Assembly (NCBI RefSeq): GCF_001907675.1
Contig: NZ_MPNT01000018.1
Coordinates: forward strand, 1-64,000
DNA from: Mycobacterium paraffinicum
Lineage (GTDB): Bacteria > Actinomycetota > Actinomycetes > Mycobacteriales > Mycobacteriaceae
Length of the DNA: 64,000 nucleotides
Direction: 5' to 3'
Of this stretch, positions 1 through 64,000 are shown piece by piece; positions within the stretch are counted from its first letter, which is position 1, and each line of letters opens with the position of its first letter. The position numbers were made by a program, and so were the translations under genes. The notes beneath the pieces were generated by a model. That model was given only the letters and a program-made list of their open reading frames with translations. It had not been told where the DNA came from and searched no databases.

Positions 1-21
1 AACTCGGGGCCGCGGGCTGGC

Positions 22-2823
<2,802 letters not shown>

Positions 2824-2827
<4 letters not shown>

Positions 2828-3873
2828 AGGGAGTGGACCAGCGACACCAGATCGGTCAGCACACCGGGGTCGGTTTCCGGCAGCACGCCGTGGCCAAGGT
2901 TGAAGACGTGACCGGTCGCACCCGCGTCGACGGCCCGGCGCCCGTCGTCGACGACGGCGCGGGCGGCGCGTTCCACGGCCGGCCATCCGGCCATCAGCAC
3001 TACCGGATCGAGGTTGCCCTGCAACGCGGTGCCGGGCGCGACCCGCGCGGCCGCGTCGGTCAGCGAGGTGCGCCAGTCGACGCCCACCACCGTCGAGCCG
3101 ACCGTCGACATGGCGCCCAGCAGTTCGGCGGTGCCGACCCCGAAGTGCGTCATCGGCACGCCGTGTTCGGCGAGCGCGCCGAAAACCCGGGCGCTGTGCG
3201 GTTGCACGTAGCTGCGGTAGTCGGCCAGCGACAGGGCGCCCGCCCACGAGTCGAACACCTGAATGGCGTCCACCCCGGCATCGAGCTGAGTCCGCAAAAA
3301 GCCCACCGTGATGTCGGTCAGCTTCTCCATCAGCGCATGCCAGCTCTCCGGCTCGGCGAGCATCATCGCCTTGGTGCGGGCGTGGTGGCGGCTCGGGCCG
3401 CCCTCGATCAGGTAGGACGCCAGCGTGAACGGCGCCCCCGCGAACCCGATCAGCGGGACGTCGCCCAGCGCGGCCACCAGCAGCGTGACCGCGTCGGACA
3501 CCGGCTGAATACGTTGCCGGTCAAGGGGTTTCATCGCATCGACGTCGGCCGCGGTGCGAACCGGAGAGGCGATCACCGGCCCGACGCCCGCGACGATGTC
3601 CAGGTCGACGCCCGCGCCGAGCAGCGGCACCACGATGTCGGAGAACAATATCGCCGCGTCGACGTCGTGCCGGCGCACCGGCTGCAGGGTGATCTCGCAC
3701 ACCAGCTCGGCGTCGAAACAGGCCGACAGCATGTCGGTCTGGGCCCGCAGCGCCCGGTATTCGGGCAGCGAACGACCGGCCTGCCGCATGAACCACACCG
3801 GGGGACGCGCGGGTTTGCCGCCGGTGACGGCGGCCAGATACGGCGACTCGGGGAGGTCGCGACGGGTACTCAT
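2824..3873 (-). CDS. hemE: Uroporphyrinogen decarboxylase
   Basis: A 349-residue enzyme that decarboxylates the four acetate side chains of uroporphyrinogen III to give coproporphyrinogen III. Both family signatures are visible: [17 protein letters not shown] near residue 24 and the [13 protein letters not shown] segment near residue 135. The ATG at 3873 (MSTRRDLPE) is chosen by comparison with the usual length of the family (Rv2678c, 357 residues); the frame stays open upstream, but that extension does not resemble the family. It is the first gene of the heme operon and is divergent from echA15. Confidence 0.96.
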
Positions 3874-3917
3874 CGCCCTCAATGCTGCCACGACGGCGAC
3901 CCCGTCCCCGCGCTGCG

Positions 3918-3923
3918 TACTAT
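3918..3923 (+). promoter_or_regulatory. -10 box TACTAT of a probable leaderless echA15 transcript
   Basis: TACTAT ends 7 bases before the GTG start at 3931, and there is no Shine-Dalgarno sequence. This is the spacing expected when the start codon is also the transcription start, as is common in mycobacteria. Inferred from sequence only. Confidence 0.55.
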
Positions 3924-3930
3924 CACGACC

Positions 3931-4752
3931 GTGCCAGTCAGCCACCCCCCCGTGAATTACGACGAGTTCCCCAGCCTGCGCTGCGAAGTGGGAGACAAGG
4001 GCATCCTGACGCTGGTCCTCGACGCCCCCGGCCTCAACTCGGTGGGCCCGCAGATGCACCGCGACCTGGCCGACATCTGGCCCGCAATCGCCCGCGACCC
4101 CGATGTGCGCGTGGTGCTGGTCCGCGGCGAAGGCAAGGCCTTCTCCTCCGGCGGCAGCTTCGACCTGATCGCCGAGACCATCGGCGAGTACGAGAGCCGC
4201 ATCCGCATCATGCGGGAGGCCCGCGACCTCGTGCTCAACATGGTCAACTTCGACAAGCCGGTGGTCTCGGCGATCCGGGGACCGGCCGTCGGGGCGGGCC
4301 TGGTGGTGGCCCTGCTCGCCGACGTCTCGGTGGCGGGCCGCACGGCGAAACTCATCGACGGGCACACGAAGCTGGGTGTGGCCGCGGGCGACCACGCCGC
4401 GATCTGCTGGCCGCTGCTGGTCGGCATGGCCAAGGCCAAGTACTACCTGCTCACCTGCGAGACGCTGCTCGGCGAGGAGGCCGAGCGCATCGGCCTGGTG
4501 TCCACCTGCGTCGACGACGACGACGTGCTGTCCACGGCCACGCGGATCGCCGAGGACCTGGCGCGCGGGGCGCAGAACGCCATCCGCTGGACCAAGCACA
4601 GCCTCAACTACTGGTACCGCATGTTCGCGCCCGCCTTCGACACCTCGCTCGGCCTGGAGTTCCTCAGCTTCAGCGGCCCCGACGTGCAGGAGGGCCTGGC
4701 CGCGCACCGCGAGAAGCGACCCGCCCGATTTACCGGCGGAAACGCCTCCTGA
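3931..4752 (+). CDS. echA15: Enoyl-CoA hydratase/isomerase EchA15
   Basis: A 273-residue crotonase-family protein, matching Rv2679 in size. The oxyanion-hole region [11 protein letters not shown] (about residue 70) and the glycine-rich [12 protein letters not shown] segment (about residue 115) are visible. It probably hydrates or isomerises acyl-CoA thioesters; the substrate cannot be read from sequence. The GTG at 3931 is chosen because it gives the family length and follows a well-placed -10 box. It is divergent from hemE. Confidence 0.9.
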
Positions 4753-4835
4753 ACTGGCTCGATACGCCCCGATGCGCTCTGGTAACGGCTTGGTCGCGGT
4801 CGGCGCGCCTGGTTTCGCCTGTCGGCCGATGGGTC

Positions 4836-4841
4836 TACCGT
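4836..4841 (+). promoter_or_regulatory. -10 box TACCGT upstream of the DUF3000 gene
   Basis: TACCGT lies 8 bases before the GTG at 4850. This supports that start as a leaderless one over the alternative GTG at 4904, which has a GGAG sequence about 10 bases upstream. Confidence 0.4.
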
Positions 4842-4849
4842 CGGACCCT

Positions 4850-5485
4850 GTGACCCGAGCCGCGACGACGAAGAGCGCCCGGGATGAACAGGAGCGGCGC
4901 CAAGTGACCTCAGCTGAACCGGAGCCATTCCGCGAGGCGGTAGCGGCGATGAACGGCGTCACCGTGCGGCCGGAACTCGAGCTGGGCCCGATCCGTCCGC
5001 CCCAACGCCTGGCGCCGTACAGCTACGCGCTGGGGGCCGAGGTCAAACATCCCGACCGCGAGATCGTCCCCGAGCGGTCCGACGGCGACGCCTTCGGCCG
5101 GCTGATCCTGCTCTACGACCCGGAAGGCGCCGACGCGTGGGACGGCACCATCCGCCTGGTCGCCTACATCCAGGCCGATCTGGACCCCAGCGAGGCCGTC
5201 GACCCCCTGCTGCCCGAGGTGGCGTGGAGCTGGCTGGTGGAGGCGCTGGAGTCCCGGATGGAGCAGATCACCGCCCTGGGCGGCACCGTCACCGCGACCA
5301 CCTCGGTGCGCTACGGGGACATCTCCGGGCCGCCGCGCGCCCATCAGTTGGAGCTGCGGGCGTCGTGGACGGCGACCACGCCGCAGGTCGGCGTACATGT
5401 CGAAGCCTTCTGTGAGGTACTGGAACACGCGGCGGGCCTCCCACCGACGGGCGTCACCGATCTGAGCTCCCGGTCACGCGCCTGA
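4850..5485 (+). CDS. DUF3000 family protein (Rv2680-like)
   Basis: A 211-residue protein of an actinobacterial family with no known function. The conserved part begins around the segment [12 protein letters not shown] and continues with the [12 protein letters not shown] region. The GTG at 4850 is chosen because it gives nearly the H37Rv length (210 residues) and follows a -10 box; a GTG at 4904 would give 193 residues and has a better ribosome binding site. The stop is separated by one base from the start of the RNase D-like gene, so the two are probably co-transcribed and translationally coupled. Confidence 0.85.
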
Positions 5486-5486
5486 C

Positions 5487-6815
5487 ATGTGCGAACCGGA
5501 GGCCCCCGGGCCCGGCAGCACTGAGCCCGACAGCAACGAGCCCCAGCCCACGCCGCTGCTGCACCCCGCCGAAGGGATTCCCGACCTCTCGGTGACGGTC
5601 CGCCAGATCCAGGAGGCCGCGAAGCTCCTCGAGCGTGGCCGCGGACCGTTCGCCGTCGACGCCGAGCGGGCGTCGGGTTTTCGGTACTCCAACCGGGCCT
5701 ACCTCATTCAGATCCGCCGGGCCGGCGCCGGCACGGTGCTCATCGACCCGGTCAGCCACGGGGCCGACCCGCTGGAGGCGCTGCGCCCCGTCGCCGAGGT
5801 GCTGAGCGAAGACGAATGGATCCTGCATTCCGCCGACCAGGACTTGCCCTGCCTGGCGGAGGTCGGCTTGCGGCCGCCGGCCCTGTATGACACCGAGCTG
5901 GCCGGGCGGCTGGCCGGTTTCGAGCGGGTGAACCTCGCGACCATGGTGGAGCGGCTGCTGGGTTCCGGGCTGGCCAAGGGCCACGGTGCGGCCGACTGGT
6001 CCAAGCGCCCGCTGCCCGAGGAATGGCTCAACTACGCCGCGCTGGATGTGGAACTGCTCATCGAACTGCGCGCCGCGGTGGCCGACGTCCTGGCCGAGCA
6101 GGGCAAAACCGGTTGGGCCGCAGAGGAATTCGACTATCTGCGGGCGGTGGGGTCGCGGGATCCCAGCGCGGCGGCGCGGCCCGACCGGTGGCGGCGCACG
6201 TCGGGGATTCACCGGGTGCGCGACCAGCGGGCCCTGGCCGCGGTTCGCGAGCTGTGGCTGACACGCGACCGCATCGCCCAGCGCCGCGACATCGCGCCGC
6301 GACGCATCCTGCCGGACTCGGCGATCATCGAGGCCGCCATCGCCGACCCGAAGACGATCGAGGACCTCACCGCGCTGCCGGTGTTCGGCGGGCGCAATCA
6401 ACGCCGCAGCGCGGCCACCTGGCTGGGGGCGCTGGAGGCGGCCCGCCGAACCAAGAACCCGCCCGCCGACGCCGAAGCGCCCAACGGCCCGCCACCGCCG
6501 GCCCGCTGGAGCCGGCGCAAACCCGAGGCCGCCGCGCGACTGGAGGCGGCGCGGGCGGCGCTGTCGCGGGTGTCGGAGCGGGTCAACGTACCCACCGAAA
6601 ACCTGGTCTCGCCCGATCTGGTGCGGCGGCTGTGCTGGGACTGGGAGCCGGCGCCCGACCCCCTCGATGCCGTCGAGACGTTCCTGCGCGCCGGCCAGGC
6701 CCGGCGGTGGCAGCGGGAACTGGTGGATCCCCCGCTGGCCGAGGCCCTGCAGCCGCCGGCCGAGCCGCAGCCCGAGAACACCGAAATCGACGGCAGCGCG
6801 CAAAACGCCACTTAG
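5487..6815 (+). CDS. RNase D-like 3'-5' exonuclease with HRDC domain
   Basis: A 442-residue protein with a DnaQ-like exonuclease domain followed by an HRDC nucleic-acid-binding region. The metal-binding motifs are visible: FAVDAERA (Exo I, near residue 54), [11 protein letters not shown] (Exo II, near residue 113) and YAALDVELL (Exo III, Y-x3-D, near residue 182). Family members trim RNA 3' ends, for example tRNA precursors. It follows the DUF3000 gene by one base and ends tail-to-tail with dxs, sharing the bases CTAG of both stop codons. Equivalent to Rv2681. Confidence 0.9.
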
Positions 6816-8725
6816 TCGAGGTGTTCGCGGATCTCCGCTTCGGTGACGGAGCTGCCCAAGGCGGCCACCCAACCGGTGATCCGGCGGGCCACGTCCTGAT
6901 CGGTCAGCCCGAGGTCGGCCAGCAGCTCACCCCGCGAGGCGTGCTCGTAGAACCGCTGCGGCAGGCCGACGTCGCGGCACGGAACGTCGATCTCGGCCCC
7001 GCGCAGCGCGGCGGACACCGCCGACCCCACGCCGCCGTTGACCCCGTTGTCCTCGCACGTGACGACCAGTTTGTGCTGCGCGGCCAGCTCGAGCACGCCG
7101 TCGGACACCGGTAGCACCCAGCGCGGGTCGATCACCGTCACGCCGATCCCCTGGTTGTGCAGCCGCTTGGCCACCTCCAACGCCATCGGGACGAACGCGC
7201 CGACGCCCACCAGCAGCACGTCGTGATTCAAGCCGGCGGCCGGCACCGCCAGCACGTCCACACCCGAGCGCCGCTCAAGCGCCGGAATGTCTTCCCCCAC
7301 ATCACCTTTGGGGAACCGCAGGGCGGTCGGGCCGTCGTCGACGTCGAGGGCCTCACCGAGCTCCTCGCGCAGCCGGGTGGCGTCCCGGGGTGCCGCCACC
7401 CGCATGCCCGGCACGATGCCCAGCATCGACAAGTCCCACATGCCGTTGTGGCTGGCGCCGTCCGAACCGGTGATGCCGGCGCGGTCCAGCACCAGGGTGA
7501 CGGGCAGCTTGTGCAGCGCCACATCCATCATGATCTGGTCGAAGGCGCGGTTGAGGAAAGTCGAGTAGATGGCCACCACGGGGTGCAACCCGCCCATCGC
7601 CAGGCCCGCGGCCGACGTCAGGGCGTGCTGCTCGGCGATGCCCACGTCGAACAGCCGATCGGGGAACTGTTGGCCGAAGGCGCTCAGGCCGGTCGGGCCC
7701 GGCATGGCCGCGGTGATGGCCACGATGTCGCGGCGCTTCTTGGCGTAGCCGATGAGCGCGTCGGAGAAGGTGGCGGTCCAGCCGGGGCCGGCGACCTTGG
7801 TGGCCTGCCCGGTGATCGGGTCGATCACGCCGCAGGAGTGCATCTGCTCGGCCTCGTCGTCCTCGGCCGGGCCGAAGCCCATGCCCTTGCGGGTGACGAC
7901 GTGCACGATCACCGGCCGCCCGAAACCGCGCGCGTGCCGCAGCGCCGCCTCCACCGCGCGTTCGTCGTGGCCGTCCACCGGTCCCACGTACTTCAGCCCG
8001 AGGTCGGTGAACAGCAGCTGCGGGGACAGCGAATCCTTGATGCCTGCCTTGACGCTGTGCATGAACCGGTAGGCCAGCTCGCCGAAGAACGGCATCGAGC
8101 GCACCGCGTCGCGGCCCTTCTCCAGCGCCTGCTCGTAGGCCGGCTGCAGCCGCAGGGTGGCCAGGTGGTCGGCGACACCGCCGATCGTCGGCGCGTAGCT
8201 GCGGCCGTTGTCGTTGACGACGATGATCACCGGGCGGCGCGACGCGGCGATGTTGTTCAGCGCCTCCCAGCACATACCGCCGGTGAGCGCGCCGTCGCCG
8301 ACGACGGCGACCACGTGCCGGTTGCGGTGGCCGGTCAGCTCGAACGCCTTGGCCAGGCCGTCCGCGTACGACAGCGCGGCGCTGGCGTGGCTGGACTCGA
8401 CCCAGTCGTGTTCGCTCTCGGCGCGCGACGGATAGCCCGACAGGCCGCCCTTCTTGCGCAGGCTCTCGAAGTCCTGGGCGCGGCCGGTCAGCATCTTGTG
8501 GACGTACGCCTGATGACCGGTGTCGAACACGATCGGGTCGTGCGGCGAGTCGAACACCCGATGCAGCGCCAGCGTCAGTTCGACCACGCCGAGGTTGGGC
8601 CCTAGGTGTCCCCCGGTCGCAGCGACCTTGTGGATCAGGAACTGGCGGATCTCGGCGGCCAGTTCGCGCAGCTGCGGTTGGGACAGGTGTTGCAGATCAG
8701 CGGGCCCGCGGATCTGTTCCAGCAT
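6812..8725 (-). CDS. dxs: 1-deoxy-D-xylulose-5-phosphate synthase
   Basis: A 637-residue transketolase-type enzyme that condenses pyruvate and glyceraldehyde 3-phosphate, the first step of the MEP isoprenoid pathway, using thiamine diphosphate. [14 protein letters not shown] (near residue 38), the thiamine diphosphate motif [16 protein letters not shown] (near residue 143) and YVGPVDGHD (near residue 241) are all present. The length is that of H37Rv Dxs1 (Rv2682c). It starts with ATG at 8725 and probably has a leaderless transcript. Confidence 0.97.
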
Positions 8726-8731
8726 CCCGAT

Positions 8732-8737
8732 AGTCTA
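8732..8737 (-). promoter_or_regulatory. -10 box TAGACT of a probable leaderless dxs transcript
   Basis: On the minus strand TAGACT is followed by 6 bases and the dxs ATG. No Shine-Dalgarno sequence is seen. Confidence 0.5.
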
Positions 8738-8785
8738 CGCAGCCGGCGCGGGAACGACAGGGAAGCAACTCGGCGGGCGGCAGGC

Positions 8786-10249
8786 CTACGAACGGCCGAA
8801 GAGCTCGGCCAGGCTGTCGTGAAGTTCGGGATCTGCCAGCACAACGACCTCGTCGCCGGCCCGAAGCTCGGTGTCGCCCCGGACCGGCACCAGGCCGGTG
8901 GTGCGGACCACGATGCTCACCCAGATGTCGCCGACCCGGTCACTGAGCCCCTCGACCGTGCACCCCTCGGCGGTCGACCCACGGGCGACGCTGAAGCGAT
9001 GGACCCCCTCGGGTTCGTCCGCGAGCCGGACGCCGATCTCCCACGGCTGGGTCTGCACGGTGCGCATGGGCAGGCGGAGCAGCCGGGCGACACCGGGCAC
9101 CGAGCTGCCCTGCACCAGCACCGAGAAGATGACGACGACGACCACGATGCCGTAGAGGCGTTCGGCGTCGGGGACATGGGCGGCCCGCAGGAACTCCCCC
9201 AGCAGGATCGGCACCGCGCCCTTGAGCCCGGCGTAGAGGACGAAGACGCGCTCGTTGCGCTGCAGCCGGATCGGGACCAGGCAGGAGCCCACCGCCAGCG
9301 GCCGAATGACCAGTGTCAGGGCGACACCGAGGGCGAGCCCCGGGATCCATACGTCGGGATGGGCGAGCACGGCGATGTCGACGGTCAGGCCGAGAACGGC
9401 GAACGCGACGATTTCGGCGAGGCCGGCCAGGGCGGCGTGGAACCGCTTGATCTCCGGCTTGTACGGCGCGCGGGCGTCACCGATCACGATGCCCGCGACG
9501 AACACGGCCAGGAACCCCGAGCCGTGCGCGAGCGTGGCGATGCCGTACAGCATCAGGCTGCATGCGAGCGTTCGCAGGGGGTAGAGGCCTTCGCTCGGCA
9601 GGGCGACCCGGCGCATGAAGACGAGCAGGACCCGGCCGCCGATCACCCCGACGGCCAGACCGACCGCCATTTGCAGTGTGAATTGCGTTCCCATCCCGAC
9701 GAATCCGGCCGCGCTGAGGCCACCGGCGGCGATCAGGCTGGACATCAACGAGATGCCGACCGGATCATTGGCACCGGACTCGCCCTCCAGGATGGTGCCG
9801 CTGCGGCCCCTGATCTCACGTTTGCCCAGCACCGAAAAGACCACGGCGGGATCGGTGGGGGCCACCGCGGTTGCGACGAGCACCGCGGGGAACCAGCTGA
9901 CCCCGCATGCGTAATGCAGCATCACCGCGGCACCGGCGGCGGTGAAGGCGGTGCCCACGACCCCGAGCGACAGGATGGGGGCAACCGCCGCGCGGAACCG
10001 GGCGGGACCGATGTGCATGCCGCCGTCGAACAACACCAGCACCAGCGCGATGGTGATGACCCGCTCCACGATCCGCTCGGACGGCGGCTGCACCACGGGC
10101 ACGGTGTGCACCGCCACCGCCGTTCCGACCAGCACGAGCAGGGGCACCGGAATTTTGAACCGCTCGGTCAGACGGTTCGCGAGCACCGCAACCAAACCGA
10201 CGGCGCTGCAGAACAACACGATCAGCGCGTAACGAAGTGTCTCGGTCAC
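8786..10249 (-). CDS. Potassium/proton antiporter, CvrA/NhaP2 type, with C-terminal TrkA-C domain
   Basis: A 487-residue CPA1-type cation/proton antiporter with about 12 hydrophobic segments. Family features include LVLFDGGMHIG (near residue 67), TAVAPTDPAVVFSVLG (near residue 132) and EGESGANDPVG (near residue 155), which carries the paired acidic ion-binding residues. The last ~90 residues (GDIWVSIVVR to GDEVVVLADPE) look like a TrkA-C/RCK-C ligand-binding domain. It would export K+ in exchange for protons. The GTG at 10249 (VTETLRYAL) is chosen because membrane-type sequence begins there. At this position H37Rv carries arsenic (Rv2684-Rv2685) and ABC exporter (Rv2686c-Rv2688c) genes, so the locus differs. 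A structured leader lies upstream. Confidence 0.88.
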   Translation of the reverse strand: MTETLRYALIVLFCSAVGLVAVLANRLTERFKIPVPLLVLVGTAVAVHTVPVVQPPSERIVERVITIALVLVLFDGGMHIGPARFRAAVAPILSLGVVGTAFTAAGAAVMLHYACGVSWFPAVLVATAVAPTDPAVVFSVLGKREIRGRSGTILEGESGANDPVGISLMSSLIAAGGLSAAGFVGMGTQFTLQMAVGLAVGVIGGRVLLVFMRRVALPSEGLYPLRTLACSLMLYGIATLAHGSGFLAVFVAGIVIGDARAPYKPEIKRFHAALAGLAEIVAFAVLGLTVDIAVLAHPDVWIPGLALGVALTLVIRPLAVGSCLVPIRLQRNERVFVLYAGLKGAVPILLGEFLRAAHVPDAERLYGIVVVVVIFSVLVQGSSVPGVARLLRLPMRTVQTQPWEIGVRLADEPEGVHRFSVARGSTAEGCTVEGLSDRVGDIWVSIVVRTTGLVPVRGDTELRAGDEVVVLADPELHDSLAELFGRS

Positions 10250-10309
10250 GATGGCCGCAGTCCCACACCGCTGGGTGCGTCGACGGGCGCGGCCCGCTCT
10301 TCGGTGGTA

Positions 10310-10379
10310 GGCACCTAAGCCTTTCGGTCGGTCGACAGGGACATCGCCGACCAGACTTCCCGGCACACCGTGAGGGAGT
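10310..10379 (-). ncRNA. Candidate structured 5' leader (possible cis-regulatory RNA) of the K+/H+ antiporter gene
   Basis: The space between the RNA methyltransferase stop and the antiporter start is 130 bases, and its upstream half can fold. On the minus strand GGTCGG (10352-10347) pairs with CCGACC (10331-10326). Three further pairs follow a single bulged base, giving a 9-pair stem with an 8-base loop. It is preceded by a purine-rich GCCGGGAAG and followed by GAAAGGCTTAGGTGCC. The arrangement resembles an aptamer-like leader, but I cannot assign it to a known riboswitch class from memory. Confidence 0.35.
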
Positions 10380-11573
10380 CTATCGGCTGCGGCGGGTCAA
10401 CAGTGCGACGCATTCGGTGTGATGCGTGAGCGGGAAGGCGTCGAAGACCTTGATCTTCTCGACGGCATAGCCCTGGCCGAGGTAGAGGCCGATGTCGCGC
10501 GCGAAAGACGCCGCCTCGCAACCGATGTGCACCACCCGCGGAACCCCGGCGGCAGCCAGCAGCTCGATGACTTCGCGCCCGGCGCCGGCGCGGGGCGGAT
10601 CGAGCACCGCCACGTCGGCGCTGCAGCGTTGCGCGCCGAGCGCCCGGCGCACCGAGTCGGTGACGACCTGCACCTGCGGCAGGCCGTCCAGCGCGGCGCG
10701 GGCGGATCGCGTCGCCGCCCGAGACGTGTCCACGGTCAGCACCCGCCCGGACTCCCCGACCGCGACGCCAAGCGCCGCGGCGAAAACGCCCGCGCCGCCG
10801 TACAGATCCCACGCGGTCATGCCTGCGCCCGGTTGCGCCCAGTCGGTGACCAGCCGGCTGTAGACGGCGGCCGCGCCGCGGTGCGCCTGCCAGAAGGCAG
10901 TCACCGGAATCTGCCAGCTGCGCCCGTCCACCCGCTGGATCGCCTCGTAGCCGCCCTCGACGACCTTGGTCGCGGTCCGTTTGCCCTGCTTCAGCGTGCG
11001 CACGACGTGACGCGCGCCGTCGTCGTCGACGACCACGTGCAGCTGCGCCGTCGGGGGCCAGTCCGATTCGGCGAGCCCGTCGAGCATGCCGGGCGGCAAC
11101 TGCGCGCAGCGCAGATCGGTCACCAGCTCGTCGCTGTGATAGCGGTGAAAGCCGGGGCGACGGTCGCCGCCCACATCCAGCCGGACCCGCGTGCGCCACC
11201 CCGTCGGCCCCGAATCCGACATCGGATCGGCCTCGCCGGTCCACCGATGCCCGCCCAGTCGCTCCAGCTGGTTGGCGACGACCTGCGCCTTGAGCGCCCG
11301 CGCCGCCTCCGGCGCGGCGAACGCCAAGTCGCAACACCCGGCCCCGTCCACCCCGGCGATGGGGCACAGCGGCTCGACGCGGTCGTCGGACGGCTCCAGC
11401 ACGTCGAAAGCCTCGGCGTGCCAATAGGATCCGCGGTCGGCGGTCACCCGCGCCCGCACTCGCTCACCCGGCAGCGCGTAGCGGACGAACACCACGCGCC
11501 CTTCGTGGTGCGCCACGCAGCTGCCGCCGTTGGCCGGGGCGCCGGTCACCAGCGTGAGTTCCTGGTACGTCAA
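10380..11573 (-). CDS. TrmA/RlmCD-family RNA (uracil-5) methyltransferase with TRAM domain (Rv2689c-like)
   Basis: A 397-residue enzyme. The N-terminal ~60 residues form a TRAM RNA-binding domain. A cysteine cluster (CPIAGVDGAGCC, near residue 69) is suited to an iron-sulfur cluster, and the SAM-binding motif DLYGGAGVFA lies near residue 255. The catalytic region is DPPRAGAG followed by HIGCEAASFARD, which carries the nucleophilic cysteine. It should methylate C5 of a specific uridine in rRNA or tRNA. The TTG at 11573 is chosen because it overlaps the upstream stop (TTGA) and has GGGGA 8 bases upstream. It forms an operon with the KimA-like gene. Confidence 0.85.
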   Translation of the reverse strand: MTYQELTLVTGAPANGGSCVAHHEGRVVFVRYALPGERVRARVTADRGSYWHAEAFDVLEPSDDRVEPLCPIAGVDGAGCCDLAFAAPEAARALKAQVVANQLERLGGHRWTGEADPMSDSGPTGWRTRVRLDVGGDRRPGFHRYHSDELVTDLRCAQLPPGMLDGLAESDWPPTAQLHVVVDDDGARHVVRTLKQGKRTATKVVEGGYEAIQRVDGRSWQIPVTAFWQAHRGAAAVYSRLVTDWAQPGAGMTAWDLYGGAGVFAAALGVAVGESGRVLTVDTSRAATRSARAALDGLPQVQVVTDSVRRALGAQRCSADVAVLDPPRAGAGREVIELLAAAGVPRVVHIGCEAASFARDIGLYLGQGYAVEKIKVFDAFPLTHHTECVALLTRRSR

Positions 11574-13564
11574 TCGAAGATTCCCCGCCGAGTGTCGCCC
11601 GGGGCCACGTGCGGCTGCAGGGTCTGTAGCCGCTCCGACGAATTCAATTGCCACGGAACCGAAGTCACCATCACGTTGGGCATGAACAGCAGCCGGCCCT
11701 TGAGCCGCAGCGCGCTCTGGTTGTGCAGCACCTGCTCCCACCAATGCCCCACCACGTACTCGGGGATGAACACGGTGACGACGGTGCGCGGCGACTCCTT
11801 GCTGACCCGCTTGACGTAATCGAGTATGGGGCGGGTGATTTCGCGGTAGGGCGAGGCGATGACCTTCAGCGGCACGCTGATGTCGCTTTCCTCCCACTGG
11901 TGCACCAGCTCGCGGGTCTCGGCATCGTCGACGCTGACGGTGAGCGCCTCGAGCACATCGGGACGGGTCGCGCGGGCGTAGGCCAGCGCCCGCAGCGTCG
12001 GCAGGTGCAGCTTGGACACCAGCACCAGGGCGTGGTTGCGGCTGGGCAGCACCACGTCGTGCTGGGTGGCCGCCTGCTCCTCCAGCTCCCGGGTGACGGT
12101 GCCGTAGTGCCGGTGGATCATCTTCATGATCAAGAACAGCAATCCCATCGCGAACAGCGCGATCCACGCGCCGGCGACGAACTTGGTGACCAGCACGACC
12201 AACAAAACGGCGCCGGTGGAGAGCAATCCGACCGTATTGACGACCCGGGAGCGCATCATCTTGCGCCGCGCCCGCGGATCTGTCTCGGTGCGCAGCAGCC
12301 GGGTCCAGTGCCGCACCATGCCGATCTGGCTCAGCGTGAAGGAAATGAACACCCCGACGATGTACAGCTGGATCAGGGCGGTGACCTCCGCACGGAACGC
12401 GACGATCGCCAACAGCGCCGCACCGGACAGGAACAGGATGCCGTTGGAGAACGCCAACCGGTCGCCGCGGGTGTGCAGCTGACGCGGCAGATAACTGTGC
12501 TGCGCCAGGACCGAACCGAGCACCGGGAAACCGTTGAACGCGGTGTTGGCCGCCAGCACCAGGATGAGCGCGGTGACCGTGGCGATCAGCAGGAAGCCGA
12601 TGTGGAAACTGCCGAACACCGTTTCGGCCAGCTGGGTGACCAGCGTCTTCTGGTAATAGCCGGGCGGCGCACCGGTCAGCTGCCGGGCGGGATCCTCGAC
12701 CAGCTGGACCCGGATCTTCTGGGCCAGCACGATGATGCCCATCAGCAGGATCACCGCGATCCCGCCGAGCATCAGCAGCGTCGTCGCCGCGTTGCGCGAC
12801 TTGGGCTTCTCGAACGCCGGAACGCCGTTGCTGATCGCCTCCACACCGGTCAGCGCCGCGCAGCCCGAGGAAAAGGACCGCGCCACCAGGAACGCCAGCG
12901 CGAAGCCGACGACCTGCCCGTGCTCGGCGTGCATCTGGAAGCCGGCGGACTCCGCCCGCAGCGGGTTGCCCAGCACGAAGATCCGAATCAGGCCCCAGCC
13001 GATCATGACGAAAACGCCGACGATGAACGCATACGTCGGGATCGCGAACGCCACCCCGGACTCCCGGATGCCGCGCAGGTTCAGCGCCATCACCAGCAGG
13101 ATGGACGCCACGCAGAACCAGACCTTGTGCTGGGCCACGATCGGGATGGCGGAGCCGATGTTCGCCATCGCCGACGCCGTCGAAACGGCAACGGTCAGAA
13201 CGTAATCCACCATCAGCGCGCTCGCGACCACCAGGCCGGCGGTATCGCCGAGATTGGTGGTGACGACCTCGTAGTCACCCCCGCCCGACGGGTAGGCGTG
13301 CACGTTCTGCCGATAGCTGGCGACCACCACCAGCATCACCGCGGCCACGGCGAGGCCGATCCAGGGCGTCAACGCATACGCCGTCACGCCGGCCACCGAG
13401 AGCATCAGGAAGACCTCTTCAGGCGCGTACGCCACCGAGGACAACGCATCGGAGGCGAACACCGGTAAGGCGATCCGCTTGGGCAGCAGGGTGTGACTCA
13501 GCCGGTCGCTTCGGAACGGCCGGCCAATCAGCAACCGACGCGCTGCGGTTGAAAGTTTGGACAC
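11570..13564 (-). CDS. APC-superfamily permease, KimA-like potassium importer (Rv2690c-like)
   Basis: A 664-residue membrane protein with about 12 transmembrane helices and a ~150-residue cytosolic C-terminus. Proteins of this group are usually called amino-acid permeases, but landmarks match the Bacillus K+ importer KimA (YdaO) along its whole length: SDALSSVAY (Asp39, Tyr46), FSSGCAALTGVEAISN, RGDRLAFSNGI, GVFISFTLSQIGM and the C-terminal LHNQSALRLKGRL. KimA co-imports K+ and protons and is inhibited by c-di-AMP; that role here is inference by family. The GTG at 13564 is supported by a -10 box 8 bases upstream; a GTG at 13585 is possible. It is divergent from ceoB, which fits K+ transport. 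Confidence 0.85.
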   Translation of the reverse strand: MSKLSTAARRLLIGRPFRSDRLSHTLLPKRIALPVFASDALSSVAYAPEEVFLMLSVAGVTAYALTPWIGLAVAAVMLVVVASYRQNVHAYPSGGGDYEVVTTNLGDTAGLVVASALMVDYVLTVAVSTASAMANIGSAIPIVAQHKVWFCVASILLVMALNLRGIRESGVAFAIPTYAFIVGVFVMIGWGLIRIFVLGNPLRAESAGFQMHAEHGQVVGFALAFLVARSFSSGCAALTGVEAISNGVPAFEKPKSRNAATTLLMLGGIAVILLMGIIVLAQKIRVQLVEDPARQLTGAPPGYYQKTLVTQLAETVFGSFHIGFLLIATVTALILVLAANTAFNGFPVLGSVLAQHSYLPRQLHTRGDRLAFSNGILFLSGAALLAIVAFRAEVTALIQLYIVGVFISFTLSQIGMVRHWTRLLRTETDPRARRKMMRSRVVNTVGLLSTGAVLLVVLVTKFVAGAWIALFAMGLLFLIMKMIHRHYGTVTRELEEQAATQHDVVLPSRNHALVLVSKLHLPTLRALAYARATRPDVLEALTVSVDDAETRELVHQWEESDISVPLKVIASPYREITRPILDYVKRVSKESPRTVVTVFIPEYVVGHWWEQVLHNQSALRLKGRLLFMPNVMVTSVPWQLNSSERLQTLQPHVAPGDTRRGIFD

Positions 13565-13572
13565 GAGAGCCA

Positions 13573-13578
13573 AGAGTA
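13573..13578 (-). promoter_or_regulatory. -10 box TACTCT upstream of the KimA-like gene
   Basis: TACTCT on the minus strand is 8 bases before the GTG at 13564. There is no Shine-Dalgarno sequence. It is a candidate leaderless promoter and decides between the two possible GTG starts. Confidence 0.4.
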
Positions 13579-13692
13579 AGCCCACACGGGTTTGGCGGTA
13601 GCTTCGTAGGCGAGAATGTTTGCCGACCCGAAATCGGCTGTCCGACGTGGGTTGCCGATGGGAGACGCAGGACGCGGCCGAGAGGATCGGAA

Positions 13693-14361
13693 GTGCGAGT
13701 AGTGGTGATGGGCTGCGGCCGCGTCGGTTCCTCGGTGGCCGACGGGCTATCGCGGATCGGCCACGACGTCGCGGTCATCGACCGCGACAGCACCGCCTTC
13801 AACCGGCTCAGCCCGGAATACGCCGGCGAGCGGGTGCTGGGGCAGGGGTTTGACCGCGACGTGCTGCTGAGGGCCGGCATCGAGGAGGCGGAGGCGTTTG
13901 CCGCCGTGTCGTCCGGGGATAACTCGAACATCATCTCGGCGCGGCTGGCCCGGGAGACCTTCGGCGTCAAGCGCGTGGTCGCCCGGATCTACGACGCCAA
14001 GCGCGCCGAGGTCTACGAACGCCTCGGCATTCCCACGATCGCCACCGTGCCCTGGACCACCGATCGCCTGCTCAACGCGCTGCTGCGGGACACCGAAACC
14101 GCCAAGTGGCGGGACCCGACCGGCACGGTGGCCGTCGCCGAGGTCGTCCTGCACGAGGAGTGGATCGGGCACCGGGTCACCGACCTCGAGCAGGCCACCG
14201 GCGCCCGCGTCGCCTTCCTGATCCGGTTCGGCGCCGGCGTCTTGCCGGAACCGAAGACGGTCCTGCAAGCCGGTGATCAGGTCTACGTCGCGGCGATCTC
14301 CGGCCGCGTGGCCGAGGCCGTGGCCATCGCGGCCCTGCCCCCCAGCGAAGACCTCGGTTAA
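13693..14361 (+). CDS. ceoB: TrkA-type potassium uptake regulatory subunit CeoB
   Basis: A 222-residue protein with an N-terminal RCK/TrkA-N Rossmann domain (VVVMGCGRVGSSVADGL at residues 3-19; the acidic end of beta-2 is VIDRD) and a C-terminal TrkA-C domain from about residue 135. Such subunits bind NAD(H) or nucleotides and gate a K+ transporter. The GTG at 13693 has GAGGA 7 bases upstream. It is followed after 10 bases by its paralogue ceoC. No TrkH/TrkG pore gene is present nearby, and the divergent KimA-like gene is the nearest K+ transporter. Equivalent to Rv2691. Confidence 0.92.
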   Translation: MRVVVMGCGRVGSSVADGLSRIGHDVAVIDRDSTAFNRLSPEYAGERVLGQGFDRDVLLRAGIEEAEAFAAVSSGDNSNIISARLARETFGVKRVVARIYDAKRAEVYERLGIPTIATVPWTTDRLLNALLRDTETAKWRDPTGTVAVAEVVLHEEWIGHRVTDLEQATGARVAFLIRFGAGVLPEPKTVLQAGDQVYVAAISGRVAEAVAIAALPPSEDLG

Positions 14362-14371
14362 GGAGCGACAC

Positions 14372-15049
14372 ATGAAGGTAGCTGTCGCCGGGGCCGGCGC
14401 GGTCGGCCGCTCCGTCAGTCGCGAGCTCGTCGGCAACGGTCACGACGTGACGCTGATCGAGCGCAACCCCGACCATGTCGACGTCGACGCCATCCCCGCC
14501 GCGCACTGGCGGCTCGGCGACGCCTGCGAACTCAGCCTGCTGGAATCGGTACGCCTGCACGAGTTCGACGTGGTGGTGGCCGCGACCGGCGACGACAAGG
14601 CCAACGTCGTGCTCAGCCTGCTGGCCAAGACCGAATTCGCGGTGCCCCGGGTGGTCGCCCGGGTCAACGACCCCCGCAACGAATGGCTGTTCACCGACGC
14701 CTGGGGTGTCGACGTGGCGGTCTCCACACCGCGCATGCTGGCCTCGCTGATCGAAGAGGCCGTCGCCGTCGGTGATCTGGTGCGGCTCATGGAATTTCGC
14801 CGCGGGCAGGCCAACCTCGTCGAGATCACGCTGCCCGACGACACGCCCTGGGGCGGCAAGCCGGTGCGCAGGCTGCAGCTGCCCCGGGACGCCTCACTGG
14901 TGACGATCCTGCGCGGCCCGCGGGTGATCGTGCCCGAGGCGGACGAGCCGCTGGAAGGCGGCGACGAGCTGCTCTTCGTCGCGGTCGCGGAGGCCGAAGA
15001 GGATCTGCGCAAGCTCCTGCTGCCGGACGGCCCGGGGCTCGACGACTAG
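14372..15049 (+). CDS. ceoC: TrkA-type potassium uptake regulatory subunit CeoC
   Basis: A 225-residue paralogue of CeoB with the same layout: a TrkA-N nucleotide-binding domain (VAVAGAGAVGRSVSREL, then LIERN) and a TrkA-C domain (from about residue 130). The ATG at 14372 is preceded by AGGAG with ideal spacing. It probably works as a heteromeric pair with CeoB to control K+ uptake. Equivalent to Rv2692. A two-copy tandem repeat begins one base after its stop codon. Confidence 0.92.
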   Translation: MKVAVAGAGAVGRSVSRELVGNGHDVTLIERNPDHVDVDAIPAAHWRLGDACELSLLESVRLHEFDVVVAATGDDKANVVLSLLAKTEFAVPRVVARVNDPRNEWLFTDAWGVDVAVSTPRMLASLIEEAVAVGDLVRLMEFRRGQANLVEITLPDDTPWGGKPVRRLQLPRDASLVTILRGPRVIVPEADEPLEGGDELLFVAVAEAEEDLRKLLLPDGPGLDD

Positions 15050-15157
15050 GGCCGATGGCGGTGACCCGCAGCGCCCGGCTACGCCGCGCTCGCGATCACC
15101 GCCGGCCGATGGCGGCGACCCGCAGCGCCCGGCTCCGCCGCGCTCGCGATCACCGCT
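15050..15157. repeat. Two tandem copies of a 54-bp intergenic repeat
   Basis: Copies at 15050-15103 and 15104-15157 differ at only about three positions. Each begins GGCCGATGGCGG and ends CGCGATCACCGC. The array exactly fills the gap between the ceoC stop and the stop of the convergent DUF3159 gene. Size, position and tandem form resemble mycobacterial interspersed repetitive units used for strain typing. Confidence 0.85.
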
Positions 15158-15875
15158 AGTCGCTGACGGAGTCGGCGTCGATCGGGGCCCGGGGGTCGCC
15201 GCCCGGGAGCATGGCACGCTGCGCGGACTTGACCGCCAGGTACGTCACGAGCGCGGCCGCCACGGTCAGCGGCCACCCCATCGCTATGCGCGCGACGGCC
15301 AGCCAACCCGTCCGGTCGGCGTGGTAGAGCAGGCCCTGGACCACGAAACGGGCGGCGAATACCAGCACCCAGCAGATCGAGGCGATGTCGAGCGCGCGGA
15401 GGGCCCGCGGGACCTCGCGCCAGCCGTGACCCCGCCCGGTGGCCCAGGTCCACACGTAGCCGACGAGTGGCCGCCGGATGACGACCGACGCCGCGACGAC
15501 CACCGCCCACAGCAGCGACATCCAGATGCCCAGCAGGAAGTAGCCCTTGGACTCGCCCACGACGTAGGCGACCAGCGCGCAGATCGCCACGCCGAAGAAC
15601 CCGGAGAGGGCGGGCTGCAGGGAGTCCCGTCGGATCAGGCGCCACACCAAGACCAGCCCGGCCGCGGTCAGCGCGGAGGCGATCGCCGCGAACAAGCCCG
15701 ACACGCTCGACGCAATGACGAAGATCACAACGGGCAGCGACGAATAGACGACCCCGCTGACGCCGCCCGCCTGCCGCAGCAGCCGTTCCGCCGTGATGAG
15801 GTTGACGGTCGCGCGCTCAGCCGCGCCCGACTCGTGGGGTCCTGAACTCGACCCCCGATCGTCGGGTCGGGTCAC
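15156..15875 (-). CDS. DUF3159 family membrane protein (Rv2693c-like)
   Basis: A 239-residue integral membrane protein with about six hydrophobic helices (beginning VVYSSLPVVIFVIASSV near residue 44) and a conserved RRDSLQPALSGFFGVAICALVA region. The function is unknown. The GTG at 15875 overlaps the upstream OB-fold gene's stop as GTGA, so the pair is translationally coupled. Its stop codon touches the tandem repeat array. Confidence 0.85.
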   Translation of the reverse strand: MTRPDDRGSSSGPHESGAAERATVNLITAERLLRQAGGVSGVVYSSLPVVIFVIASSVSGLFAAIASALTAAGLVLVWRLIRRDSLQPALSGFFGVAICALVAYVVGESKGYFLLGIWMSLLWAVVVAASVVIRRPLVGYVWTWATGRGHGWREVPRALRALDIASICWVLVFAARFVVQGLLYHADRTGWLAVARIAMGWPLTVAAALVTYLAVKSAQRAMLPGGDPRAPIDADSVSD

Positions 15876-16240
15876 CGCTGAATTTCGTAGTGCGGGTTGT
15901 AGATGGCCTTGGTGCCGTTCTCCAGCTTGCCCAGCCGGCCCCGAACCCGCAGCTTGCGGCCCGAGTCGATGCCGGGGATCCGGCGCTGACCCAACCACAC
16001 CAACGTGACGGTGTCGCTGCCGTCGAACAGCTCGGCGCGGACACCGCCCGCGCAGGCCTTACCATTACATTCCACGCTGCGCAGCGTGCCGACCATCGTG
16101 ACCTCCTGGCCACGCTCGCAGTCGATAACCCGTTGCGCGCCAGTGCTCGCGACCTCGTCGGACAACTCCTCGGAGTCGCGTTGCTCCGGCGCCTCCGTCA
16201 AACGACGGCTGAGCCGGCGCAGATATCCTTGGGCCCCCAT
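15872..16240 (-). CDS. OB-fold nucleic-acid-binding protein (Rv2694c-like)
   Basis: A 122-residue protein, exactly the H37Rv Rv2694c length, with an OB-fold of the tRNA_anti type: GQEVTMVGTLRSVE, then FDGSDTVTLVWLGQRRIPGI and GRKLRVRGRLG. It contains two cysteines (CNGKAC). Probably a small single-strand nucleic-acid binder of unknown role. The ATG at 16240 (MGAQGYLRRL) is chosen by length. First gene of a two-gene operon with DUF3159. Confidence 0.85.
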   Translation of the reverse strand: MGAQGYLRRLSRRLTEAPEQRDSEELSDEVASTGAQRVIDCERGQEVTMVGTLRSVECNGKACAGGVRAELFDGSDTVTLVWLGQRRIPGIDSGRKLRVRGRLGKLENGTKAIYNPHYEIQR

Positions 16241-16376
16241 GGCCACTCCTGACAATGCTGTTAAGCCTCGGCGCTTCACCTATGCCAACGGACACCGTAG
16301 ACCTGTTGGTTCCCGCGCGCCAACCGACTCAAACGTCGTGTTGGAGCGGGGCTGAACGCCGGGGCACTATCAGGGG

Positions 16377-17078
16377 GTGGCTGTCGACCTGCGGGGTGTC
16401 ACGACGGTGTTGTTGCCCGGCACCGGGTCCGACGACGACTACGTTCAGCGGGCGTTTTCGGGCCCGTTGGGCGACGTGGGAGCGGTGCTGGTGGCCCCGC
16501 CGCCGCGGCCGGATCGGTTGATCGACGGCTACGTGTCGGCCTTGGATGCCGCCGCGCGCACCGGCCCGATCGCCGTCGGCGGCGTGTCGATCGGCGCGGC
16601 GGTGGCGGCCGCCTGGGCACTGGCTCATGCGGATAAGGCGGTCGCCGCCCTGGCCGCGCTGCCGGCGTGGGCCGGCGACCCCGAAGCGGCGCCCGCGGCG
16701 CTCGCGGCGCGGTATACGGCGTCGCAGCTGCGCGCCGACGGGCTGGCCGTGACGACCGGTCAGATGCGGGCGTCCAGCCCGCCGTGGCTGGCCGACGAGC
16801 TGGCCCGGTCGTGGCGGGCGCAGTGGCCGCAACTGCCCGACGCGATGGACGAGGCCGCCGCCTACGTGGCGCCCAGCCGTGCCGCGCTGGCCCGGCTGTC
16901 CGTGCCCCTGGGCGTGGCGGCCGCGGTCGACGATCCGATCCATCCGCTGGATGTCGGTGTGGAGTGGGTCGACGCCGCGCCGCGCGCGGCGCTGCGGACG
17001 GTGACGCTCGACCAGATCGGCGCGGACCCCGCCGCGCTGGGCGCGGCGTGCCTGGCCGCGCTCGCCGACGCCAGCTGA
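16377..17078 (+). CDS. Alpha/beta hydrolase-like protein (Rv2695-like)
   Basis: A 233-residue protein with an alpha/beta-hydrolase outline: a VLLPGTGSDDDY loop near residue 11, and a nucleophile elbow GGVSIGAAVAA (Ser near residue 70). It lacks a clearly recognisable full catalytic triad by eye, so activity is uncertain. It starts with GTG at 16377, directly after a GGGGG run that may serve as ribosome binding site. It converges with the DUF3710 gene. Confidence 0.8.
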   Translation: MAVDLRGVTTVLLPGTGSDDDYVQRAFSGPLGDVGAVLVAPPPRPDRLIDGYVSALDAAARTGPIAVGGVSIGAAVAAAWALAHADKAVAALAALPAWAGDPEAAPAALAARYTASQLRADGLAVTTGQMRASSPPWLADELARSWRAQWPQLPDAMDEAAAYVAPSRAALARLSVPLGVAAAVDDPIHPLDVGVEWVDAAPRAALRTVTLDQIGADPAALGAACLAALADAS

Positions 17079-17086
17079 AGGGCGGG

Positions 17087-17839
17087 TCAGCCGCCGGTGG
17101 TGGTCCGCAGCTGCTGCATGGCCGAGCCCTCGACGCTGCGGCGCGCCGCCGGCTCGTTGGACCCCGCCTCGGCCTCGCCTTGTTGTTGGGCCTGTTGCGC
17201 CTCGGCTTGTTGGGCGGCCGCGGCTTCCCGCAGTTGCTGCGCCATCGGCTCGGGCAGCTGCACGGTCAACGGCGTGCGCACCGGAAGGGGCGTGTCGCCA
17301 CGGCGAACGACGGTGTCGGCCAACGCCGCTCGCGCTTCCTGCTCGAGAGCCTCCATGGTCTCGTGCGGGCCGTTGATGACGCAGCGGATCATCCAGCGGT
17401 AGCCGTCGACCCCGATGAAGCGCACCGCCCCGGACGCGGAGCCGACCACCTCGCGGCCCCACGGCCCGTCCTTGATGCTGACTTTGGCCGAGTCCTTGCG
17501 CAGCGAATCGGCGAGCTCACCGGCCACCTCGCGCCACAGGCCACCCGTCTTCGGCGCCGCGTAGGCGGCGATGGTGAAGCGGCCGTTGGGCGTGACGACC
17601 CACACCGCGCTCGGGACCCCGGTCTCGGTCAGCTCCACCTGCAGCTGGCCCGCCTCCGGCATGGGGATGAGCACCGAGCCCAGGTCCAGGCGCGCCAGCT
17701 CCGCGACCGATGGGTCGTCGAAGTCGTCGATGTCGAATGGGCCCTCGAGCTCCTCGTCGTACTCGTCGTCGATCGGGTCGGCGGCAGCTTGCGCGTCCAC
17801 CGGCTCGTCACTGTCGTCGTTGCGTCTCTTAAGTGCCAT
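17087..17839 (-). CDS. DUF3710 family protein (Rv2696c-like)
   Basis: A 250-residue protein of an actinobacterial family of unknown function. It has an acidic N-terminus (DEYDEELEGPFDIDDFDD), a central conserved domain with DGPWGREVVG and GVDGYRWMIRCVINGP, and a glutamine/alanine-rich C-terminal tail (AAAAQQAEAQQAQQQ). The ATG at 17839 overlaps the dut stop by one base (TGATG); a GTG one codon earlier is an equal alternative. It is in an operon with dut. Confidence 0.86.
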   Translation of the reverse strand: MALKRRNDDSDEPVDAQAAADPIDDEYDEELEGPFDIDDFDDPSVAELARLDLGSVLIPMPEAGQLQVELTETGVPSAVWVVTPNGRFTIAAYAAPKTGGLWREVAGELADSLRKDSAKVSIKDGPWGREVVGSASGAVRFIGVDGYRWMIRCVINGPHETMEALEQEARAALADTVVRRGDTPLPVRTPLTVQLPEPMAQQLREAAAAQQAEAQQAQQQGEAEAGSNEPAARRSVEGSAMQQLRTTTGG

Positions 17840-18303
17840 CACAAACTCGCATGTCCGCCGGAGGAACCGTGGCCACCGTCGCCACGGGAGGTTTCGGCCA
17901 GCCCGGCCTCGTCGAAGGACGACACCTCGACCAGCTCGACCAACTCGACCCGCTGCACCAGCAGCTGGGCGATGCGGTCGCCACGATGCACCACGATGGG
18001 CTCGGCAGGGTCGAGGTTGATCAGCGCCACCTTGATCTCGCCGCGATAGCCCGCGTCGATGGTGCCGGGACTGTTGACGATCGAAAGCCCCACGCGCGAC
18101 GCCAATCCGGAACGCGGGTGGACCAACCCGACCATCCCGAACGGGATCGCGACCGCGACGCCGGTGCGCACCAGGGCGCGTCGCCCGGGTTCCAGCTTGA
18201 GGTCTTCCGCGCTGTAGAGATCCACTCCCGCATCGCCCTCATGGGCGCGCGTGGGCAGTGGAAGCTCGGGATCGAGGCGGATGATGGCCAGACTGGTCGA
18301 CAC
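17839..18303 (-). CDS. dut: Deoxyuridine 5'-triphosphate nucleotidohydrolase
   Basis: A 154-residue trimeric dUTPase, the same length as H37Rv Dut (Rv2697c). It hydrolyses dUTP to dUMP and pyrophosphate, keeping uracil out of DNA and feeding dTMP synthesis. Visible motifs: GDAGVDLYS (I), [11 protein letters not shown] (III core), [13 protein letters not shown] and the C-terminal [12 protein letters not shown] arm (V) that closes over the substrate. The GTG at 18303 lies 8 bases after a TAGTCT -10 box, so the transcript is probably leaderless. Confidence 0.97.
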
Positions 18304-18311
18304 GGGGCCAC

Positions 18312-18317
18312 AGACTA
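18312..18317 (-). promoter_or_regulatory. -10 box TAGTCT for dut
   Basis: On the minus strand TAGTCT ends 8 bases before the dut GTG. It shares two bases with the plus-strand -10 box TACCCT of the DUF3093 gene. Confidence 0.45.
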
Positions 18318-18321
18318 CCCT
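18316..18321 (+). promoter_or_regulatory. -10 box TACCCT for the DUF3093 gene
   Basis: TACCCT is followed by 7 bases and the GTG at 18329, with no Shine-Dalgarno sequence. It overlaps the opposite-strand dut -10 box, making a compact bidirectional promoter within 25 bases. Confidence 0.45.
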
Positions 18322-18328
18322 TGACTGC

Positions 18329-18814
18329 GTGTCCGGTACGCGCGTCGCGCCGCACAGTGTGCGATATCGCGAACGACTGTGGGTGCCATGGTGGTGGTGG
18401 CCGCTGGCCTTCGGCCTGGCGGGCCTGATCGCGTTCGAAGTCAACATGGGTGTCGCCCCCCGACCCTCCTGGCTGCCATACGCGACGCTGTTCGCGGTGG
18501 CGGCCGGAGCGCTGTTGTGGCTGGGCCGCGTGGAAGTCCGGGTCACCGCCGACCCGAACGTCCCCGGCGGGGTCGAACTGTGGGCCGGTGAGGCGCATCT
18601 GCCGGTCACCGTGATCGCCCGGTCCGCTTCGGTCGCCCCGCCGGCCAAGTCCGCGGCGCTGGGCCGCCAACTCGACCCGGCGGCGTTCGTCCTGCATCGG
18701 GCGTGGGTCGGGCCGATGATCTTGGTCGTCCTCGATGACCCGGACGACCCGACGCCGTACTGGCTGGTGAGTTGCCGCCACCCGGAGCGGGTGCTGTCGG
18801 CATTGCGCAGCTGA
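18329..18814 (+). CDS. DUF3093 family membrane protein (Rv2698-like)
   Basis: A 161-residue protein, the same size as H37Rv Rv2698. Two hydrophobic helices occupy about residues 17-60 ([18 protein letters not shown] and the following [13 protein letters not shown]), followed by a cytosolic beta-rich domain ending in a conserved [15 protein letters not shown]. The function is unknown. It is divergent from dut with only 25 bases between start codons. Confidence 0.86.
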
Positions 18815-18818
18815 CCGA

Positions 18819-19121
18819 TCAGGCTGCGCAGTCGGTACAGATCATCAGGCCGTTCTTCTCGCTGGCCAGCCGGCTGCGGTGTTGCACCAGGAAGCAGCTC
18901 GAGCAGGTGAACTCGTCAGCCTGCTTCGGAATGACGCGCACCGACAGTTCTTCCCCGGAAAGGTCGGCGCCAGGCAGCTCAAAAGATTCAGCGGTTTCGG
19001 ATTCGTCGACGTCGACGACGGCCGATGCCGCCTCGTTGCGTCGTGCTTTCAGCTCCTCCAGCGAGTCCTCCGAGACATCGTCGGTCTCGGTGCGCCGCGG
19101 AGCGTCGTAGTCGGTAGGCAT
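18819..19121 (-). CDS. DUF4193 family zinc-ribbon protein (Rv2699c-like)
   Basis: A 100-residue acidic protein ending in a probable zinc site, [13 protein letters not shown] ... CTDC (C-x2-C and C-x2-C). Widely conserved in actinobacteria, with the function unknown; the family is often highly expressed. A GGGGA ribosome binding site lies 8 bases before the ATG. Confidence 0.9.
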
Positions 19122-19292
19122 ATCTGTTCCCCTGCCCTATTGCCTCTGCATGCCCTCGTAATCTCAAGCATCGCTTTGTACCAGCGTCGAACGCATCCAC
19201 CAAATGATTCGTGCCCAGATCGCGGCCCCGTTCTCTGTGATTTACGTCACACACCCATATTGGCCCTTGCGTTCGCCTTTGAACAGTGCGTT

Positions 19293-19298
19293 TAGAGT
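19293..19298 (+). promoter_or_regulatory. -10 box TAGAGT of a probable leaderless cei transcript
   Basis: TAGAGT is followed by 6 bases and the GTG at 19305, with no ribosome binding site. Confidence 0.5.
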
Positions 19299-19304
19299 GC
19301 TCCT

Positions 19305-19955
19305 GTGGTCGCACAAATCACCGAGGGTACTGCCTTCGACAAGCACGGCCGGCCGTTCCGGCGACGCAATCCCCGGCCCGCCATCGTCGTGGTGGTTCTC
19401 CTGGTGGTGGCGACCGCCGTGGTCTGGACGGTCGCGCTGACCCGGCCGGCCAAGGTGCACGAGGTCGCGGTGTGCAACCCGCCGCCGAAGGGGCCGAATT
19501 CGACGCCGGCTCAGCTCGGCGAGCAGGTGTCGCGGAGCGCAATGATGGACGTCACGCCCGCCAAGCTCAACGACACCAAGGTCCGCGTCCTCAACGCCAG
19601 CGGCCGCGGCGGGCAGGCCGGCGACGTCGCCGGTGCGCTGAAAGACCTTGGCTTCGCTCAGCCGACCGCCGCCAACGATCCGCTCTATGCGGGCACCCGG
19701 CTCACCTGCCAGGGCCAGATCCGCTTCGGCACCGCGGGGCAAGCCACCGCGGCCACGGTGTGGCTGGTGGCGCCGTGCATGGAGTTGTTCAACGACAACC
19801 GCGCCGACGACTCCGTCGACCTGTCGTTGGGAACGGACTTCACCGCGCTGGCCCACAACGACGACATCGATGCCGTACTGGCCACCCTGCGCCCCGGCGC
19901 CACCGAGCCGTCGGACCCCGCGCTGCTCACCAAGATTCACTCCAGCAGCTGCTGA
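19305..19955 (+). CDS. cei: Cei, cell envelope integrity protein with LytR_C domain
   Basis: A 216-residue protein, exactly the length of Rv2700 (Cei). It has a short cytosolic N-terminus, one transmembrane helix at about residues 26-46 (IVVVVLLVVATAVVWTVAL) and an extracellular LytR_C-type domain containing VRVLNASGRGGQAGDVAGAL. Cei supports envelope integrity and virulence in M. tuberculosis. It converges with suhB, and a short inverted repeat CTGACG-AAC-CGTCAG overlaps the two gene ends. Confidence 0.92.
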   Translation: MVAQITEGTAFDKHGRPFRRRNPRPAIVVVVLLVVATAVVWTVALTRPAKVHEVAVCNPPPKGPNSTPAQLGEQVSRSAMMDVTPAKLNDTKVRVLNASGRGGQAGDVAGALKDLGFAQPTAANDPLYAGTRLTCQGQIRFGTAGQATAATVWLVAPCMELFNDNRADDSVDLSLGTDFTALAHNDDIDAVLATLRPGATEPSDPALLTKIHSSSC

Positions 19956-19962
19956 CGAACCG

Positions 19963-20841
19963 TCAGTCGAGAATCGGGTCCAGGCCGTCGACCTCGTTCA
20001 GCGCGGCCAGCAACGCGTCGGCGATTCCCGGCGCGGCGGCCAGCACCAGCCCGGCGCCCTCGATGTCGCTCGGCGGCAAGGTAACTCGCGCCCCCGCCTC
20101 GGCCGCGATCAGTGCGCCGGCGGCGCAATCCCACGGCTGCAGGCCGTGCTCGTAGAACGCGTCGAGCCGGCCCGCCGCGACCATGCACAAATCGAGCGCG
20201 GCCGAACCGATGCGACGAACGTCGCGGACCACCGGCAGCAGCCGCGCCAACAACGCCGCCTGCGTCGCCCGGCGCTGCCGGGAATAGCCGAAACCGGTGC
20301 CCAGCAACGCCATCGACAAGTCGTCGACCGCGGCGCACCGCAACGGCCGGGTCCCTTCCTCGTCGATGACGTGTGCGCCCTGTCCCGTCGCCGCCGAGTA
20401 CACGCGGTTGCCGACGACGTCGGCCACCGCACCCGCCACCGACACGCCGTCGACCTGAACGCCGACCGACACCGCGTATGCGGGAATGCCGTAGACGAAG
20501 TTCACCGTGCCGTCGATGGGATCGAGCACCCAGGTGACCGCGCCCGCGGGCGTGCAGGCCGGATCGGCCGGCCCGCCGCCTTCCTCGCCGAGAATCGGGT
20601 CGCCCGGCCGCAATTCGGCCAGTCGATCCCGCAGCAGGCGCTCCGTCTCGGTGTCGACGACGGTCACCGGATCGGTGGGGGTGCTCTTCGACCGCACCGC
20701 CCCGCCTACTGGAGATGTCGAGCCCGCCGCGGCCGCGCCGAACACCTCGGCGCGGCGGCGCCGCACGAACGCCGCGGCTTGGGTCGCCAACGACTCGGCC
20801 ACCGTGCGCAACCGGGCGGGCTCGTCCTGAGGGCGGGTCAC
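19963..20841 (-). CDS. suhB: Inositol monophosphatase family protein SuhB
   Basis: A 292-residue Mg2+-dependent phosphatase. The metal-binding motifs are clear: GEEGGG with upstream DPVTVVDTETE, DPIDGTVNFVYG (residues ~107-118) and the C-terminal QPWDCAAGALIAAEAGA. It should release inositol from inositol monophosphate for phosphatidylinositol lipids and mycothiol. The length matches Rv2701c (290). Confidence 0.95.
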   Translation of the reverse strand: MTRPQDEPARLRTVAESLATQAAAFVRRRRAEVFGAAAAGSTSPVGGAVRSKSTPTDPVTVVDTETERLLRDRLAELRPGDPILGEEGGGPADPACTPAGAVTWVLDPIDGTVNFVYGIPAYAVSVGVQVDGVSVAGAVADVVGNRVYSAATGQGAHVIDEEGTRPLRCAAVDDLSMALLGTGFGYSRQRRATQAALLARLLPVVRDVRRIGSAALDLCMVAAGRLDAFYEHGLQPWDCAAGALIAAEAGARVTLPPSDIEGAGLVLAAAPGIADALLAALNEVDGLDPILD

Positions 20842-20945
20842 CGGTCTATCGCATCACAGGCGGCACGGCCCCCGCAGATGCCCCGTCGCCACATCGGCGC
20901 CGGGCTAAGGTGGGCGGACAGCCAAAGTCACGCCCAGGAGCTTCG

Positions 20946-21755
20946 ATGACCAGCACCGACTCGACCACGGATACGCCCGGCACCGGCACCGCCGTCGGCA
21001 CCCCACAGCGTCGGGGGTTCGGCATCGACGTCGGCGGCAGCGGCATCAAGGGCGGCATCGTCGACATGGACACCGGGCAGCTGATCGGCGAGCGGGTCAA
21101 GCTGTTGACCCCGCAGCCGGCGACGCCCGCGGCGGTCGCCAAGACCATCGCCGAGGTCGTCAACGCGTTCGGCTGGACCGGCCCGCTCGGGGTGACCTAT
21201 CCGGGTGTGGTGACGCACGGCGTCGTCCAGACGGCGGCCAACGTCGACAAATCCTGGATCGGCGCCAACGCGCGCGACATCATCAGCACCGAGCTGGGCG
21301 GCCAGGACGTCACGGTGCTCAACGACGCCGACGCCGCCGGGCTGGCCGAGGAACACTACGGCGCGGGCAGAAACCAGTCCGGCCTGGTCGTGTTGCTGAC
21401 GTTCGGCACCGGGATCGGCTCCGCGGTCATCCACAACGGCACGCTGATCCCGAATACCGAGTTCGGGCATCTCGAGGTCGGCGGCAAGGAGGCCGAGCAG
21501 CGGGCGGCGTCGTCGGTCAAAGAGAAGAACGGCTGGACCTTCGAGAAGTGGGCCAAGCAGGTCACCCGCGTGCTGGTGGCCATCGAGAACGCGGTCTGGC
21601 CGGACCTGTTCATCGCCGGCGGCGGCATCAGCCGCAAGGCCGACAGGTGGCTACCGCTGCTCGAAAACCGCACCCCGGTGGTGGCTGCGGCCCTGCTCAA
21701 CACCGCCGGGATAGTGGGCGCGGCCATGGCATCGACCTCCGACGTGACCCACTGA
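20946..21755 (+). CDS. ppgK: Polyphosphate glucokinase (ROK family)
   Basis: A 269-residue kinase that phosphorylates glucose using polyphosphate or ATP. ROK/ASKHA motifs: GIDVGGSGIKGG (phosphate-1, near residue 27), LNDADAAGLAEEHYG (catalytic Asp) and LTFGTGIGSAV (phosphate-2); the C-terminal part carries FIAGGGISRK. The ATG at 20946 has AGGAG 6 bases upstream. It precedes sigA, as in H37Rv (Rv2702). Confidence 0.96.
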   Translation: MTSTDSTTDTPGTGTAVGTPQRRGFGIDVGGSGIKGGIVDMDTGQLIGERVKLLTPQPATPAAVAKTIAEVVNAFGWTGPLGVTYPGVVTHGVVQTAANVDKSWIGANARDIISTELGGQDVTVLNDADAAGLAEEHYGAGRNQSGLVVLLTFGTGIGSAVIHNGTLIPNTEFGHLEVGGKEAEQRAASSVKEKNGWTFEKWAKQVTRVLVAIENAVWPDLFIAGGGISRKADRWLPLLENRTPVVAAALLNTAGIVGAAMASTSDVTH

Positions 21756-21932
21756 TTTTTCCCGGCGGAGCCGTTCGACCGCCGACTGTCGTTACAATGG
21801 TCATCGGCGACCGCCCGAACGATATAGCGTGCAAGAATCCACGCTGATCCAACGCCGACATCGACATAGCAGACACTTTCGGTTAACCATGCCCAATACA
21901 CACCGAAGGTGAGCCCAAACGAAGGGGTGTAA
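21756..21932 (+). promoter_or_regulatory. sigA upstream region with -10 box TACAAT
   Basis: A 177-base gap between ppgK and sigA. TACAAT at 21792-21797 is a good -10 hexamer, about 130 bases before the sigA GTG, which would give a long leader. No convincing -35 is seen. TTCGGT near 21871 and ACCGAA near 21900 could pair in the leader. AAGGGG about 10 bases before the GTG can act as ribosome binding site. Confidence 0.4.
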
Positions 21933-23414
<1,482 letters not shown>

Positions 23415-23552
23415 AGACCCGCGCCGAATCCTTTGCGGCACAACATTTTCGACCACCTGCAGAGATTCGGTCGCGCCGACCTGGACCACCGCCTCAGGAC
23501 AAATAGACCCGGCCCGCACGGCGGCGCGTGCACAGCCGTCCAGCCAGTAGCG

Positions 23553-24323
23553 TTAGTCCTCTGCTGCGCCTGTGACGGCGAGGATGGTCCTCGCGACAAG
23601 CTCCGGATCGTCGAGCATCGGCACGTGGCCGACGCCGGGCAGGACGGAGAACACCGCGCCTGGTAGGCGTTCTTTGACGGTCATCTCGTACAGCTCGATG
23701 GGATGGACTCTGTCCTTTTCCGGCCACGCGATTGTGATCGGGCATGGCAGCGCATTCATCGCGAGGACTTGTTCGTCACCGCTGCGCAGGACGTCGTTGA
23801 TGATGCCGCATCCGAGAGCATCGTTGGCGATCTCGAGGGCTCGGGCGGCGCTGATTCGATCCGCACGCCACGCTAAGTCACGCATCGCTTGTCGACGGAG
23901 GCGCGGCGACTTCACAACCAAGGGAGTAACCCGATGGGCGAGTCGGCTCATCGCCGCGATTCGTCGCCCCCTCGTCATGACCCGCTCCCGAAGTGCATCC
24001 GTCCACAGCCCAGCTGGCGAGAAGGCGGCGACCGAGGCTGCACGTCCGCGACGAGCTAATTCCAGCGCAACGAATCCGCCCATGGAATTGCCAGCCAGAT
24101 GCGGCCGCTTTAGACCCTGCTGATCCAGATAAAGCTCGGTGGCATCGATCACGTCCCATATCGTCACTGGACGTCGTTGCACGGGCGGCCCACCCCGGTG
24201 ACCAATCGCGGTCGGTGTGAATACTTCATGGTGGACGGCAACCAGTGGGACCGTTTCCTGCCAGGCGCTGGCTGACATTGAGAGACCATGCAACAGCACC
24301 AGCGGCGAACGCTGCGGAGCCAC
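23553..24323 (-). CDS. Alpha/beta hydrolase, accessory gene between sigA and the RidA gene
   Basis: A 256-residue alpha/beta-hydrolase. The oxyanion segment LVLLHGLSMSASAW is at the N-terminus, the nucleophile elbow GNSMGGFVAL carries Ser near residue 90, the acid is probably in the PEKDRVHP loop, and His in GVGHVPML near residue 235. The substrate is unknown. It starts with GTG at 24323 without a clear ribosome binding site. H37Rv has no gene here between sigA and Rv2704, and the DNA looks less GC-rich than its neighbours, so it is probably an acquired gene. Confidence 0.82.
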   Translation of the reverse strand: MAPQRSPLVLLHGLSMSASAWQETVPLVAVHHEVFTPTAIGHRGGPPVQRRPVTIWDVIDATELYLDQQGLKRPHLAGNSMGGFVALELARRGRAASVAAFSPAGLWTDALRERVMTRGRRIAAMSRLAHRVTPLVVKSPRLRRQAMRDLAWRADRISAARALEIANDALGCGIINDVLRSGDEQVLAMNALPCPITIAWPEKDRVHPIELYEMTVKERLPGAVFSVLPGVGHVPMLDDPELVARTILAVTGAAED

Positions 24324-24621
24324 GGGGTCAAGTCTGGCACAGGTCGGTCCGCTCGAATTGGCAAAATCTCAAGTCTGCCAAGCCGTGTCCTTGTAGTGGG
24401 GTTCTCTCGCTGCAATTTCTACGAGCAAAGGCATTCGGGGCACACCGCTACCCCATAGCTGCGTTTATGCAGGAGCGCGCTTGGTTGGCGCACCGTTAGC
24501 TCGCGACTGCCTCGACTAAGCGACCGGCCGTCGGATCGCCGGACTGATTGGCACGCAAGGACACTCGGCCCGACCGGAAAATCCGTCGCGCCGGCGACGC
24601 CGGCCGTCGTACGGTGGCGGC
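24324..24621. other. 298-base gap, no supported gene
   Basis: Between two divergent genes. Short open frames here have no ribosome binding site or family features. The first ~180 bases are noticeably AT-richer than the surroundings, like the adjacent hydrolase gene, and the RidA promoter is at its right end. Confidence 0.5.
24610..24615 (+). promoter_or_regulatory. -10 box TACGGT of a probable leaderless ridA-type transcript
   Basis: TACGGT is followed by 6 bases and the ATG at 24622, with no ribosome binding site. Confidence 0.45.
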
Positions 24622-25029
24622 ATGAACCGCACCCTGGTCTCCTCCGGCTCCGAGTTCGAGACGGCCGTCGGCTATTCGCGCGCCGTCCGGGTCGGACCGC
24701 ACGTGTGGGTGGCCGGGACCACCGGCGCCGGGCCGGCCGGCGACATCGCGACCCAGACCCGAGACGCGTTGCGCCGCATCGAGATTGCACTCGGCCAGGC
24801 GGGCGCGGCGCTGACCGACGTGGTCCGCACCCGCATCTACGTCACCGCCATCACCCGCTGGCGCGAGGTGGCGGCGGTGCACGCCGAGGTGTTCGGTGAC
24901 ATCCGCCCGGCGGCCACCATGGTGCAGGTGTCGGCACTGATCGCGCCGGGACTGCTGGTGGAGATCGAAGCCGACGCCTACGTGGAACCGGCGACCGGCG
25001 GGAAGGTGCCGTCGGGGGCCGGCCGGTAG
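24622..25029 (+). CDS. RidA/YjgF/YER057c/UK114 family protein (Rv2704-like)
   Basis: A 135-residue RidA-superfamily protein. The family's conserved C-terminal signature is visible as FGDIRPAATMVQVSALIAPGLLVEIEADAYV; the arginine (Arg of DIRPA) binds the carboxylate of imine/enamine intermediates in true RidA deaminases. It may hydrolyse reactive enamines, but the subgroup is not settled. Its last 52 bases overlap the convergent DUF952 gene. Confidence 0.88.
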   Translation: MNRTLVSSGSEFETAVGYSRAVRVGPHVWVAGTTGAGPAGDIATQTRDALRRIEIALGQAGAALTDVVRTRIYVTAITRWREVAAVHAEVFGDIRPAATMVQVSALIAPGLLVEIEADAYVEPATGGKVPSGAGR

Positions 25030-25343
25030 TCGGTGACCCGAATCACAGCGCCCGTGGGCAGCGGGCCGTACAGGTGCGGGAACAGCATCGACTCCGGATC
25101 CGTCGCTACGCCTGGCTCCCATCGAACTTCGGAGTCCAGCCGCGCCGGGTCGATGTGCAGCAACACCAAATCATCGCGCCCGCGGTAGAGCCGGTTGGCC
25201 GGCAAATGGACCTGCTCGGGCGCCGAAAGATGGATGAACTGGCCACCGCCGGACGCGTCGGGGCGAATCTCGCCGGCGGCGAGGGCACGCGACCACTCGT
25301 CACGCCCGCACAGATGTAACAGCAGGTCAGGAGCGAAAGTCAC
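24978..25343 (-). CDS. DUF952 family protein (Rv2705c-like)
   Basis: A 121-residue protein of the DUF952 family, with the features LLHLCGRDEWSRALAAGEIRP, FIHLSAPEQVHLPANRLY and FPHLYGPLPTGAVIRV. Members resemble small glutathione-transferase-like or ADP-ribosyl-fold proteins, with the function unknown. The GTG at 25343 is preceded on its strand by a TACAGT -10 box. It overlaps the 3' end of the RidA gene by 52 bases on the opposite strand, an unusually long convergent overlap. Confidence 0.85.
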   Translation of the reverse strand: MTFAPDLLLHLCGRDEWSRALAAGEIRPDASGGGQFIHLSAPEQVHLPANRLYRGRDDLVLLHIDPARLDSEVRWEPGVATDPESMLFPHLYGPLPTGAVIRVTDYRPAPDGTFPPVAGST

Positions 25344-25351
25344 GGATGACA

Positions 25352-25357
25352 ACTGTA
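25352..25357 (-). promoter_or_regulatory. -10 box TACAGT for the DUF952 gene
   Basis: On the minus strand TACAGT is 8 bases before the GTG at 25343, consistent with a leaderless transcript. Confidence 0.4.
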
Positions 25358-25418
25358 GAGAGTTCTTCGAAACGAAACGTTTACAGGTCGTGAGAAACGA
25401 CACACCCGATAACGATCG

Positions 25419-25445
25419 GGGAACAACGCAAAAACCCCATACGTC
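25419..25445 (+). promoter_or_regulatory. Candidate ECF-sigma promoter GGGAAC-N17-CGTC upstream of the DUF7455 gene
   Basis: GGGAAC at 25419-25424 and CGTC at 25442-25445 are separated by 17 bases, the same geometry as the sigB and clgR promoters in this window but with CGTC instead of CGTT. It lies 34 bases before the ATG at 25480. Confidence 0.4.
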
Positions 25446-25479
25446 TGAGAGAGTGAATAAAAGCAAGAACGGAGAAGCC

Positions 25480-25665
25480 ATGAATGCAACTCTGACCAGT
25501 CCCGAGCTAACGCGTGCGGACCGCTGCGACCGCTGCGGTGCCGCTGCTCGAGTCCGTGCCACGCTGCCTTCAGGAGCTGAGCTTCTCTTCTGCCAGCATC
25601 ACGCCAACGAGCACGAGGCGAAGCTGACTGAGCTTGCCGCCGTCCTGGAGGTCAGCGGAAGCTAG
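25480..25665 (+). CDS. Small DUF7455-type zinc-finger protein
   Basis: A 61-residue protein with a probable zinc site C-x2-C (DRCDRCG) and C-x2-H (FCQHHANEH). It matches a small conserved actinobacterial family (DUF7455) of unknown function. The ATG at 25480 has GGAG 5-6 bases upstream, and longer upstream reading lacks family similarity. The preceding 130 bases are AT-rich and hold an ECF-like promoter. Confidence 0.85.
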   Translation: MNATLTSPELTRADRCDRCGAAARVRATLPSGAELLFCQHHANEHEAKLTELAAVLEVSGS

Positions 25666-25730
25666 CTCCGCCGAACTCACCCCTCGCCAATGCGGGCGAG
25701 TCGGTCGGTCTTCGGTAATGCTGGACGGGT

Positions 25731-26702
25731 ATGAGCGATCAAGTCGCAAGACCGTCGCGCCATCACATCTGGCGACTCACTCTGAGGACCCTCTCGAAAA
25801 GTTGGGATGACTCCATCTTTTCCGAGTCGGCCCAGGCGGGTTTCTGGTCGGCGCTGTCGCTGCCGCCACTGATGCTGGGGATGCTGGGCAGCCTCGCCTA
25901 TGTGGCGCCGCTGTTCGGACCGGACACGTTGACGGCGATCGAGAAGAGCGTCATCTCGGCGATCGGCAGCTTCTTCTCGCCCAGCGTCGTCAACGAGATC
26001 ATCGAGCCGACCATCCGGGACGTCACCGCCAACGCCCGTGGCGAGGTGGTGTCGGTCGGTTTCCTGATCTCGATGTGGGCGGGGTCGTCGGCCATCTCGT
26101 CCTACGTCGACGCGGTGGTGGAGGCGCACGACCAGACCCCGTTGCGGCATCCCGTGCGGCAGCGGCTTTTTGCCCTGTTCCTCTACATCGTGATGCTGGT
26201 GTTCGTGGTGGGGGCCGCGCCGGTGTTGGTGGTGGGTCCGCGCAAGGTGAGCGAGCACATCCCGGACGGCCTGGAAAACGTCCTCCGCTACGGCTATTAC
26301 CCCGCGCTGATCCTCGGACTGCTGGTCGGGATCGTCATCCTGTATCGGGTGGCGCTGCCCCAGCCGCTACCGACGCACCGGCTGATCTTCGGCGCCGTGC
26401 TCGCCATGGCGGTCTTCCTGATCGCCACCCTGGGCTTGCGGGTCTACCTGCGGTGGATCACCAGCACGGGCTACACCTACGGCGCGCTGTCCACCCCGAT
26501 CGCGTTCCTGCTGTTCGCGTTCTTCGGCGGTTTCGCCGTCATGCTGGGCGCCGAGTTCAACGCCGCGATCCAAGAGGAGTTCCCCGCGCCGAAGACGCAC
26601 GCGCACCGGCTGCGCAAGTGGCTGCAATCGCGCATCACTCCGGTGCGGGAAACGGCGGTTCCTCCGCCGGAGCCGGCGGCCGCCGACAAGGCGGCGCTGT
26701 GA
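25731..26702 (+). CDS. YihY/virulence factor BrkB family membrane protein (Rv2707-like)
   Basis: A 323-residue integral membrane protein with about six helices, among them ALFLYIVMLVFVVGAAPVLVV and ALILGLLVGIVILYRVALP. The family hallmark region near the end, YTYGALSTPIAFLLFAFF and the following GAEFNAAI, is present. Despite the old name RNase BN it is a membrane protein of unclear function. The C-terminal tail is cytosolic and basic. The ATG at 25731 gives nearly the H37Rv length (324). Confidence 0.92.
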   Translation: MSDQVARPSRHHIWRLTLRTLSKSWDDSIFSESAQAGFWSALSLPPLMLGMLGSLAYVAPLFGPDTLTAIEKSVISAIGSFFSPSVVNEIIEPTIRDVTANARGEVVSVGFLISMWAGSSAISSYVDAVVEAHDQTPLRHPVRQRLFALFLYIVMLVFVVGAAPVLVVGPRKVSEHIPDGLENVLRYGYYPALILGLLVGIVILYRVALPQPLPTHRLIFGAVLAMAVFLIATLGLRVYLRWITSTGYTYGALSTPIAFLLFAFFGGFAVMLGAEFNAAIQEEFPAPKTHAHRLRKWLQSRITPVRETAVPPPEPAAADKAAL

Positions 26703-26721
26703 CGGCCGGGCCGCCGCCGAG

Positions 26722-26970
26722 CTAGTCCTTCTTCATCCGGTCGTAGATCTGCTTGCAATCCGGGCAAACCGGCGAGCCCGGCTTGGCCGCCTTGGTGACG
26801 GGGAACACTTCCCCGCACAACGCCACCACGTGGTTTCCCATGACCGCGCTCTCCGCGATCTTGTCCTTTTTGACGTAGTGGAAGTACTTCGGCGTATCGC
26901 TGCCGGTCCCGTCGTCGACGCGTTCGTCGGTGTCGGTGCGCTCGATCGTCTGGGTCTGCATACCTGACAT
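26722..26970 (-). CDS. DUF3039 family protein (Rv2708c-like)
   Basis: An 82-residue protein, the length of Rv2708c. The conserved core YFHYVKKDKIAESAVMG is followed by CGEVFPVTKAAKPGSPVCPDCKQIYD, with three cysteines (C, C-x2-C) likely to bind metal. The function is unknown. The ATG at 26970 is chosen for length; an in-frame ATG at 26961 is an alternative. Confidence 0.88.
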   Translation of the reverse strand: MSGMQTQTIERTDTDERVDDGTGSDTPKYFHYVKKDKIAESAVMGNHVVALCGEVFPVTKAAKPGSPVCPDCKQIYDRMKKD

Positions 26971-27024
26971 TGTGCCCCGTAACTCGCTTGTGCCGGAATC
27001 CCGGTGGTGTGGGACAGTGGAAGA

Positions 27025-27432
27025 ATGACGCGCGGCTCCGAATTGGGGTTCGACGATGATGGCAGGCCGATCCTCATCACCGCCGCAGCACCTTCCTATG
27101 AAGAACAGCACCGTGCACGGGTGCGTAAATACCTGACGCTGATGGGATTCCGAATCCCGGCACTCATCCTGGCCGCCGTCGCGTACGGCGCATGGCACAA
27201 CGGTCTCATCTCGCTGGCGATCGTGGCCGTGTCGATCCCGTTGCCTTGGATGGCCGTGCTGATCGCCAACGACCGGCCGCCGCGCAGCGCCGACGAGCCG
27301 CGTCGGTTTGACGACGCCCGGCGGCGCACCCCGCTGTTCCCGACGGCCGAGCGGCTGGCGCTCGAGTCGCGGCGCCACCCACAACCGGGCTGGCCCCCCG
27401 GCCCGGGCGACGACATCGGTCACTCGCGCTGA
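27025..27432 (+). CDS. DUF3099 family membrane protein (Rv2709-like)
   Basis: A 135-residue protein. The conserved N-terminal segment ILITAAAPSYEEQHRARVRKYL precedes two transmembrane helices (about residues 43-62 and 66-84), and a basic, proline-rich cytosolic tail follows. The function is unknown. The ATG at 27025 is preceded closely by GGAAGA; a GTG at 27004 would add seven residues. Confidence 0.85.
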   Translation: MTRGSELGFDDDGRPILITAAAPSYEEQHRARVRKYLTLMGFRIPALILAAVAYGAWHNGLISLAIVAVSIPLPWMAVLIANDRPPRSADEPRRFDDARRRTPLFPTAERLALESRRHPQPGWPPGPGDDIGHSR

Positions 27433-27518
27433 CAAGGGCATCGCTCCCGACTTCTTAGGACATTCTCAGGTCGGCGGCACATTTGTGCACGTCAAGACGT
27501 GTGATATGACAAGGCGCT

Positions 27519-27545
27519 GGGAACTCTCTGGGCTGATCTGTCGTT
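27519..27545 (+). promoter_or_regulatory. SigE/SigH-type promoter of sigB, GGGAAC-N17-CGTT
   Basis: GGGAAC at 27519-27524 and CGTT at 27542-27545, spacer 17, about 39 bases before the sigB ATG. This matches the consensus read by the ECF sigma factors SigE, SigH and SigL, which are known to drive sigB in M. tuberculosis. Confidence 0.88.
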
Positions 27546-27583
27546 TAACTCGATGACAGCACAAAGCCGAATGGGAGGTCGCT

Positions 27584-28543
27584 ATGGCGAACGCGAGCAC
27601 GAGCAGATTTGACGGCGATCTGGATGCTCAGAGCCCCGCAGCGGACCTCGTGCGCGTTTATCTCAATGGCATCGGTAAGACGGCGCTGCTGAACGCGGCG
27701 GGTGAAGTTGAACTGGCCAAGCGCATCGAGGCCGGGCTCTACGCCGAGCACCTGCTCGAAACCCGTAAGCGCCTCGGGGAGAACCGCCGACGCGACCTCG
27801 AGGCCGTAGTCCGCGATGGCCAGGCCGCGCGCCGCCACCTGCTGGAAGCGAACCTGCGGCTGGTGGTGTCGCTGGCCAAGCGCTACACCGGTCGCGGCAT
27901 GCCGCTGCTGGACCTGATCCAGGAGGGCAACCTGGGCCTGATTCGCGCGATGGAAAAGTTCGACTACACAAAGGGATTCAAGTTCTCCACCTACGCCACG
28001 TGGTGGATTCGTCAGGCCATCACCCGCGGCATGGCGGATCAGAGCCGCACCATCCGCCTGCCCGTGCATCTGGTCGAGCAGGTCAACAAGCTGGCGCGGA
28101 TCAAGCGGGAGATGCACCAGAACCTGGGCCGGGAGGCCACCGACGAGGAACTGGCCGCCGAGTCCGGCATCCCGGTCGAGAAGATCAACGACCTGCTCGA
28201 GCACAGCCGCGACCCGGTCAGCCTGGACATGCCGGTCGGCTCCGAAGAGGAGGCCCCGCTGGGCGACTTCATCGAGGACGCCGAGGCGATGTCCGCGGAG
28301 AACGCGGTGATCGCCGAGCTGCTGCACACCGACATCCGCAGCGTGCTCGCCACTCTCGACGAGCGCGAGCACCAGGTGATCCGGTTGCGCTTCGGCCTGG
28401 ACGACGGCCAGCCGCGCACCCTGGACCAGATCGGAAAGCTGTTCGGCCTGTCGCGCGAGCGGGTCCGCCAGATCGAGCGGGACGTAATGTCCAAACTCCG
28501 CCACGGCGAACGCGCCGACCGGCTACGGTCGTACGCAAGCTAG
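27584..28543 (+). CDS. sigB: RNA polymerase sigma factor SigB
   Basis: A 319-residue group 2 sigma factor, nearly the H37Rv length (323). It lacks the long N-terminal region of SigA but has the same regions 2-4: [59 protein letters not shown] and [17 protein letters not shown]. It directs general stress and stationary-phase genes. An ECF-type promoter lies upstream and a strong hairpin lies downstream before ideR. A GGAGG ribosome binding site precedes the ATG. Confidence 0.97.
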
Positions 28544-28566
28544 GACCCCTGAGCTAGGTAGCACGA

Positions 28567-28600
28567 CAGTATGCCCGCCGCGGACGCGGCGGGCATACTG
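28567..28600 (+). terminator. Perfect 15-bp hairpin terminator between sigB and ideR
   Basis: CAGTATGCCCGCCGC (28567-28581) pairs perfectly with 28586-28600 around a GGAC loop. It starts 24 bases after the sigB stop and is followed by CTTGTCG rather than a U-tract, the form of hairpin terminator typical of mycobacteria. Confidence 0.85.
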
Positions 28601-28670
28601 CTTGTCGGGGAAGCGTTACACCCATTCACGCAGCTGGCCAAGTAGACTCGGCGTCGATGGAAGGTGCTGA

Positions 28671-29360
28671 ATGAACGACCTGGTTGACACCACCGAGATG
28701 TACTTGCGGACCATCTACGACCTCGAAGAAGAGGGCGTGACGCCGCTTCGGGCCCGGATCGCCGAGCGCCTCGACCAGAGCGGGCCGACTGTCAGCCAAA
28801 CCGTATCCCGGATGGAGCGCGACGGGCTCCTCCACGTCGCCGGCGACCGGCACCTCGAGCTCACCGACAAGGGCCGGGCGCTGGCCGTCGCCGTCATGCG
28901 CAAGCACCGCCTCGCCGAGCGATTGCTGGTCGACGTCATCGGTGTGCCGTGGGAGGAAGTGCACGCCGAGGCATGCCGGTGGGAGCACGTGATGAGCGAG
29001 GACGTCGAACGGCGGCTGGTGAAGGTGCTCAATCACCCGACCACCTCCCCCTTCGGCAACCCGATCCCGGGGCTCCTGGACCTGGGCGTGGGTCCCGAGT
29101 CGGGCGCCGACGACGCCAACCTCGTCCGGCTGACCGAGCTGCCACCCGGATCACCGGTGGCCGTGGTGGTCCGCCAGCTGACCGAACACGTGCAGGGCGA
29201 CATCGACCTGATCACCCGCCTGAAGGACGCCGGCGTCGTCCCCAACGCACGGGTGACCGTCGAGACCGGACCCGCCGGCGTGACCATCGTCATCCCGGGC
29301 CACGAGAACGTCACCCTGCCGCACGAGATGGCGCACGCCGTCAAGGTCGAGAAGGTCTGA
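28671..29360 (+). CDS. ideR: Iron-dependent repressor IdeR
   Basis: A 229-residue DtxR/IdeR-family metalloregulator. The N-terminal winged helix (LVDTTEMYLRTIYDLEEEG to QSGPTVSQTVSRMERDGLL) binds iron boxes. The dimerisation/metal domain includes KHRLAERLLVDVIG, HAEACRWEHVMS and the site residues Cys-x2-Trp-Glu-His. A C-terminal SH3-like domain is present from about residue 150. With Fe2+ it represses siderophore genes and activates storage genes. The ribosome binding site GGAAGG precedes the ATG. Confidence 0.97.
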   Translation: MNDLVDTTEMYLRTIYDLEEEGVTPLRARIAERLDQSGPTVSQTVSRMERDGLLHVAGDRHLELTDKGRALAVAVMRKHRLAERLLVDVIGVPWEEVHAEACRWEHVMSEDVERRLVKVLNHPTTSPFGNPIPGLLDLGVGPESGADDANLVRLTELPPGSPVAVVVRQLTEHVQGDIDLITRLKDAGVVPNARVTVETGPAGVTIVIPGHENVTLPHEMAHAVKVEKV

Positions 29361-29377
29361 CCGGCTGGGTCGTCGGG

Positions 29378-30436
29378 CTAGCCCGCCGCCCGGCCGAACG
29401 GCCGCCGCCGCGGTAACCGCACCCCGAGCTGCTTGGCCAGCCGGTAGCCGGTGAGCGCCAATTCCCGGATGTCCTCCGGCCTCAGCCCCGACTGCAACGC
29501 GGTGTCCAGCATGCCCGCGATGCGATGCTCGGGCTCGCAGCGCAGCGCGGCCTCCAGCGACACCCCGGCCAGCGGCCCGTCGCCGCGGGCGTAGGCGCTG
29601 AACGCGAGCAGTACCAGCGCCTCGACCCGCCAGGGTGGCGGCAGCGTGCGCGCCAGCAGCGCCCACAACGTTTCGGCCTCGCCGGCGTTCTCACCGACCG
29701 CCAGGGCGTAGAGGATGTCGCGCACCTGCGCGTCGCTCAACGCGCAGCTCAGCTTGGCCAGCTGGGTCGAGGACAGCGCCTGGCCGGCCGCGACGCGGGA
29801 TGCGGACGTCATGGCGTGTTTGACGTCGGCCCGGGCGCGGCGGGCCGGGTCCGCGGGCTGGGTCGCCAGCCGCCGCGTCGCGTACCGGTCGATCACGCCG
29901 ATCAGTGCGGCGCTACGCGCGGCGCCCTGGACCGCGATGACGGCCTGCAGGTCGGCGCGTCGCGCGTAGAGCCGCCTGCCGTCGAGTACCGCCGCGGCCG
30001 CCAGCGGCGACGCGGACGGATCGTCGACCACGCCGCTCGAACCGCACCCGTCCACACAGTGCCAGCGCCCGCCGAGCGCGACACGGTCGACCACGTGGGC
30101 GGCCCACAGCTCGATACCGTTGTGGGACAACGCGTTTGCGAGCGTGTCGCATAGCTGCCGGTACTCCTCGTTGCAGGACGGGCAGTGCGCGCCGTCCTCG
30201 TTGACGATCACCGCGATCGCGGCGTCGGGACGGGCCGCGGCGGCGACCTCGGCGAGGTGCCCGATCCGGCCGGTGAGCTCTTCGGAGAGGTCGACCCGCA
30301 TCACCGCCCCCAGGTCGCCGCCGTCCAATGACACCAATACCAATGAATTCTCGGGAACGAAGCCGAGAACGGCCGGCAGCGCGGCGATGAGGGCGCCGGG
30401 TCGGTTGAGTTTGAAGTCGGGTCGATGCGTCGTCAT
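29378..30436 (-). CDS. DUF4192 family protein (Rv2712c-like)
   Basis: A 352-residue protein, exactly the Rv2712c length. The family core is at the N-terminus: LIAALPAVLGFVPENSLVLVSLDGG; later CPSCNEEYRQLCDTL and WHCVDGCGSSGVVDDPSASPLAA are conserved. The function is unknown. The ATG at 30436 (MTTHRPDF) is chosen by length; the frame is open further upstream. It is divergent from sthA. Confidence 0.88.
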   Translation of the reverse strand: MTTHRPDFKLNRPGALIAALPAVLGFVPENSLVLVSLDGGDLGAVMRVDLSEELTGRIGHLAEVAAAARPDAAIAVIVNEDGAHCPSCNEEYRQLCDTLANALSHNGIELWAAHVVDRVALGGRWHCVDGCGSSGVVDDPSASPLAAAAVLDGRRLYARRADLQAVIAVQGAARSAALIGVIDRYATRRLATQPADPARRARADVKHAMTSASRVAAGQALSSTQLAKLSCALSDAQVRDILYALAVGENAGEAETLWALLARTLPPPWRVEALVLLAFSAYARGDGPLAGVSLEAALRCEPEHRIAGMLDTALQSGLRPEDIRELALTGYRLAKQLGVRLPRRRPFGRAAG

Positions 30437-30535
30437 GGGCACCACGCTGGCGGTCATCCCCGTCAGCCGGTGCTCGCGGGAACAGGCGGAATCCCACGCC
30501 TGTGCATGAACCCAGCAGTGTGAGTTCCGCTGAAC

Positions 30536-30541
30536 TACTGT
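30536..30541 (+). promoter_or_regulatory. -10 box TACTGT of a probable leaderless sthA transcript
   Basis: TACTGT is followed by 6 bases and the sthA ATG at 30548. No Shine-Dalgarno sequence is seen. Confidence 0.5.
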
Positions 30542-30547
30542 TAGCCC

Positions 30548-31963
30548 ATGAGTTCGACGCAAGAGTACGACATGGTGGTCATCGGTTCGGGGCCCGGCGG
30601 CCAGAAGGCCGCCATCGCGTCGGCCAAGCTCGGCAAGTCGGTCGCGGTCGTCGAACGCGGCCAGATGCTCGGTGGCGTGTGCGTCCAGACCGGCACCATT
30701 CCGTCAAAGACGTTGCGCGAGGCCGTCCTTTACCTCACCGGGATGAGCCAGCGTGAACTGTACGGCGCGAGCTACCGCGTCAAGGAGAAGATCACCCCGG
30801 CCGACCTGCTGGCCCGCACCCAGCACGTGATCGGCAAGGAGGTCGACGTGGTGCGCAATCAGCTGATGCGCAACCGCATCGACTTGTTGCTTGGCCACGG
30901 CCGGTTCGTCGACCCGCACACGATCGAGGTCGAAGACCCCTCGCGTCGCGAAAAACTAACCGTCAGCGGCAAATACATCGTCATCGCCACCGGCACCCGG
31001 CCGGCGCGGCCGTCCGGCGTGGAGTTCGACGAGGAGCGGGTGCTCGACTCCGACGGCATCCTCGACCTCAAGTCGTTGCCCACCTCGATGGTGGTGGTCG
31101 GCGCCGGCGTGATCGGCATCGAATACGCATCGATGTTCGCCGCGCTGGGCACCAAGGTCACGGTCGTCGAGAAGCGCAGCGACATGCTGGACTTCTGCGA
31201 CCCCGAGGTCGTGGAGGCCCTAAAGTTCCACCTGCGCGACCTGGCGGTGACCTTCCGGTTCGGCGAGGAGGTGACCGCGGTCGACGTCGGCTCGGCGGGC
31301 ACCGTCACCACGCTGGCCAGTGGCAAGCAGATCCCCGCCGAAACGGTGATGTATTCCGCTGGGCGGCAAGGCCAGACCGACCACCTCGACCTGCACAACG
31401 CCGAGCTGGAGGCCGACAACCGCGGCCGGATCTTCGTCGACGACTTCTTCCAGACCAAGGTGCCGCACATCTACGCCGTCGGCGACGTCATCGGCTTCCC
31501 CGCGCTGGCCGCGACCTCCATGGAACAGGGCCGGCTGGCCGCCTACCACGCGTTCGGCGAGCCGACCGACGGCATCACCGAGCTGCAGCCGATCGGCATC
31601 TACTCCATTCCGGAGGTTTCCTACGTGGGGGCCACCGAGGTCGAACTCACCAAGAACGCGATCCCCTACGAGGTCGGGGTGGCCCGGTACCGGGAACTGG
31701 CCCGCGGCCAGATCGCCGGCGACTCCTACGGGATGCTCAAGCTGCTGGTGTCCACCGAGGATCTCAAGCTGCTGGGCGTGCACATCTTCGGCACCAGCGC
31801 CACCGAGATGGTGCACATCGGGCAGGCCGTGATGGGCTGCGGCGGGACCGTCGAATACCTGGTGGACGCCGTGTTCAACTACCCGACTTTTTCCGAGGCC
31901 TACAAGGTGGCCGCGCTCGACGTGATGAACAAAGTGCGGGCGCTCAACCAGTTTCGGCACTAA
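30548..31963 (+). CDS. sthA: Soluble pyridine nucleotide transhydrogenase (flavoprotein)
   Basis: A 471-residue pyridine nucleotide-disulfide oxidoreductase-family flavoprotein, near the H37Rv length (468). FAD-binding [17 protein letters not shown] is at the N-terminus, and NAD(P)-binding [19 protein letters not shown] lies near residue 180. The usual redox-disulfide position reads [15 protein letters not shown], with only one cysteine, as expected for SthA rather than lipoamide dehydrogenase. It interconverts NADPH and NADH. Its stop overlaps the stop of the convergent protease gene. Confidence 0.94.
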
Positions 31964-32799
31964 CAGCTGTCATCGAGTTCACCGGGAACCGGATCGCCGG
32001 GGCCGCCGGCATCGGCGCGGGCCAGCAACCGCGCGGTCTGCGCGTCGAACGGCGCCGAATACGACACGTTTGCGGCGCAGCCGCCGCGCTCGAAACCCCC
32101 GATCACCCCGGTGAGGGTGGTGCCGCTGACCCAGGGCGCGCCGCTGGTGCCGTCCACCAGCCCCTCGCACGGGAAGGAGGGGAAACCGCCCTCGGTCACC
32201 GACGTGCTGGCCTGACACCCGATGGGCGCGCCGCCCACGCCGGCCGGATAGCCCATGACGGTGACGTGGCTGCCGGGCGGCGGCGTCGTGCCCAGCGTCA
32301 GCGCCAGGCCGGCGCGGGCCTCCACCGAACCCCCGGCGTCGTTGCTCAGCCGCGCGATCGCGTAGTCCGCGTTCGGATCCTTGCTCGCGCTCCAGCGGGG
32401 GTCGAGGTAGACGGCGTCGGCCTTCCAGACGTCGGCCGGGGCCGGCGGCGCGTCCCCGGCGAAGCCCGGCACGAAGGTGATCTTGGAGGCCCCGGCCAGG
32501 CAGTGCGCCGCGGTCATCATCAGGTTGCCGCCCGTCGAATGCACCACCGAACCCGTGCACACGTGCAGCGGCCCACCGTCGATGAAGATGGCGCCGACGC
32601 GCTTGTCCGGCTCCACCGGCCCCGCCACCGCCTTTTGCTGGGGCTGGGCCAGCCGCTGCGCCGGCGCGCTGCTGCGCACGGCGGGCGCCGGTGGGGCCGA
32701 CGCACGGTCGTTCGGCGGCCGCTTGCACGACGTCACCGACGTCGCCACGGCGACCACCAGGCACAGCAGCAGGGTCGGTACGCGCATCGGTTTCATCAT
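31960..32799 (-). CDS. Secreted trypsin-like serine protease, probable lipoprotein
   Basis: A 279-residue exported protein. The N-terminus has a lipoprotein signal peptide with lipobox VTSC near residue 25. The trypsin-like catalytic triad is visible: MTAAHC (His), DYAIARLS (Asp) and DGTSGAPWV (Ser, with a threonine in place of the usual glycine-aspartate-serine-glycine pattern G-D/T-S-G). Two adjacent ATG codons (32799, 32796) could start it. It sits between sthA and the PAC2 gene, where H37Rv has no gene, so it is accessory to this lineage. It probably cleaves peptides at the cell envelope. Confidence 0.84.
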
Positions 32800-32986
32800 G
32801 CCTGACACCTGCGCGGCGAGCAGATTCCGACGCGTCGCCGCGCGCGGCACACGCTGCCACGGCCGACCGGCGTGTTCGCTTCCGGATTAACCGCGAATTT
32901 CACACCGCTGATCGATATTGGTGCCCACCGATTCGGGGGACACTGGTAGGGCACCCTGGATGGACCCTCGAGAGGAGGCGATCCCG

Positions 32987-33949
32987 ATGGCTAGTCAGGA
33001 CCCGCACTATCAGCCGGGACAGGCCGGCATGTACGAGCTCGAGCTGCCGGCGCCGCAGTTGTCGACGTCCGATGGCCGCGGCCCGGTGCTGGTGCACGCG
33101 TTGGAGGGTTTCTCGGACGCCGGCCACGCGATCCGGCTGGCCTCCTCGCATCTGAAGGCCGCGCTGGACACCGAACTGGTGGCGTCCTTCGCCATCGACG
33201 AATTGCTGGACTACCGGTCGCGGCGGCCGCTGATGACGTTCAAGACCGATCACTTCACGAACTACGAGGAGCCGGAACTGAGCCTGTACGCGTTGCGTGA
33301 CACCATCGGCACCCCGTTCTTGCTGCTCGCCGGGATGGAACCGGATCTGAAGTGGGAGCGCTTCATCACCGCCGTGCGCCTGCTCGCCGAGCGCCTGAAC
33401 GTGCGCCAGACCATCGGCCTGGGCACCGTCCCCATGGCGGTGCCCCACACGCGGCCGATCACGATGACCGCGCACTCCAACAACCCCGAGTTGATCGCCG
33501 AGTTCACCCCGTGGATCTCTGAGATCCAGGTCCCGGGCAGCGCGTCCAACCTGCTCGAATACCGGATGGCCCAGCACGGCCACGAGGTCGTCGGCTATAC
33601 CGTGCACGTCCCGCACTACCTGACACAGACCGACTACCCGGCCGCGGCCGAGGCGCTGCTCGAGCAGGTTGCCAAGATCGCGTCGCTCGAGCTACCGCTG
33701 ACCGCGTTGACCGAAGCGGCAGCGGTGATCCGGACCAAGATCGACGAACAGGTCGAGGCGAGCGCGGAGGTAGCTCAAGTGGTGACCGCGCTCGAGCGAC
33801 AGTACGATGCCTTCATCGACGCTCAGGAGAACAGGTCGTTACTAACGCGCGACGAGGACCTGCCTAGCGGCGACGAGCTTGGCGCAGAGTTCGAGCGATT
33901 CCTCGCCCAGGAGGCGGAGAAGAAGCGCGACGACGACGACCAGGTTTGA
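32987..33949 (+). CDS. PAC2 family protein (Rv2714-like)
   Basis: A 320-residue protein of the PAC2 (proteasome assembly chaperone-like) superfamily. The core spans VLVHALEGFSDAGHAIRLAS through TPFLLLAGMEPDLKWERF to GLGTVPMAVPHTRPITMTAHS. The C-terminal ~80 residues are a charged helical region. The H37Rv homologue has a solved structure but no settled function. The ATG at 32987 is chosen because AGAGGAGG lies 8 bases upstream; an upstream in-frame start has none. Confidence 0.92.
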   Translation: MASQDPHYQPGQAGMYELELPAPQLSTSDGRGPVLVHALEGFSDAGHAIRLASSHLKAALDTELVASFAIDELLDYRSRRPLMTFKTDHFTNYEEPELSLYALRDTIGTPFLLLAGMEPDLKWERFITAVRLLAERLNVRQTIGLGTVPMAVPHTRPITMTAHSNNPELIAEFTPWISEIQVPGSASNLLEYRMAQHGHEVVGYTVHVPHYLTQTDYPAAAEALLEQVAKIASLELPLTALTEAAAVIRTKIDEQVEASAEVAQVVTALERQYDAFIDAQENRSLLTRDEDLPSGDELGAEFERFLAQEAEKKRDDDDQV

Positions 33950-33995
33950 CATTTCCACACGGCCCTAGTCGCGGCCCGACCCGAAGGTTGGCGAG

Positions 33996-35027
33996 ATGAC
34001 CGAGCGGAAGCGCAAGAGCACTCTCCGCCCGGTGCGTGACGTCGCGGAGCCCCGGCTGGAGTTCCGCACGATCCACGGCTACAAGCGGGCCTTCCGGATC
34101 GCCGGTGACGGCCCGGCGATCCTGTTGGTCCACGGCATCGGGGACAACTCCACCACGTGGAACACCGTGCAGGCCAAACTCGCTCAGCGGTTCACGGTCA
34201 TCGCCCCGGACCTCCTCGGTCACGGGCGGTCCGACAAGCCGCGCGCCGACTACTCCGTCGCCGCCTACGCGAACGGGATGCGTGACCTGCTCAGCGTGCT
34301 CGACATCGAGCGGGTGACGGTCGTCGGTCATTCGCTGGGCGGCGGCGTGGCGATGCAATTCGCTTACCAGTTCCCGCATCTGGTCGACCGGCTCATTCTG
34401 GTTGCCGCCGGTGGCGTCACCAAGGACGTCAACGTCGCGCTCCGGCTCGCGTCGCTGCCGATGGGCAGCGAGGCCCTGACCCTGCTGCGGCTCCCCCTCG
34501 TGCTGCCGGCCTTGCAGCTGGCGGGGCGGATAGCGGGCCTGGCGATCGGATCGACCGGCCTGGGCCGCGACCTGCCCAACGTCCTGCGCATCCTCGACGA
34601 CCTGCCGGAGCCCACGGCCTCGGCGGCCTTCAGCCGCACGTTGCGCGCGGTGGTGGACTGGCGCGGGCAGATCGTCACCATGCTCGACCGTTGTTACTTG
34701 ACCGAAGCCATCCCGGTGCAGATCGTCTGGGGCACCAAGGATGTGGTGGTCCCCGTCCGTCACGCGTGGATGGCGCACGCCGCGATGCCGGGCTCCCGCC
34801 TCGAAATCTTCGAAGGCTCCGGTCACTTCCCGTTCCACGACGACCCAAGCCGCTTCATCGACGTCGTCGAACGCTTCATCGACTCCACGGCTCCCGCCGA
34901 ATACGATCAGGCCGCGCTGCGCGCGCTGCTGCGCAGCGGCGGCGGCGAGAAGGCCGTCAGCGGCCCCGCCCCGACCCGCGTGGCCGTGTTGAACGCGATG
35001 GGCTCCGACGAACGCAGCGCCACCTGA
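33996..35027 (+). CDS. Alpha/beta-fold hydrolase (Rv2715-like)
   Basis: A 343-residue alpha/beta-hydrolase with a complete triad. LLVHGIGDNSTTW forms the oxyanion region, VVGHSLGGGVAMQ the nucleophile elbow (Ser near residue 112), WGTKDVVVP supplies Asp and GSGHFPFHDDP supplies His. The substrate is unknown, perhaps an ester or lipid. The length agrees with Rv2715 (341). It lies 46 bases after the PAC2 gene. Confidence 0.92.
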   Translation: MTERKRKSTLRPVRDVAEPRLEFRTIHGYKRAFRIAGDGPAILLVHGIGDNSTTWNTVQAKLAQRFTVIAPDLLGHGRSDKPRADYSVAAYANGMRDLLSVLDIERVTVVGHSLGGGVAMQFAYQFPHLVDRLILVAAGGVTKDVNVALRLASLPMGSEALTLLRLPLVLPALQLAGRIAGLAIGSTGLGRDLPNVLRILDDLPEPTASAAFSRTLRAVVDWRGQIVTMLDRCYLTEAIPVQIVWGTKDVVVPVRHAWMAHAAMPGSRLEIFEGSGHFPFHDDPSRFIDVVERFIDSTAPAEYDQAALRALLRSGGGEKAVSGPAPTRVAVLNAMGSDERSAT

Positions 35028-35061
35028 CCCACCTTGAGCGGTGGGGCCGCCCCGGGGGTCG

Positions 35062-35067
35062 TACAGT
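35062..35067 (+). promoter_or_regulatory. -10 box TACAGT of a probable leaderless phzF-type transcript
   Basis: TACAGT is followed by 6 bases and the ATG at 35074, with no ribosome binding site. Confidence 0.5.
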
Positions 35068-35073
35068 CGGTCC

Positions 35074-35760
35074 ATGGGGATCGACGTCACGGTGTTGCGG
35101 GTGTTCACCGATGCGGACGGCAATTTCGGCAATCCGCTCGGGGTAGTGAACGCCGCCCACGTCGGACCCGCCGACCGGCAACGGCTGGCGACTCAATTGG
35201 GCTACAGCGAAACGGTTTTCGTCGATCTTCCGGGTGCGGGGTCGACGACGGCGCACGCCACCATCTACACCCCCCGGGTCCAGATCGCGTTCGCCGGGCA
35301 CCCCACCGTCGGCGCGTCGTGGTGGCTGCGCGAGAGCGGCACGCCGATCAACACCCTGCAGGTGCCGGCCGGCCTCGTGCAGGTGAATTATCGGGGTGAC
35401 CTGGCCGGGGTCAGCGCACGCTCGGAGTGGGCACCGGAGCTGGCCATCCACGAGTTCGATTCGGCCGACGACGTTCTCGGCGCCGACCCGGCCGACTTCC
35501 CGGACGACACCGCGCACTACCTGTGGGCCTGGGTCGACCGGGACGCCGGGACCCTGCGCACCCGCGGGTTCTTCGGGAACCTGGGTGTGCCGGAGGACGA
35601 GGCGACGGGCTCGGCGGCGATGCGGCTCACCGACTACCTCAGCAGCGACCTGCGCATCACCCAGGGCAAGGGCTCGGTCATCGAGACGACGTGGAACGCC
35701 GAGGGCTGGGTGGGGGTGGCCGGGCGCTGCGTCAATGACGGTGTGCGGCACCTCGACTGA
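35074..35760 (+). CDS. PhzF family isomerase/epimerase-like protein (Rv2716-like)
   Basis: A 228-residue PhzF-superfamily protein of exactly the H37Rv length. Features are [19 protein letters not shown] (substrate loop), [12 protein letters not shown] (the catalytic Glu position of PhzF) and [15 protein letters not shown], and the C-terminal half has [13 protein letters not shown]. PhzF proteins have a diaminopimelate-epimerase-like fold and isomerise small acids; the substrate here is unknown. Confidence 0.9.
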
Positions 35761-35774
35761 CGCCCGGGCCGACT

Positions 35775-36260
35775 TCAGCGCTGCCGACGCAGCACCGCGG
35801 CGAGGTGGTGCTGCAAGGGCTGCCCGACCGCGCCCATCCGTACCGAATACGACAGTTCGTCGCCGTCGACGCGGAAGGAACGGCCCAGTGCCGTCACCTC
35901 TTTGGCGGTCGGGGTGAGGCCGACGTCCGTGGTGGACAGCTCGATGTCGATCACGTCGTCGGCGACCGCGCAAGTGCCCACCTCGATTTCGGTGATGCCG
36001 CTCGGGTGGGCCAGCACCAGTTCGACGCGACCGGGTTGCGGCACGCGCAGGTAGCCAGTCTCGGCGTGTAAGGGTTTGCCGTCGGCCGCCGCCTTGGTCT
36101 TTTGCGCGTATGCCAGAAACGGCTTGCCGACGTGGGAGAACACGACTTCTTCGAGATAGTCGAACGGCTGGATGGTCGGGTACTCGCCCGCGCCCCGGCC
36201 GGCCCAGGTGCCCAGCAGCGGCGCCAGGGCCGCGAGATCGGGATGCAAGTCGGGGGGCAT
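35775..36260 (-). CDS. Nitrobindin-family heme-binding protein (Rv2717c-like)
   Basis: A 161-residue beta-barrel protein. The family signature GTWAGRGAGEYPTI lies at residues 17-30, and the C-terminal QPLQHHLAAVL supplies the histidine expected to bind heme iron. Nitrobindins bind ferric heme and nitric oxide and can detoxify peroxynitrite; the H37Rv homologue has a known structure of this type. Confidence 0.92.
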   Translation of the reverse strand: MPPDLHPDLAALAPLLGTWAGRGAGEYPTIQPFDYLEEVVFSHVGKPFLAYAQKTKAAADGKPLHAETGYLRVPQPGRVELVLAHPSGITEIEVGTCAVADDVIDIELSTTDVGLTPTAKEVTALGRSFRVDGDELSYSVRMGAVGQPLQHHLAAVLRRQR

Positions 36261-36287
36261 GAAACCGAGACTAGCCCCCGGGCCCCG

Positions 36288-36752
36288 TCAGCTCGGCGTC
36301 GTCACCTGCCGGTGTTCGCGCAGCGCCTGGATCTCGCGTTCGAAATCGTCCGCGGACTCGAAGGACCGATACACCGAGGCGAACCGAAGGTAGGCCACCT
36401 CGTCGAGGTCGCGCAGCGGGCCGAGGATCGCGAGGCCCACCTCGTGGCTGGCGACCTCCGGCGAGCCCGCGGCCCGCACCGTGTCCTCGACCTGCTGGGC
36501 CAGCAGGTTGAGCGCGTCGTCGTCGACTTGGCGGCCCTGGCAGGCCCGGCGGACACCGCTGATGACCTTCTCCCTGCTGAAGGGCTCGGTGACTCCGCTG
36601 CGCTTGACCACGGCCAGCACCGCGGTCTCCACGGTGGTGAAACGGCGTCCGCACTCGGGGCACGATCGGCGGCGCCGGATGGCCTGCCCCTCATCGGTTT
36701 CCCTCGAGTCGATGACCCGGGAATCGGGATGGCGACAGAACGGGCAATGCAT
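36288..36752 (-). CDS. nrdR: Transcriptional repressor NrdR
   Basis: A 154-residue repressor of ribonucleotide reductase genes, exactly the H37Rv length. The N-terminal zinc ribbon is [16 protein letters not shown] ... CPECGRRF and the ATP-cone domain begins at [14 protein letters not shown]. It senses ATP/dATP and binds NrdR boxes near nrd genes. The ATG at 36752 (MHCPFC) is the conserved start. Confidence 0.97.
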
Positions 36753-36879
36753 GACCGCTCCTTCGCCGTGCCGACAACCAGGTAACCGCAGCACTTCGAG
36801 CGTACCCGCGCGCTCACCTGCGCGGGTACCAGCTCGCTGAAGGGTTGGTGGGCGCTGCCCGGCCGTTAGCGGGCGGCCG

Positions 36880-37374
36880 TCAGCCGACCGGGGCGATCAA
36901 GGTCTGGCCCGCCACCAGGTTCGGCGAGTTCATGTCGTTGAGCTCGCGGATGCGGTCGGCGACCTGGCGGGCTGGCGCGTCGGGCGCCACGCGGTGCGCC
37001 ACGTCCTGCAGCGACTCCCCCGCCTCCACGCGCACGACGGCCAGCCGGTCCGGGACGTGCGCGGCCGAACTGCCGGAGTCGCCGTTGAGCACCTGCCCGA
37101 CATTCCCGACCAGGCCCAGCCACAGCGTGATCGCGCCGGCGGCCAGCGCCAGCCAGATCGTGGTCGCCACCGTGACGGGACGCTTGCGGTGGGGCGCCGC
37201 TGACACCGCGACACCGGTGCCGTAATAGCGCGTGGGCGCGCCCGCCGGCCTCGATGGGCCGGGGCGGCGGGACCGGACCAGCCCGTCGCGGCCGTAACGG
37301 AGGCCCTGAACCGGTCCGTTGACCGGACGCCGAGGGCTGCCGGTACGCGGCGCCAGCGTGTGGATGGTTGTCAT
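36880..37374 (-). CDS. chiZ: LysM-domain membrane protein, ChiZ-like SOS cell-division inhibitor (Rv2719c-like)
   Basis: A 164-residue protein (Rv2719c/ChiZ is 165). A basic, disordered cytosolic N-terminus of ~90 residues precedes one transmembrane helix ([20 protein letters not shown]). An extracellular LysM domain follows ([18 protein letters not shown] to [13 protein letters not shown]). ChiZ interferes with septum formation after DNA damage. The ATG at 37374 has GGAGGA 6 bases upstream. It is divergent from lexA and carries a RecA-independent damage promoter 100 bases upstream. Confidence 0.92.
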
Positions 37375-37473
37375 CTGCGTTCCTCCGGTCAACTTGATTC
37401 GCTCAGCTGTTCGACTGTATCGCTCGTGTGTTCGAAATCCGAACATGTGAGCGAAGCGTGTCGCACGAGTCGA

Positions 37474-37496
37474 ACGCTAGGCCATGCCACCGACAA
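37474..37496 (-). promoter_or_regulatory. RecA-independent DNA-damage promoter (RecA-NDp) of the chiZ-like gene
   Basis: On the minus strand TTGTCGGTG (37496-37488), 8 bases, then TAGCGT (37479-37474). This fits TTGTCRGTG-N8-TANNNT, the promoter class activated by PafBC after damage. A partial LexA-like half site TCGAAC-ACAC-GAGCGA also lies in this gap but is weak. Confidence 0.85.
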
Positions 37497-37616
37497 GTCG
37501 GTGGCCGCTAGAGCTGACATGCGGCTGAAATACCCGATCTACCGAAGAGTTACACCTTTGTGATTCAGGACCTCAGGGCGGTTTTCCCTCAGGGTGGCGG
37601 CGACACGACACGCTAG

Positions 37617-37632
37617 TCGAACACATGTTTGA
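37617..37632. promoter_or_regulatory. LexA box (SOS box) of lexA
   Basis: TCGAAC-ACAT-GTTTGA differs at one position from the mycobacterial SOS consensus TCGAAC-N4-GTTCGA. It lies 32 bases before the lexA ATG, over the expected -35 region, as needed for autorepression. Confidence 0.92.
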
Positions 37633-37651
37633 TTCTTGGGCCCGGTGGCGT

Positions 37652-37657
37652 TACATT
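37652..37657 (+). promoter_or_regulatory. -10 box TACATT of a probable leaderless lexA transcript
   Basis: TACATT is followed by 7 bases and the lexA ATG; the SOS box lies 19 bases upstream of it. No ribosome binding site is present. Confidence 0.5.
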
Positions 37658-37664
37658 CAGTGCC

Positions 37665-38363
37665 ATGAGCGACAGCAGCGACACCTCATCGGCCGGCACG
37701 GGCGGTCGGTTGCACGCCGTGGATTCATCGCTGACCGAACGTCAGCGCACCATCTTGAACGTCATTCGTGCGTCGGTCACCAGCCGCGGTTACCCGCCGA
37801 GCATCCGGGAGATCGGCGATGCCGTCGGCCTGACGTCGACGTCGTCGGTGGCTCATCAGCTGCGCACCCTGGAGCGCAAGGGCTACCTGCGGCGCGACCC
37901 GAACCGCCCCCGGGCGGTCGATGTCCGCGGCGCCGACGACGACGTGGCGGCGCCCGCCACCGACGTCGGCGGCTCGGACGCCCTACCGGAGCCGACGTAT
38001 GTGCCGGTCCTCGGGCGCATCGCCGCCGGTGGACCGATCCTCGCCGAGGAGGCCGTCGAGGACGTCTTCCCGCTGCCGCGCGAGCTGGTCGGCGAGGGCA
38101 CGCTGTTTTTGCTCAAGGTCGTCGGCGATTCCATGGTCGAGGCGGCGATCTGCGACGGCGACTGGGTGGTGGTGCGTCAGCAGAACGTCGCCGACAACGG
38201 CGACATCGTCGCGGCCATGCTCGACGGGGAAGCCACCGTGAAGACGTTCAAACGGGCGGGCGGCCAGGTATGGCTGATGCCGCACAACCCGGCGTTCGAC
38301 CCGATTCCCGGCAATGAGGCGACCGTGCTGGGCAAGGTCGTCACGGTGATCCGCAAGGTCTAG
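37665..38363 (+). CDS. lexA: LexA repressor
   Basis: A 232-residue SOS repressor. The N-terminal winged helix ([40 protein letters not shown]) recognises SOS boxes. The self-cleavage site Ala-Gly lies in GRIAAGGPI near residue 120, and the catalytic pair is Ser of VVGDSMVEA and Lys of EATVKTFKR. RecA filaments trigger cleavage after damage. The ATG at 37665 is chosen because an upstream start would overlap the SOS box. Confidence 0.97.
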
Positions 38364-38374
38364 TCCCGGCGGGG

Positions 38375-40615
38375 TCAGTCCGCCTTGACGAATCCGTTGG
38401 CCTGCGCGACTTCTTCACTGGTCAGCCAGATTTCGGCGAGCGTGTCGTGGTAGAGCGGGCTGCCGGGCGTGTAGTACAGGCCGAAGCTGGCGTTGGCCTT
38501 GATCGGATACCCGTCCGGCACCTGGTACGGGTCGTCGAGCGGTAGGTGGATGGTCGGGCGCCCGGGCGCGCCCGCCGCCGCGTCGCCGTCGTCGTCGGCG
38601 GCCGCGTGCCGTCCGCCCCGCCGCTCGGGTGCGCCGACGGCCGCTTCGGGGGCGGCGGCTTCCGGAGCGGCGGCTTCCGGCGCGACGGCTTCCGGAGCGG
38701 CGGCCTCGGCTATGTCCGACGGGACGACGTGCGGCACGGCCACATCGGGATACTCGGGCTCCGGGGCCGCGGCTTCCGGGGCGCCGTCGTGCTCGGGAGG
38801 CGTATGCGGCACCGCGACGTCGAGGTACTCGGCGTCCACGTACTCCTCGCCCGCGCGGTCGGCCTCTGGGTGGGCGGCCTCGTGCGCGTCGTCGGCGTAC
38901 TCGGCTTCGACGTACTCGGTCTCGGCGTAATCGGATTCGGCGTAATCGGATTCGCCGTATTCGGATTCGGCGTAATCGGATTCGGCGTAATCGGGTTCGG
39001 CGTATTCGGATTCCGTTTCGGAATAGCCGGCCTCTGACAGGGCCGCCGGGGAGACCGCGGAGAAGGAGTCGGTGTCCACCGCGTCGGGGTCCTGCTCCTC
39101 GACCCCGTAAACACCCTCGTCCGCGTCGCGCCGCCGCCAGCTGACCCGCCCGGCGGCCTCGGCATCGGACGTTTCCGGCTGACGGGCGAACTGCTCGGCG
39201 CTCGGGTCGTCGTGGCCCCAATGCCGGTCACCCGCGTCATAACCGATGTCGAGGTCGGCGGGCGGCTCGTAGGGGGCGCCCGCACGTGCGGCGCGGCGCC
39301 GACGCCAACCGAGAGCCAGCAACCCGGCCAAGGCGATCAGCACCAGCACCGGAATGCCGGCCAGCAGCCACCACCACTGCAACGCGAACTTCTTGGGATG
39401 GGCGGGCATCGCCGAACTGCTCGGCTGGTTCTGCCCCGACACCTGCAGGCCGGACAGCAACGGCGCGAGATTGGCCGGGTCGGTGCTGAACGTGTTCTTC
39501 GCCCGGTTCCACGAGATCTTGCCGCCGACGAACTGCTGGGAGACCACGTCGCCGTCCACGGACTGGTCGCCGACGGGCGCGCCCAGCTTGCCCGTCGGTC
39601 CGCGCAGCTTGTCCCAGGCCGCCTTCATCGCGCCACGCACCACGAACGCGCCGCGCTCCGAAGTCCAGAAGATCACCGGCTTGTCGGCGCCGGAGAAGGT
39701 GACGACGCGGCTGGACGGGATGCCGCCGTCGGCTTCGTTGGCGGTGGGGAAACCCAAGTCGCTGCCGGCTGGGCCGCCGAGCGATTCGTACTTGGCCAGG
39801 ATGTTGGTCTCGACGGCGTTCGCGCCGGTCGCCGGGCTGAAATACACCTTGCCGTTGGCGAAGTCCTGGACGATCCCGTCGCCGCCGATCGGGTACGGCG
39901 CACCCTTCTTGACGCCCAGCGGCCCATTCGGGCCGCCGGCGGCGCGCCAGGCCATGTTGATGGCCGCGGCGGGATCGATCGTCACCTGCAGACCCTTCAG
40001 CTGGTCGGCCAGACCCGCCGGCTCGGTGGTGAACTGCTTGGTCTGCCTGTTCCAGGAGACCTGACCGCCGCTGAACTTCTGGGCGGACACCTCGCCGTTG
40101 TAGGTTTCGTCGCCGACCGGGACGCCGAGTACCCCACCCGAGCTGCCGAGCTTGTCCCACGCGGCGTTGATCGCGCCGCGCACCACGAACGCGCCGTGGT
40201 CGGGCGTCCAGAAGATCACCGGCTTGTCGCTGGCCGAGAACGTGGCCACCCGGCTGTCGGGCCCGGCGAGGCCGGGCACCTCATTGATCGCGGGGAAGCC
40301 CAGATCGCTGCCGGCGGGACCGCCCAGCATTTCGTATTTGTCCAGAATCGGCCCGTAGACGAATTTGGCCCCGGTCGCCGGCGTGAAGAACATCTTGCCG
40401 CCGTCGAAGTCCAGCTCGAAACCGTCGCCGGCGGGGTACACGTCGCCCTTCCGGGGGCCCAGCGGTGAGCCGTCGCCGCCGGCCTTCTCCCAGGCGGCCA
40501 TCATGGCCGCCTCGGCGTCGCCGATCGGAGACGCCGCCGCCGAAGGCGCCAGCAAGGCGGCGGTTGCAGCGATGGCGGTCAAGGTGACCAGCGCGCTCCC
40601 GACCAGCCTGCGCAT
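38375..40615 (-). CDS. Large LGFP-repeat envelope protein with acidic repetitive C-terminus (Rv2721c-like)
   Basis: A 746-residue membrane protein. A signal peptide (MRRLVGSALVTLTAIAATAALLAPSAAA, cleavage near residue 30) is followed by about six LGFP-type repeats to residue ~390 (GSDLGFPAINE, GGVLGVPVGDE, GSDLGFPTANE, TGKLGAPVGDQ). A transmembrane helix follows near residue 420 (WWWLLAGIPVLVLIALAGLLALGW). The C-terminal ~310 residues are very acidic, with YAESD and AAAPE pentapeptide repeats. LGFP modules are thought to bind the cell wall. The ATG at 40615 has GAGAGG upstream. It is probably longer than Rv2721c (699) because of repeat expansion. Confidence 0.9.
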   Translation of the reverse strand: MRRLVGSALVTLTAIAATAALLAPSAAASPIGDAEAAMMAAWEKAGGDGSPLGPRKGDVYPAGDGFELDFDGGKMFFTPATGAKFVYGPILDKYEMLGGPAGSDLGFPAINEVPGLAGPDSRVATFSASDKPVIFWTPDHGAFVVRGAINAAWDKLGSSGGVLGVPVGDETYNGEVSAQKFSGGQVSWNRQTKQFTTEPAGLADQLKGLQVTIDPAAAINMAWRAAGGPNGPLGVKKGAPYPIGGDGIVQDFANGKVYFSPATGANAVETNILAKYESLGGPAGSDLGFPTANEADGGIPSSRVVTFSGADKPVIFWTSERGAFVVRGAMKAAWDKLRGPTGKLGAPVGDQSVDGDVVSQQFVGGKISWNRAKNTFSTDPANLAPLLSGLQVSGQNQPSSSAMPAHPKKFALQWWWLLAGIPVLVLIALAGLLALGWRRRRAARAGAPYEPPADLDIGYDAGDRHWGHDDPSAEQFARQPETSDAEAAGRVSWRRRDADEGVYGVEEQDPDAVDTDSFSAVSPAALSEAGYSETESEYAEPDYAESDYAESEYGESDYAESDYAETEYVEAEYADDAHEAAHPEADRAGEEYVDAEYLDVAVPHTPPEHDGAPEAAAPEPEYPDVAVPHVVPSDIAEAAAPEAVAPEAAAPEAAAPEAAVGAPERRGGRHAAADDDGDAAAGAPGRPTIHLPLDDPYQVPDGYPIKANASFGLYYTPGSPLYHDTLAEIWLTSEEVAQANGFVKAD
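38643..38708. repeat. 15-bp coding repeats encoding AAAPE
   Basis: At least four near-identical 15-base units (GGCTTCCGGAGCGGC type on the plus strand) inside the LGFP-protein gene. The repeats keep the reading frame and so can vary in number without frameshift. Confidence 0.8.
38892..39013. repeat. 15-bp coding repeats encoding YAESD/YGESD
   Basis: About eight tandem units of TCGGCGTAATCGGAT type (plus strand). They encode Tyr-Ala-Glu-Ser-Asp repeats in the acidic cytosolic part of the LGFP protein. Copies at 38932-38991 are nearly identical at DNA level, suggesting recent expansion. Confidence 0.88.
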
Positions 40616-41157
40616 GTGACCTCTCTGCCCGTTCACCAAGCCTCCCAGCCGACGGCTACGGCTCTATCAGCGGCTATGCCCGTAAGTGCACAAGCGGCGA
40701 GAGGGCGGTACTCCGACCGCCCGGAAACAATCCCGCACCGATCCGCCTTATCGCCGGGCTCGCATAACTTTGCTCCAGCCAACAAGAAATACGAAGTCAA
40801 ATCACGCATATTACAAAAACGGATACCACGCCGATGTCGAAATGATGCCAAGCCACGCTCAAATCGCGACGAACCGGGCCATCGCCCACCTCCCGACTGG
40901 CTCAACGTGCCGACGCCCGAACCCATCGTGCGCCTGCGAATAGGTCAGAAGGGTGGCCGCACTCGCCCGGCTCGTCGGCCGTGCCGCGCTTTCACGATGC
41001 GCCATTGCGCGGACGTCCCCGAAACACATGCGCCGACGGTACGTGAAGCCATTAACTCATCGGCGATCTACCCGAAAAAGGGCCGCCCGGCGGGCATTGA
41101 CCGCGTTTGCCGACCACGGTCGAATTGACCGTTCCTATGACGCCGCCGTGCTCGGGG
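40616..41157. other. 542-base gap upstream of the LGFP-protein gene; no supported gene
   Basis: H37Rv has Rv2722 and the TerC-like Rv2723 here; neither is present. The stretch 40760-40870 is AT-rich and should hold the LGFP-gene promoter (minus strand), but I see no convincing -35/-10 pair. GGGCGGT-N6-ACCGCCC at 40703-40722 is a perfect 7-bp inverted repeat that could be an operator. The right half is GC-rich with no gene features. Confidence 0.55.
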
Positions 41158-42318
41158 CTAGACCCCGAGGCTGCGGCCGATGATCTCCTTCATGATCTCG
41201 GTCGTGCCGCCGTAGATGGTCTGCACCCGCGCGTCCAGATAGGCGCGGGCAACGGGGTATTCGCGCATGTAGCCGTAGCCGCCGTGCAGTTGCAGGCAGC
41301 GGTCGATCAGATGCACCTGCTTCTCAGTGGAGTACCACTTGGCCATCGCGGCCTGTTCGGCCGTCAGCTTGTGGTCGAGGTGCAGGCGGACGAACTCGTC
41401 GACCATCATGCGCACCACGGTTGCCTCGGTCGCCAGCTCGGCGAGCACGAAGCGGCTGTTCTGGAAGCTGCCGATCGGCTTGCCAAATGCCTTGCGCTCC
41501 TTGGTGTATTGCAGCGTGTCTTCCAGCACCTGCTCCATCGCCGCGGCCGCCATGATGGCGATCGAGATCCGCTCCTGCGGCAGGTTCTGCATCAGGTAGA
41601 TGAACCCCATGCCCTCCTGCCCCAGCAGGTTTTCGGCGGGCACCTTCACATCGGTGAAGGACAGCTCGGCAGTGTCCTGCGCGTCCAGCCCGATTTTCTC
41701 CAGGTGCCGGCCGCGCTCGAAGCCCTCCATGCCGCGTTCGACAGCGAGCAACGAAAAGCCTTGCGCCCCTTTGTCCGGATCGGTCTGTGCGACGACGATC
41801 ACCAAGTCGGAGTTGATTCCGTTGGTGATGAACGTCTTTGCGCCGTTGAGCACGTAGTGATCGCCCTGCTTGACGGCGCGGGTCTTGATGCCCTGCAAGT
41901 CGCTGCCGGTGCCGGGCTCGGTCATCGCGATGGCGGTGATGAGCTCGCCGGTGCAGAACTTCGGCAGCCAGCGCTGCTTCTGCTCCTCGGTGGCCAGGGC
42001 CAGCAGGTAGGGCGCCACGATGTCGTTGTGCAGCCCGAAGCCGATGCCGCTGTAGCGACCGAAAGTGGTCTCCTCGGTGATGATCGTGTTGTACCGGAAG
42101 TCCGGGTTGCCCCCGCCGCCGTATTCCTCCGGGACGGCCATGCCGAGGAAGCCCTGCTTGCCGGCCTCGAGCCACACGCCGCGGTCGACGATCTTCGCCT
42201 TCTCCCATTCGTCGTGGTGGGGCGCGACGTGGCGATCGAGGAAGGCGCGGTAGGACTCGCGGAACAGTTCGTGCTCCGGCTCGAAAAGGGTGCGCTGGTA
42301 CTTGACGGCACTGCCCAT
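41158..42318 (-). CDS. fadE20: Acyl-CoA dehydrogenase FadE20
   Basis: A 386-residue flavoprotein, exactly the H37Rv FadE20 length (Rv2724c). Acyl-CoA dehydrogenase signatures are AIAMTEPGTGSDLQGI near residue 127 and the C-terminal QLHGGYGYMREYPVARAYLDAR near residue 345; GGTTEIMKEIIGR closes the protein. It introduces the alpha-beta double bond into an acyl-CoA. The ATG at 42318 is chosen by length. A perfect palindrome lies 44 bases upstream. Rv2722-Rv2723 homologues that should flank it are missing. Confidence 0.95.
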   Translation of the reverse strand: MGSAVKYQRTLFEPEHELFRESYRAFLDRHVAPHHDEWEKAKIVDRGVWLEAGKQGFLGMAVPEEYGGGGNPDFRYNTIITEETTFGRYSGIGFGLHNDIVAPYLLALATEEQKQRWLPKFCTGELITAIAMTEPGTGSDLQGIKTRAVKQGDHYVLNGAKTFITNGINSDLVIVVAQTDPDKGAQGFSLLAVERGMEGFERGRHLEKIGLDAQDTAELSFTDVKVPAENLLGQEGMGFIYLMQNLPQERISIAIMAAAAMEQVLEDTLQYTKERKAFGKPIGSFQNSRFVLAELATEATVVRMMVDEFVRLHLDHKLTAEQAAMAKWYSTEKQVHLIDRCLQLHGGYGYMREYPVARAYLDARVQTIYGGTTEIMKEIIGRSLGV

Positions 42319-42361
42319 GTGGATGACCTCCGGCGGCTGGAAACTCTGTCGCCCAACATAT

Positions 42362-42379
42362 ACCAACCAGACGGTTGGT
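42362..42379. promoter_or_regulatory. Palindromic operator candidate upstream of fadE20
   Basis: ACCAACC-AGAC-GGTTGGT is a perfect 7+7 inverted repeat, 44-61 bases upstream of the fadE20 start in its 93-base promoter region. Its form is that of a TetR-family operator, as used for acyl-CoA catabolism genes in actinobacteria. The regulator is unknown. Confidence 0.65.
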
Positions 42380-42411
42380 CGGCAGGGGCGGGGTGACGCA
42401 GCCGAGGCGGA

Positions 42412-43833
42412 TCAGCCGGCCGAGAACTCCTGCAGCCGCCCGGCCAGCGCCACCGGGACGCGCGCCTTGATCCGGGTGCCGTTGGGGTTGTGCTCCTCCT
42501 GCTGCACGCGCCCGTCGGCGTGCAGCCGGGCCACCAGGTCGCCGCGGTGGTACGGAATCACCACATCCACGGCCGTGTCGGCGGGAACGGCGAGCTCGCC
42601 CATCCGGCATCGCAGGGCATCGATGCCTTCGCCGGTCCGGGCCGAGACGAACACGGCGCCGGGCAGCGCGTGCCGCAGCTCGGCCAGCGTGAGGCCGCTC
42701 GCGGCGTCGACCTTGTTCACCACCAAGAGCTCGGGCGGCGGGTCACCACGATGGTCGGCGATGACGTCGGAGATCACCTCGCGCACCGCGTTGATCTGGG
42801 CCAGCGGCTTGACGTCGGAGCCGTCGACGACGTGCAGCAGCAGGTCGGCGTCGACGACCTCCTCCAGCGTGGAGCGGAACGCCTCGACCAGTTGGGTCGG
42901 CAGGTGCCGGACGAACCCGACGGTGTCGGTGAGCACCAGCGGGCGACCGTCGGTGAACTCGGCGCGACGGGTGGTGGGCTCCAGCGTGGCGAACAGCGCG
43001 TCCTGCACCAGCACCCCGGCCCCGGTCAGCGCGTTGAGCAGGCTCGACTTGCCGGCGTTGGTGTAGCCGACGATCGCGATCGACGGCATGTCGCTCTGCC
43101 GGCGGCGGCTGCGCTGGGTGTCGCGGACCTGCTTCATGTCCTTGATCTCGCGGCGCAGCTTGGCCATTCGTTCGCGGATGCGGCGGCGGTCGGTCTCGAT
43201 CTTGGTTTCACCGGGACCGCGCAGGCCCACGCCTCCCCCGCTGCCGCCGGCGCGACCACCGGCCTGTCGGGACATCGACTCACCCCAGCCGCGCAGCCGC
43301 GGCAGCATGTATTCCATCTGGGCCAGCGACACCTGCGCCTTGCCCTCCCTGCTGGTGGCGTGCTGGGCGAAGATGTCCAGGATCAGCGCGGTGCGGTCGA
43401 TGACCTTGACCTTCACCGCCTTTTCCAGCGCGGTGAGCTGCGCCGGGGACAGTTCACCGTCGCAGATCACGGTGTCGGCGCCGGTCGCCAGCACCACCTC
43501 GCGCAACTCTTGGGCCTTGCCCGAGCCGATGTAGGTCGACGGGTCGGGCTTGTCGCGGCGCTGGATGAGCCCTTCTAGCACCTGGGAGCCGGCGGTTTCG
43601 GCCAGGGCGGCCAGCTCGGCCATGCTGGCCTCGCTGTCGGCGGCGGTGCCGTCGGTCCACACGCCTACCAGCACGACGCGTTCCAGCCGGAGCTGGCGGT
43701 ACTCGACTTCGGATACGTCGGCGAGTTCGGTGGACAGGCCGGCGACGCGGCGCAGCGCCGACCGTTCTTCCAGGGCTAGTTCGCCGGTGCTCGGCTCCGG
43801 CACAGCGCGATTGCGGAATTCAGGATGTGTCAT
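42412..43833 (-). CDS. hflX: GTPase HflX
   Basis: A 473-residue ribosome-associated GTPase. The N-terminal HflX domain contains DPSTYIGSGKAQEL and DGELSPAQLTALEKAV; the glycine-rich linker LRGPGETKIETDRR precedes a coiled coil. The GTPase domain has IVGYTNAGKSSLLN (G1), DTVGFV (G3) and VVNKVD (G4). HflX splits stalled or hibernating ribosomes and contributes to macrolide response in mycobacteria. The ATG at 43833 is chosen; a GTG at 43854 is also possible. Confidence 0.95.
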   Translation of the reverse strand: MTHPEFRNRAVPEPSTGELALEERSALRRVAGLSTELADVSEVEYRQLRLERVVLVGVWTDGTAADSEASMAELAALAETAGSQVLEGLIQRRDKPDPSTYIGSGKAQELREVVLATGADTVICDGELSPAQLTALEKAVKVKVIDRTALILDIFAQHATSREGKAQVSLAQMEYMLPRLRGWGESMSRQAGGRAGGSGGGVGLRGPGETKIETDRRRIRERMAKLRREIKDMKQVRDTQRSRRRQSDMPSIAIVGYTNAGKSSLLNALTGAGVLVQDALFATLEPTTRRAEFTDGRPLVLTDTVGFVRHLPTQLVEAFRSTLEEVVDADLLLHVVDGSDVKPLAQINAVREVISDVIADHRGDPPPELLVVNKVDAASGLTLAELRHALPGAVFVSARTGEGIDALRCRMGELAVPADTAVDVVIPYHRGDLVARLHADGRVQQEEHNPNGTRIKARVPVALAGRLQEFSAG

Positions 43834-43879
43834 AGGCAATACAGAATGATGCACGGCGGATCGGCGTCGTGCACTCGAA

Positions 43880-44764
43880 TTAACGTCGCTGCGCGTCCCA
43901 CCATTCCCCGCTGATCTCTCCGCGCGCCACCAATACCGACGGTCCCCTCAGGTAGCTGGTGGCGTCGGTGATGGTGACGACGACGTCGCCGCCCGGCACC
44001 CGCACGTTGAGCGTGCCGGTGTCCGCCCCGGCGGCGGCCAACGCGGCGACCGTGGCCGCGACCGTGCCGGTGCCGCAGGAGCGGGTCTCCCCGACGCCAC
44101 GCTCATGCACTCGCATCCGGACCGCGCCATCGGCGGGTGCCGTGAGGATCTCGATGTTGACGCCCTCCGGGAACTGGGCGTGGTCGAAGCTCACCGGCGC
44201 CGCCACGTCGAGCCCGGCCAGTTCTTCGGCGGTCAGATCGGGATCCACGCACGCCAGGTGCGGATTGCCGACGTCGACCGCCAAGCCGGAAAACCGGCGG
44301 CCCCCGACGGTCGCCTCGAAGGCGGGTCCCCCGCTGCCGAGGGTGTTGGCCTTGCCCATGTCGACGGTGATGTCGGCGTGCGTCGCGCCGGCGTGGTGCA
44401 CGGTGATCGGCCGAGGGCCGGCCGGCGACCCGATCACGAAGTCGTCGCGGGACTCCATGCCGCTGGCCCGCAGGTAGTGCGCGAACACCCGGATGCCGTT
44501 GCCGCACATCTGGGCGACGGACCCGTCGGCGTTGCGATAGTCCATGTACCAGTCGGCCGCGGCCACGCCGTCGGGCAGCCGGTCCAGCACGCCGGCCGCC
44601 AGCGCGGCCCCGGCGGTGGTGACCCGCAGCACCCCGTCGGCGCCCAATCCCCGCCGCCGGTCGCACAGGGCGGCCACCCGAGCGACACTGAGGTCGAGCG
44701 CGGCCTCCGCGTCCGGGAGCACCACGAAGTCGTTCTCGGTGCCGTGGCCCTTCGCGAACATCAT
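43880..44764 (-). CDS. dapF: Diaminopimelate epimerase
   Basis: A 294-residue enzyme that converts LL- to meso-diaminopimelate for lysine and peptidoglycan. Both catalytic cysteines are visible: [15 protein letters not shown] and [15 protein letters not shown]. The N-terminus [15 protein letters not shown] is the family's, so the first of two ATG codons (44764) is used, with GGGGAG upstream. It lies between miaA and hflX as in H37Rv (Rv2726c). Confidence 0.97.
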
Positions 44765-44815
44765 GCGCGCCGCTCCCCAGCTACGGCGGTATCGTCGTCG
44801 GCACGAATCACCTGC

Positions 44816-45766
44816 TCAGGATACGTGGCCCAGAACCTCCAGCGCTTCGTCGATGAGCCGGGCGCCGTCTGCCCCCCCTTTTTCAGAGTCTTTTTCAGAG
44901 TCCAGCCAGTGCACCCGGTGGTCGCGGCGGAACCAGGACCGCTGCCGGCGCACGTAGCGTCGGGTGCCCACGTACGTCTGTTCGCGCGCGTCCCGCAGCC
45001 GCTCAGCGCCGCCTCCGGCGTCGAGCGCCTCGATCACCTGGGCGTAGCCCAGGGCGCGCGACGCGGTGACCCCGTCGCGCAGGCCCTCGCCGAGCAGCGC
45101 CCTGACCTCGTCGACCAGGCCGTGGTCGAACATGGCGGCGGTGCGACGGGCCAGCCGCTCGTCCAGAATCGTTGTCTCGCAATCTAATCCGACGATGGCC
45201 GTGTCCCACCTCGGGGTGCCGATGCGTGGCGCGGATGCGGCGAACGGCCGGCCGGTCAGCTCGACCACCTCGAGCGCCCGCACCGTGCGCCGGGCGTCGG
45301 TCGGCAGGATCGCCGCCGCGGCGGCGGGGTCGCGGCGGGCCAGCTCGGCGTGCAGCCCGCCGACGCCGACCTCGGCCAGCCGCTGCTCCCAGCGCGCCCG
45401 GACCGCGGGATCGGTCGCGGGGAACGACCAGTCGTCGAGCAGGGACTGGATGTAGAGCATGGAGCCGCCGACGATGATCGGGACGGCGCCGCGGGCGGCG
45501 ATCGCCTCGATGTCCGCGGCGGCGGCACCCTGATAGCGGGCGACCGTCGCGGTCTCGGTGACGTTCAGCACGTCGAGCTGGTGATGCGGGATGCCGCGGC
45601 GTTGCCCGATCGGCAGCTTGGCCGTGCCGATGTCCATGCCGCGATAGAGCTGCATCGCGTCGGCGTTGACGATCTCGGCGGCATCGAGCCGTTCGGCGAC
45701 ATCGAGCGCCAGCTGTGACTTGCCGGTTCCGGTCGGGCCGATGATCGCCAGTGGTCGCACGGTCAC
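44816..45766 (-). CDS. miaA: tRNA dimethylallyltransferase
   Basis: A 316-residue enzyme that adds the dimethylallyl group to A37 of tRNAs reading UNN codons. The P-loop [13 protein letters not shown] is at residues 9-21, then [19 protein letters not shown] and [11 protein letters not shown], typical of MiaA. The GTG at 45766 starts one base after the upstream gene's stop. Its partner MiaB, which thiomethylates the same base, is encoded 4 kb away. Confidence 0.96.
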
Positions 45767-45767
45767 G

Positions 45768-46457
45768 TCAGACCTGCCAGGCACCGGCGAAGTAGCCCAC
45801 GCCGTAGGGCGCCCCCCGGTAGAGCTCCTTGGCCGACCGCGGCCCGGGCTCGGCCAGGCCGGCCAGCACCTGGAAGGCGACGCGGCCCAGGATCTGGCGC
45901 GGCAGCCGCGCCAGGGCGGCGACGTCGCCGCTTGACAGGGCGTCGTCGAGGGCCAGCTGCGCGTCGGCGTTGGCCGGGTCGTAACCGCCGGGTGCGGCCG
46001 GCGTCAAGGTGTTGGCGCCGTCGGCCACGACCAGCACCCCGATCGGCTCGGGCGACCGGTCCAACTCGGCGCGCAACGCCCGGCCCTCGGCCAGGGCGGT
46101 CTCGGCGTCGTGGTCGGCGCGATAGATCCGGGCCTCCGCGGTCGCGTCGGGGCGAACCTGGCCACGGACCCAGCCGGCGAGCAGCCCCGATACGGGCAGC
46201 CCGGCGGGCGGCTCCGAGCCGGCCCGCGGGGAAAGCCCGACCCGGACGTCCACACCGAAACCCGCGAACGTACCGGCCGCGTCGGGTCCCCACACCCCGT
46301 CGCGTGCCGCGGTCCCGATGACGGTCCAGCGGGCGGGCAGAAAGGCGGCCGCCGCCAGCGCCGCGGCCACCAGGTCGGTCACCTCCGCGGCGGCCGCTCC
46401 GGCGAGCTCGGGCACCAGCAGCGGCGCCGAGGGAACAATGGCAATCCCGCTGAGCAC
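45768..46457 (-). CDS. Class III extradiol dioxygenase/MEMO-like protein (Rv2728c-like)
   Basis: A 229-residue protein with the LigB/MEMO-like outline: [16 protein letters not shown] at the N-terminus, [21 protein letters not shown] in the middle and a C-terminal [13 protein letters not shown]. Metal-binding histidines of true dioxygenases are not obvious by eye, so enzymatic activity is doubtful. It directly precedes miaA on the same strand and is about the length of Rv2728c (231). Confidence 0.8.
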
Positions 46458-46490
46458 GCCACCAAACTAATGGTTCGCCGACGCGTGCGC

Positions 46491-47459
46491 TCAGGCCTCG
46501 GCAGCCGCGACTACCGGGCCGGTGCTAAAAGGGGCGGCCTCGCCCTCCGCGGACGACGACGCGCCCGGCGCGATGCTTCCGTCGTCTCGGCCGACCTCGG
46601 CGACTATGGTGGCGGCCTCGCCGCGGGCCAGCGCGACCGTGGCCACGATCACCACCGCGATCGCCGCCACCAGCACGAAGGCCTTGGGCCCGTCCGCGTG
46701 CAGTGTTTCGCCGAGCACGAAGATGCCCAGCAGGCCGGCCACCACGGGCTTCGCCACGGTCATCGTCGGCATGGAGGCGGTCAGCGCACCGGCGCGGAAC
46801 GCCGACTGCTGGAAGATCATCCCGGTCAGCGCCAGCAGGAGCCACGGGACGAACTCGGGCGCGGTCAGCACGGCCAGCGGGCCGTCCTCGCCCACCTCGA
46901 CGATCCCCTTGGTGAGCACCGCGAACAACGCCAGCGCCGAACCCGCCACCACCGCGAGCAGGGCGGCAGCAAACGGGCTGCCCGACCAGACCCGCGCGGC
47001 CACCACACACGCCACCAGCAGCGGCACCATCACCGCGGCCACGATGGCCCACGTCTGGGCCGACGCGCGCTGATGACCCGAGGCCGGGTCGCCGACGATG
47101 ATGACCACCGCCAGGGCGCCGGCGAGCACCACCGCCCACACCCACTCCCAACGGGTCACCCGGCGCTTCGTCAGCCGCGCGTAGATCGGCAGGGCGAACA
47201 GCAACGCCGTGACCTGCAGCGCGGTCACCAACACCACCGACCCCCAGGCCAGGGCACCGGCCTGCAGGCTGTAGTTGATGATCGCCGCCAGGCCCCCTAG
47301 CCACCACCGGGTGTCCTTCAGCGACATGCGGAACAACTCCAGGTGGCCGACCTGCTTGTCCGTGATCTCCTGCGCGGACCGCTGACGGATCACGTCGCCG
47401 ACCGCGGATGCCAGCGCCGCGCACAACGCAATCAACGCCGCGACATCAACCTTCGACAT
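46491..47459 (-). CDS. DMT-family (EamA-like) transporter (Rv2729c-like)
   Basis: A 322-residue membrane protein with about nine to ten helices (for example WGSVVLVTALQVTALLFALP, WVWAVVLAGALAVVIIVG, PVVAGLLGIFVLGE). The late helix with VAKPVVAGLLGIFVLGETL is typical of drug/metabolite transporters. The substrate is unknown. GAGGGG precedes the ATG. A truncated paralogue lies just upstream at 47614-47787. Confidence 0.87.
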   Translation of the reverse strand: MSKVDVAALIALCAALASAVGDVIRQRSAQEITDKQVGHLELFRMSLKDTRWWLGGLAAIINYSLQAGALAWGSVVLVTALQVTALLFALPIYARLTKRRVTRWEWVWAVVLAGALAVVIIVGDPASGHQRASAQTWAIVAAVMVPLLVACVVAARVWSGSPFAAALLAVVAGSALALFAVLTKGIVEVGEDGPLAVLTAPEFVPWLLLALTGMIFQQSAFRAGALTASMPTMTVAKPVVAGLLGIFVLGETLHADGPKAFVLVAAIAVVIVATVALARGEAATIVAEVGRDDGSIAPGASSSAEGEAAPFSTGPVVAAAEA

Positions 47460-47613
47460 GAGAGACCCCTCACCTCACGATTGCCCCGACCAGCTTTCCC
47501 TGGGGCTCGGGCAAATACACGCAATATTTGCGATCAGTTCAGCAACAACTGTATGACGTCGCCCACGCTGCGGCGCGTTCAGCGAATCACCCTTTGTTTC
47601 ATACGGCATTAAC

Positions 47614-47787
47614 CTAAGGAAGCCCTGTGGGCAACGCGGCGATCTGGTTAACCCGGGCACGACTACGCCGGTCGCGCGGCGACGGCCAGCACCAGCATTC
47701 CGCCACGCGCTGCTGCAGCGCGTCACCGATCGCGACGCAGAGCGCGGATGCCAACGCGAGCAAAGCGGCGACGTCCGCCTTGGCCAT
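47614..47787 (-). pseudogene. Truncated paralogue of the adjacent DMT transporter
   Basis: Fifty-seven codons starting MAKADVAALLALASALCVAIGD at 47787, with a GGAG ribosome binding site. The first ~30 residues align with the neighbour's N-terminus (MSKVDVAALIALCAALASAVGD, then Q/R-Q-R). After about residue 30 similarity stops and a TAG follows soon. It looks like the remains of a tandem duplication. A functional single-helix micropeptide cannot be excluded. Confidence 0.65.
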
Positions 47788-47891
47788 GGTTTCTCCGCCC
47801 GAGTCGGGATCGGAGACAAGGGTGCTACCCGATGCGCCTGCGCGGATGCATCTCGAACGGCAAGATCGAGGTGGCGGCGGATGCGCCGACA

Positions 47892-47917
47892 AGCTGCTTG
47901 AATACTGTTAAGCAGCT
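47892..47917. repeat. Inverted repeat AGCTGCTT-N10-AAGCAGCT
   Basis: A perfect 8-bp inverted repeat in the 232-base gap between the truncated transporter gene and the DUF349 gene. It could be a terminator hairpin or an operator. No gene is seen in this gap. Confidence 0.5.
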
Positions 47918-48019
47918 GTTGGGAGAGCCGTGCCGGCCGCCGACAGGTGCAGCAGACGGTGCCGCTACGCGCGGCAGGTGCGCGGAGTTCCGACCGCGCG
48001 AAGGGTAGGTGACGAGCGC

Positions 48020-49381
48020 ATGACGGCTGACGAACCCCAGGGCCCGGGCCCGGCCGGGCCGGTGCCCCAACCGGTTTCACGCCCGGTGCCACGCCCGGGA
48101 CCGCGTCCCGGCCCCCGGCCGTCGAGCACGGCGCCGCGGCCCGTCGTCCACCCGATTCCCGCGCCTCCGCGCAGCAATCCGCATCAGTTCGGGCGCGTCG
48201 ACGATGACGGCACGGTCTGGCTGATTTCGGCGGCCGGCGAGCGCATCATCGGCTCCTGGCAGGCCGGTGACCGCGAAGCCGCTTTCGCTCACTTCGGTCG
48301 CCGCTTCGACGACTTGAGCACCGAGATCGCGCTCATGGAGGAGCGGCTCGCGGCGGGGACCGGTGATGCCCGCAAGATCAAGGCCCACGCGTCCGAGCTG
48401 GCCGAAGCGTTGCCGACGGCGGCCGTGCTTGGCGACGTCGACGCGCTGGCGAACCGGTTGGCCAGCCTCATCGACCAGGTCGAGACCGCCGTCGCGCAGG
48501 AGCGCTCGCGCCGCGACGAGCATCGCGCCGCGCAGACCGCGCGCAAGGAGGCGCTGGCCGCCGAGGCCGAGGAGTTGGCCGCGAACTCGACGCAGTGGAA
48601 GGCCACCGGTGACCGGCTGCGGGCCATCCTCGACGAGTGGAAGACCATCAGCGGCCTGGACCGCAAGGTCGACGACGCGCTGTGGAAGCGCTATTCGGCC
48701 GCGCGCGAGGCCTTCAACCGGCGGCGGGGCTCTCACTTCGCCGAGCTGGACCGCGAACGCGTGGGCGTCCGGCAGGCCAAGGAACGACTGTGCGAACGCG
48801 CCGAGGCGTTGTCCGACTCGACGGACTGGACCGCCACCAGCGCCGAGTTCCGCAAGCTGCTCACGGAGTGGAAGGCGGCGGGCCGGGCGGCCAGGGACGT
48901 CGACGACGCCCTGTGGCGGCGGTTCAAGGCGGCGCAGGACGTGTTCTTCACGGCGCGCAACGCGGCGACGGCGGAGAAGGACGCCGAGTTGCGGGCCAAT
49001 GCCGCGGCCAAGGAGGCGCTGCTGGCCGAAGCGGAGAAGATCGACACCGGCAACCACGACGCGGCCCGGGCCGCGCTGCGCTCGATCGCCGAGAAGTGGG
49101 ACGCCATCGGCAAGGTGCCGCGAGAGCGGTCCGCCGAGTTGGAGCGCCGGCTGCGTGCCGTCGAGAAGAGGGTGCGCGACGCGGGCGAGACCGATTGGTC
49201 GGATCCCCAGGCGCAGGCCCGCGCCGAGCAGTTCCGCGTCCGCGCCGAACAGTACGAGCAGCAGGCGGAGAAGGCCGCCGCGGCGGGCCGCACCAAAGAG
49301 GCCGAAGAGGCCACGGCCAACGCCGAACAGTGGCGGCAGTGGGCGCAGGCGGCCGCCGAGGCGCTGACGCGTAAGCCCTAG
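48020..49381 (+). CDS. DUF349 coiled-coil repeat protein (Rv2731-like)
   Basis: A 453-residue, mostly helical protein. A proline-rich N-terminus ([18 protein letters not shown]) precedes three or four DUF349 repeats, each centred on a W-K/D-...-DDALWKRY or similar motif ([60 protein letters not shown]). The function is unknown; it may be a cytosolic scaffold. The ATG at 48020 gives nearly the Rv2731 length (450). Its stop overlaps that of the convergent membrane-protein gene. Confidence 0.9.
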
Positions 49382-49986
49382 GCGTCGGGATCCCGCGGCG
49401 CCGGCTTGCCCAGGCCGTCGGGCTCGTCGTTGAGGCTGTCCAGCAGCGTCTTCGACTGCTGCTGTGCCGCGACCCGGCGCCGCTGCTCCTCGGCCGCGAG
49501 CTGCACGATGGTGCGCGACCACACCACCCGCGCCCACTGGTAGGTCAACGCCAGGACGACGATCCACGCCGTGACCAACCCCACCCCGGGGCCCGGGTGG
49601 CCGGCGGCGACGGTCTGGCGCGACCAGATGGCCAACAGGCCGGCCGCCCCGGCGAGCGCGGAACCCGCGAGCGCGATCCAAGCCAGCGCCCAGCGCCGCG
49701 TCACCAACGCCAGCATGGAGAATCCGACGCCGAACACCAGTGTCAGCCAGGCGAACACCCGCGACGGCAGCGCCACCGCCGCCGCGCCGGCGCCGTGGCT
49801 ACTGAACAGCACGTCCCAGCCCCGAACCGAGCCGGTGTGCGGCAGGATGAACGATCCCAGCAGCACGAAAACCAGGATCGCGACGACGAAACCGCGTGGG
49901 CCCGGGTCGAATCCACGCGCCACCCGCCGTTCGGCGGCCTCAATTTCCGAGCGCAGGGCGTCGAAGTCGGGGTGTTCTTCCATCAT
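49378..49986 (-). CDS. Conserved membrane protein (Rv2732c-like)
   Basis: A 202-residue protein with four transmembrane helices: [55 protein letters not shown] and [21 protein letters not shown] charged N-terminus ([20 protein letters not shown]) and a cytosolic C-terminus flank them. The function is unknown. The ATG at 49986 overlaps the miaB stop (ATGA), so it is translationally coupled to miaB. Confidence 0.87.
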
Positions 49987-51521
49987 CGGGCACATCCAAG
50001 GGGTTCTGTGGGTCTGGCGGGGGGTCCGACGGCGGGCATGCCGAGGCCGACGCCGCCCGGGCGCTGCCCGCCGGCGTGCGCGTCGCCGGCGCGCGTTCGG
50101 CGATGGCTGAGGATGCCGGAGTCGGCGATGAGGTGGTGCGGAGCCGCCTGGGTGACCACCGCGGTGACGACGTCCCCTGGGCGCACGCGGTCGGCCCCGG
50201 AGTTGTCCAAGCCGAAATGCACCAGGCGGCCGTCGCGGGCGCGGCCGGTCATTCGTGCCGTGCGGGTGTCCTTGCGCCCCTCGCCGGCGGCGACCAGCAA
50301 CTCCACGGTCTGGCCGATCAGCGCGCGATTGCCCTCCAGCGAGATCTGCTCCTGCAGCTCGACCAGCCGCTCGTAGCGTTCCTGCACAACGGCTTTCGGG
50401 AGCTGCCCGTCGAGTTCGGCGGCCGGGGTGCCGGGCCGCTTGGAGTACTGGAAGGTGAACGCGGCAGCGAACCGGGCCTGCCGGACCACGTCCAGCGTGG
50501 CGGCGAAGTCCTCTTCGGTCTCGCCGGGAAACCCGACGATCAAGTCGGTGGTGATGGCGGCGTGCGGCATGGCGGCGCGCACGCGGTCGATGATGCCGAG
50601 GTAGCGCTCGGCCCGGTAGGAGCGCCGCATCGCCCGCAGCACCCGGTCGGAGCCCGACTGCAGCGGCATGTGCAGGGCGGGGCAGACATTCGGCGTCTGC
50701 GCCATGGCCTCGATGACGTCGTCGGTGAATTCGGCCGGGTGCGGGGAGGTGAATCGCACGCGTTCCAGCCCGTCGATGTCCCCGCAAGCCCGCAGCAGCC
50801 GCGCGAAGGCGCCGCGATCGCGGGGCAGCGCCGGGTCCGCGAAGGACACCCCGTAGGCGTTGACGTTCTGGCCCAGCAGCGTGACTTCGAGCACGCCGTC
50901 GTCCACCAGGGCCCTCACCTCGGCCAGGATGTCGGCCGGGCTGCGGTCGACCTCCTTACCGCGAAGCGCGGGCACGATGCAGAAGGTGCAGCTGTTGTTA
51001 CACCCGACGGAGACCGAAACCCAAGCGGCGTAAGCCGATTCGCGCGCGCTCGGCAGCGAGGACGGGAACTCCTGCAGCGACTCGGCGATCTCCACCTGGG
51101 CGGTCTTGTTGTGCCGGGCCCGCTCGAGCAGCGTGGGCAGCGATCCGATGTTGTGGGTGCCGAAGACCACGTCCACCCACGGCGCCTTGCGCAGCAACGC
51201 GTCCCGGTCCTTCTGGGCCAGGCAGCCCCCGACCGCGATCTGCATCTCGGGGTTGCCGCGCTTGCGCGGGGCCAGGTGGCTGAGATTGCCGTAGAGCTTG
51301 TTGTCGGCGTTCTCGCGGACGGCGCAGGTGTTGAAGACCACCACGTCGGCGTCGGCGCCCTCGGGGGCGCGCCGGTAACCGGCGGTCTCCAGCAGACCCG
51401 CCAACCGCTCGGAGTCGTGGACGTTCATCTGGCAGCCGTAGGTGCGGACCTGGTAGGTGCGCGCTGAATCCGGGCCCCGCGCGGCCGCGGGTCCGGCGTC
51501 GGGCGCCACCATCGAAGTCAC
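49983..51521 (-). CDS. miaB: tRNA-2-methylthio-N6-dimethylallyladenosine synthase MiaB
   Basis: A 512-residue radical-SAM methylthiotransferase, the H37Rv length (Rv2733c). The N-terminal UPF0004 domain has [20 protein letters not shown] and GGCLAQ, whose three cysteines bind the auxiliary cluster. The radical-SAM cluster motif is CNNSCTFC near residue 170, and a TRAM domain follows ([15 protein letters not shown]). It adds the methylthio group to i6A37 of tRNA. The GTG at 51521 is chosen by length. Confidence 0.96.
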
Positions 51522-51703
51522 GGGGCCATGGTACGGCGAATACAAAATGGGCATGCTTCCCGTCATGAATGGCCGCGATTCCCGCCGCGACTATGCCGCT
51601 GTTTGTGGTGCTTCCTGGTTCGACGCCCATTGCGCCGATGGCGCGCGATGCAGGTCTCTGAGTAGACCCGTCCAAGCGACGTGTCCTGATTCGCCTCCGT
51701 CGG

Positions 51704-52483
51704 CTATTGGTCAAGCCCGCGGATGTCTAGGGCGGTTCCCAGCAATTGCGTCGGCGCTAAGCCAAACATGTCGTGGAAGGTATCGGTGAAATGCGAGGGA
51801 CTCGCAAATCCCGCATCCATGGCCGCTGCGGTGAGGTCTCGACGCGCCCGGTACAACAACGCTGCACGTAGCATCCGCGCCCACATCCGATATCTGCGAA
51901 AACTGGTGCCACTTTCCTCCCGAAACACATGGAGGAATCGCGACACGGAAAGGCCAGCTTCCGCTGCCAGGACGCCCGCAGATAGCGGCGGGTTCGTATG
52001 GTCACGTAGGCGACGCATCGCGGCGGCGATCCGCGGATCCGCGGGCCAGATTACTTCCGCACCTGCGAGATCCAGCCAGTGACTAATCGAATAGTCCTCC
52101 GGTAGCCGCTCCGCAGCATGGGCCAGATCCATCTCGGCACCATGTCCGGAACTTACGAGATGGTCCCCAGCCGTCATGCGTTCCCGCACGGCTTGCTCAC
52201 GATCAGATCCTGGATCCAGATAGCAAAACACCATCCTTCCGCCGGGCGATCGCAGTCGATGACGTACTCGAGGGGCGATCAACGCGCTGCGCACGGGCTC
52301 CGGTGCGGATGTCGCCGACTCGACCGAAAATGCGTTGTCGACTCCGATTGCGAGACATGTGACGGATCCGAAATGGGGATCGAGGTTCATGGCAGGACCT
52401 AAGAACACCGCTTGTCCCGGCCTGATCCACAGTGTCGGGCAGCCACTTTCCGGAAGTGCAGCTGTTCGGAGGGTTGCCATCAT
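51704..52483 (-). CDS. AraC-family transcriptional regulator, accessory
   Basis: A 259-residue regulator. A cupin-like N-terminal half (to about residue 150) precedes a C-terminal AraC DNA-binding domain: LAAEAGLSVSRFLHVFREESGTSFRRY and AAMDAGFASPSHFTDTFHDMFG. The ligand is unknown. It is divergent from a DUF4345 membrane-protein gene with only 27 bases between starts, so it probably controls that gene. H37Rv has Rv2734-Rv2735c here instead; the DNA is less GC-rich than flanking genes, suggesting transfer. Confidence 0.87.
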   Translation of the reverse strand: MMATLRTAALPESGCPTLWIRPGQAVFLGPAMNLDPHFGSVTCLAIGVDNAFSVESATSAPEPVRSALIAPRVRHRLRSPGGRMVFCYLDPGSDREQAVRERMTAGDHLVSSGHGAEMDLAHAAERLPEDYSISHWLDLAGAEVIWPADPRIAAAMRRLRDHTNPPLSAGVLAAEAGLSVSRFLHVFREESGTSFRRYRMWARMLRAALLYRARRDLTAAAMDAGFASPSHFTDTFHDMFGLAPTQLLGTALDIRGLDQ

Positions 52484-52510
52484 TCCATCGAACCACTACA
52501 CGGAGGCCAC

Positions 52511-52879
52511 ATGACAACATCCCTGATCTGCCTGCTCGCAGCGTTCTTTTTCGGCATGGGGATATACGCGCTGGTAGCACCGGGTGCGATCCTTAGCCCG
52601 TTCGGATTTGCAGTCGCGACGCCACAGACCCGATCCGAAGTCAGGGCCGTATACGGCGGATTCGGGCTCGCTGTGGCGACCGCACTTGTCGCCGCGTTGA
52701 CCCAACCCCACCTCCGTCCCGGCGTCTTGGTGGCCGTGGGAGCAGCACTGGCCGGAATGGCGTTGGGCCGTGTGGTGTCCCGGCTTGTCGATACGGGCAC
52801 TCCGCTGTATCCGGTGTGGTTCTACTTCGTTGTCGAGATCGCGGGCTCAACCGCAGCGTTTACTGCGGCGGCGGTCTAG
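52511..52879 (+). CDS. DUF4345-type small membrane protein, accessory
   Basis: A 122-residue protein with four hydrophobic helices (LICLLAAFFFGMGIYALVAPG, AVYGGFGLAVATALVAAL, VLVAVGAALAGMALGRVVS, WFYFVVEIAGSTAAFTAAAV). The pattern fits the DUF4345 family of unknown function. The ATG at 52511 has GGAGG 6 bases upstream. It is divergent from the AraC regulator and was probably inserted with it. Confidence 0.82.
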   Translation: MTTSLICLLAAFFFGMGIYALVAPGAILSPFGFAVATPQTRSEVRAVYGGFGLAVATALVAALTQPHLRPGVLVAVGAALAGMALGRVVSRLVDTGTPLYPVWFYFVVEIAGSTAAFTAAAV

Positions 52880-53385
52880 GGCCGAGTATCGGAGCGACCT
52901 AGACCCGCCTACGTTCGCGTTCAGCGGCCAATTCGGCAAGGACGACCTCGCACGCCAGGTTCTGGCTGTAGCCGCGACGCGCCAACATTCCGACGAGCCT
53001 GCGGGTCACCCGCGCGTCGTCGCCGTCCAACGTCTCGCGGCGCAGCTTGGCCCGCACCAACTCCTCGGCCCGGTCCCGTTCGGCGCCGGCGTCGATTTCG
53101 GACAGCGCCGAGGCGATCACGTCGCGGTCGACGCCCTTGGTGTGCAACTCGGCGGCCAGGGCCCTCTTGCTCTTGCCGGCCTTCGCGCGGCGCGACTGCA
53201 CCCACTGCTGCGCGAAGTCGGCGTCATCGACCAGGCCGACGGCGGCGAGGCGGTCGAGCACGGCGGCGCTGACGTCCTCGGGGTAGCCCCGTTTCGCCAG
53301 TTGGCCGTGCAGCTCGGCGCGGGTGCGCGCCCTCACGGTGAGCAGGCGCAAGCACAGGGTGCGCGCCTGCTCCTCGCGAGAGGGC

Positions 53386-54426
<1,041 letters not shown>

Positions 54427-54482
54427 GGTGCCTCTCCTATGGTTCGGTGTGTTCGGTGACCGGTATCGGTCGGTTGGCCGTG

Positions 54483-54505
54483 ACACTAGAGAAGGCCACC
54501 GACAA
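54483..54505 (-). promoter_or_regulatory. RecA-independent DNA-damage promoter (RecA-NDp) of recA
   Basis: On the minus strand TTGTCGGTG (54505-54497), 8 bases, TAGTGT (54488-54483), about 57 bases before the recA ATG. It fits the PafBC-dependent consensus TTGTCRGTG-N8-TANNNT and corresponds to the proximal recA promoter known in M. tuberculosis. Confidence 0.92.
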
Positions 54506-54534
54506 GTTGACTCGCCGAACGTTCCCCACAGTAG

Positions 54535-54550
54535 CCGAACACCTGTTCGA
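54535..54550. promoter_or_regulatory. LexA box (SOS box) of recA
   Basis: Plus strand CCGAAC-ACCT-GTTCGA; minus strand TCGAAC-AGGT-GTTCGG. One mismatch to the consensus TCGAAC-N4-GTTCGA. It controls the distal recA promoter. Confidence 0.92.
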
Positions 54551-54580
54551 TTCAAGCGGACACGCCGAACCCGCTCGCGT

Positions 54581-54597
54581 GTGGCAACATTTGCCAC
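54581..54597. promoter_or_regulatory. Perfect inverted repeat GTGGCAA-CAT-TTGCCAC before the cobalamin riboswitch
   Basis: A 7+7 palindrome with a 3-base centre, ending 6 bases before the riboswitch aptamer and 31 bases from the recA LexA box. It could be a protein operator, or a hairpin at the start of the leader RNA. The regulator is unknown. Confidence 0.55.
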
Positions 54598-54603
54598 CGA
54601 AAC

Positions 54604-54712
54604 GCGCTGACGGGGCCCACAGCGCCCGAGGAAACCGGTGTGAATCCGGTGCGGTCCCGCCACCGTGACCGGGATGGTCCCCTCCCGGGAGCCGGATACT
54701 CACCGTCGGCGC
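54604..54712 (+). ncRNA. Cobalamin (B12) riboswitch aptamer
   Basis: Closing helix P1 pairs GCGCTGACGG (54604-54613) with CCGTCGGCGC (54703-54712), ten pairs with one G-U. Inside are the conserved GGAAACCGGTGTGAATCCGG, GCGGTCCCGCCACCGTGACC core and the B12-box AGCCGGATACTCACC (54690-54704). It ends 52 bases before the FhuF-like gene. A downstream GGAGAGG (54743-54749) can pair with GCCTC (54711-54715), which may form the switch, but the mechanism is inference. Confidence 0.9.
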
Positions 54713-54764
54713 CTCCTCACGACAACTGGGGCGGATTTCCCTGGAGAGGCCTGGTTGTGCATAC

Positions 54765-55481
54765 ATGAACGTGCGAGACATCTCCGCCGAGCTGGCCGAA
54801 ATATCTTCCTACCAAGGGTTTTTCGCGCTGACCGTGGGCGGTGACGCGGCCGGGTGGCACCCGGTCCGGCAGTCCTACGCCGACGGGTTCACCGACTTGG
54901 TCGAGGCCACCGCCCGGCGCTATCACACGACGGATCTGCGGATCGGCGCCTCGCTGGTTCACCTCGGACACGCCACCCGCCTATGGTCACCCGTGCTCGC
55001 GTGCGCGCTGGGCCACGGCGTCGTCCCCGACCTGGGCGACCTGCAACGCGCCGACGACGGGGCGCGACTGCGGTTGCCCGCGCCGGTCGGGATCCCGGTC
55101 AGCTCACCGAACGCGCTGTACCGGTTGGTCGTGCAAGAGCACATGCAACCGCTTGCCGCCGGTCTGCGAGTGGGGTTGGCGCCCGCCCTGCTCGCGGGCA
55201 ACGTCGCGTCCGCGCTGGTCGGAGCGGCCCGCGCACTGCTCGTCGTGCGGCCCGACCTGGGCGCGCCGATCGCCGAGACGGTCCATGCGCTGCTGGGCAC
55301 CGGCGTGCTGGCCGGATCGGGTGTGCTCACCGGTCCGTCCCTGGGCTTCAGACGCCGTAGTTGCTGTCTCTTCTACCGCCTGCCCGGCGGATCCGTCTGC
55401 GGCGACTGCGTCTTCGAGAGGTCACCGTCGGACCGGACTCGGGCGCCCCGTCGTTTGCCCCACTCGCGCAAGGGTATCTGA
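54765..55481 (+). CDS. FhuF-like (2Fe-2S)-binding protein under cobalamin riboswitch control
   Basis: A 238-residue protein with a FhuF-type layout. An N-terminal helical domain (LVHLGHATRLWSPVLACAL near residue 63) is followed by a C-terminal [2Fe-2S] motif Cys200-Cys201-x10-Cys212-x2-Cys215, the diagnostic FhuF_C pattern. FhuF proteins reduce ferric siderophore complexes in the cytosol. The B12 riboswitch upstream instead suggests a substrate linked to cobalamin or cobalt; this is inference. It starts at ATG 54765 and is followed after 5 bases by a flavodoxin-like gene. H37Rv has no counterpart here. Confidence 0.88.
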   Translation: MNVRDISAELAEISSYQGFFALTVGGDAAGWHPVRQSYADGFTDLVEATARRYHTTDLRIGASLVHLGHATRLWSPVLACALGHGVVPDLGDLQRADDGARLRLPAPVGIPVSSPNALYRLVVQEHMQPLAAGLRVGLAPALLAGNVASALVGAARALLVVRPDLGAPIAETVHALLGTGVLAGSGVLTGPSLGFRRRSCCLFYRLPGGSVCGDCVFERSPSDRTRAPRRLPHSRKGI

Positions 55482-55486
55482 GCACC

Positions 55487-56107
55487 ATGCCCACCGAGAC
55501 ATCCCTGCGAGCCCTTGCGCTGACCTGTTCGTTGAAGAAGAGCCCGGCGCCGTCGAGCAGCGAGCTGATCGCCGATCAGGTGCTCGCCCAACTGCGCGGC
55601 GCGGGGGTCGGCACCGAGAAGGTGCGCTGCGTGGACCTGGCGTTGCTGCCTGGCGTGGAGGCCGACATGGGCCCGGGCGACGAGTGGCCGGCGCTGCTGG
55701 AGAAGATCAGCGCGGCGGACATCGTGGTGCTGTCGACGCCCACATGGGTCGGCCATATGTCCAGTGTCGCGCAGCGCGTTCTGGAGCGCCTCGACGCCGC
55801 GATCTCAGACAAGGACGACGCCGGACGGCCCCGGATGGTGGGCAAAGTCGCGCTCGCGGCGGTGGTGGGAAACGAAGACGGCGCACACAAGATCGTCGCC
55901 GACCTTTTTCAGGCGCTGAACGACATCGGTTTCTCGATCCCCGCGCAGGGGTGCACCTACTGGAACGGCGAGGCCATGCAGGGGACGGATTTCAACGACC
56001 TCGACGACGTGCCCGAAGCGGTGGCGGCCACGACCGAAACGGCGGCCCGCAACGCGGTCCACCTGGCGGCGCTACTGCGGCAGCACGAATACCCGCCCTA
56101 CGAATAG
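55487..56107 (+). CDS. Flavodoxin-like NAD(P)H-dependent FMN reductase
   Basis: A 206-residue protein of the NADPH-dependent FMN reductase/flavodoxin fold. The N-terminal LALTCSLKKSPAPSSSELIA forms the FMN-phosphate loop, then IVVLSTPTWVGHMSSVAQRVLERLD near residue 80 and AAVVGNEDGAHKIVADLFQALNDIGF near residue 120. It would pass electrons from NAD(P)H via FMN. It lies 5 bases after the FhuF-like gene and shares its riboswitch, so it is a probable electron source for the [2Fe-2S] protein. The ATG at 55487 is the first of the family segment. Confidence 0.87.
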   Translation: MPTETSLRALALTCSLKKSPAPSSSELIADQVLAQLRGAGVGTEKVRCVDLALLPGVEADMGPGDEWPALLEKISAADIVVLSTPTWVGHMSSVAQRVLERLDAAISDKDDAGRPRMVGKVALAAVVGNEDGAHKIVADLFQALNDIGFSIPAQGCTYWNGEAMQGTDFNDLDDVPEAVAATTETAARNAVHLAALLRQHEYPPYE

Positions 56108-56111
56108 GCAG

Positions 56112-56306
56112 TCACCACTGGTCGCGCGGGACGTCGAAGTCGACGCACAGGGCGCGCCACACGTCGCGGGGCTCGACCCCGTCCTCGATCGCCTGGGCGG
56201 CGGTGCGGCCGCCGAAACCGGTCAGCACATGGTCCGCCAGCACCGAAGACCCGTAGGCCGCACCGAATCGCAGGACGACCCGCTCGTTGAATTCCGTTAG
56301 CCGCAC
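56112..56306 (-). CDS. DUF3046 family protein (Rv2738c-like)
   Basis: A 64-residue protein with the full family sequence LTEFNERVVLRFGAAYG and HVLTGFGGRTAAQAIEDG, ending in VWRALCVDFDVPRD. The function is unknown; it is conserved beside recA/recX in mycobacteria, which hints at a DNA-repair link. It now lies 1.9 kb from recA because of the FhuF/flavodoxin insertion. Confidence 0.9.
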   Translation of the reverse strand: MRLTEFNERVVLRFGAAYGSSVLADHVLTGFGGRTAAQAIEDGVEPRDVWRALCVDFDVPRDQW

Positions 56307-56349
56307 GCCAGCAAGATACCCACCGGGCGCCGATCGGACACCGGCCGCG

Positions 56350-56622
56350 TCACCGCCAGCTCGCCGGCAGGTCGATCAGGTGATTGGGGCAATAGTCCTG
56401 CACGGCCTCGGACATGGTGGTCCGTGCCCGCTGCGCCGACATCCGCGAGCGCAACTGCATGAAGGCGTACTCGGCCGGCGCATAGCCCTGCTCGGCGGCG
56501 GCCGGGTCGTCCATCAATTGGCACGCCTGCTGCTCGTCGCCGCTGTCGGCGCGTGCGACGCCCGAACTGAACATCAAGGCGAGAAGCAGGCCGCCGGCCG
56601 CGATCGATTTCACTGCCTTCAA
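56350..56622 (-). CDS. Small secreted DUF732-like protein
   Basis: A 90-residue exported protein. A signal peptide (LKAVKSIAAGGLLLALMFSSGVARA) is followed by a short helical domain with two cysteines (QQACQLMDD and QDYCPNHL), the DUF732 pattern. The TTG at 56622 is chosen because GGAGGG lies 8 bases upstream. An ATG at 56655, overlapping the glycosyltransferase stop by one base, would give 101 residues and is a serious alternative. It probably forms an operon with the glycosyltransferase. Confidence 0.75.
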   Translation of the reverse strand: MKAVKSIAAGGLLLALMFSSGVARADSGDEQQACQLMDDPAAAEQGYAPAEYAFMQLRSRMSAQRARTTMSEAVQDYCPNHLIDLPASWR

Positions 56623-56654
56623 TGGCGATGCCCTCCTTTGCGCGGCCTTGGCCA

Positions 56655-57821
56655 TCAGCCCGTCAGAGCGAGCGCGTCGTGGCACACCCGCACCGGATCG
56701 GCCACACCGGCGATGCTAGCGGCGGCGGTCTGCGCGGCCTGCCGATACCGAGGCGACGAAAGCACCTCGTTGACGGCGGCCACCAACGCCTCGCCGGTCA
56801 GTGGCCGGACCAGCCGCCCGCTGCCCTGCCGGACCACCCGGTTGGCGATCTCCCACTGATCCCCGCCGCCGGGCACCGCTACCAGCGGCACCCCCGCCAA
56901 CAGGGTCTTGGCCACCATGCCGTGCCCACCGCCACAGATGACCAGGTCGGCACGCGTCAGCAACTCGACCTGGCTGCCCAGCCCGACCACCGCCCACGGC
57001 GGCACCTCCAAATCCGCCCCGCCCAGCCGGGAGATCACCAACCGCGAGCCGGCGGGCAGCGTCTCCCCCGGCCGCAGGCGAGCCAGCGCGATTTCGGCCA
57101 GACCCTCGGTCCCGGTCGACGCGGTCGACGGCGCCACCACGACCACGGGCCCGGAGCCGGCCGGGATGTCCAGCACCCGATCGGTCGGTTCGAAGTGCAG
57201 TGGGCCCACCACCACGGCCTCCGCCGGCCAGTCCGGCCGGGGAACCTCGAGGGCGGGCAGGGTTGCGATCAGCCGCCGCAGCGGCCCGGGGTCGTGCGCC
57301 GGCAGCCCGATCTCGACCCGGACGGCGGCACGTTGCCGTAGGCCCGCGCGCCAGGACCGCGCGGTGAGCGCCCGCATCGTGGTGTCGCGGAGCCGGCCGC
57401 GGATGCCGGTGCCCGGCGCCAGCCCGCTGCCGATCGGCGGCAACCCCTTCGAGGGCAGATACAGCGGATGCGGGTCGAGCTCGACCCACGGGATGTCCAA
57501 CAGCTCGGCGGCCATGCCACCCCCGGCGGTGATGACGTCGGAAACCACCAGGTCGGGCGCCAGCTCGCGCAGCGCCGGCACGTTGAGGACTGCCATCCGC
57601 GCCGCGCGCCGATGGATTCGCGCGCCGGCGTCGACGTCGAGGTCGGTGGCCACCAGCCCGTCCAGCGGGGCGGCGTCGATGCCGACGGCACGGGCGGTGT
57701 CGACCCATTCGGCCCCGGTGAACAGCGTGGGCTCGTCACCGGCCCGGGCGAAGCGTTGGCAGAGCGCAATCGCGGGAAACGAGTGCCCGGGATCCGGCCC
57801 GGCGACCACGGCGACACGCAT
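56655..57821 (-). CDS. Glycosyltransferase of the MGT/GT1 type (Rv2739c-like)
   Basis: A 388-residue GT-B glycosyltransferase, exactly the Rv2739c length. The N-terminal acceptor domain begins RVAVVAGPDPGHSFPAIALC. The C-terminal nucleotide-sugar domain has VVVVAPSTASTGTEG and the donor-binding stretch ADLVICGGGHGMVAKTLLAGVPLVAVPGGGDQWEIANRV, which resembles the family's H-x-G-x-G-T region. It likely glycosylates a lipid or small molecule; donor and acceptor are unknown. Confidence 0.9.
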   Translation of the reverse strand: MRVAVVAGPDPGHSFPAIALCQRFARAGDEPTLFTGAEWVDTARAVGIDAAPLDGLVATDLDVDAGARIHRRAARMAVLNVPALRELAPDLVVSDVITAGGGMAAELLDIPWVELDPHPLYLPSKGLPPIGSGLAPGTGIRGRLRDTTMRALTARSWRAGLRQRAAVRVEIGLPAHDPGPLRRLIATLPALEVPRPDWPAEAVVVGPLHFEPTDRVLDIPAGSGPVVVVAPSTASTGTEGLAEIALARLRPGETLPAGSRLVISRLGGADLEVPPWAVVGLGSQVELLTRADLVICGGGHGMVAKTLLAGVPLVAVPGGGDQWEIANRVVRQGSGRLVRPLTGEALVAAVNEVLSSPRYRQAAQTAAASIAGVADPVRVCHDALALTG

Positions 57822-57861
57822 CGGCCTTACCCTGCCACAGCACGCGACCGCCACGCTCGCC

Positions 57862-57867
57862 TACGCT
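57862..57867 (+). promoter_or_regulatory. -10 box TACGCT of a probable leaderless ephG transcript
   Basis: TACGCT is followed by 7 bases and the ephG ATG, with no ribosome binding site. Confidence 0.45.
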
Positions 57868-57874
57868 GGCGATC

Positions 57875-58306
57875 ATGACCGAGCTGACCGGGACAACCGT
57901 TGCGAACACCCGCACGGTCGAGACCTTCCTGAACGCCCTGCAGGACGCCGATTACGACGCCGCCGACGCGGCACTGGACGACAACCTCGTCTACGAAAAT
58001 GTCGGGCTGCCGACGATTCATGGCCGTGCCAGGGCCATGAAGCTGTTTCGCCGGATGAACGGCCGCGCCGCCTTCGAGGTGAAGATCCACCGCATCGCCG
58101 CCGACGGCGGGGCGGTGCTCACCGAGCGCACCGACGCCCTGATCTTCGGCCCGCTGCGGCTTCAGTTCTGGGTGTGCGGGGTGTTCGAGGTCCACGACGG
58201 ACGAATCACGTTGTGGCGGGATTACTTTGACTTATTCGACATGTTCAAGGCCACCATCCGTGGCCTGGCGGCGGTGGTGCTGCCGTCGCTGAAGGCGACG
58301 TTCTAG
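57875..58306 (+). CDS. ephG: Limonene-1,2-epoxide hydrolase-type enzyme EphG
   Basis: A 143-residue protein with the SnoaL-like/limonene epoxide hydrolase fold. NTRTVETFLNALQDADYDAADAALDDNLVYENVGLPTIHG is the N-terminal helical and cavity segment, and ITLWRDYFDLFD near residue 110 carries the Arg-Asp pair of the Asp-Arg-Asp catalytic triad. H37Rv EphG (Rv2740, 149 residues) hydrolyses epoxides, possibly of sterol or fatty-acid type. Its stop overlaps that of pspM (CTAG). Confidence 0.93.
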   Translation: MTELTGTTVANTRTVETFLNALQDADYDAADAALDDNLVYENVGLPTIHGRARAMKLFRRMNGRAAFEVKIHRIAADGGAVLTERTDALIFGPLRLQFWVCGVFEVHDGRITLWRDYFDLFDMFKATIRGLAAVVLPSLKATF

Positions 58307-59112
58307 CTGGCTCCGCGCAGACCGCCGAGTTCGTCAAACGCCTGCGCCCAGCCGACCAGCCGGTCGGTGGCCCCGGTCAGCTCGGCGCGGTAGCGCTGCG
58401 CGGCCGCCAACTGATCGCCGTTGGCGGAGGACACCAATTGCGCTGCCGCGGTGACCATTTCGTTGTACTGGCGAACACCGGCGCTCAGCTGCGCGGTGAA
58501 CGCGTTGATCGTGGGCACCAGATAGGTTCGGGACGATTCGCTGGACTGGGCCGCCCGCTCCATCGACACCACCTCCGCGGCGGTGGCCGCCATGGCCGCC
58601 GAGCTCTTGTTGGCCGCCGCGGTCAGGTCGCGTATTTCGGCGGTCGGCAACATCGAACCCCGCTCGATCACGTTCAGCAGGGAGAGGAATCCGCGCTCGG
58701 AGGCGCCCAGCGCGTACATCGCGGGCCGCGCCGCCGAGCCGGGCGGCGGTAGCCGTCGCACGTTCGACGGGCGGGGCGTGGGCAGCGGCTCGGAACGCAA
58801 CCACCGGTAGCGCAGCAACAGCAGCGTCGCCGGGACGGCCATGACGACCGCGACAGCGCCGGTGATCTCCAGCAGCAACGCGAACCACCCCCACGCCGCC
58901 AGCAGCATCGTCACCGCCGCCCAGAACACGCAGCCGACGGCGAATATCAGCCCCCACCGCAGCGCGCGGCGACGCTGCCGCAACAGCCGCGCACGGGGAT
59001 CCGCTGCGGCGCTGAGCTTTTGGGCCACCAGGCCGGATAGGTCGGCGGCGGTGGCCAATCCCCGCCCCAGCAACGTGCGCCAGAGCCCGCCCCGTGTCTC
59101 GCTCACCGCCAT
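58303..59112 (-). CDS. pspM: Phage shock membrane protein PspM (Rv2743c-like)
   Basis: A 269-residue membrane protein (H37Rv 270). Two adjacent transmembrane helices lie at about residues 50-88 (WGLIFAVGCVFWAAVTMLLA, WFALLLEITGAVAVVMAVP), followed by a long helical cytosolic domain. It anchors the PspA/ClgR stress system at the membrane. It starts 10 bases after pspA. The fourth operon gene of H37Rv, Rv2742c (pspN), is absent: ephG follows at once. Confidence 0.9.
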   Translation of the reverse strand: MAVSETRGGLWRTLLGRGLATAADLSGLVAQKLSAAADPRARLLRQRRRALRWGLIFAVGCVFWAAVTMLLAAWGWFALLLEITGAVAVVMAVPATLLLLRYRWLRSEPLPTPRPSNVRRLPPPGSAARPAMYALGASERGFLSLLNVIERGSMLPTAEIRDLTAAANKSSAAMAATAAEVVSMERAAQSSESSRTYLVPTINAFTAQLSAGVRQYNEMVTAAAQLVSSANGDQLAAAQRYRAELTGATDRLVGWAQAFDELGGLRGAS

Positions 59113-59122
59113 GACGCGCCGG

Positions 59123-59953
59123 CTACTGGCCAAAGGGCTTCTCGGTGGCCGCGCCCCCAGTCGTCTCGGCGGGTGCGGGAGCCGCCTGGGGAGTGGCTCC
59201 GGCGGCGGGCGTGCCACCGGTAGGCAACGCTTCGCCGCGCATCGAGGCGCGGATCTGCTCGAGCCGGGAGTGGCCGGCCATCTGGACGCCGGCCTGCTCG
59301 ACCTCGAGCATGCGGCCCTGCACCGAGCCCTGGGCGAGCTCGGCCGATCCGATCGCGTTGGCGTAGCGGCGTTCGATCTTGTCGCGCACCTCGTCGAGGC
59401 TGGGCACGTTGCCCGGCGCAGCGATCTCGCTCATCGAGCGCAGCGAGGCGCTCACCTGTTCCTGCATCTTCGCCTGCTCGAGCTGGCTGAGCAGCTTGGT
59501 GCGCTCGGCAATCTTCTGCTGCAGCACCATCGCGTTCTGCTCGACCGCCTTCTTGGCCTGAGCGGCCGCGCTCAGCGCCTGGTCGTGCAGCGTCTTGAGG
59601 TCCTCGACGCTCTGCTCAGCGGTCACCAGCTGCGCCGCGAACGCCTCGGCGGCGTTGTTGTACTCGGCGGCCTTGGCGGCGTCGCCGGCTGCGGTGGCCT
59701 GGTCGGCCAAGGTCAGCGCCTGGCGGACGTTGACCTGCAGTTTTTCGATGTCGGCGAGTTGCCGGTTCAGGCGCATCTCCAGTTGGCGCTGGTTGCCGAT
59801 CACCTGGGCGGCCTGCTGGGTCAGCGCCTGGTGAGTGCGTTGCGCCTCCTCGATGGCCTGCTGGATCTGCACCTTGGGGTCGGCGTGCTCGTCGATCTTC
59901 GCGTTGAACAGCGCCATCAGGTACTTCCACGCTTTGACGAACGGATTGGCCAT
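59123..59953 (-). CDS. pspA: Phage shock protein A homologue (35-kDa antigen)
   Basis: A 276-residue PspA/Vipp1/ESCRT-III-family protein. The conserved N-terminus [23 protein letters not shown] is followed by a long coiled coil (residues ~25-190), and a proline/alanine-rich tail ([16 protein letters not shown]) ends the protein. It supports envelope integrity under membrane stress and binds ClgR. It is the middle gene of clgR-pspA-pspM, equivalent to Rv2744c. Confidence 0.95.
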
Positions 59954-60080
59954 GAGTGAGCTCCACCTTCGCTTCTTGTAGGCCGGATGATCCCGGGCCG
60001 GGCCGGCGCTTGTCGCTCAATTTAATGGGTCAGCGCCGATCGCCCTACCCCTGGCCGTCGATCCTTGCGCCCGGTTTCGC

Positions 60081-60431
60081 TCAGGCGATCGCCAGCGACG
60101 CCACCGGCGGGATGACGACCTTGGTCTCGGCATCGATGCTGGCGCCACGCAGCCCGTCGGCGGGAGCGCTGTGGGCCACGCGTTCGCGCGCCCGTTCCTG
60201 GCCGGCCATCCGCTCGCCGGCGTCGGTCAGCACTGACGACAGCGGAACCTGTAAGGCCTCGCAGATCGCGTTGAGCAGCTCGCTGGACGGCTCCTTGCGC
60301 CCACGTTCCACCTCGGACAGGTATCCGAGGCTCACTCGCGCCGAGTCGGACACTTCGCGCAGCGTCCGGCCCTGCGTCATGCGAGCCTCACGCAGCACGT
60401 CGCCGATGACCTCGCGCACTAATGACGGCAT
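60081..60431 (-). CDS. clgR: Transcriptional regulator ClgR
   Basis: A 116-residue XRE/helix-turn-helix activator (H37Rv 112). The DNA-binding domain is [46 protein letters not shown]. It activates clp protease and psp genes. The C-terminus ends SLAIA, similar to degradation tags recognised by ClpXP/ClpCP; ClgR is a known Clp substrate in actinobacteria. The ATG at 60431 has GGAGGG upstream. It is controlled by a SigE-type promoter. Confidence 0.95.
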
Positions 60432-60501
60432 TCCTGCCCTCCTTCGTCCAGTGAGCCTGCTCGGCACGCATCGACCGCGACTGCAGGCGCTCACAAGATG
60501 A

Positions 60502-60528
60502 AACGCGGCGGGCGGGGTCTTGGTTCCC
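60502..60528 (-). promoter_or_regulatory. SigE-type promoter of the clgR-pspA-pspM operon, GGGAAC-N17-CGTT
   Basis: On the minus strand GGGAAC (60528-60523), 17 bases, CGTT (60505-60502), 71 bases before the clgR start. The motif is identical in sequence and spacing to the sigB promoter at 27519-27545. SigE control of clgR is known in M. tuberculosis. Confidence 0.88.
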
Positions 60529-60546
60529 GTTTCAGCTAATGCCGAA

Positions 60547-61146
60547 TCAGTCGCGCGTCCGGCGCACTTCCCGCACGGTCGACACCACGTAGTCGATGCC
60601 GGTGACGATCGTGAGCACGATGGCCACCCCCATCACCACCGCCGCCGCCACCCGCAGCGGCCCCGACAACGGCAGGACGAACAGGCCGATCGCCAGCACC
60701 TGCACCACGGTCTTGACCTTGCCGCCCCAGCTGGCCGGGATGACCCCGCGGCGGATCACGGCCAGCCGCAGCACGGTCACCCCGAGCTCGCGGGCCAGGA
60801 TCACCACGGTGACCCACCAGGGCAGGTCACCGAGCATCGACAGGCCGATCAGCGCCGACCCGACGAGCGTCTTGTCGGCGATCGGATCGACGAACGCCCC
60901 GAATTCGGTTGCCATGCCGTAGTTGCGGGCCAGCAGGCCGTCCAACCGATCCGTGATGCAGGCGAGCGCGAAAATCACGAAAGCCACGATCCGGAAGACG
61001 ACGTCGTGACCGTCCTTGGCGAACAGCGCGAGCAGGAAGATTGGAACCAACACCAGCCGCAGCAACGTCAGGGTGTTAGCGAGATTTGCGATGTGGACGC
61101 GGCCTGGCGGTCCCATTAGCGGACCCGTTTGCGGCTGCCCCGACAC
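60547..61146 (-). CDS. pgsA3: CDP-alcohol phosphatidyltransferase PgsA3
   Basis: A 199-residue membrane enzyme. The family motif D-G-x2-A-R-x8-G-x3-D-x3-D is complete in [26 protein letters not shown] (near residue 66). Six helices surround it. Probable CDP-diacylglycerol-glycerol-3-phosphate 3-phosphatidyltransferase (phosphatidylglycerophosphate synthase). The GTG at 61146 follows a -10 box. Equivalent to Rv2746c (209). Confidence 0.93.
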
Positions 61147-61152
61147 TGCAAC

Positions 61153-61158
61153 AGAATA
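61153..61158 (-). promoter_or_regulatory. -10 box TATTCT of a probable leaderless pgsA3 transcript
   Basis: On the minus strand TATTCT ends 6 bases before the pgsA3 GTG at 61146, with no ribosome binding site. Confidence 0.45.
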
Positions 61159-61191
61159 ACTGTTGACCAGCGCACCCCTGCCCGATGCCGA

Positions 61192-61197
61192 TACTGT
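61192..61197 (+). promoter_or_regulatory. -10 box TACTGT of a probable leaderless argA transcript
   Basis: TACTGT is followed by 5 bases and the GTG at 61203; this supports that start over the ATG at 61185. Confidence 0.45.
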
Positions 61198-61202
61198 TAG
61201 CC

Positions 61203-61712
61203 GTGACCGATAGTTCGCAGGACTGCTTGGTGCGACGCGCGCGAACCTCCGACGTCCCCGCCATCAAGCAGCTCGTCGACACCTACGCCGGCAAGATCCT
61301 GCTCGAGAAGAACCTGGTGACGCTGTACGAGGCGGTCCAGGAGTTCTGGGTGGCCGAGCGCGAGGGCGCCGTGGTCGGTTGCGGCGCGCTGCACGTGATG
61401 TGGTCCGACCTGGGCGAGATCCGCACCGTCGCGGTCGACCCGGCGATGACCGGCCACGGCATCGGCCACGCGATCGTCGACCGGTTGCTGGAGGTCGCGC
61501 GCGAGCTGCAGCTCAAACGGCTGTTCGTGCTCACGTTCGAGACCGAGTTCTTCGGCAAGCACGGGTTCACCGAGATCGAGGGGACGCCGGTTACCGCCGA
61601 GGTGTTCGAGGAGATGTGCCGCTCCTACGACATCGGTGTCGCCGAGTTCCTGGATCTGAGCTATGTCAAGCCCAACATCCTGGGCAACTCCCGCATGCTG
61701 CTGGTGCTGTAG
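61203..61712 (+). CDS. argA: Amino-acid N-acetyltransferase ArgA (GNAT family, Rv2747-like)
   Basis: A 169-residue GNAT acetyltransferase. Acetyl-CoA-binding motif A is IRTVAVDPAMTGHGIGHAIVD (Q/R-x2-G-x-G/A pattern) near residue 80, and the C-terminal part is FGKHGFTEIEGTPVTAEVFEEM. The H37Rv enzyme acetylates glutamate/glutamine as the first step of arginine biosynthesis and is a short, single-domain variant without the kinase-like domain of E. coli ArgA. The GTG at 61203 is chosen from the -10 box and similarity. Confidence 0.93.
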   Translation: MTDSSQDCLVRRARTSDVPAIKQLVDTYAGKILLEKNLVTLYEAVQEFWVAEREGAVVGCGALHVMWSDLGEIRTVAVDPAMTGHGIGHAIVDRLLEVARELQLKRLFVLTFETEFFGKHGFTEIEGTPVTAEVFEEMCRSYDIGVAEFLDLSYVKPNILGNSRMLLVL

Positions 61713-61730
61713 TGGCGGACTTGCCCGCCG

Positions 61731-61784
61731 AACGTGCGGCTGGCCGCACAGTCGACGTCCAACGTGCGGCTGGCCGCACAGTCG
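61731..61784. repeat. Two direct 24-bp repeats, each a short hairpin, between argA and ftsK
   Basis: AACGTGCGGCTGGCCGCACAGTCG is at 61731-61754 and again at 61761-61784. Each contains the inverted repeat GTGCGGC-TG-GCCGCAC. The tandem hairpins lie between convergent argA and ftsK, 19 bases after the argA stop and 4 bases before the ftsK stop, so they may form a bidirectional terminator. Confidence 0.75.
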
Positions 61785-61787
61785 GCG

Positions 61788-64000
<2,213 letters not shown>

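Follow-up and report, generated by a model that had tools for sequence, protein, structure and literature searches.

A FhuF-fold [2Fe-2S] protein behind a mycobacterial cobalamin riboswitch: a candidate corrinoid reductase

The cobalt of a corrinoid has to be reduced before it can be adenosylated. Two proteins to which this one-electron reduction for adenosylation has been assigned are PduS and CobR. In the part of PMC2982820 available to us, PduS is a corrin reductase that serves diol dehydratase, and all of the corrinoid reductases named (CobR, PduS and a flavodoxin) are flavoproteins. The protein described here may do the same job, but it is built differently. PduS carries FMN and two [4Fe-4S] clusters and CobR likewise binds flavin, whereas our candidate is a [2Fe-2S] protein of the FhuF fold in which Pfam finds no flavin domain.

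The known substrates of FhuF proteins are ferric siderophores. E. coli FhuF (PDB 7qp5) has the fold and cluster motif of the protein described here; the two are only 17% identical, however, and homologues of the latter often lie in a B12 setting. The cobalamin riboswitches of Mycobacterium metE and ppe2, for which the accessible portions of PMC11260477 and PMC12713380 report translational control, belong to the same class as the switch at our locus, which instead precedes a FhuF-like gene. The importer BtuFCD is also comparable: homologues of our protein sit in operons that run riboswitch, BtuF-, BtuC-, BtuD-like. The clade of our protein differs from these operons in that it lacks the permease; its FhuF-like gene is in many cases accompanied by the switch. 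BtuFCD homologues are named for M. smegmatis in the available text of PMC8088520, their function there being not known.

The words FhuF and recA are absent from the main text of PMC11260477 and PMC12713380, and FhuF is also absent from that of PMC8192938, PMC4428469 and PMC8088520. Neither 'cobalamin reductase' nor CobR occurs in the accessible text of the M. tuberculosis review PMC12713380, and in that of the M. smegmatis B12 paper PMC8088520 'cobalamin reductase' stands only in a reference title. Among papers that contain both FhuF and cobalamin (PMC7689651 and PMC4531530 included), seen in part and with subscription journals mostly outside the search, none treats their link by title. A search of similar coverage for riboswitch, cobalamin, ferric and siderophore reductase together found no paper.

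Here we analyse a stretch of 64,000 nucleotides of Mycobacterium paraffinicum DNA ('the window') in which an initial annotation had proposed a cobalamin-linked redox module.

The locus beside recA

The Rfam cobalamin model RF00174 matches the forward strand at 54594-54721 with 44.2 bits against a gathering threshold of 31.5 (E 7.7e-8). The match covers the whole model (1-189) and is the sole one at gathering within the window, so the aptamer seen in the initial annotation is recovered by covariance search. It is a short form. Its P1 helix does have the 10 pairs first claimed for it, GCGCUGACGG with CCGUCGGCGC, one of them G-U, and an alignment of relatives reveals compensated changes in it. 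We also built a core model, R1, from 22 aptamers, ten of the recA group and the window's own included; on the window it scores 85.2 bits at 54628-54701, with the window sequence among those it was built from. The window core spans 74 bases and is without the long extension carried by nine of the 22 aligned aptamers, whose cores span 116-140 bases. In the core helices 96.4% of cells are paired and both partners have changed in 8 of 18 pairs, a value reached in none of 500 shuffles, the structure tested having come from the same alignment. Folding of the whole leader was uninformative (z 0.84).

How might such an aptamer act on the gene behind it? A putative expression platform, read by eye at 54726-54749 (+), consists of a P13-like hairpin (CUGGGG-CGGAUU-UCCCUGG) that runs into GGAGAGG, a Shine-Dalgarno-like site 15 bases 5' of the ATG. 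By eye, a hairpin and then a purine-rich site follow in nearly all of 48 switches from 47 sources, and a similar pair is present in switches of the btu and cbt types. The platform loop GCGG (54731-54734) can pair with CCGC (54657-54660) in aptamer loop L5. This pairing occurs as GUGG with CCGC in L051 (first switch), L056 and L057, and as CGCA with UGCG, a compensated change, in L065; one of the four pairs is lost in L064 and L067, and in L026 and L143 the pairing is broken. Partial compensation among relatives suggests that the window leader is a kissing-loop translational off switch, a direction and mechanism that we infer. Such a switch would resemble the occlusion described for the metE riboswitch in the available part of PMC11260477.

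Gene A (54765-55481, +) starts 43 bases past the end of the RF00174 match and encodes a FhuF-like protein of 238 amino acids, whose closest relatives are in Mycobacterium sp. E1747 and M. scrofulaceum. The pattern CC-x10-C-x2-C pointed out in the initial annotation is there: Pfam FhuF_C (PF11575) matches with 35.9 against 20.5 bits at residues 197-216 only, and the four cysteines are invariant in 60 aligned sequences. The N-terminal part matches no Pfam family at E <= 1; with FhuF_C the sole family at that threshold, no flavin-binding domain is detected. Against FhuF profiles, the FhuF_C domain matched, and the NCBIfam siderophore-iron reductase equivalogs stayed far below their cut-offs (TIGR03951, 23 against 63.85 bits; NF007932, 17.7 against 300; TIGR03950, 18.1 against 137.9). 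The modelled protein has the overall FhuF fold. Foldseek found no match to the model in the PDB at E <= 0.001; a second structural aligner paired it with E. coli FhuF at 17% identity. The cluster region, residues 201-230, is modelled with low confidence (block means 73, 50 and 53), and the modelled fold does not discriminate between substrates.

Five bases behind gene A lies gene B (55487-56107, +; 206 amino acids), the flavodoxin-fold FMN reductase-like protein that had been described (FMN_red, PF03358, 63.3 against 24 bits), a possible, though optional, electron donor. Its PDB match is named 'BRAMP domain', a term with no match in the open literature, which leaves out most subscription papers. 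The pair lies, as first described, between recA (-) on the side of gene A and a DUF3046 gene (56112-56306, -; Pfam, 103.4 bits).

From this position the initial annotation had concluded that the pair was an accessory insertion. The orthologous loci do not bear this out. A scan of close relatives gave 35 of them; 34 are titled Mycobacterium, and the last is Mycolicibacterium vulneris. In 33, recA adjoins the FhuF-like gene; L014 and L035, which complete the set, are contig ends. In a second set of 37 loci that overlaps the first, recA is adjacent in 36, the exception (L047) belonging to the transporter group. It is gene B that is the patchy member. A homologue is present in 15 of the 35 loci (one frame-broken) and in 7 of the 37, too few for the fixed partner it had been taken to be.

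The switch is also unevenly kept. An aptamer reaches Rfam gathering in 17 of the 35 loci. R1 finds one in 22 of the 34 that have upstream sequence, 17 strong (67-92 bits) and five weakened (31-48 bits), and in 24 of the 37 loci of the second set. The remaining 12 of the 34 have no aptamer detectable with R1; in the alignment some of them retain remnants (L022 and L029, for example) and others have none. The FhuF-like gene thus seems to have persisted through several losses or weakenings of the switch, and B12 control is not required everywhere. The aptamer is also absent from L028, L031 and L033, the deepest sampled recA-locus species in our tree, which may reflect loss or a later gain. We rejected the idea that gene B and the switch travel together. 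Intact switches (R1 at least 60 bits) are present in 4 of 14 loci with gene B as against 13 of 20 without it (Fisher p 0.08, the loci not being independent; L035, which has no upstream sequence, is omitted).

Neighbours of the wider family

Homologues occur in 166 of 248 genomes of the genus. To the loci of a previous scan we added 68 more distant places from the genus matches listed and grouped all of them by percentage identity with the window protein, setting aside the partial matches G016, G125, G114 and G130; places above about 65% identity were covered among the matches returned as loci. Transporters were recognized by FecCD and Peripla_BP_2 types, which are common to siderophore importers as well.

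The nearest group (50-66% identical; 27 loci, L060 and L093-L118) has the clearest setting. Among the matches listed, 21 of the 27 have a riboswitch upstream on the same strand and six have none; in 20 the order is riboswitch, BtuF-, BtuC-, BtuD-like and FhuF-like gene. In L060 the transporter types are Peripla_BP_2, FecCD and ABC_tran by Pfam. L113 has its switch directly before the FhuF-like gene. In the second group (37-46%; 23 loci, L048, L049, L052 and L119-L138), the FhuF-like protein and a BtuD-like ATPase share one stop-free frame in 22 of the 23 among the matches listed (the exception is L121), and one such reading frame has both ABC_tran and FhuF_C in Pfam. A riboswitch lies upstream in 17 of these listed loci and in six there is none.

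The most distant group (up to 39%; 30 loci, L050, L051, L053-L057, L061 and L139-L160) is more varied. Among the matches listed, 17 of the 30 FhuF-like genes diverge from an operon for an AdoCbl-type diol dehydratase (large, medium and small subunits with a reactivase), and none of these 17 has a riboswitch within 5 kb upstream. Five other listed loci have btu-like genes, four of them with a switch; three have CbtA (on the facing strand in L142 and L155, on the same strand in L157), two have an MTHFR_2 gene, and in L145, L148 and L150 no B12 neighbour was found. Matches to 'PPE' about 3.4 kb upstream of FhuF proved to be an artefact of a query reading frame that began inside a riboswitch.

Beyond the genus, a class scan found a match in 91 of 296 genomes (some of the 296 in the genus). 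It listed 96 places, 81 outside the genus, of which we took 60, together with eight from an earlier scan, as a sample of 68 loci; nearly all of the 21 left out were lower-scoring. Those 21 include G484, and also G050, which is already represented as L066; among the outside-genus matches of the earlier scan, G041 is not in the sample. A riboswitch or CbtA link is present in 16 of the 68. The switch lies directly upstream of the FhuF-like gene in L162, L163 and L165, and ahead of btu genes and FhuF in L170 and L216. It precedes CbtA and FhuF in L064, L067 and L211 (in L211 by R1 only, below Rfam gathering) and CbtB, CbtA and FhuF in L065. CbtA is on the facing strand in L175, L179, L189, L191, L194, L201 and L213. 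The other 52 loci show no link of these kinds; neighbours of some are, among others, a glycosyltransferase, a NIPA-like transporter, a peptidase and a two-component system, which are not B12 genes. ABC-transporter matches lie near some of these unlinked genes (L066, L171, L173 and L203, for example), and in L207 and L217 there are aptamers elsewhere in the stretch examined. The B12 link is therefore usual among the mycobacterial loci examined, and beyond the genus it is one of several settings.

A lone riboswitch before a FhuF-like gene recurs, each time at Rfam gathering. Within the genus it is seen in the window clade and in L051 and L113, and beyond it in L162, L163 and L165. Could such neighbours arise by chance? 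Genomes with a match have one to seven aptamers listed each, and we put the probability that a gene has one on its own strand in the 4 kb upstream of it at no more than about 0.3%. The cobalamin-linked redox role first suggested for the window pair thus gains support from the many homologues that follow B12 riboswitches or adjoin btu and cbt genes. No consistent linkage to siderophore genes emerged in the loci examined, a search aimed at B12-type neighbours, and in the hand-picked subset of neighbours run against Pfam there was neither a siderophore synthesis gene nor an adenosyltransferase family.

Descent and the importer

We computed a quick maximum-likelihood tree of 101 proteins, with 14 chosen rows of the recA group and none of L036-L047, L068-L092 or L161-L220. 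The recA-locus clade is sister to 14 rows, ten of which are riboswitch-btuFCD-FhuF loci (SH-aLRT 96 for the join). L116, which has no adjacent recA, groups with the 14 recA-locus rows, and the 17 diol-dehydratase rows form one branch (99). A homologue of the permease BtuC is present in none of 40 recA-clade genomes and in all six control genomes with btu operons; 33 of the 40 are shown to be at the recA locus and seven were assigned by at least 69% identity to the window protein. G095, outside the six controls, is likewise without a BtuC homologue.

The simplest history would be that switch and reductase once stood in an importer operon and remained after the importer was lost. In L113 the same seems to have happened a second time. 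The absence of BtuC from all 40 genomes excludes an obligate role in that importer, and a reductase that outlived it would have a function not confined to it. Corrinoid synthesised in the cell, or taken up by other means, would fit such a function. For M. tuberculosis, the accessible text of PMC8088520 gives BacA as the only transporter of cobalamin.

Proposed reduction of corrinoid cobalt and its alternatives

That the FhuF-like protein has some B12-linked role, of whatever kind, is very probable. We consider it somewhat probable that gene A encodes a corrinoid (cobalt) reductase of the FhuF fold that is produced under B12 shortage. Part of the argument is genomic setting: homologues lie in, or are fused to, B12 import machinery behind a B12 riboswitch, and the settings found (import of the B12 type, import of cobalt, an enzyme that depends on B12) share one thing, the redox state of the cobalt in corrinoids. 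The readings that agree best with these settings are reduction of corrinoids and a part in their uptake or assimilation. The distribution of the switch also fits use, in that it is common with supply genes and absent from the 17 loci of the AdoCbl enzyme, where maintenance would be the task.

The aptamer, fold, cluster motif and the linkage or fusion of homologues to B12-type transport genes are computational observations; the substrate, electron donor, direction of switching and cobalt oxidation step in what follows are those we infer. A cytosolic [2Fe-2S] protein of the FhuF fold would have turned from ferric siderophores to cobalt corrinoids. As cell cobalamin falls, the riboswitch would admit the ribosome and the protein would be made. 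NAD(P)H could supply the electrons via a flavoprotein, which would be the neighbouring FMN reductase in loci that have it and a different donor in the rest. The FhuF-like protein would then hand them on singly to corrinoid cobalt, whether the corrinoid was scavenged or newly made. Co(III) would become Co(II), with release of cyanide or water, and Co(II) possibly Co(I) on the adenosyltransferase, feeding adenosylcobalamin formation. With cobalamin plentiful, the aptamer would close and translation stop.

A potential of -0.36 V suffices to reduce cob(III) easily. This is the value given for E. coli FhuF at pH 7.4 in PMC8068687, and in PMC2982820 (both available in part) the cob(II)/cob(I) couple lies at -0.61 V (-610 mV) in its free form and at about -0.36 V when bound to the adenosyltransferase. 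A FhuF protein at this potential would thus match transferase-bound cob(II), and free cob(II) to cob(I) would be out of its reach. In the accessible text of the 2025 review PMC12713380, a PduO-type adenosyltransferase is named for M. tuberculosis and the steps of decyanation there are 'not determined'.

The same figures can be read in another way. The protein might donate electrons to an adenosyltransferase or MetH complex, or decyanate as a trafficking protein, without itself reducing the corrin. We think this unlikely, although -0.36 V fits transferase-bound cob(II), PMC12713380 leaves decyanation in M. tuberculosis open and PduS has been argued to be an electron-transfer protein only (PMC2982820, like the other sources seen in part): the ATPase fusion places the protein at an importer, not at a transferase, and no adenosyltransferase turned up in the part of the neighbours run against Pfam. 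Rather unlikely, too, is an ordinary ferric-siderophore reductase fallen under B12 control, for instance if iron or iron-sulphur supply matters for B12 metabolism. Fold and motif are those of E. coli FhuF, FecCD and Peripla_BP_2 transporters serve siderophores too, and 52 of the 68 loci examined outside the genus show no B12 link of the kinds looked for; but the NCBIfam scores fall far under their cut-offs, riboswitch, CbtA, diol dehydratase and ATPase fusion all indicate corrinoids, and the hand-picked neighbours run against Pfam included no siderophore synthesis gene.

The protein could instead act during the uptake of cobalt, reducing the ion or a chelate of it from Co(III) to Co(II) with no corrinoid involved. 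This would fit the four riboswitch-CbtA-FhuF loci (one by R1 only) and the CbtA genes on the facing strand, seven of them outside the genus and two within it, with a third there on the same strand. Neither the fusion to a BtuD-like ATPase nor the diol dehydratase context needs cobalt-ion chemistry, however, and we regard this reading as quite unlikely. Most improbable is a B12-independent substitute enzyme, induced like metE when B12 is lacking. B12 off switches often govern such isozymes, metE of M. smegmatis being an example (PMC8088520, in its available part), and the initial annotation had listed a backup enzyme of this kind among its options. It sits poorly with the ATPase fusion and with the AdoCbl-dependent dehydratase: homologues beside that enzyme, which needs B12, have no riboswitch (17 of 30), and riboswitches are found with homologues beside importers of the B12 type.

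Does corrinoid reduction extend to the whole family? We hold it an even prospect that FhuF-fold [2Fe-2S] proteins of the importer-fused, diol-dehydratase and window branches act as corrinoid reductases in Actinomycetota. In the importer branch, the ATPase-reductase fusion would reduce the corrinoid during entry, mirroring siderophore release by FhuF; in the diol-dehydratase branch the protein would keep the dehydratase cofactor reduced; and in the window branch it would have outlived the importer, under a riboswitch of its own in many species.

With its ties to importers of the B12 type, to cobalt transporters and to a B12 enzyme, the FhuF-fold family offers a concrete candidate for a corrinoid reductase. 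We predict that some proteins now named 'iron reductase' or '(2Fe-2S)-binding protein' act on cobalt corrinoids. If this is true, the family would be a hitherto unrecognised one of corrinoid reductases, and would fill the open step of cobalt reduction and decyanation in actinobacterial B12 metabolism.

Gene B and its counterparts

By sequence, the flavodoxin-fold FMN reductase-like gene B (window 55487-56104) has a sole solved relative at E <= 0.001: 5mji/5mld (E 8.8e-22), labelled 'BRAMP domain protein'. The name 'BRAMP domain' returned no match in a literature search that covered few subscription papers. Its counterpart in L032, a recA-locus relative, looks broken because the match (6677-7122) falls in two frames.

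Interrupted matches in relatives

The FhuF-like gene is matched only piecewise in G016:C46, G125, G114:C99 and G130; this may reflect decay in some species or cuts at contig ends. In two recA-locus relatives the recA match is split into two pieces about 1 kb apart (L022, 3576-5717; L028, 3685-5817), as an intein-like insertion would give.

Riboswitches and B12-linked neighbours

Outside the genus, L163 carries a Guanidine-III riboswitch (2212-2279, plus strand; 42.4 bits). In two loci of the most distant group within the genus, the FhuF-like gene has a gene for a methylenetetrahydrofolate reductase of mycobacterial type upstream of it: L050 (MTHFR_2; 9393-10901, minus strand), where a cobalamin riboswitch precedes that reductase gene, and L153 (70% match).

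Among loci that encode a BtuD-like ATPase and FhuF in one frame, two back-to-back cobalamin aptamers on opposite strands stand ahead of the btu operon in L048 (3349-3599) and L049 (3136-3436). Downstream of cobalamin riboswitches in L048 (8482-10489, minus strand) and L052 (11322-13277) lie PPE-family genes (PF00823 with PPE-PPW). This arrangement, close to the btuF-btuC-btuD/FhuF fusion operon, hints at a role for PPE proteins in the passage of B12 across the outer membrane.
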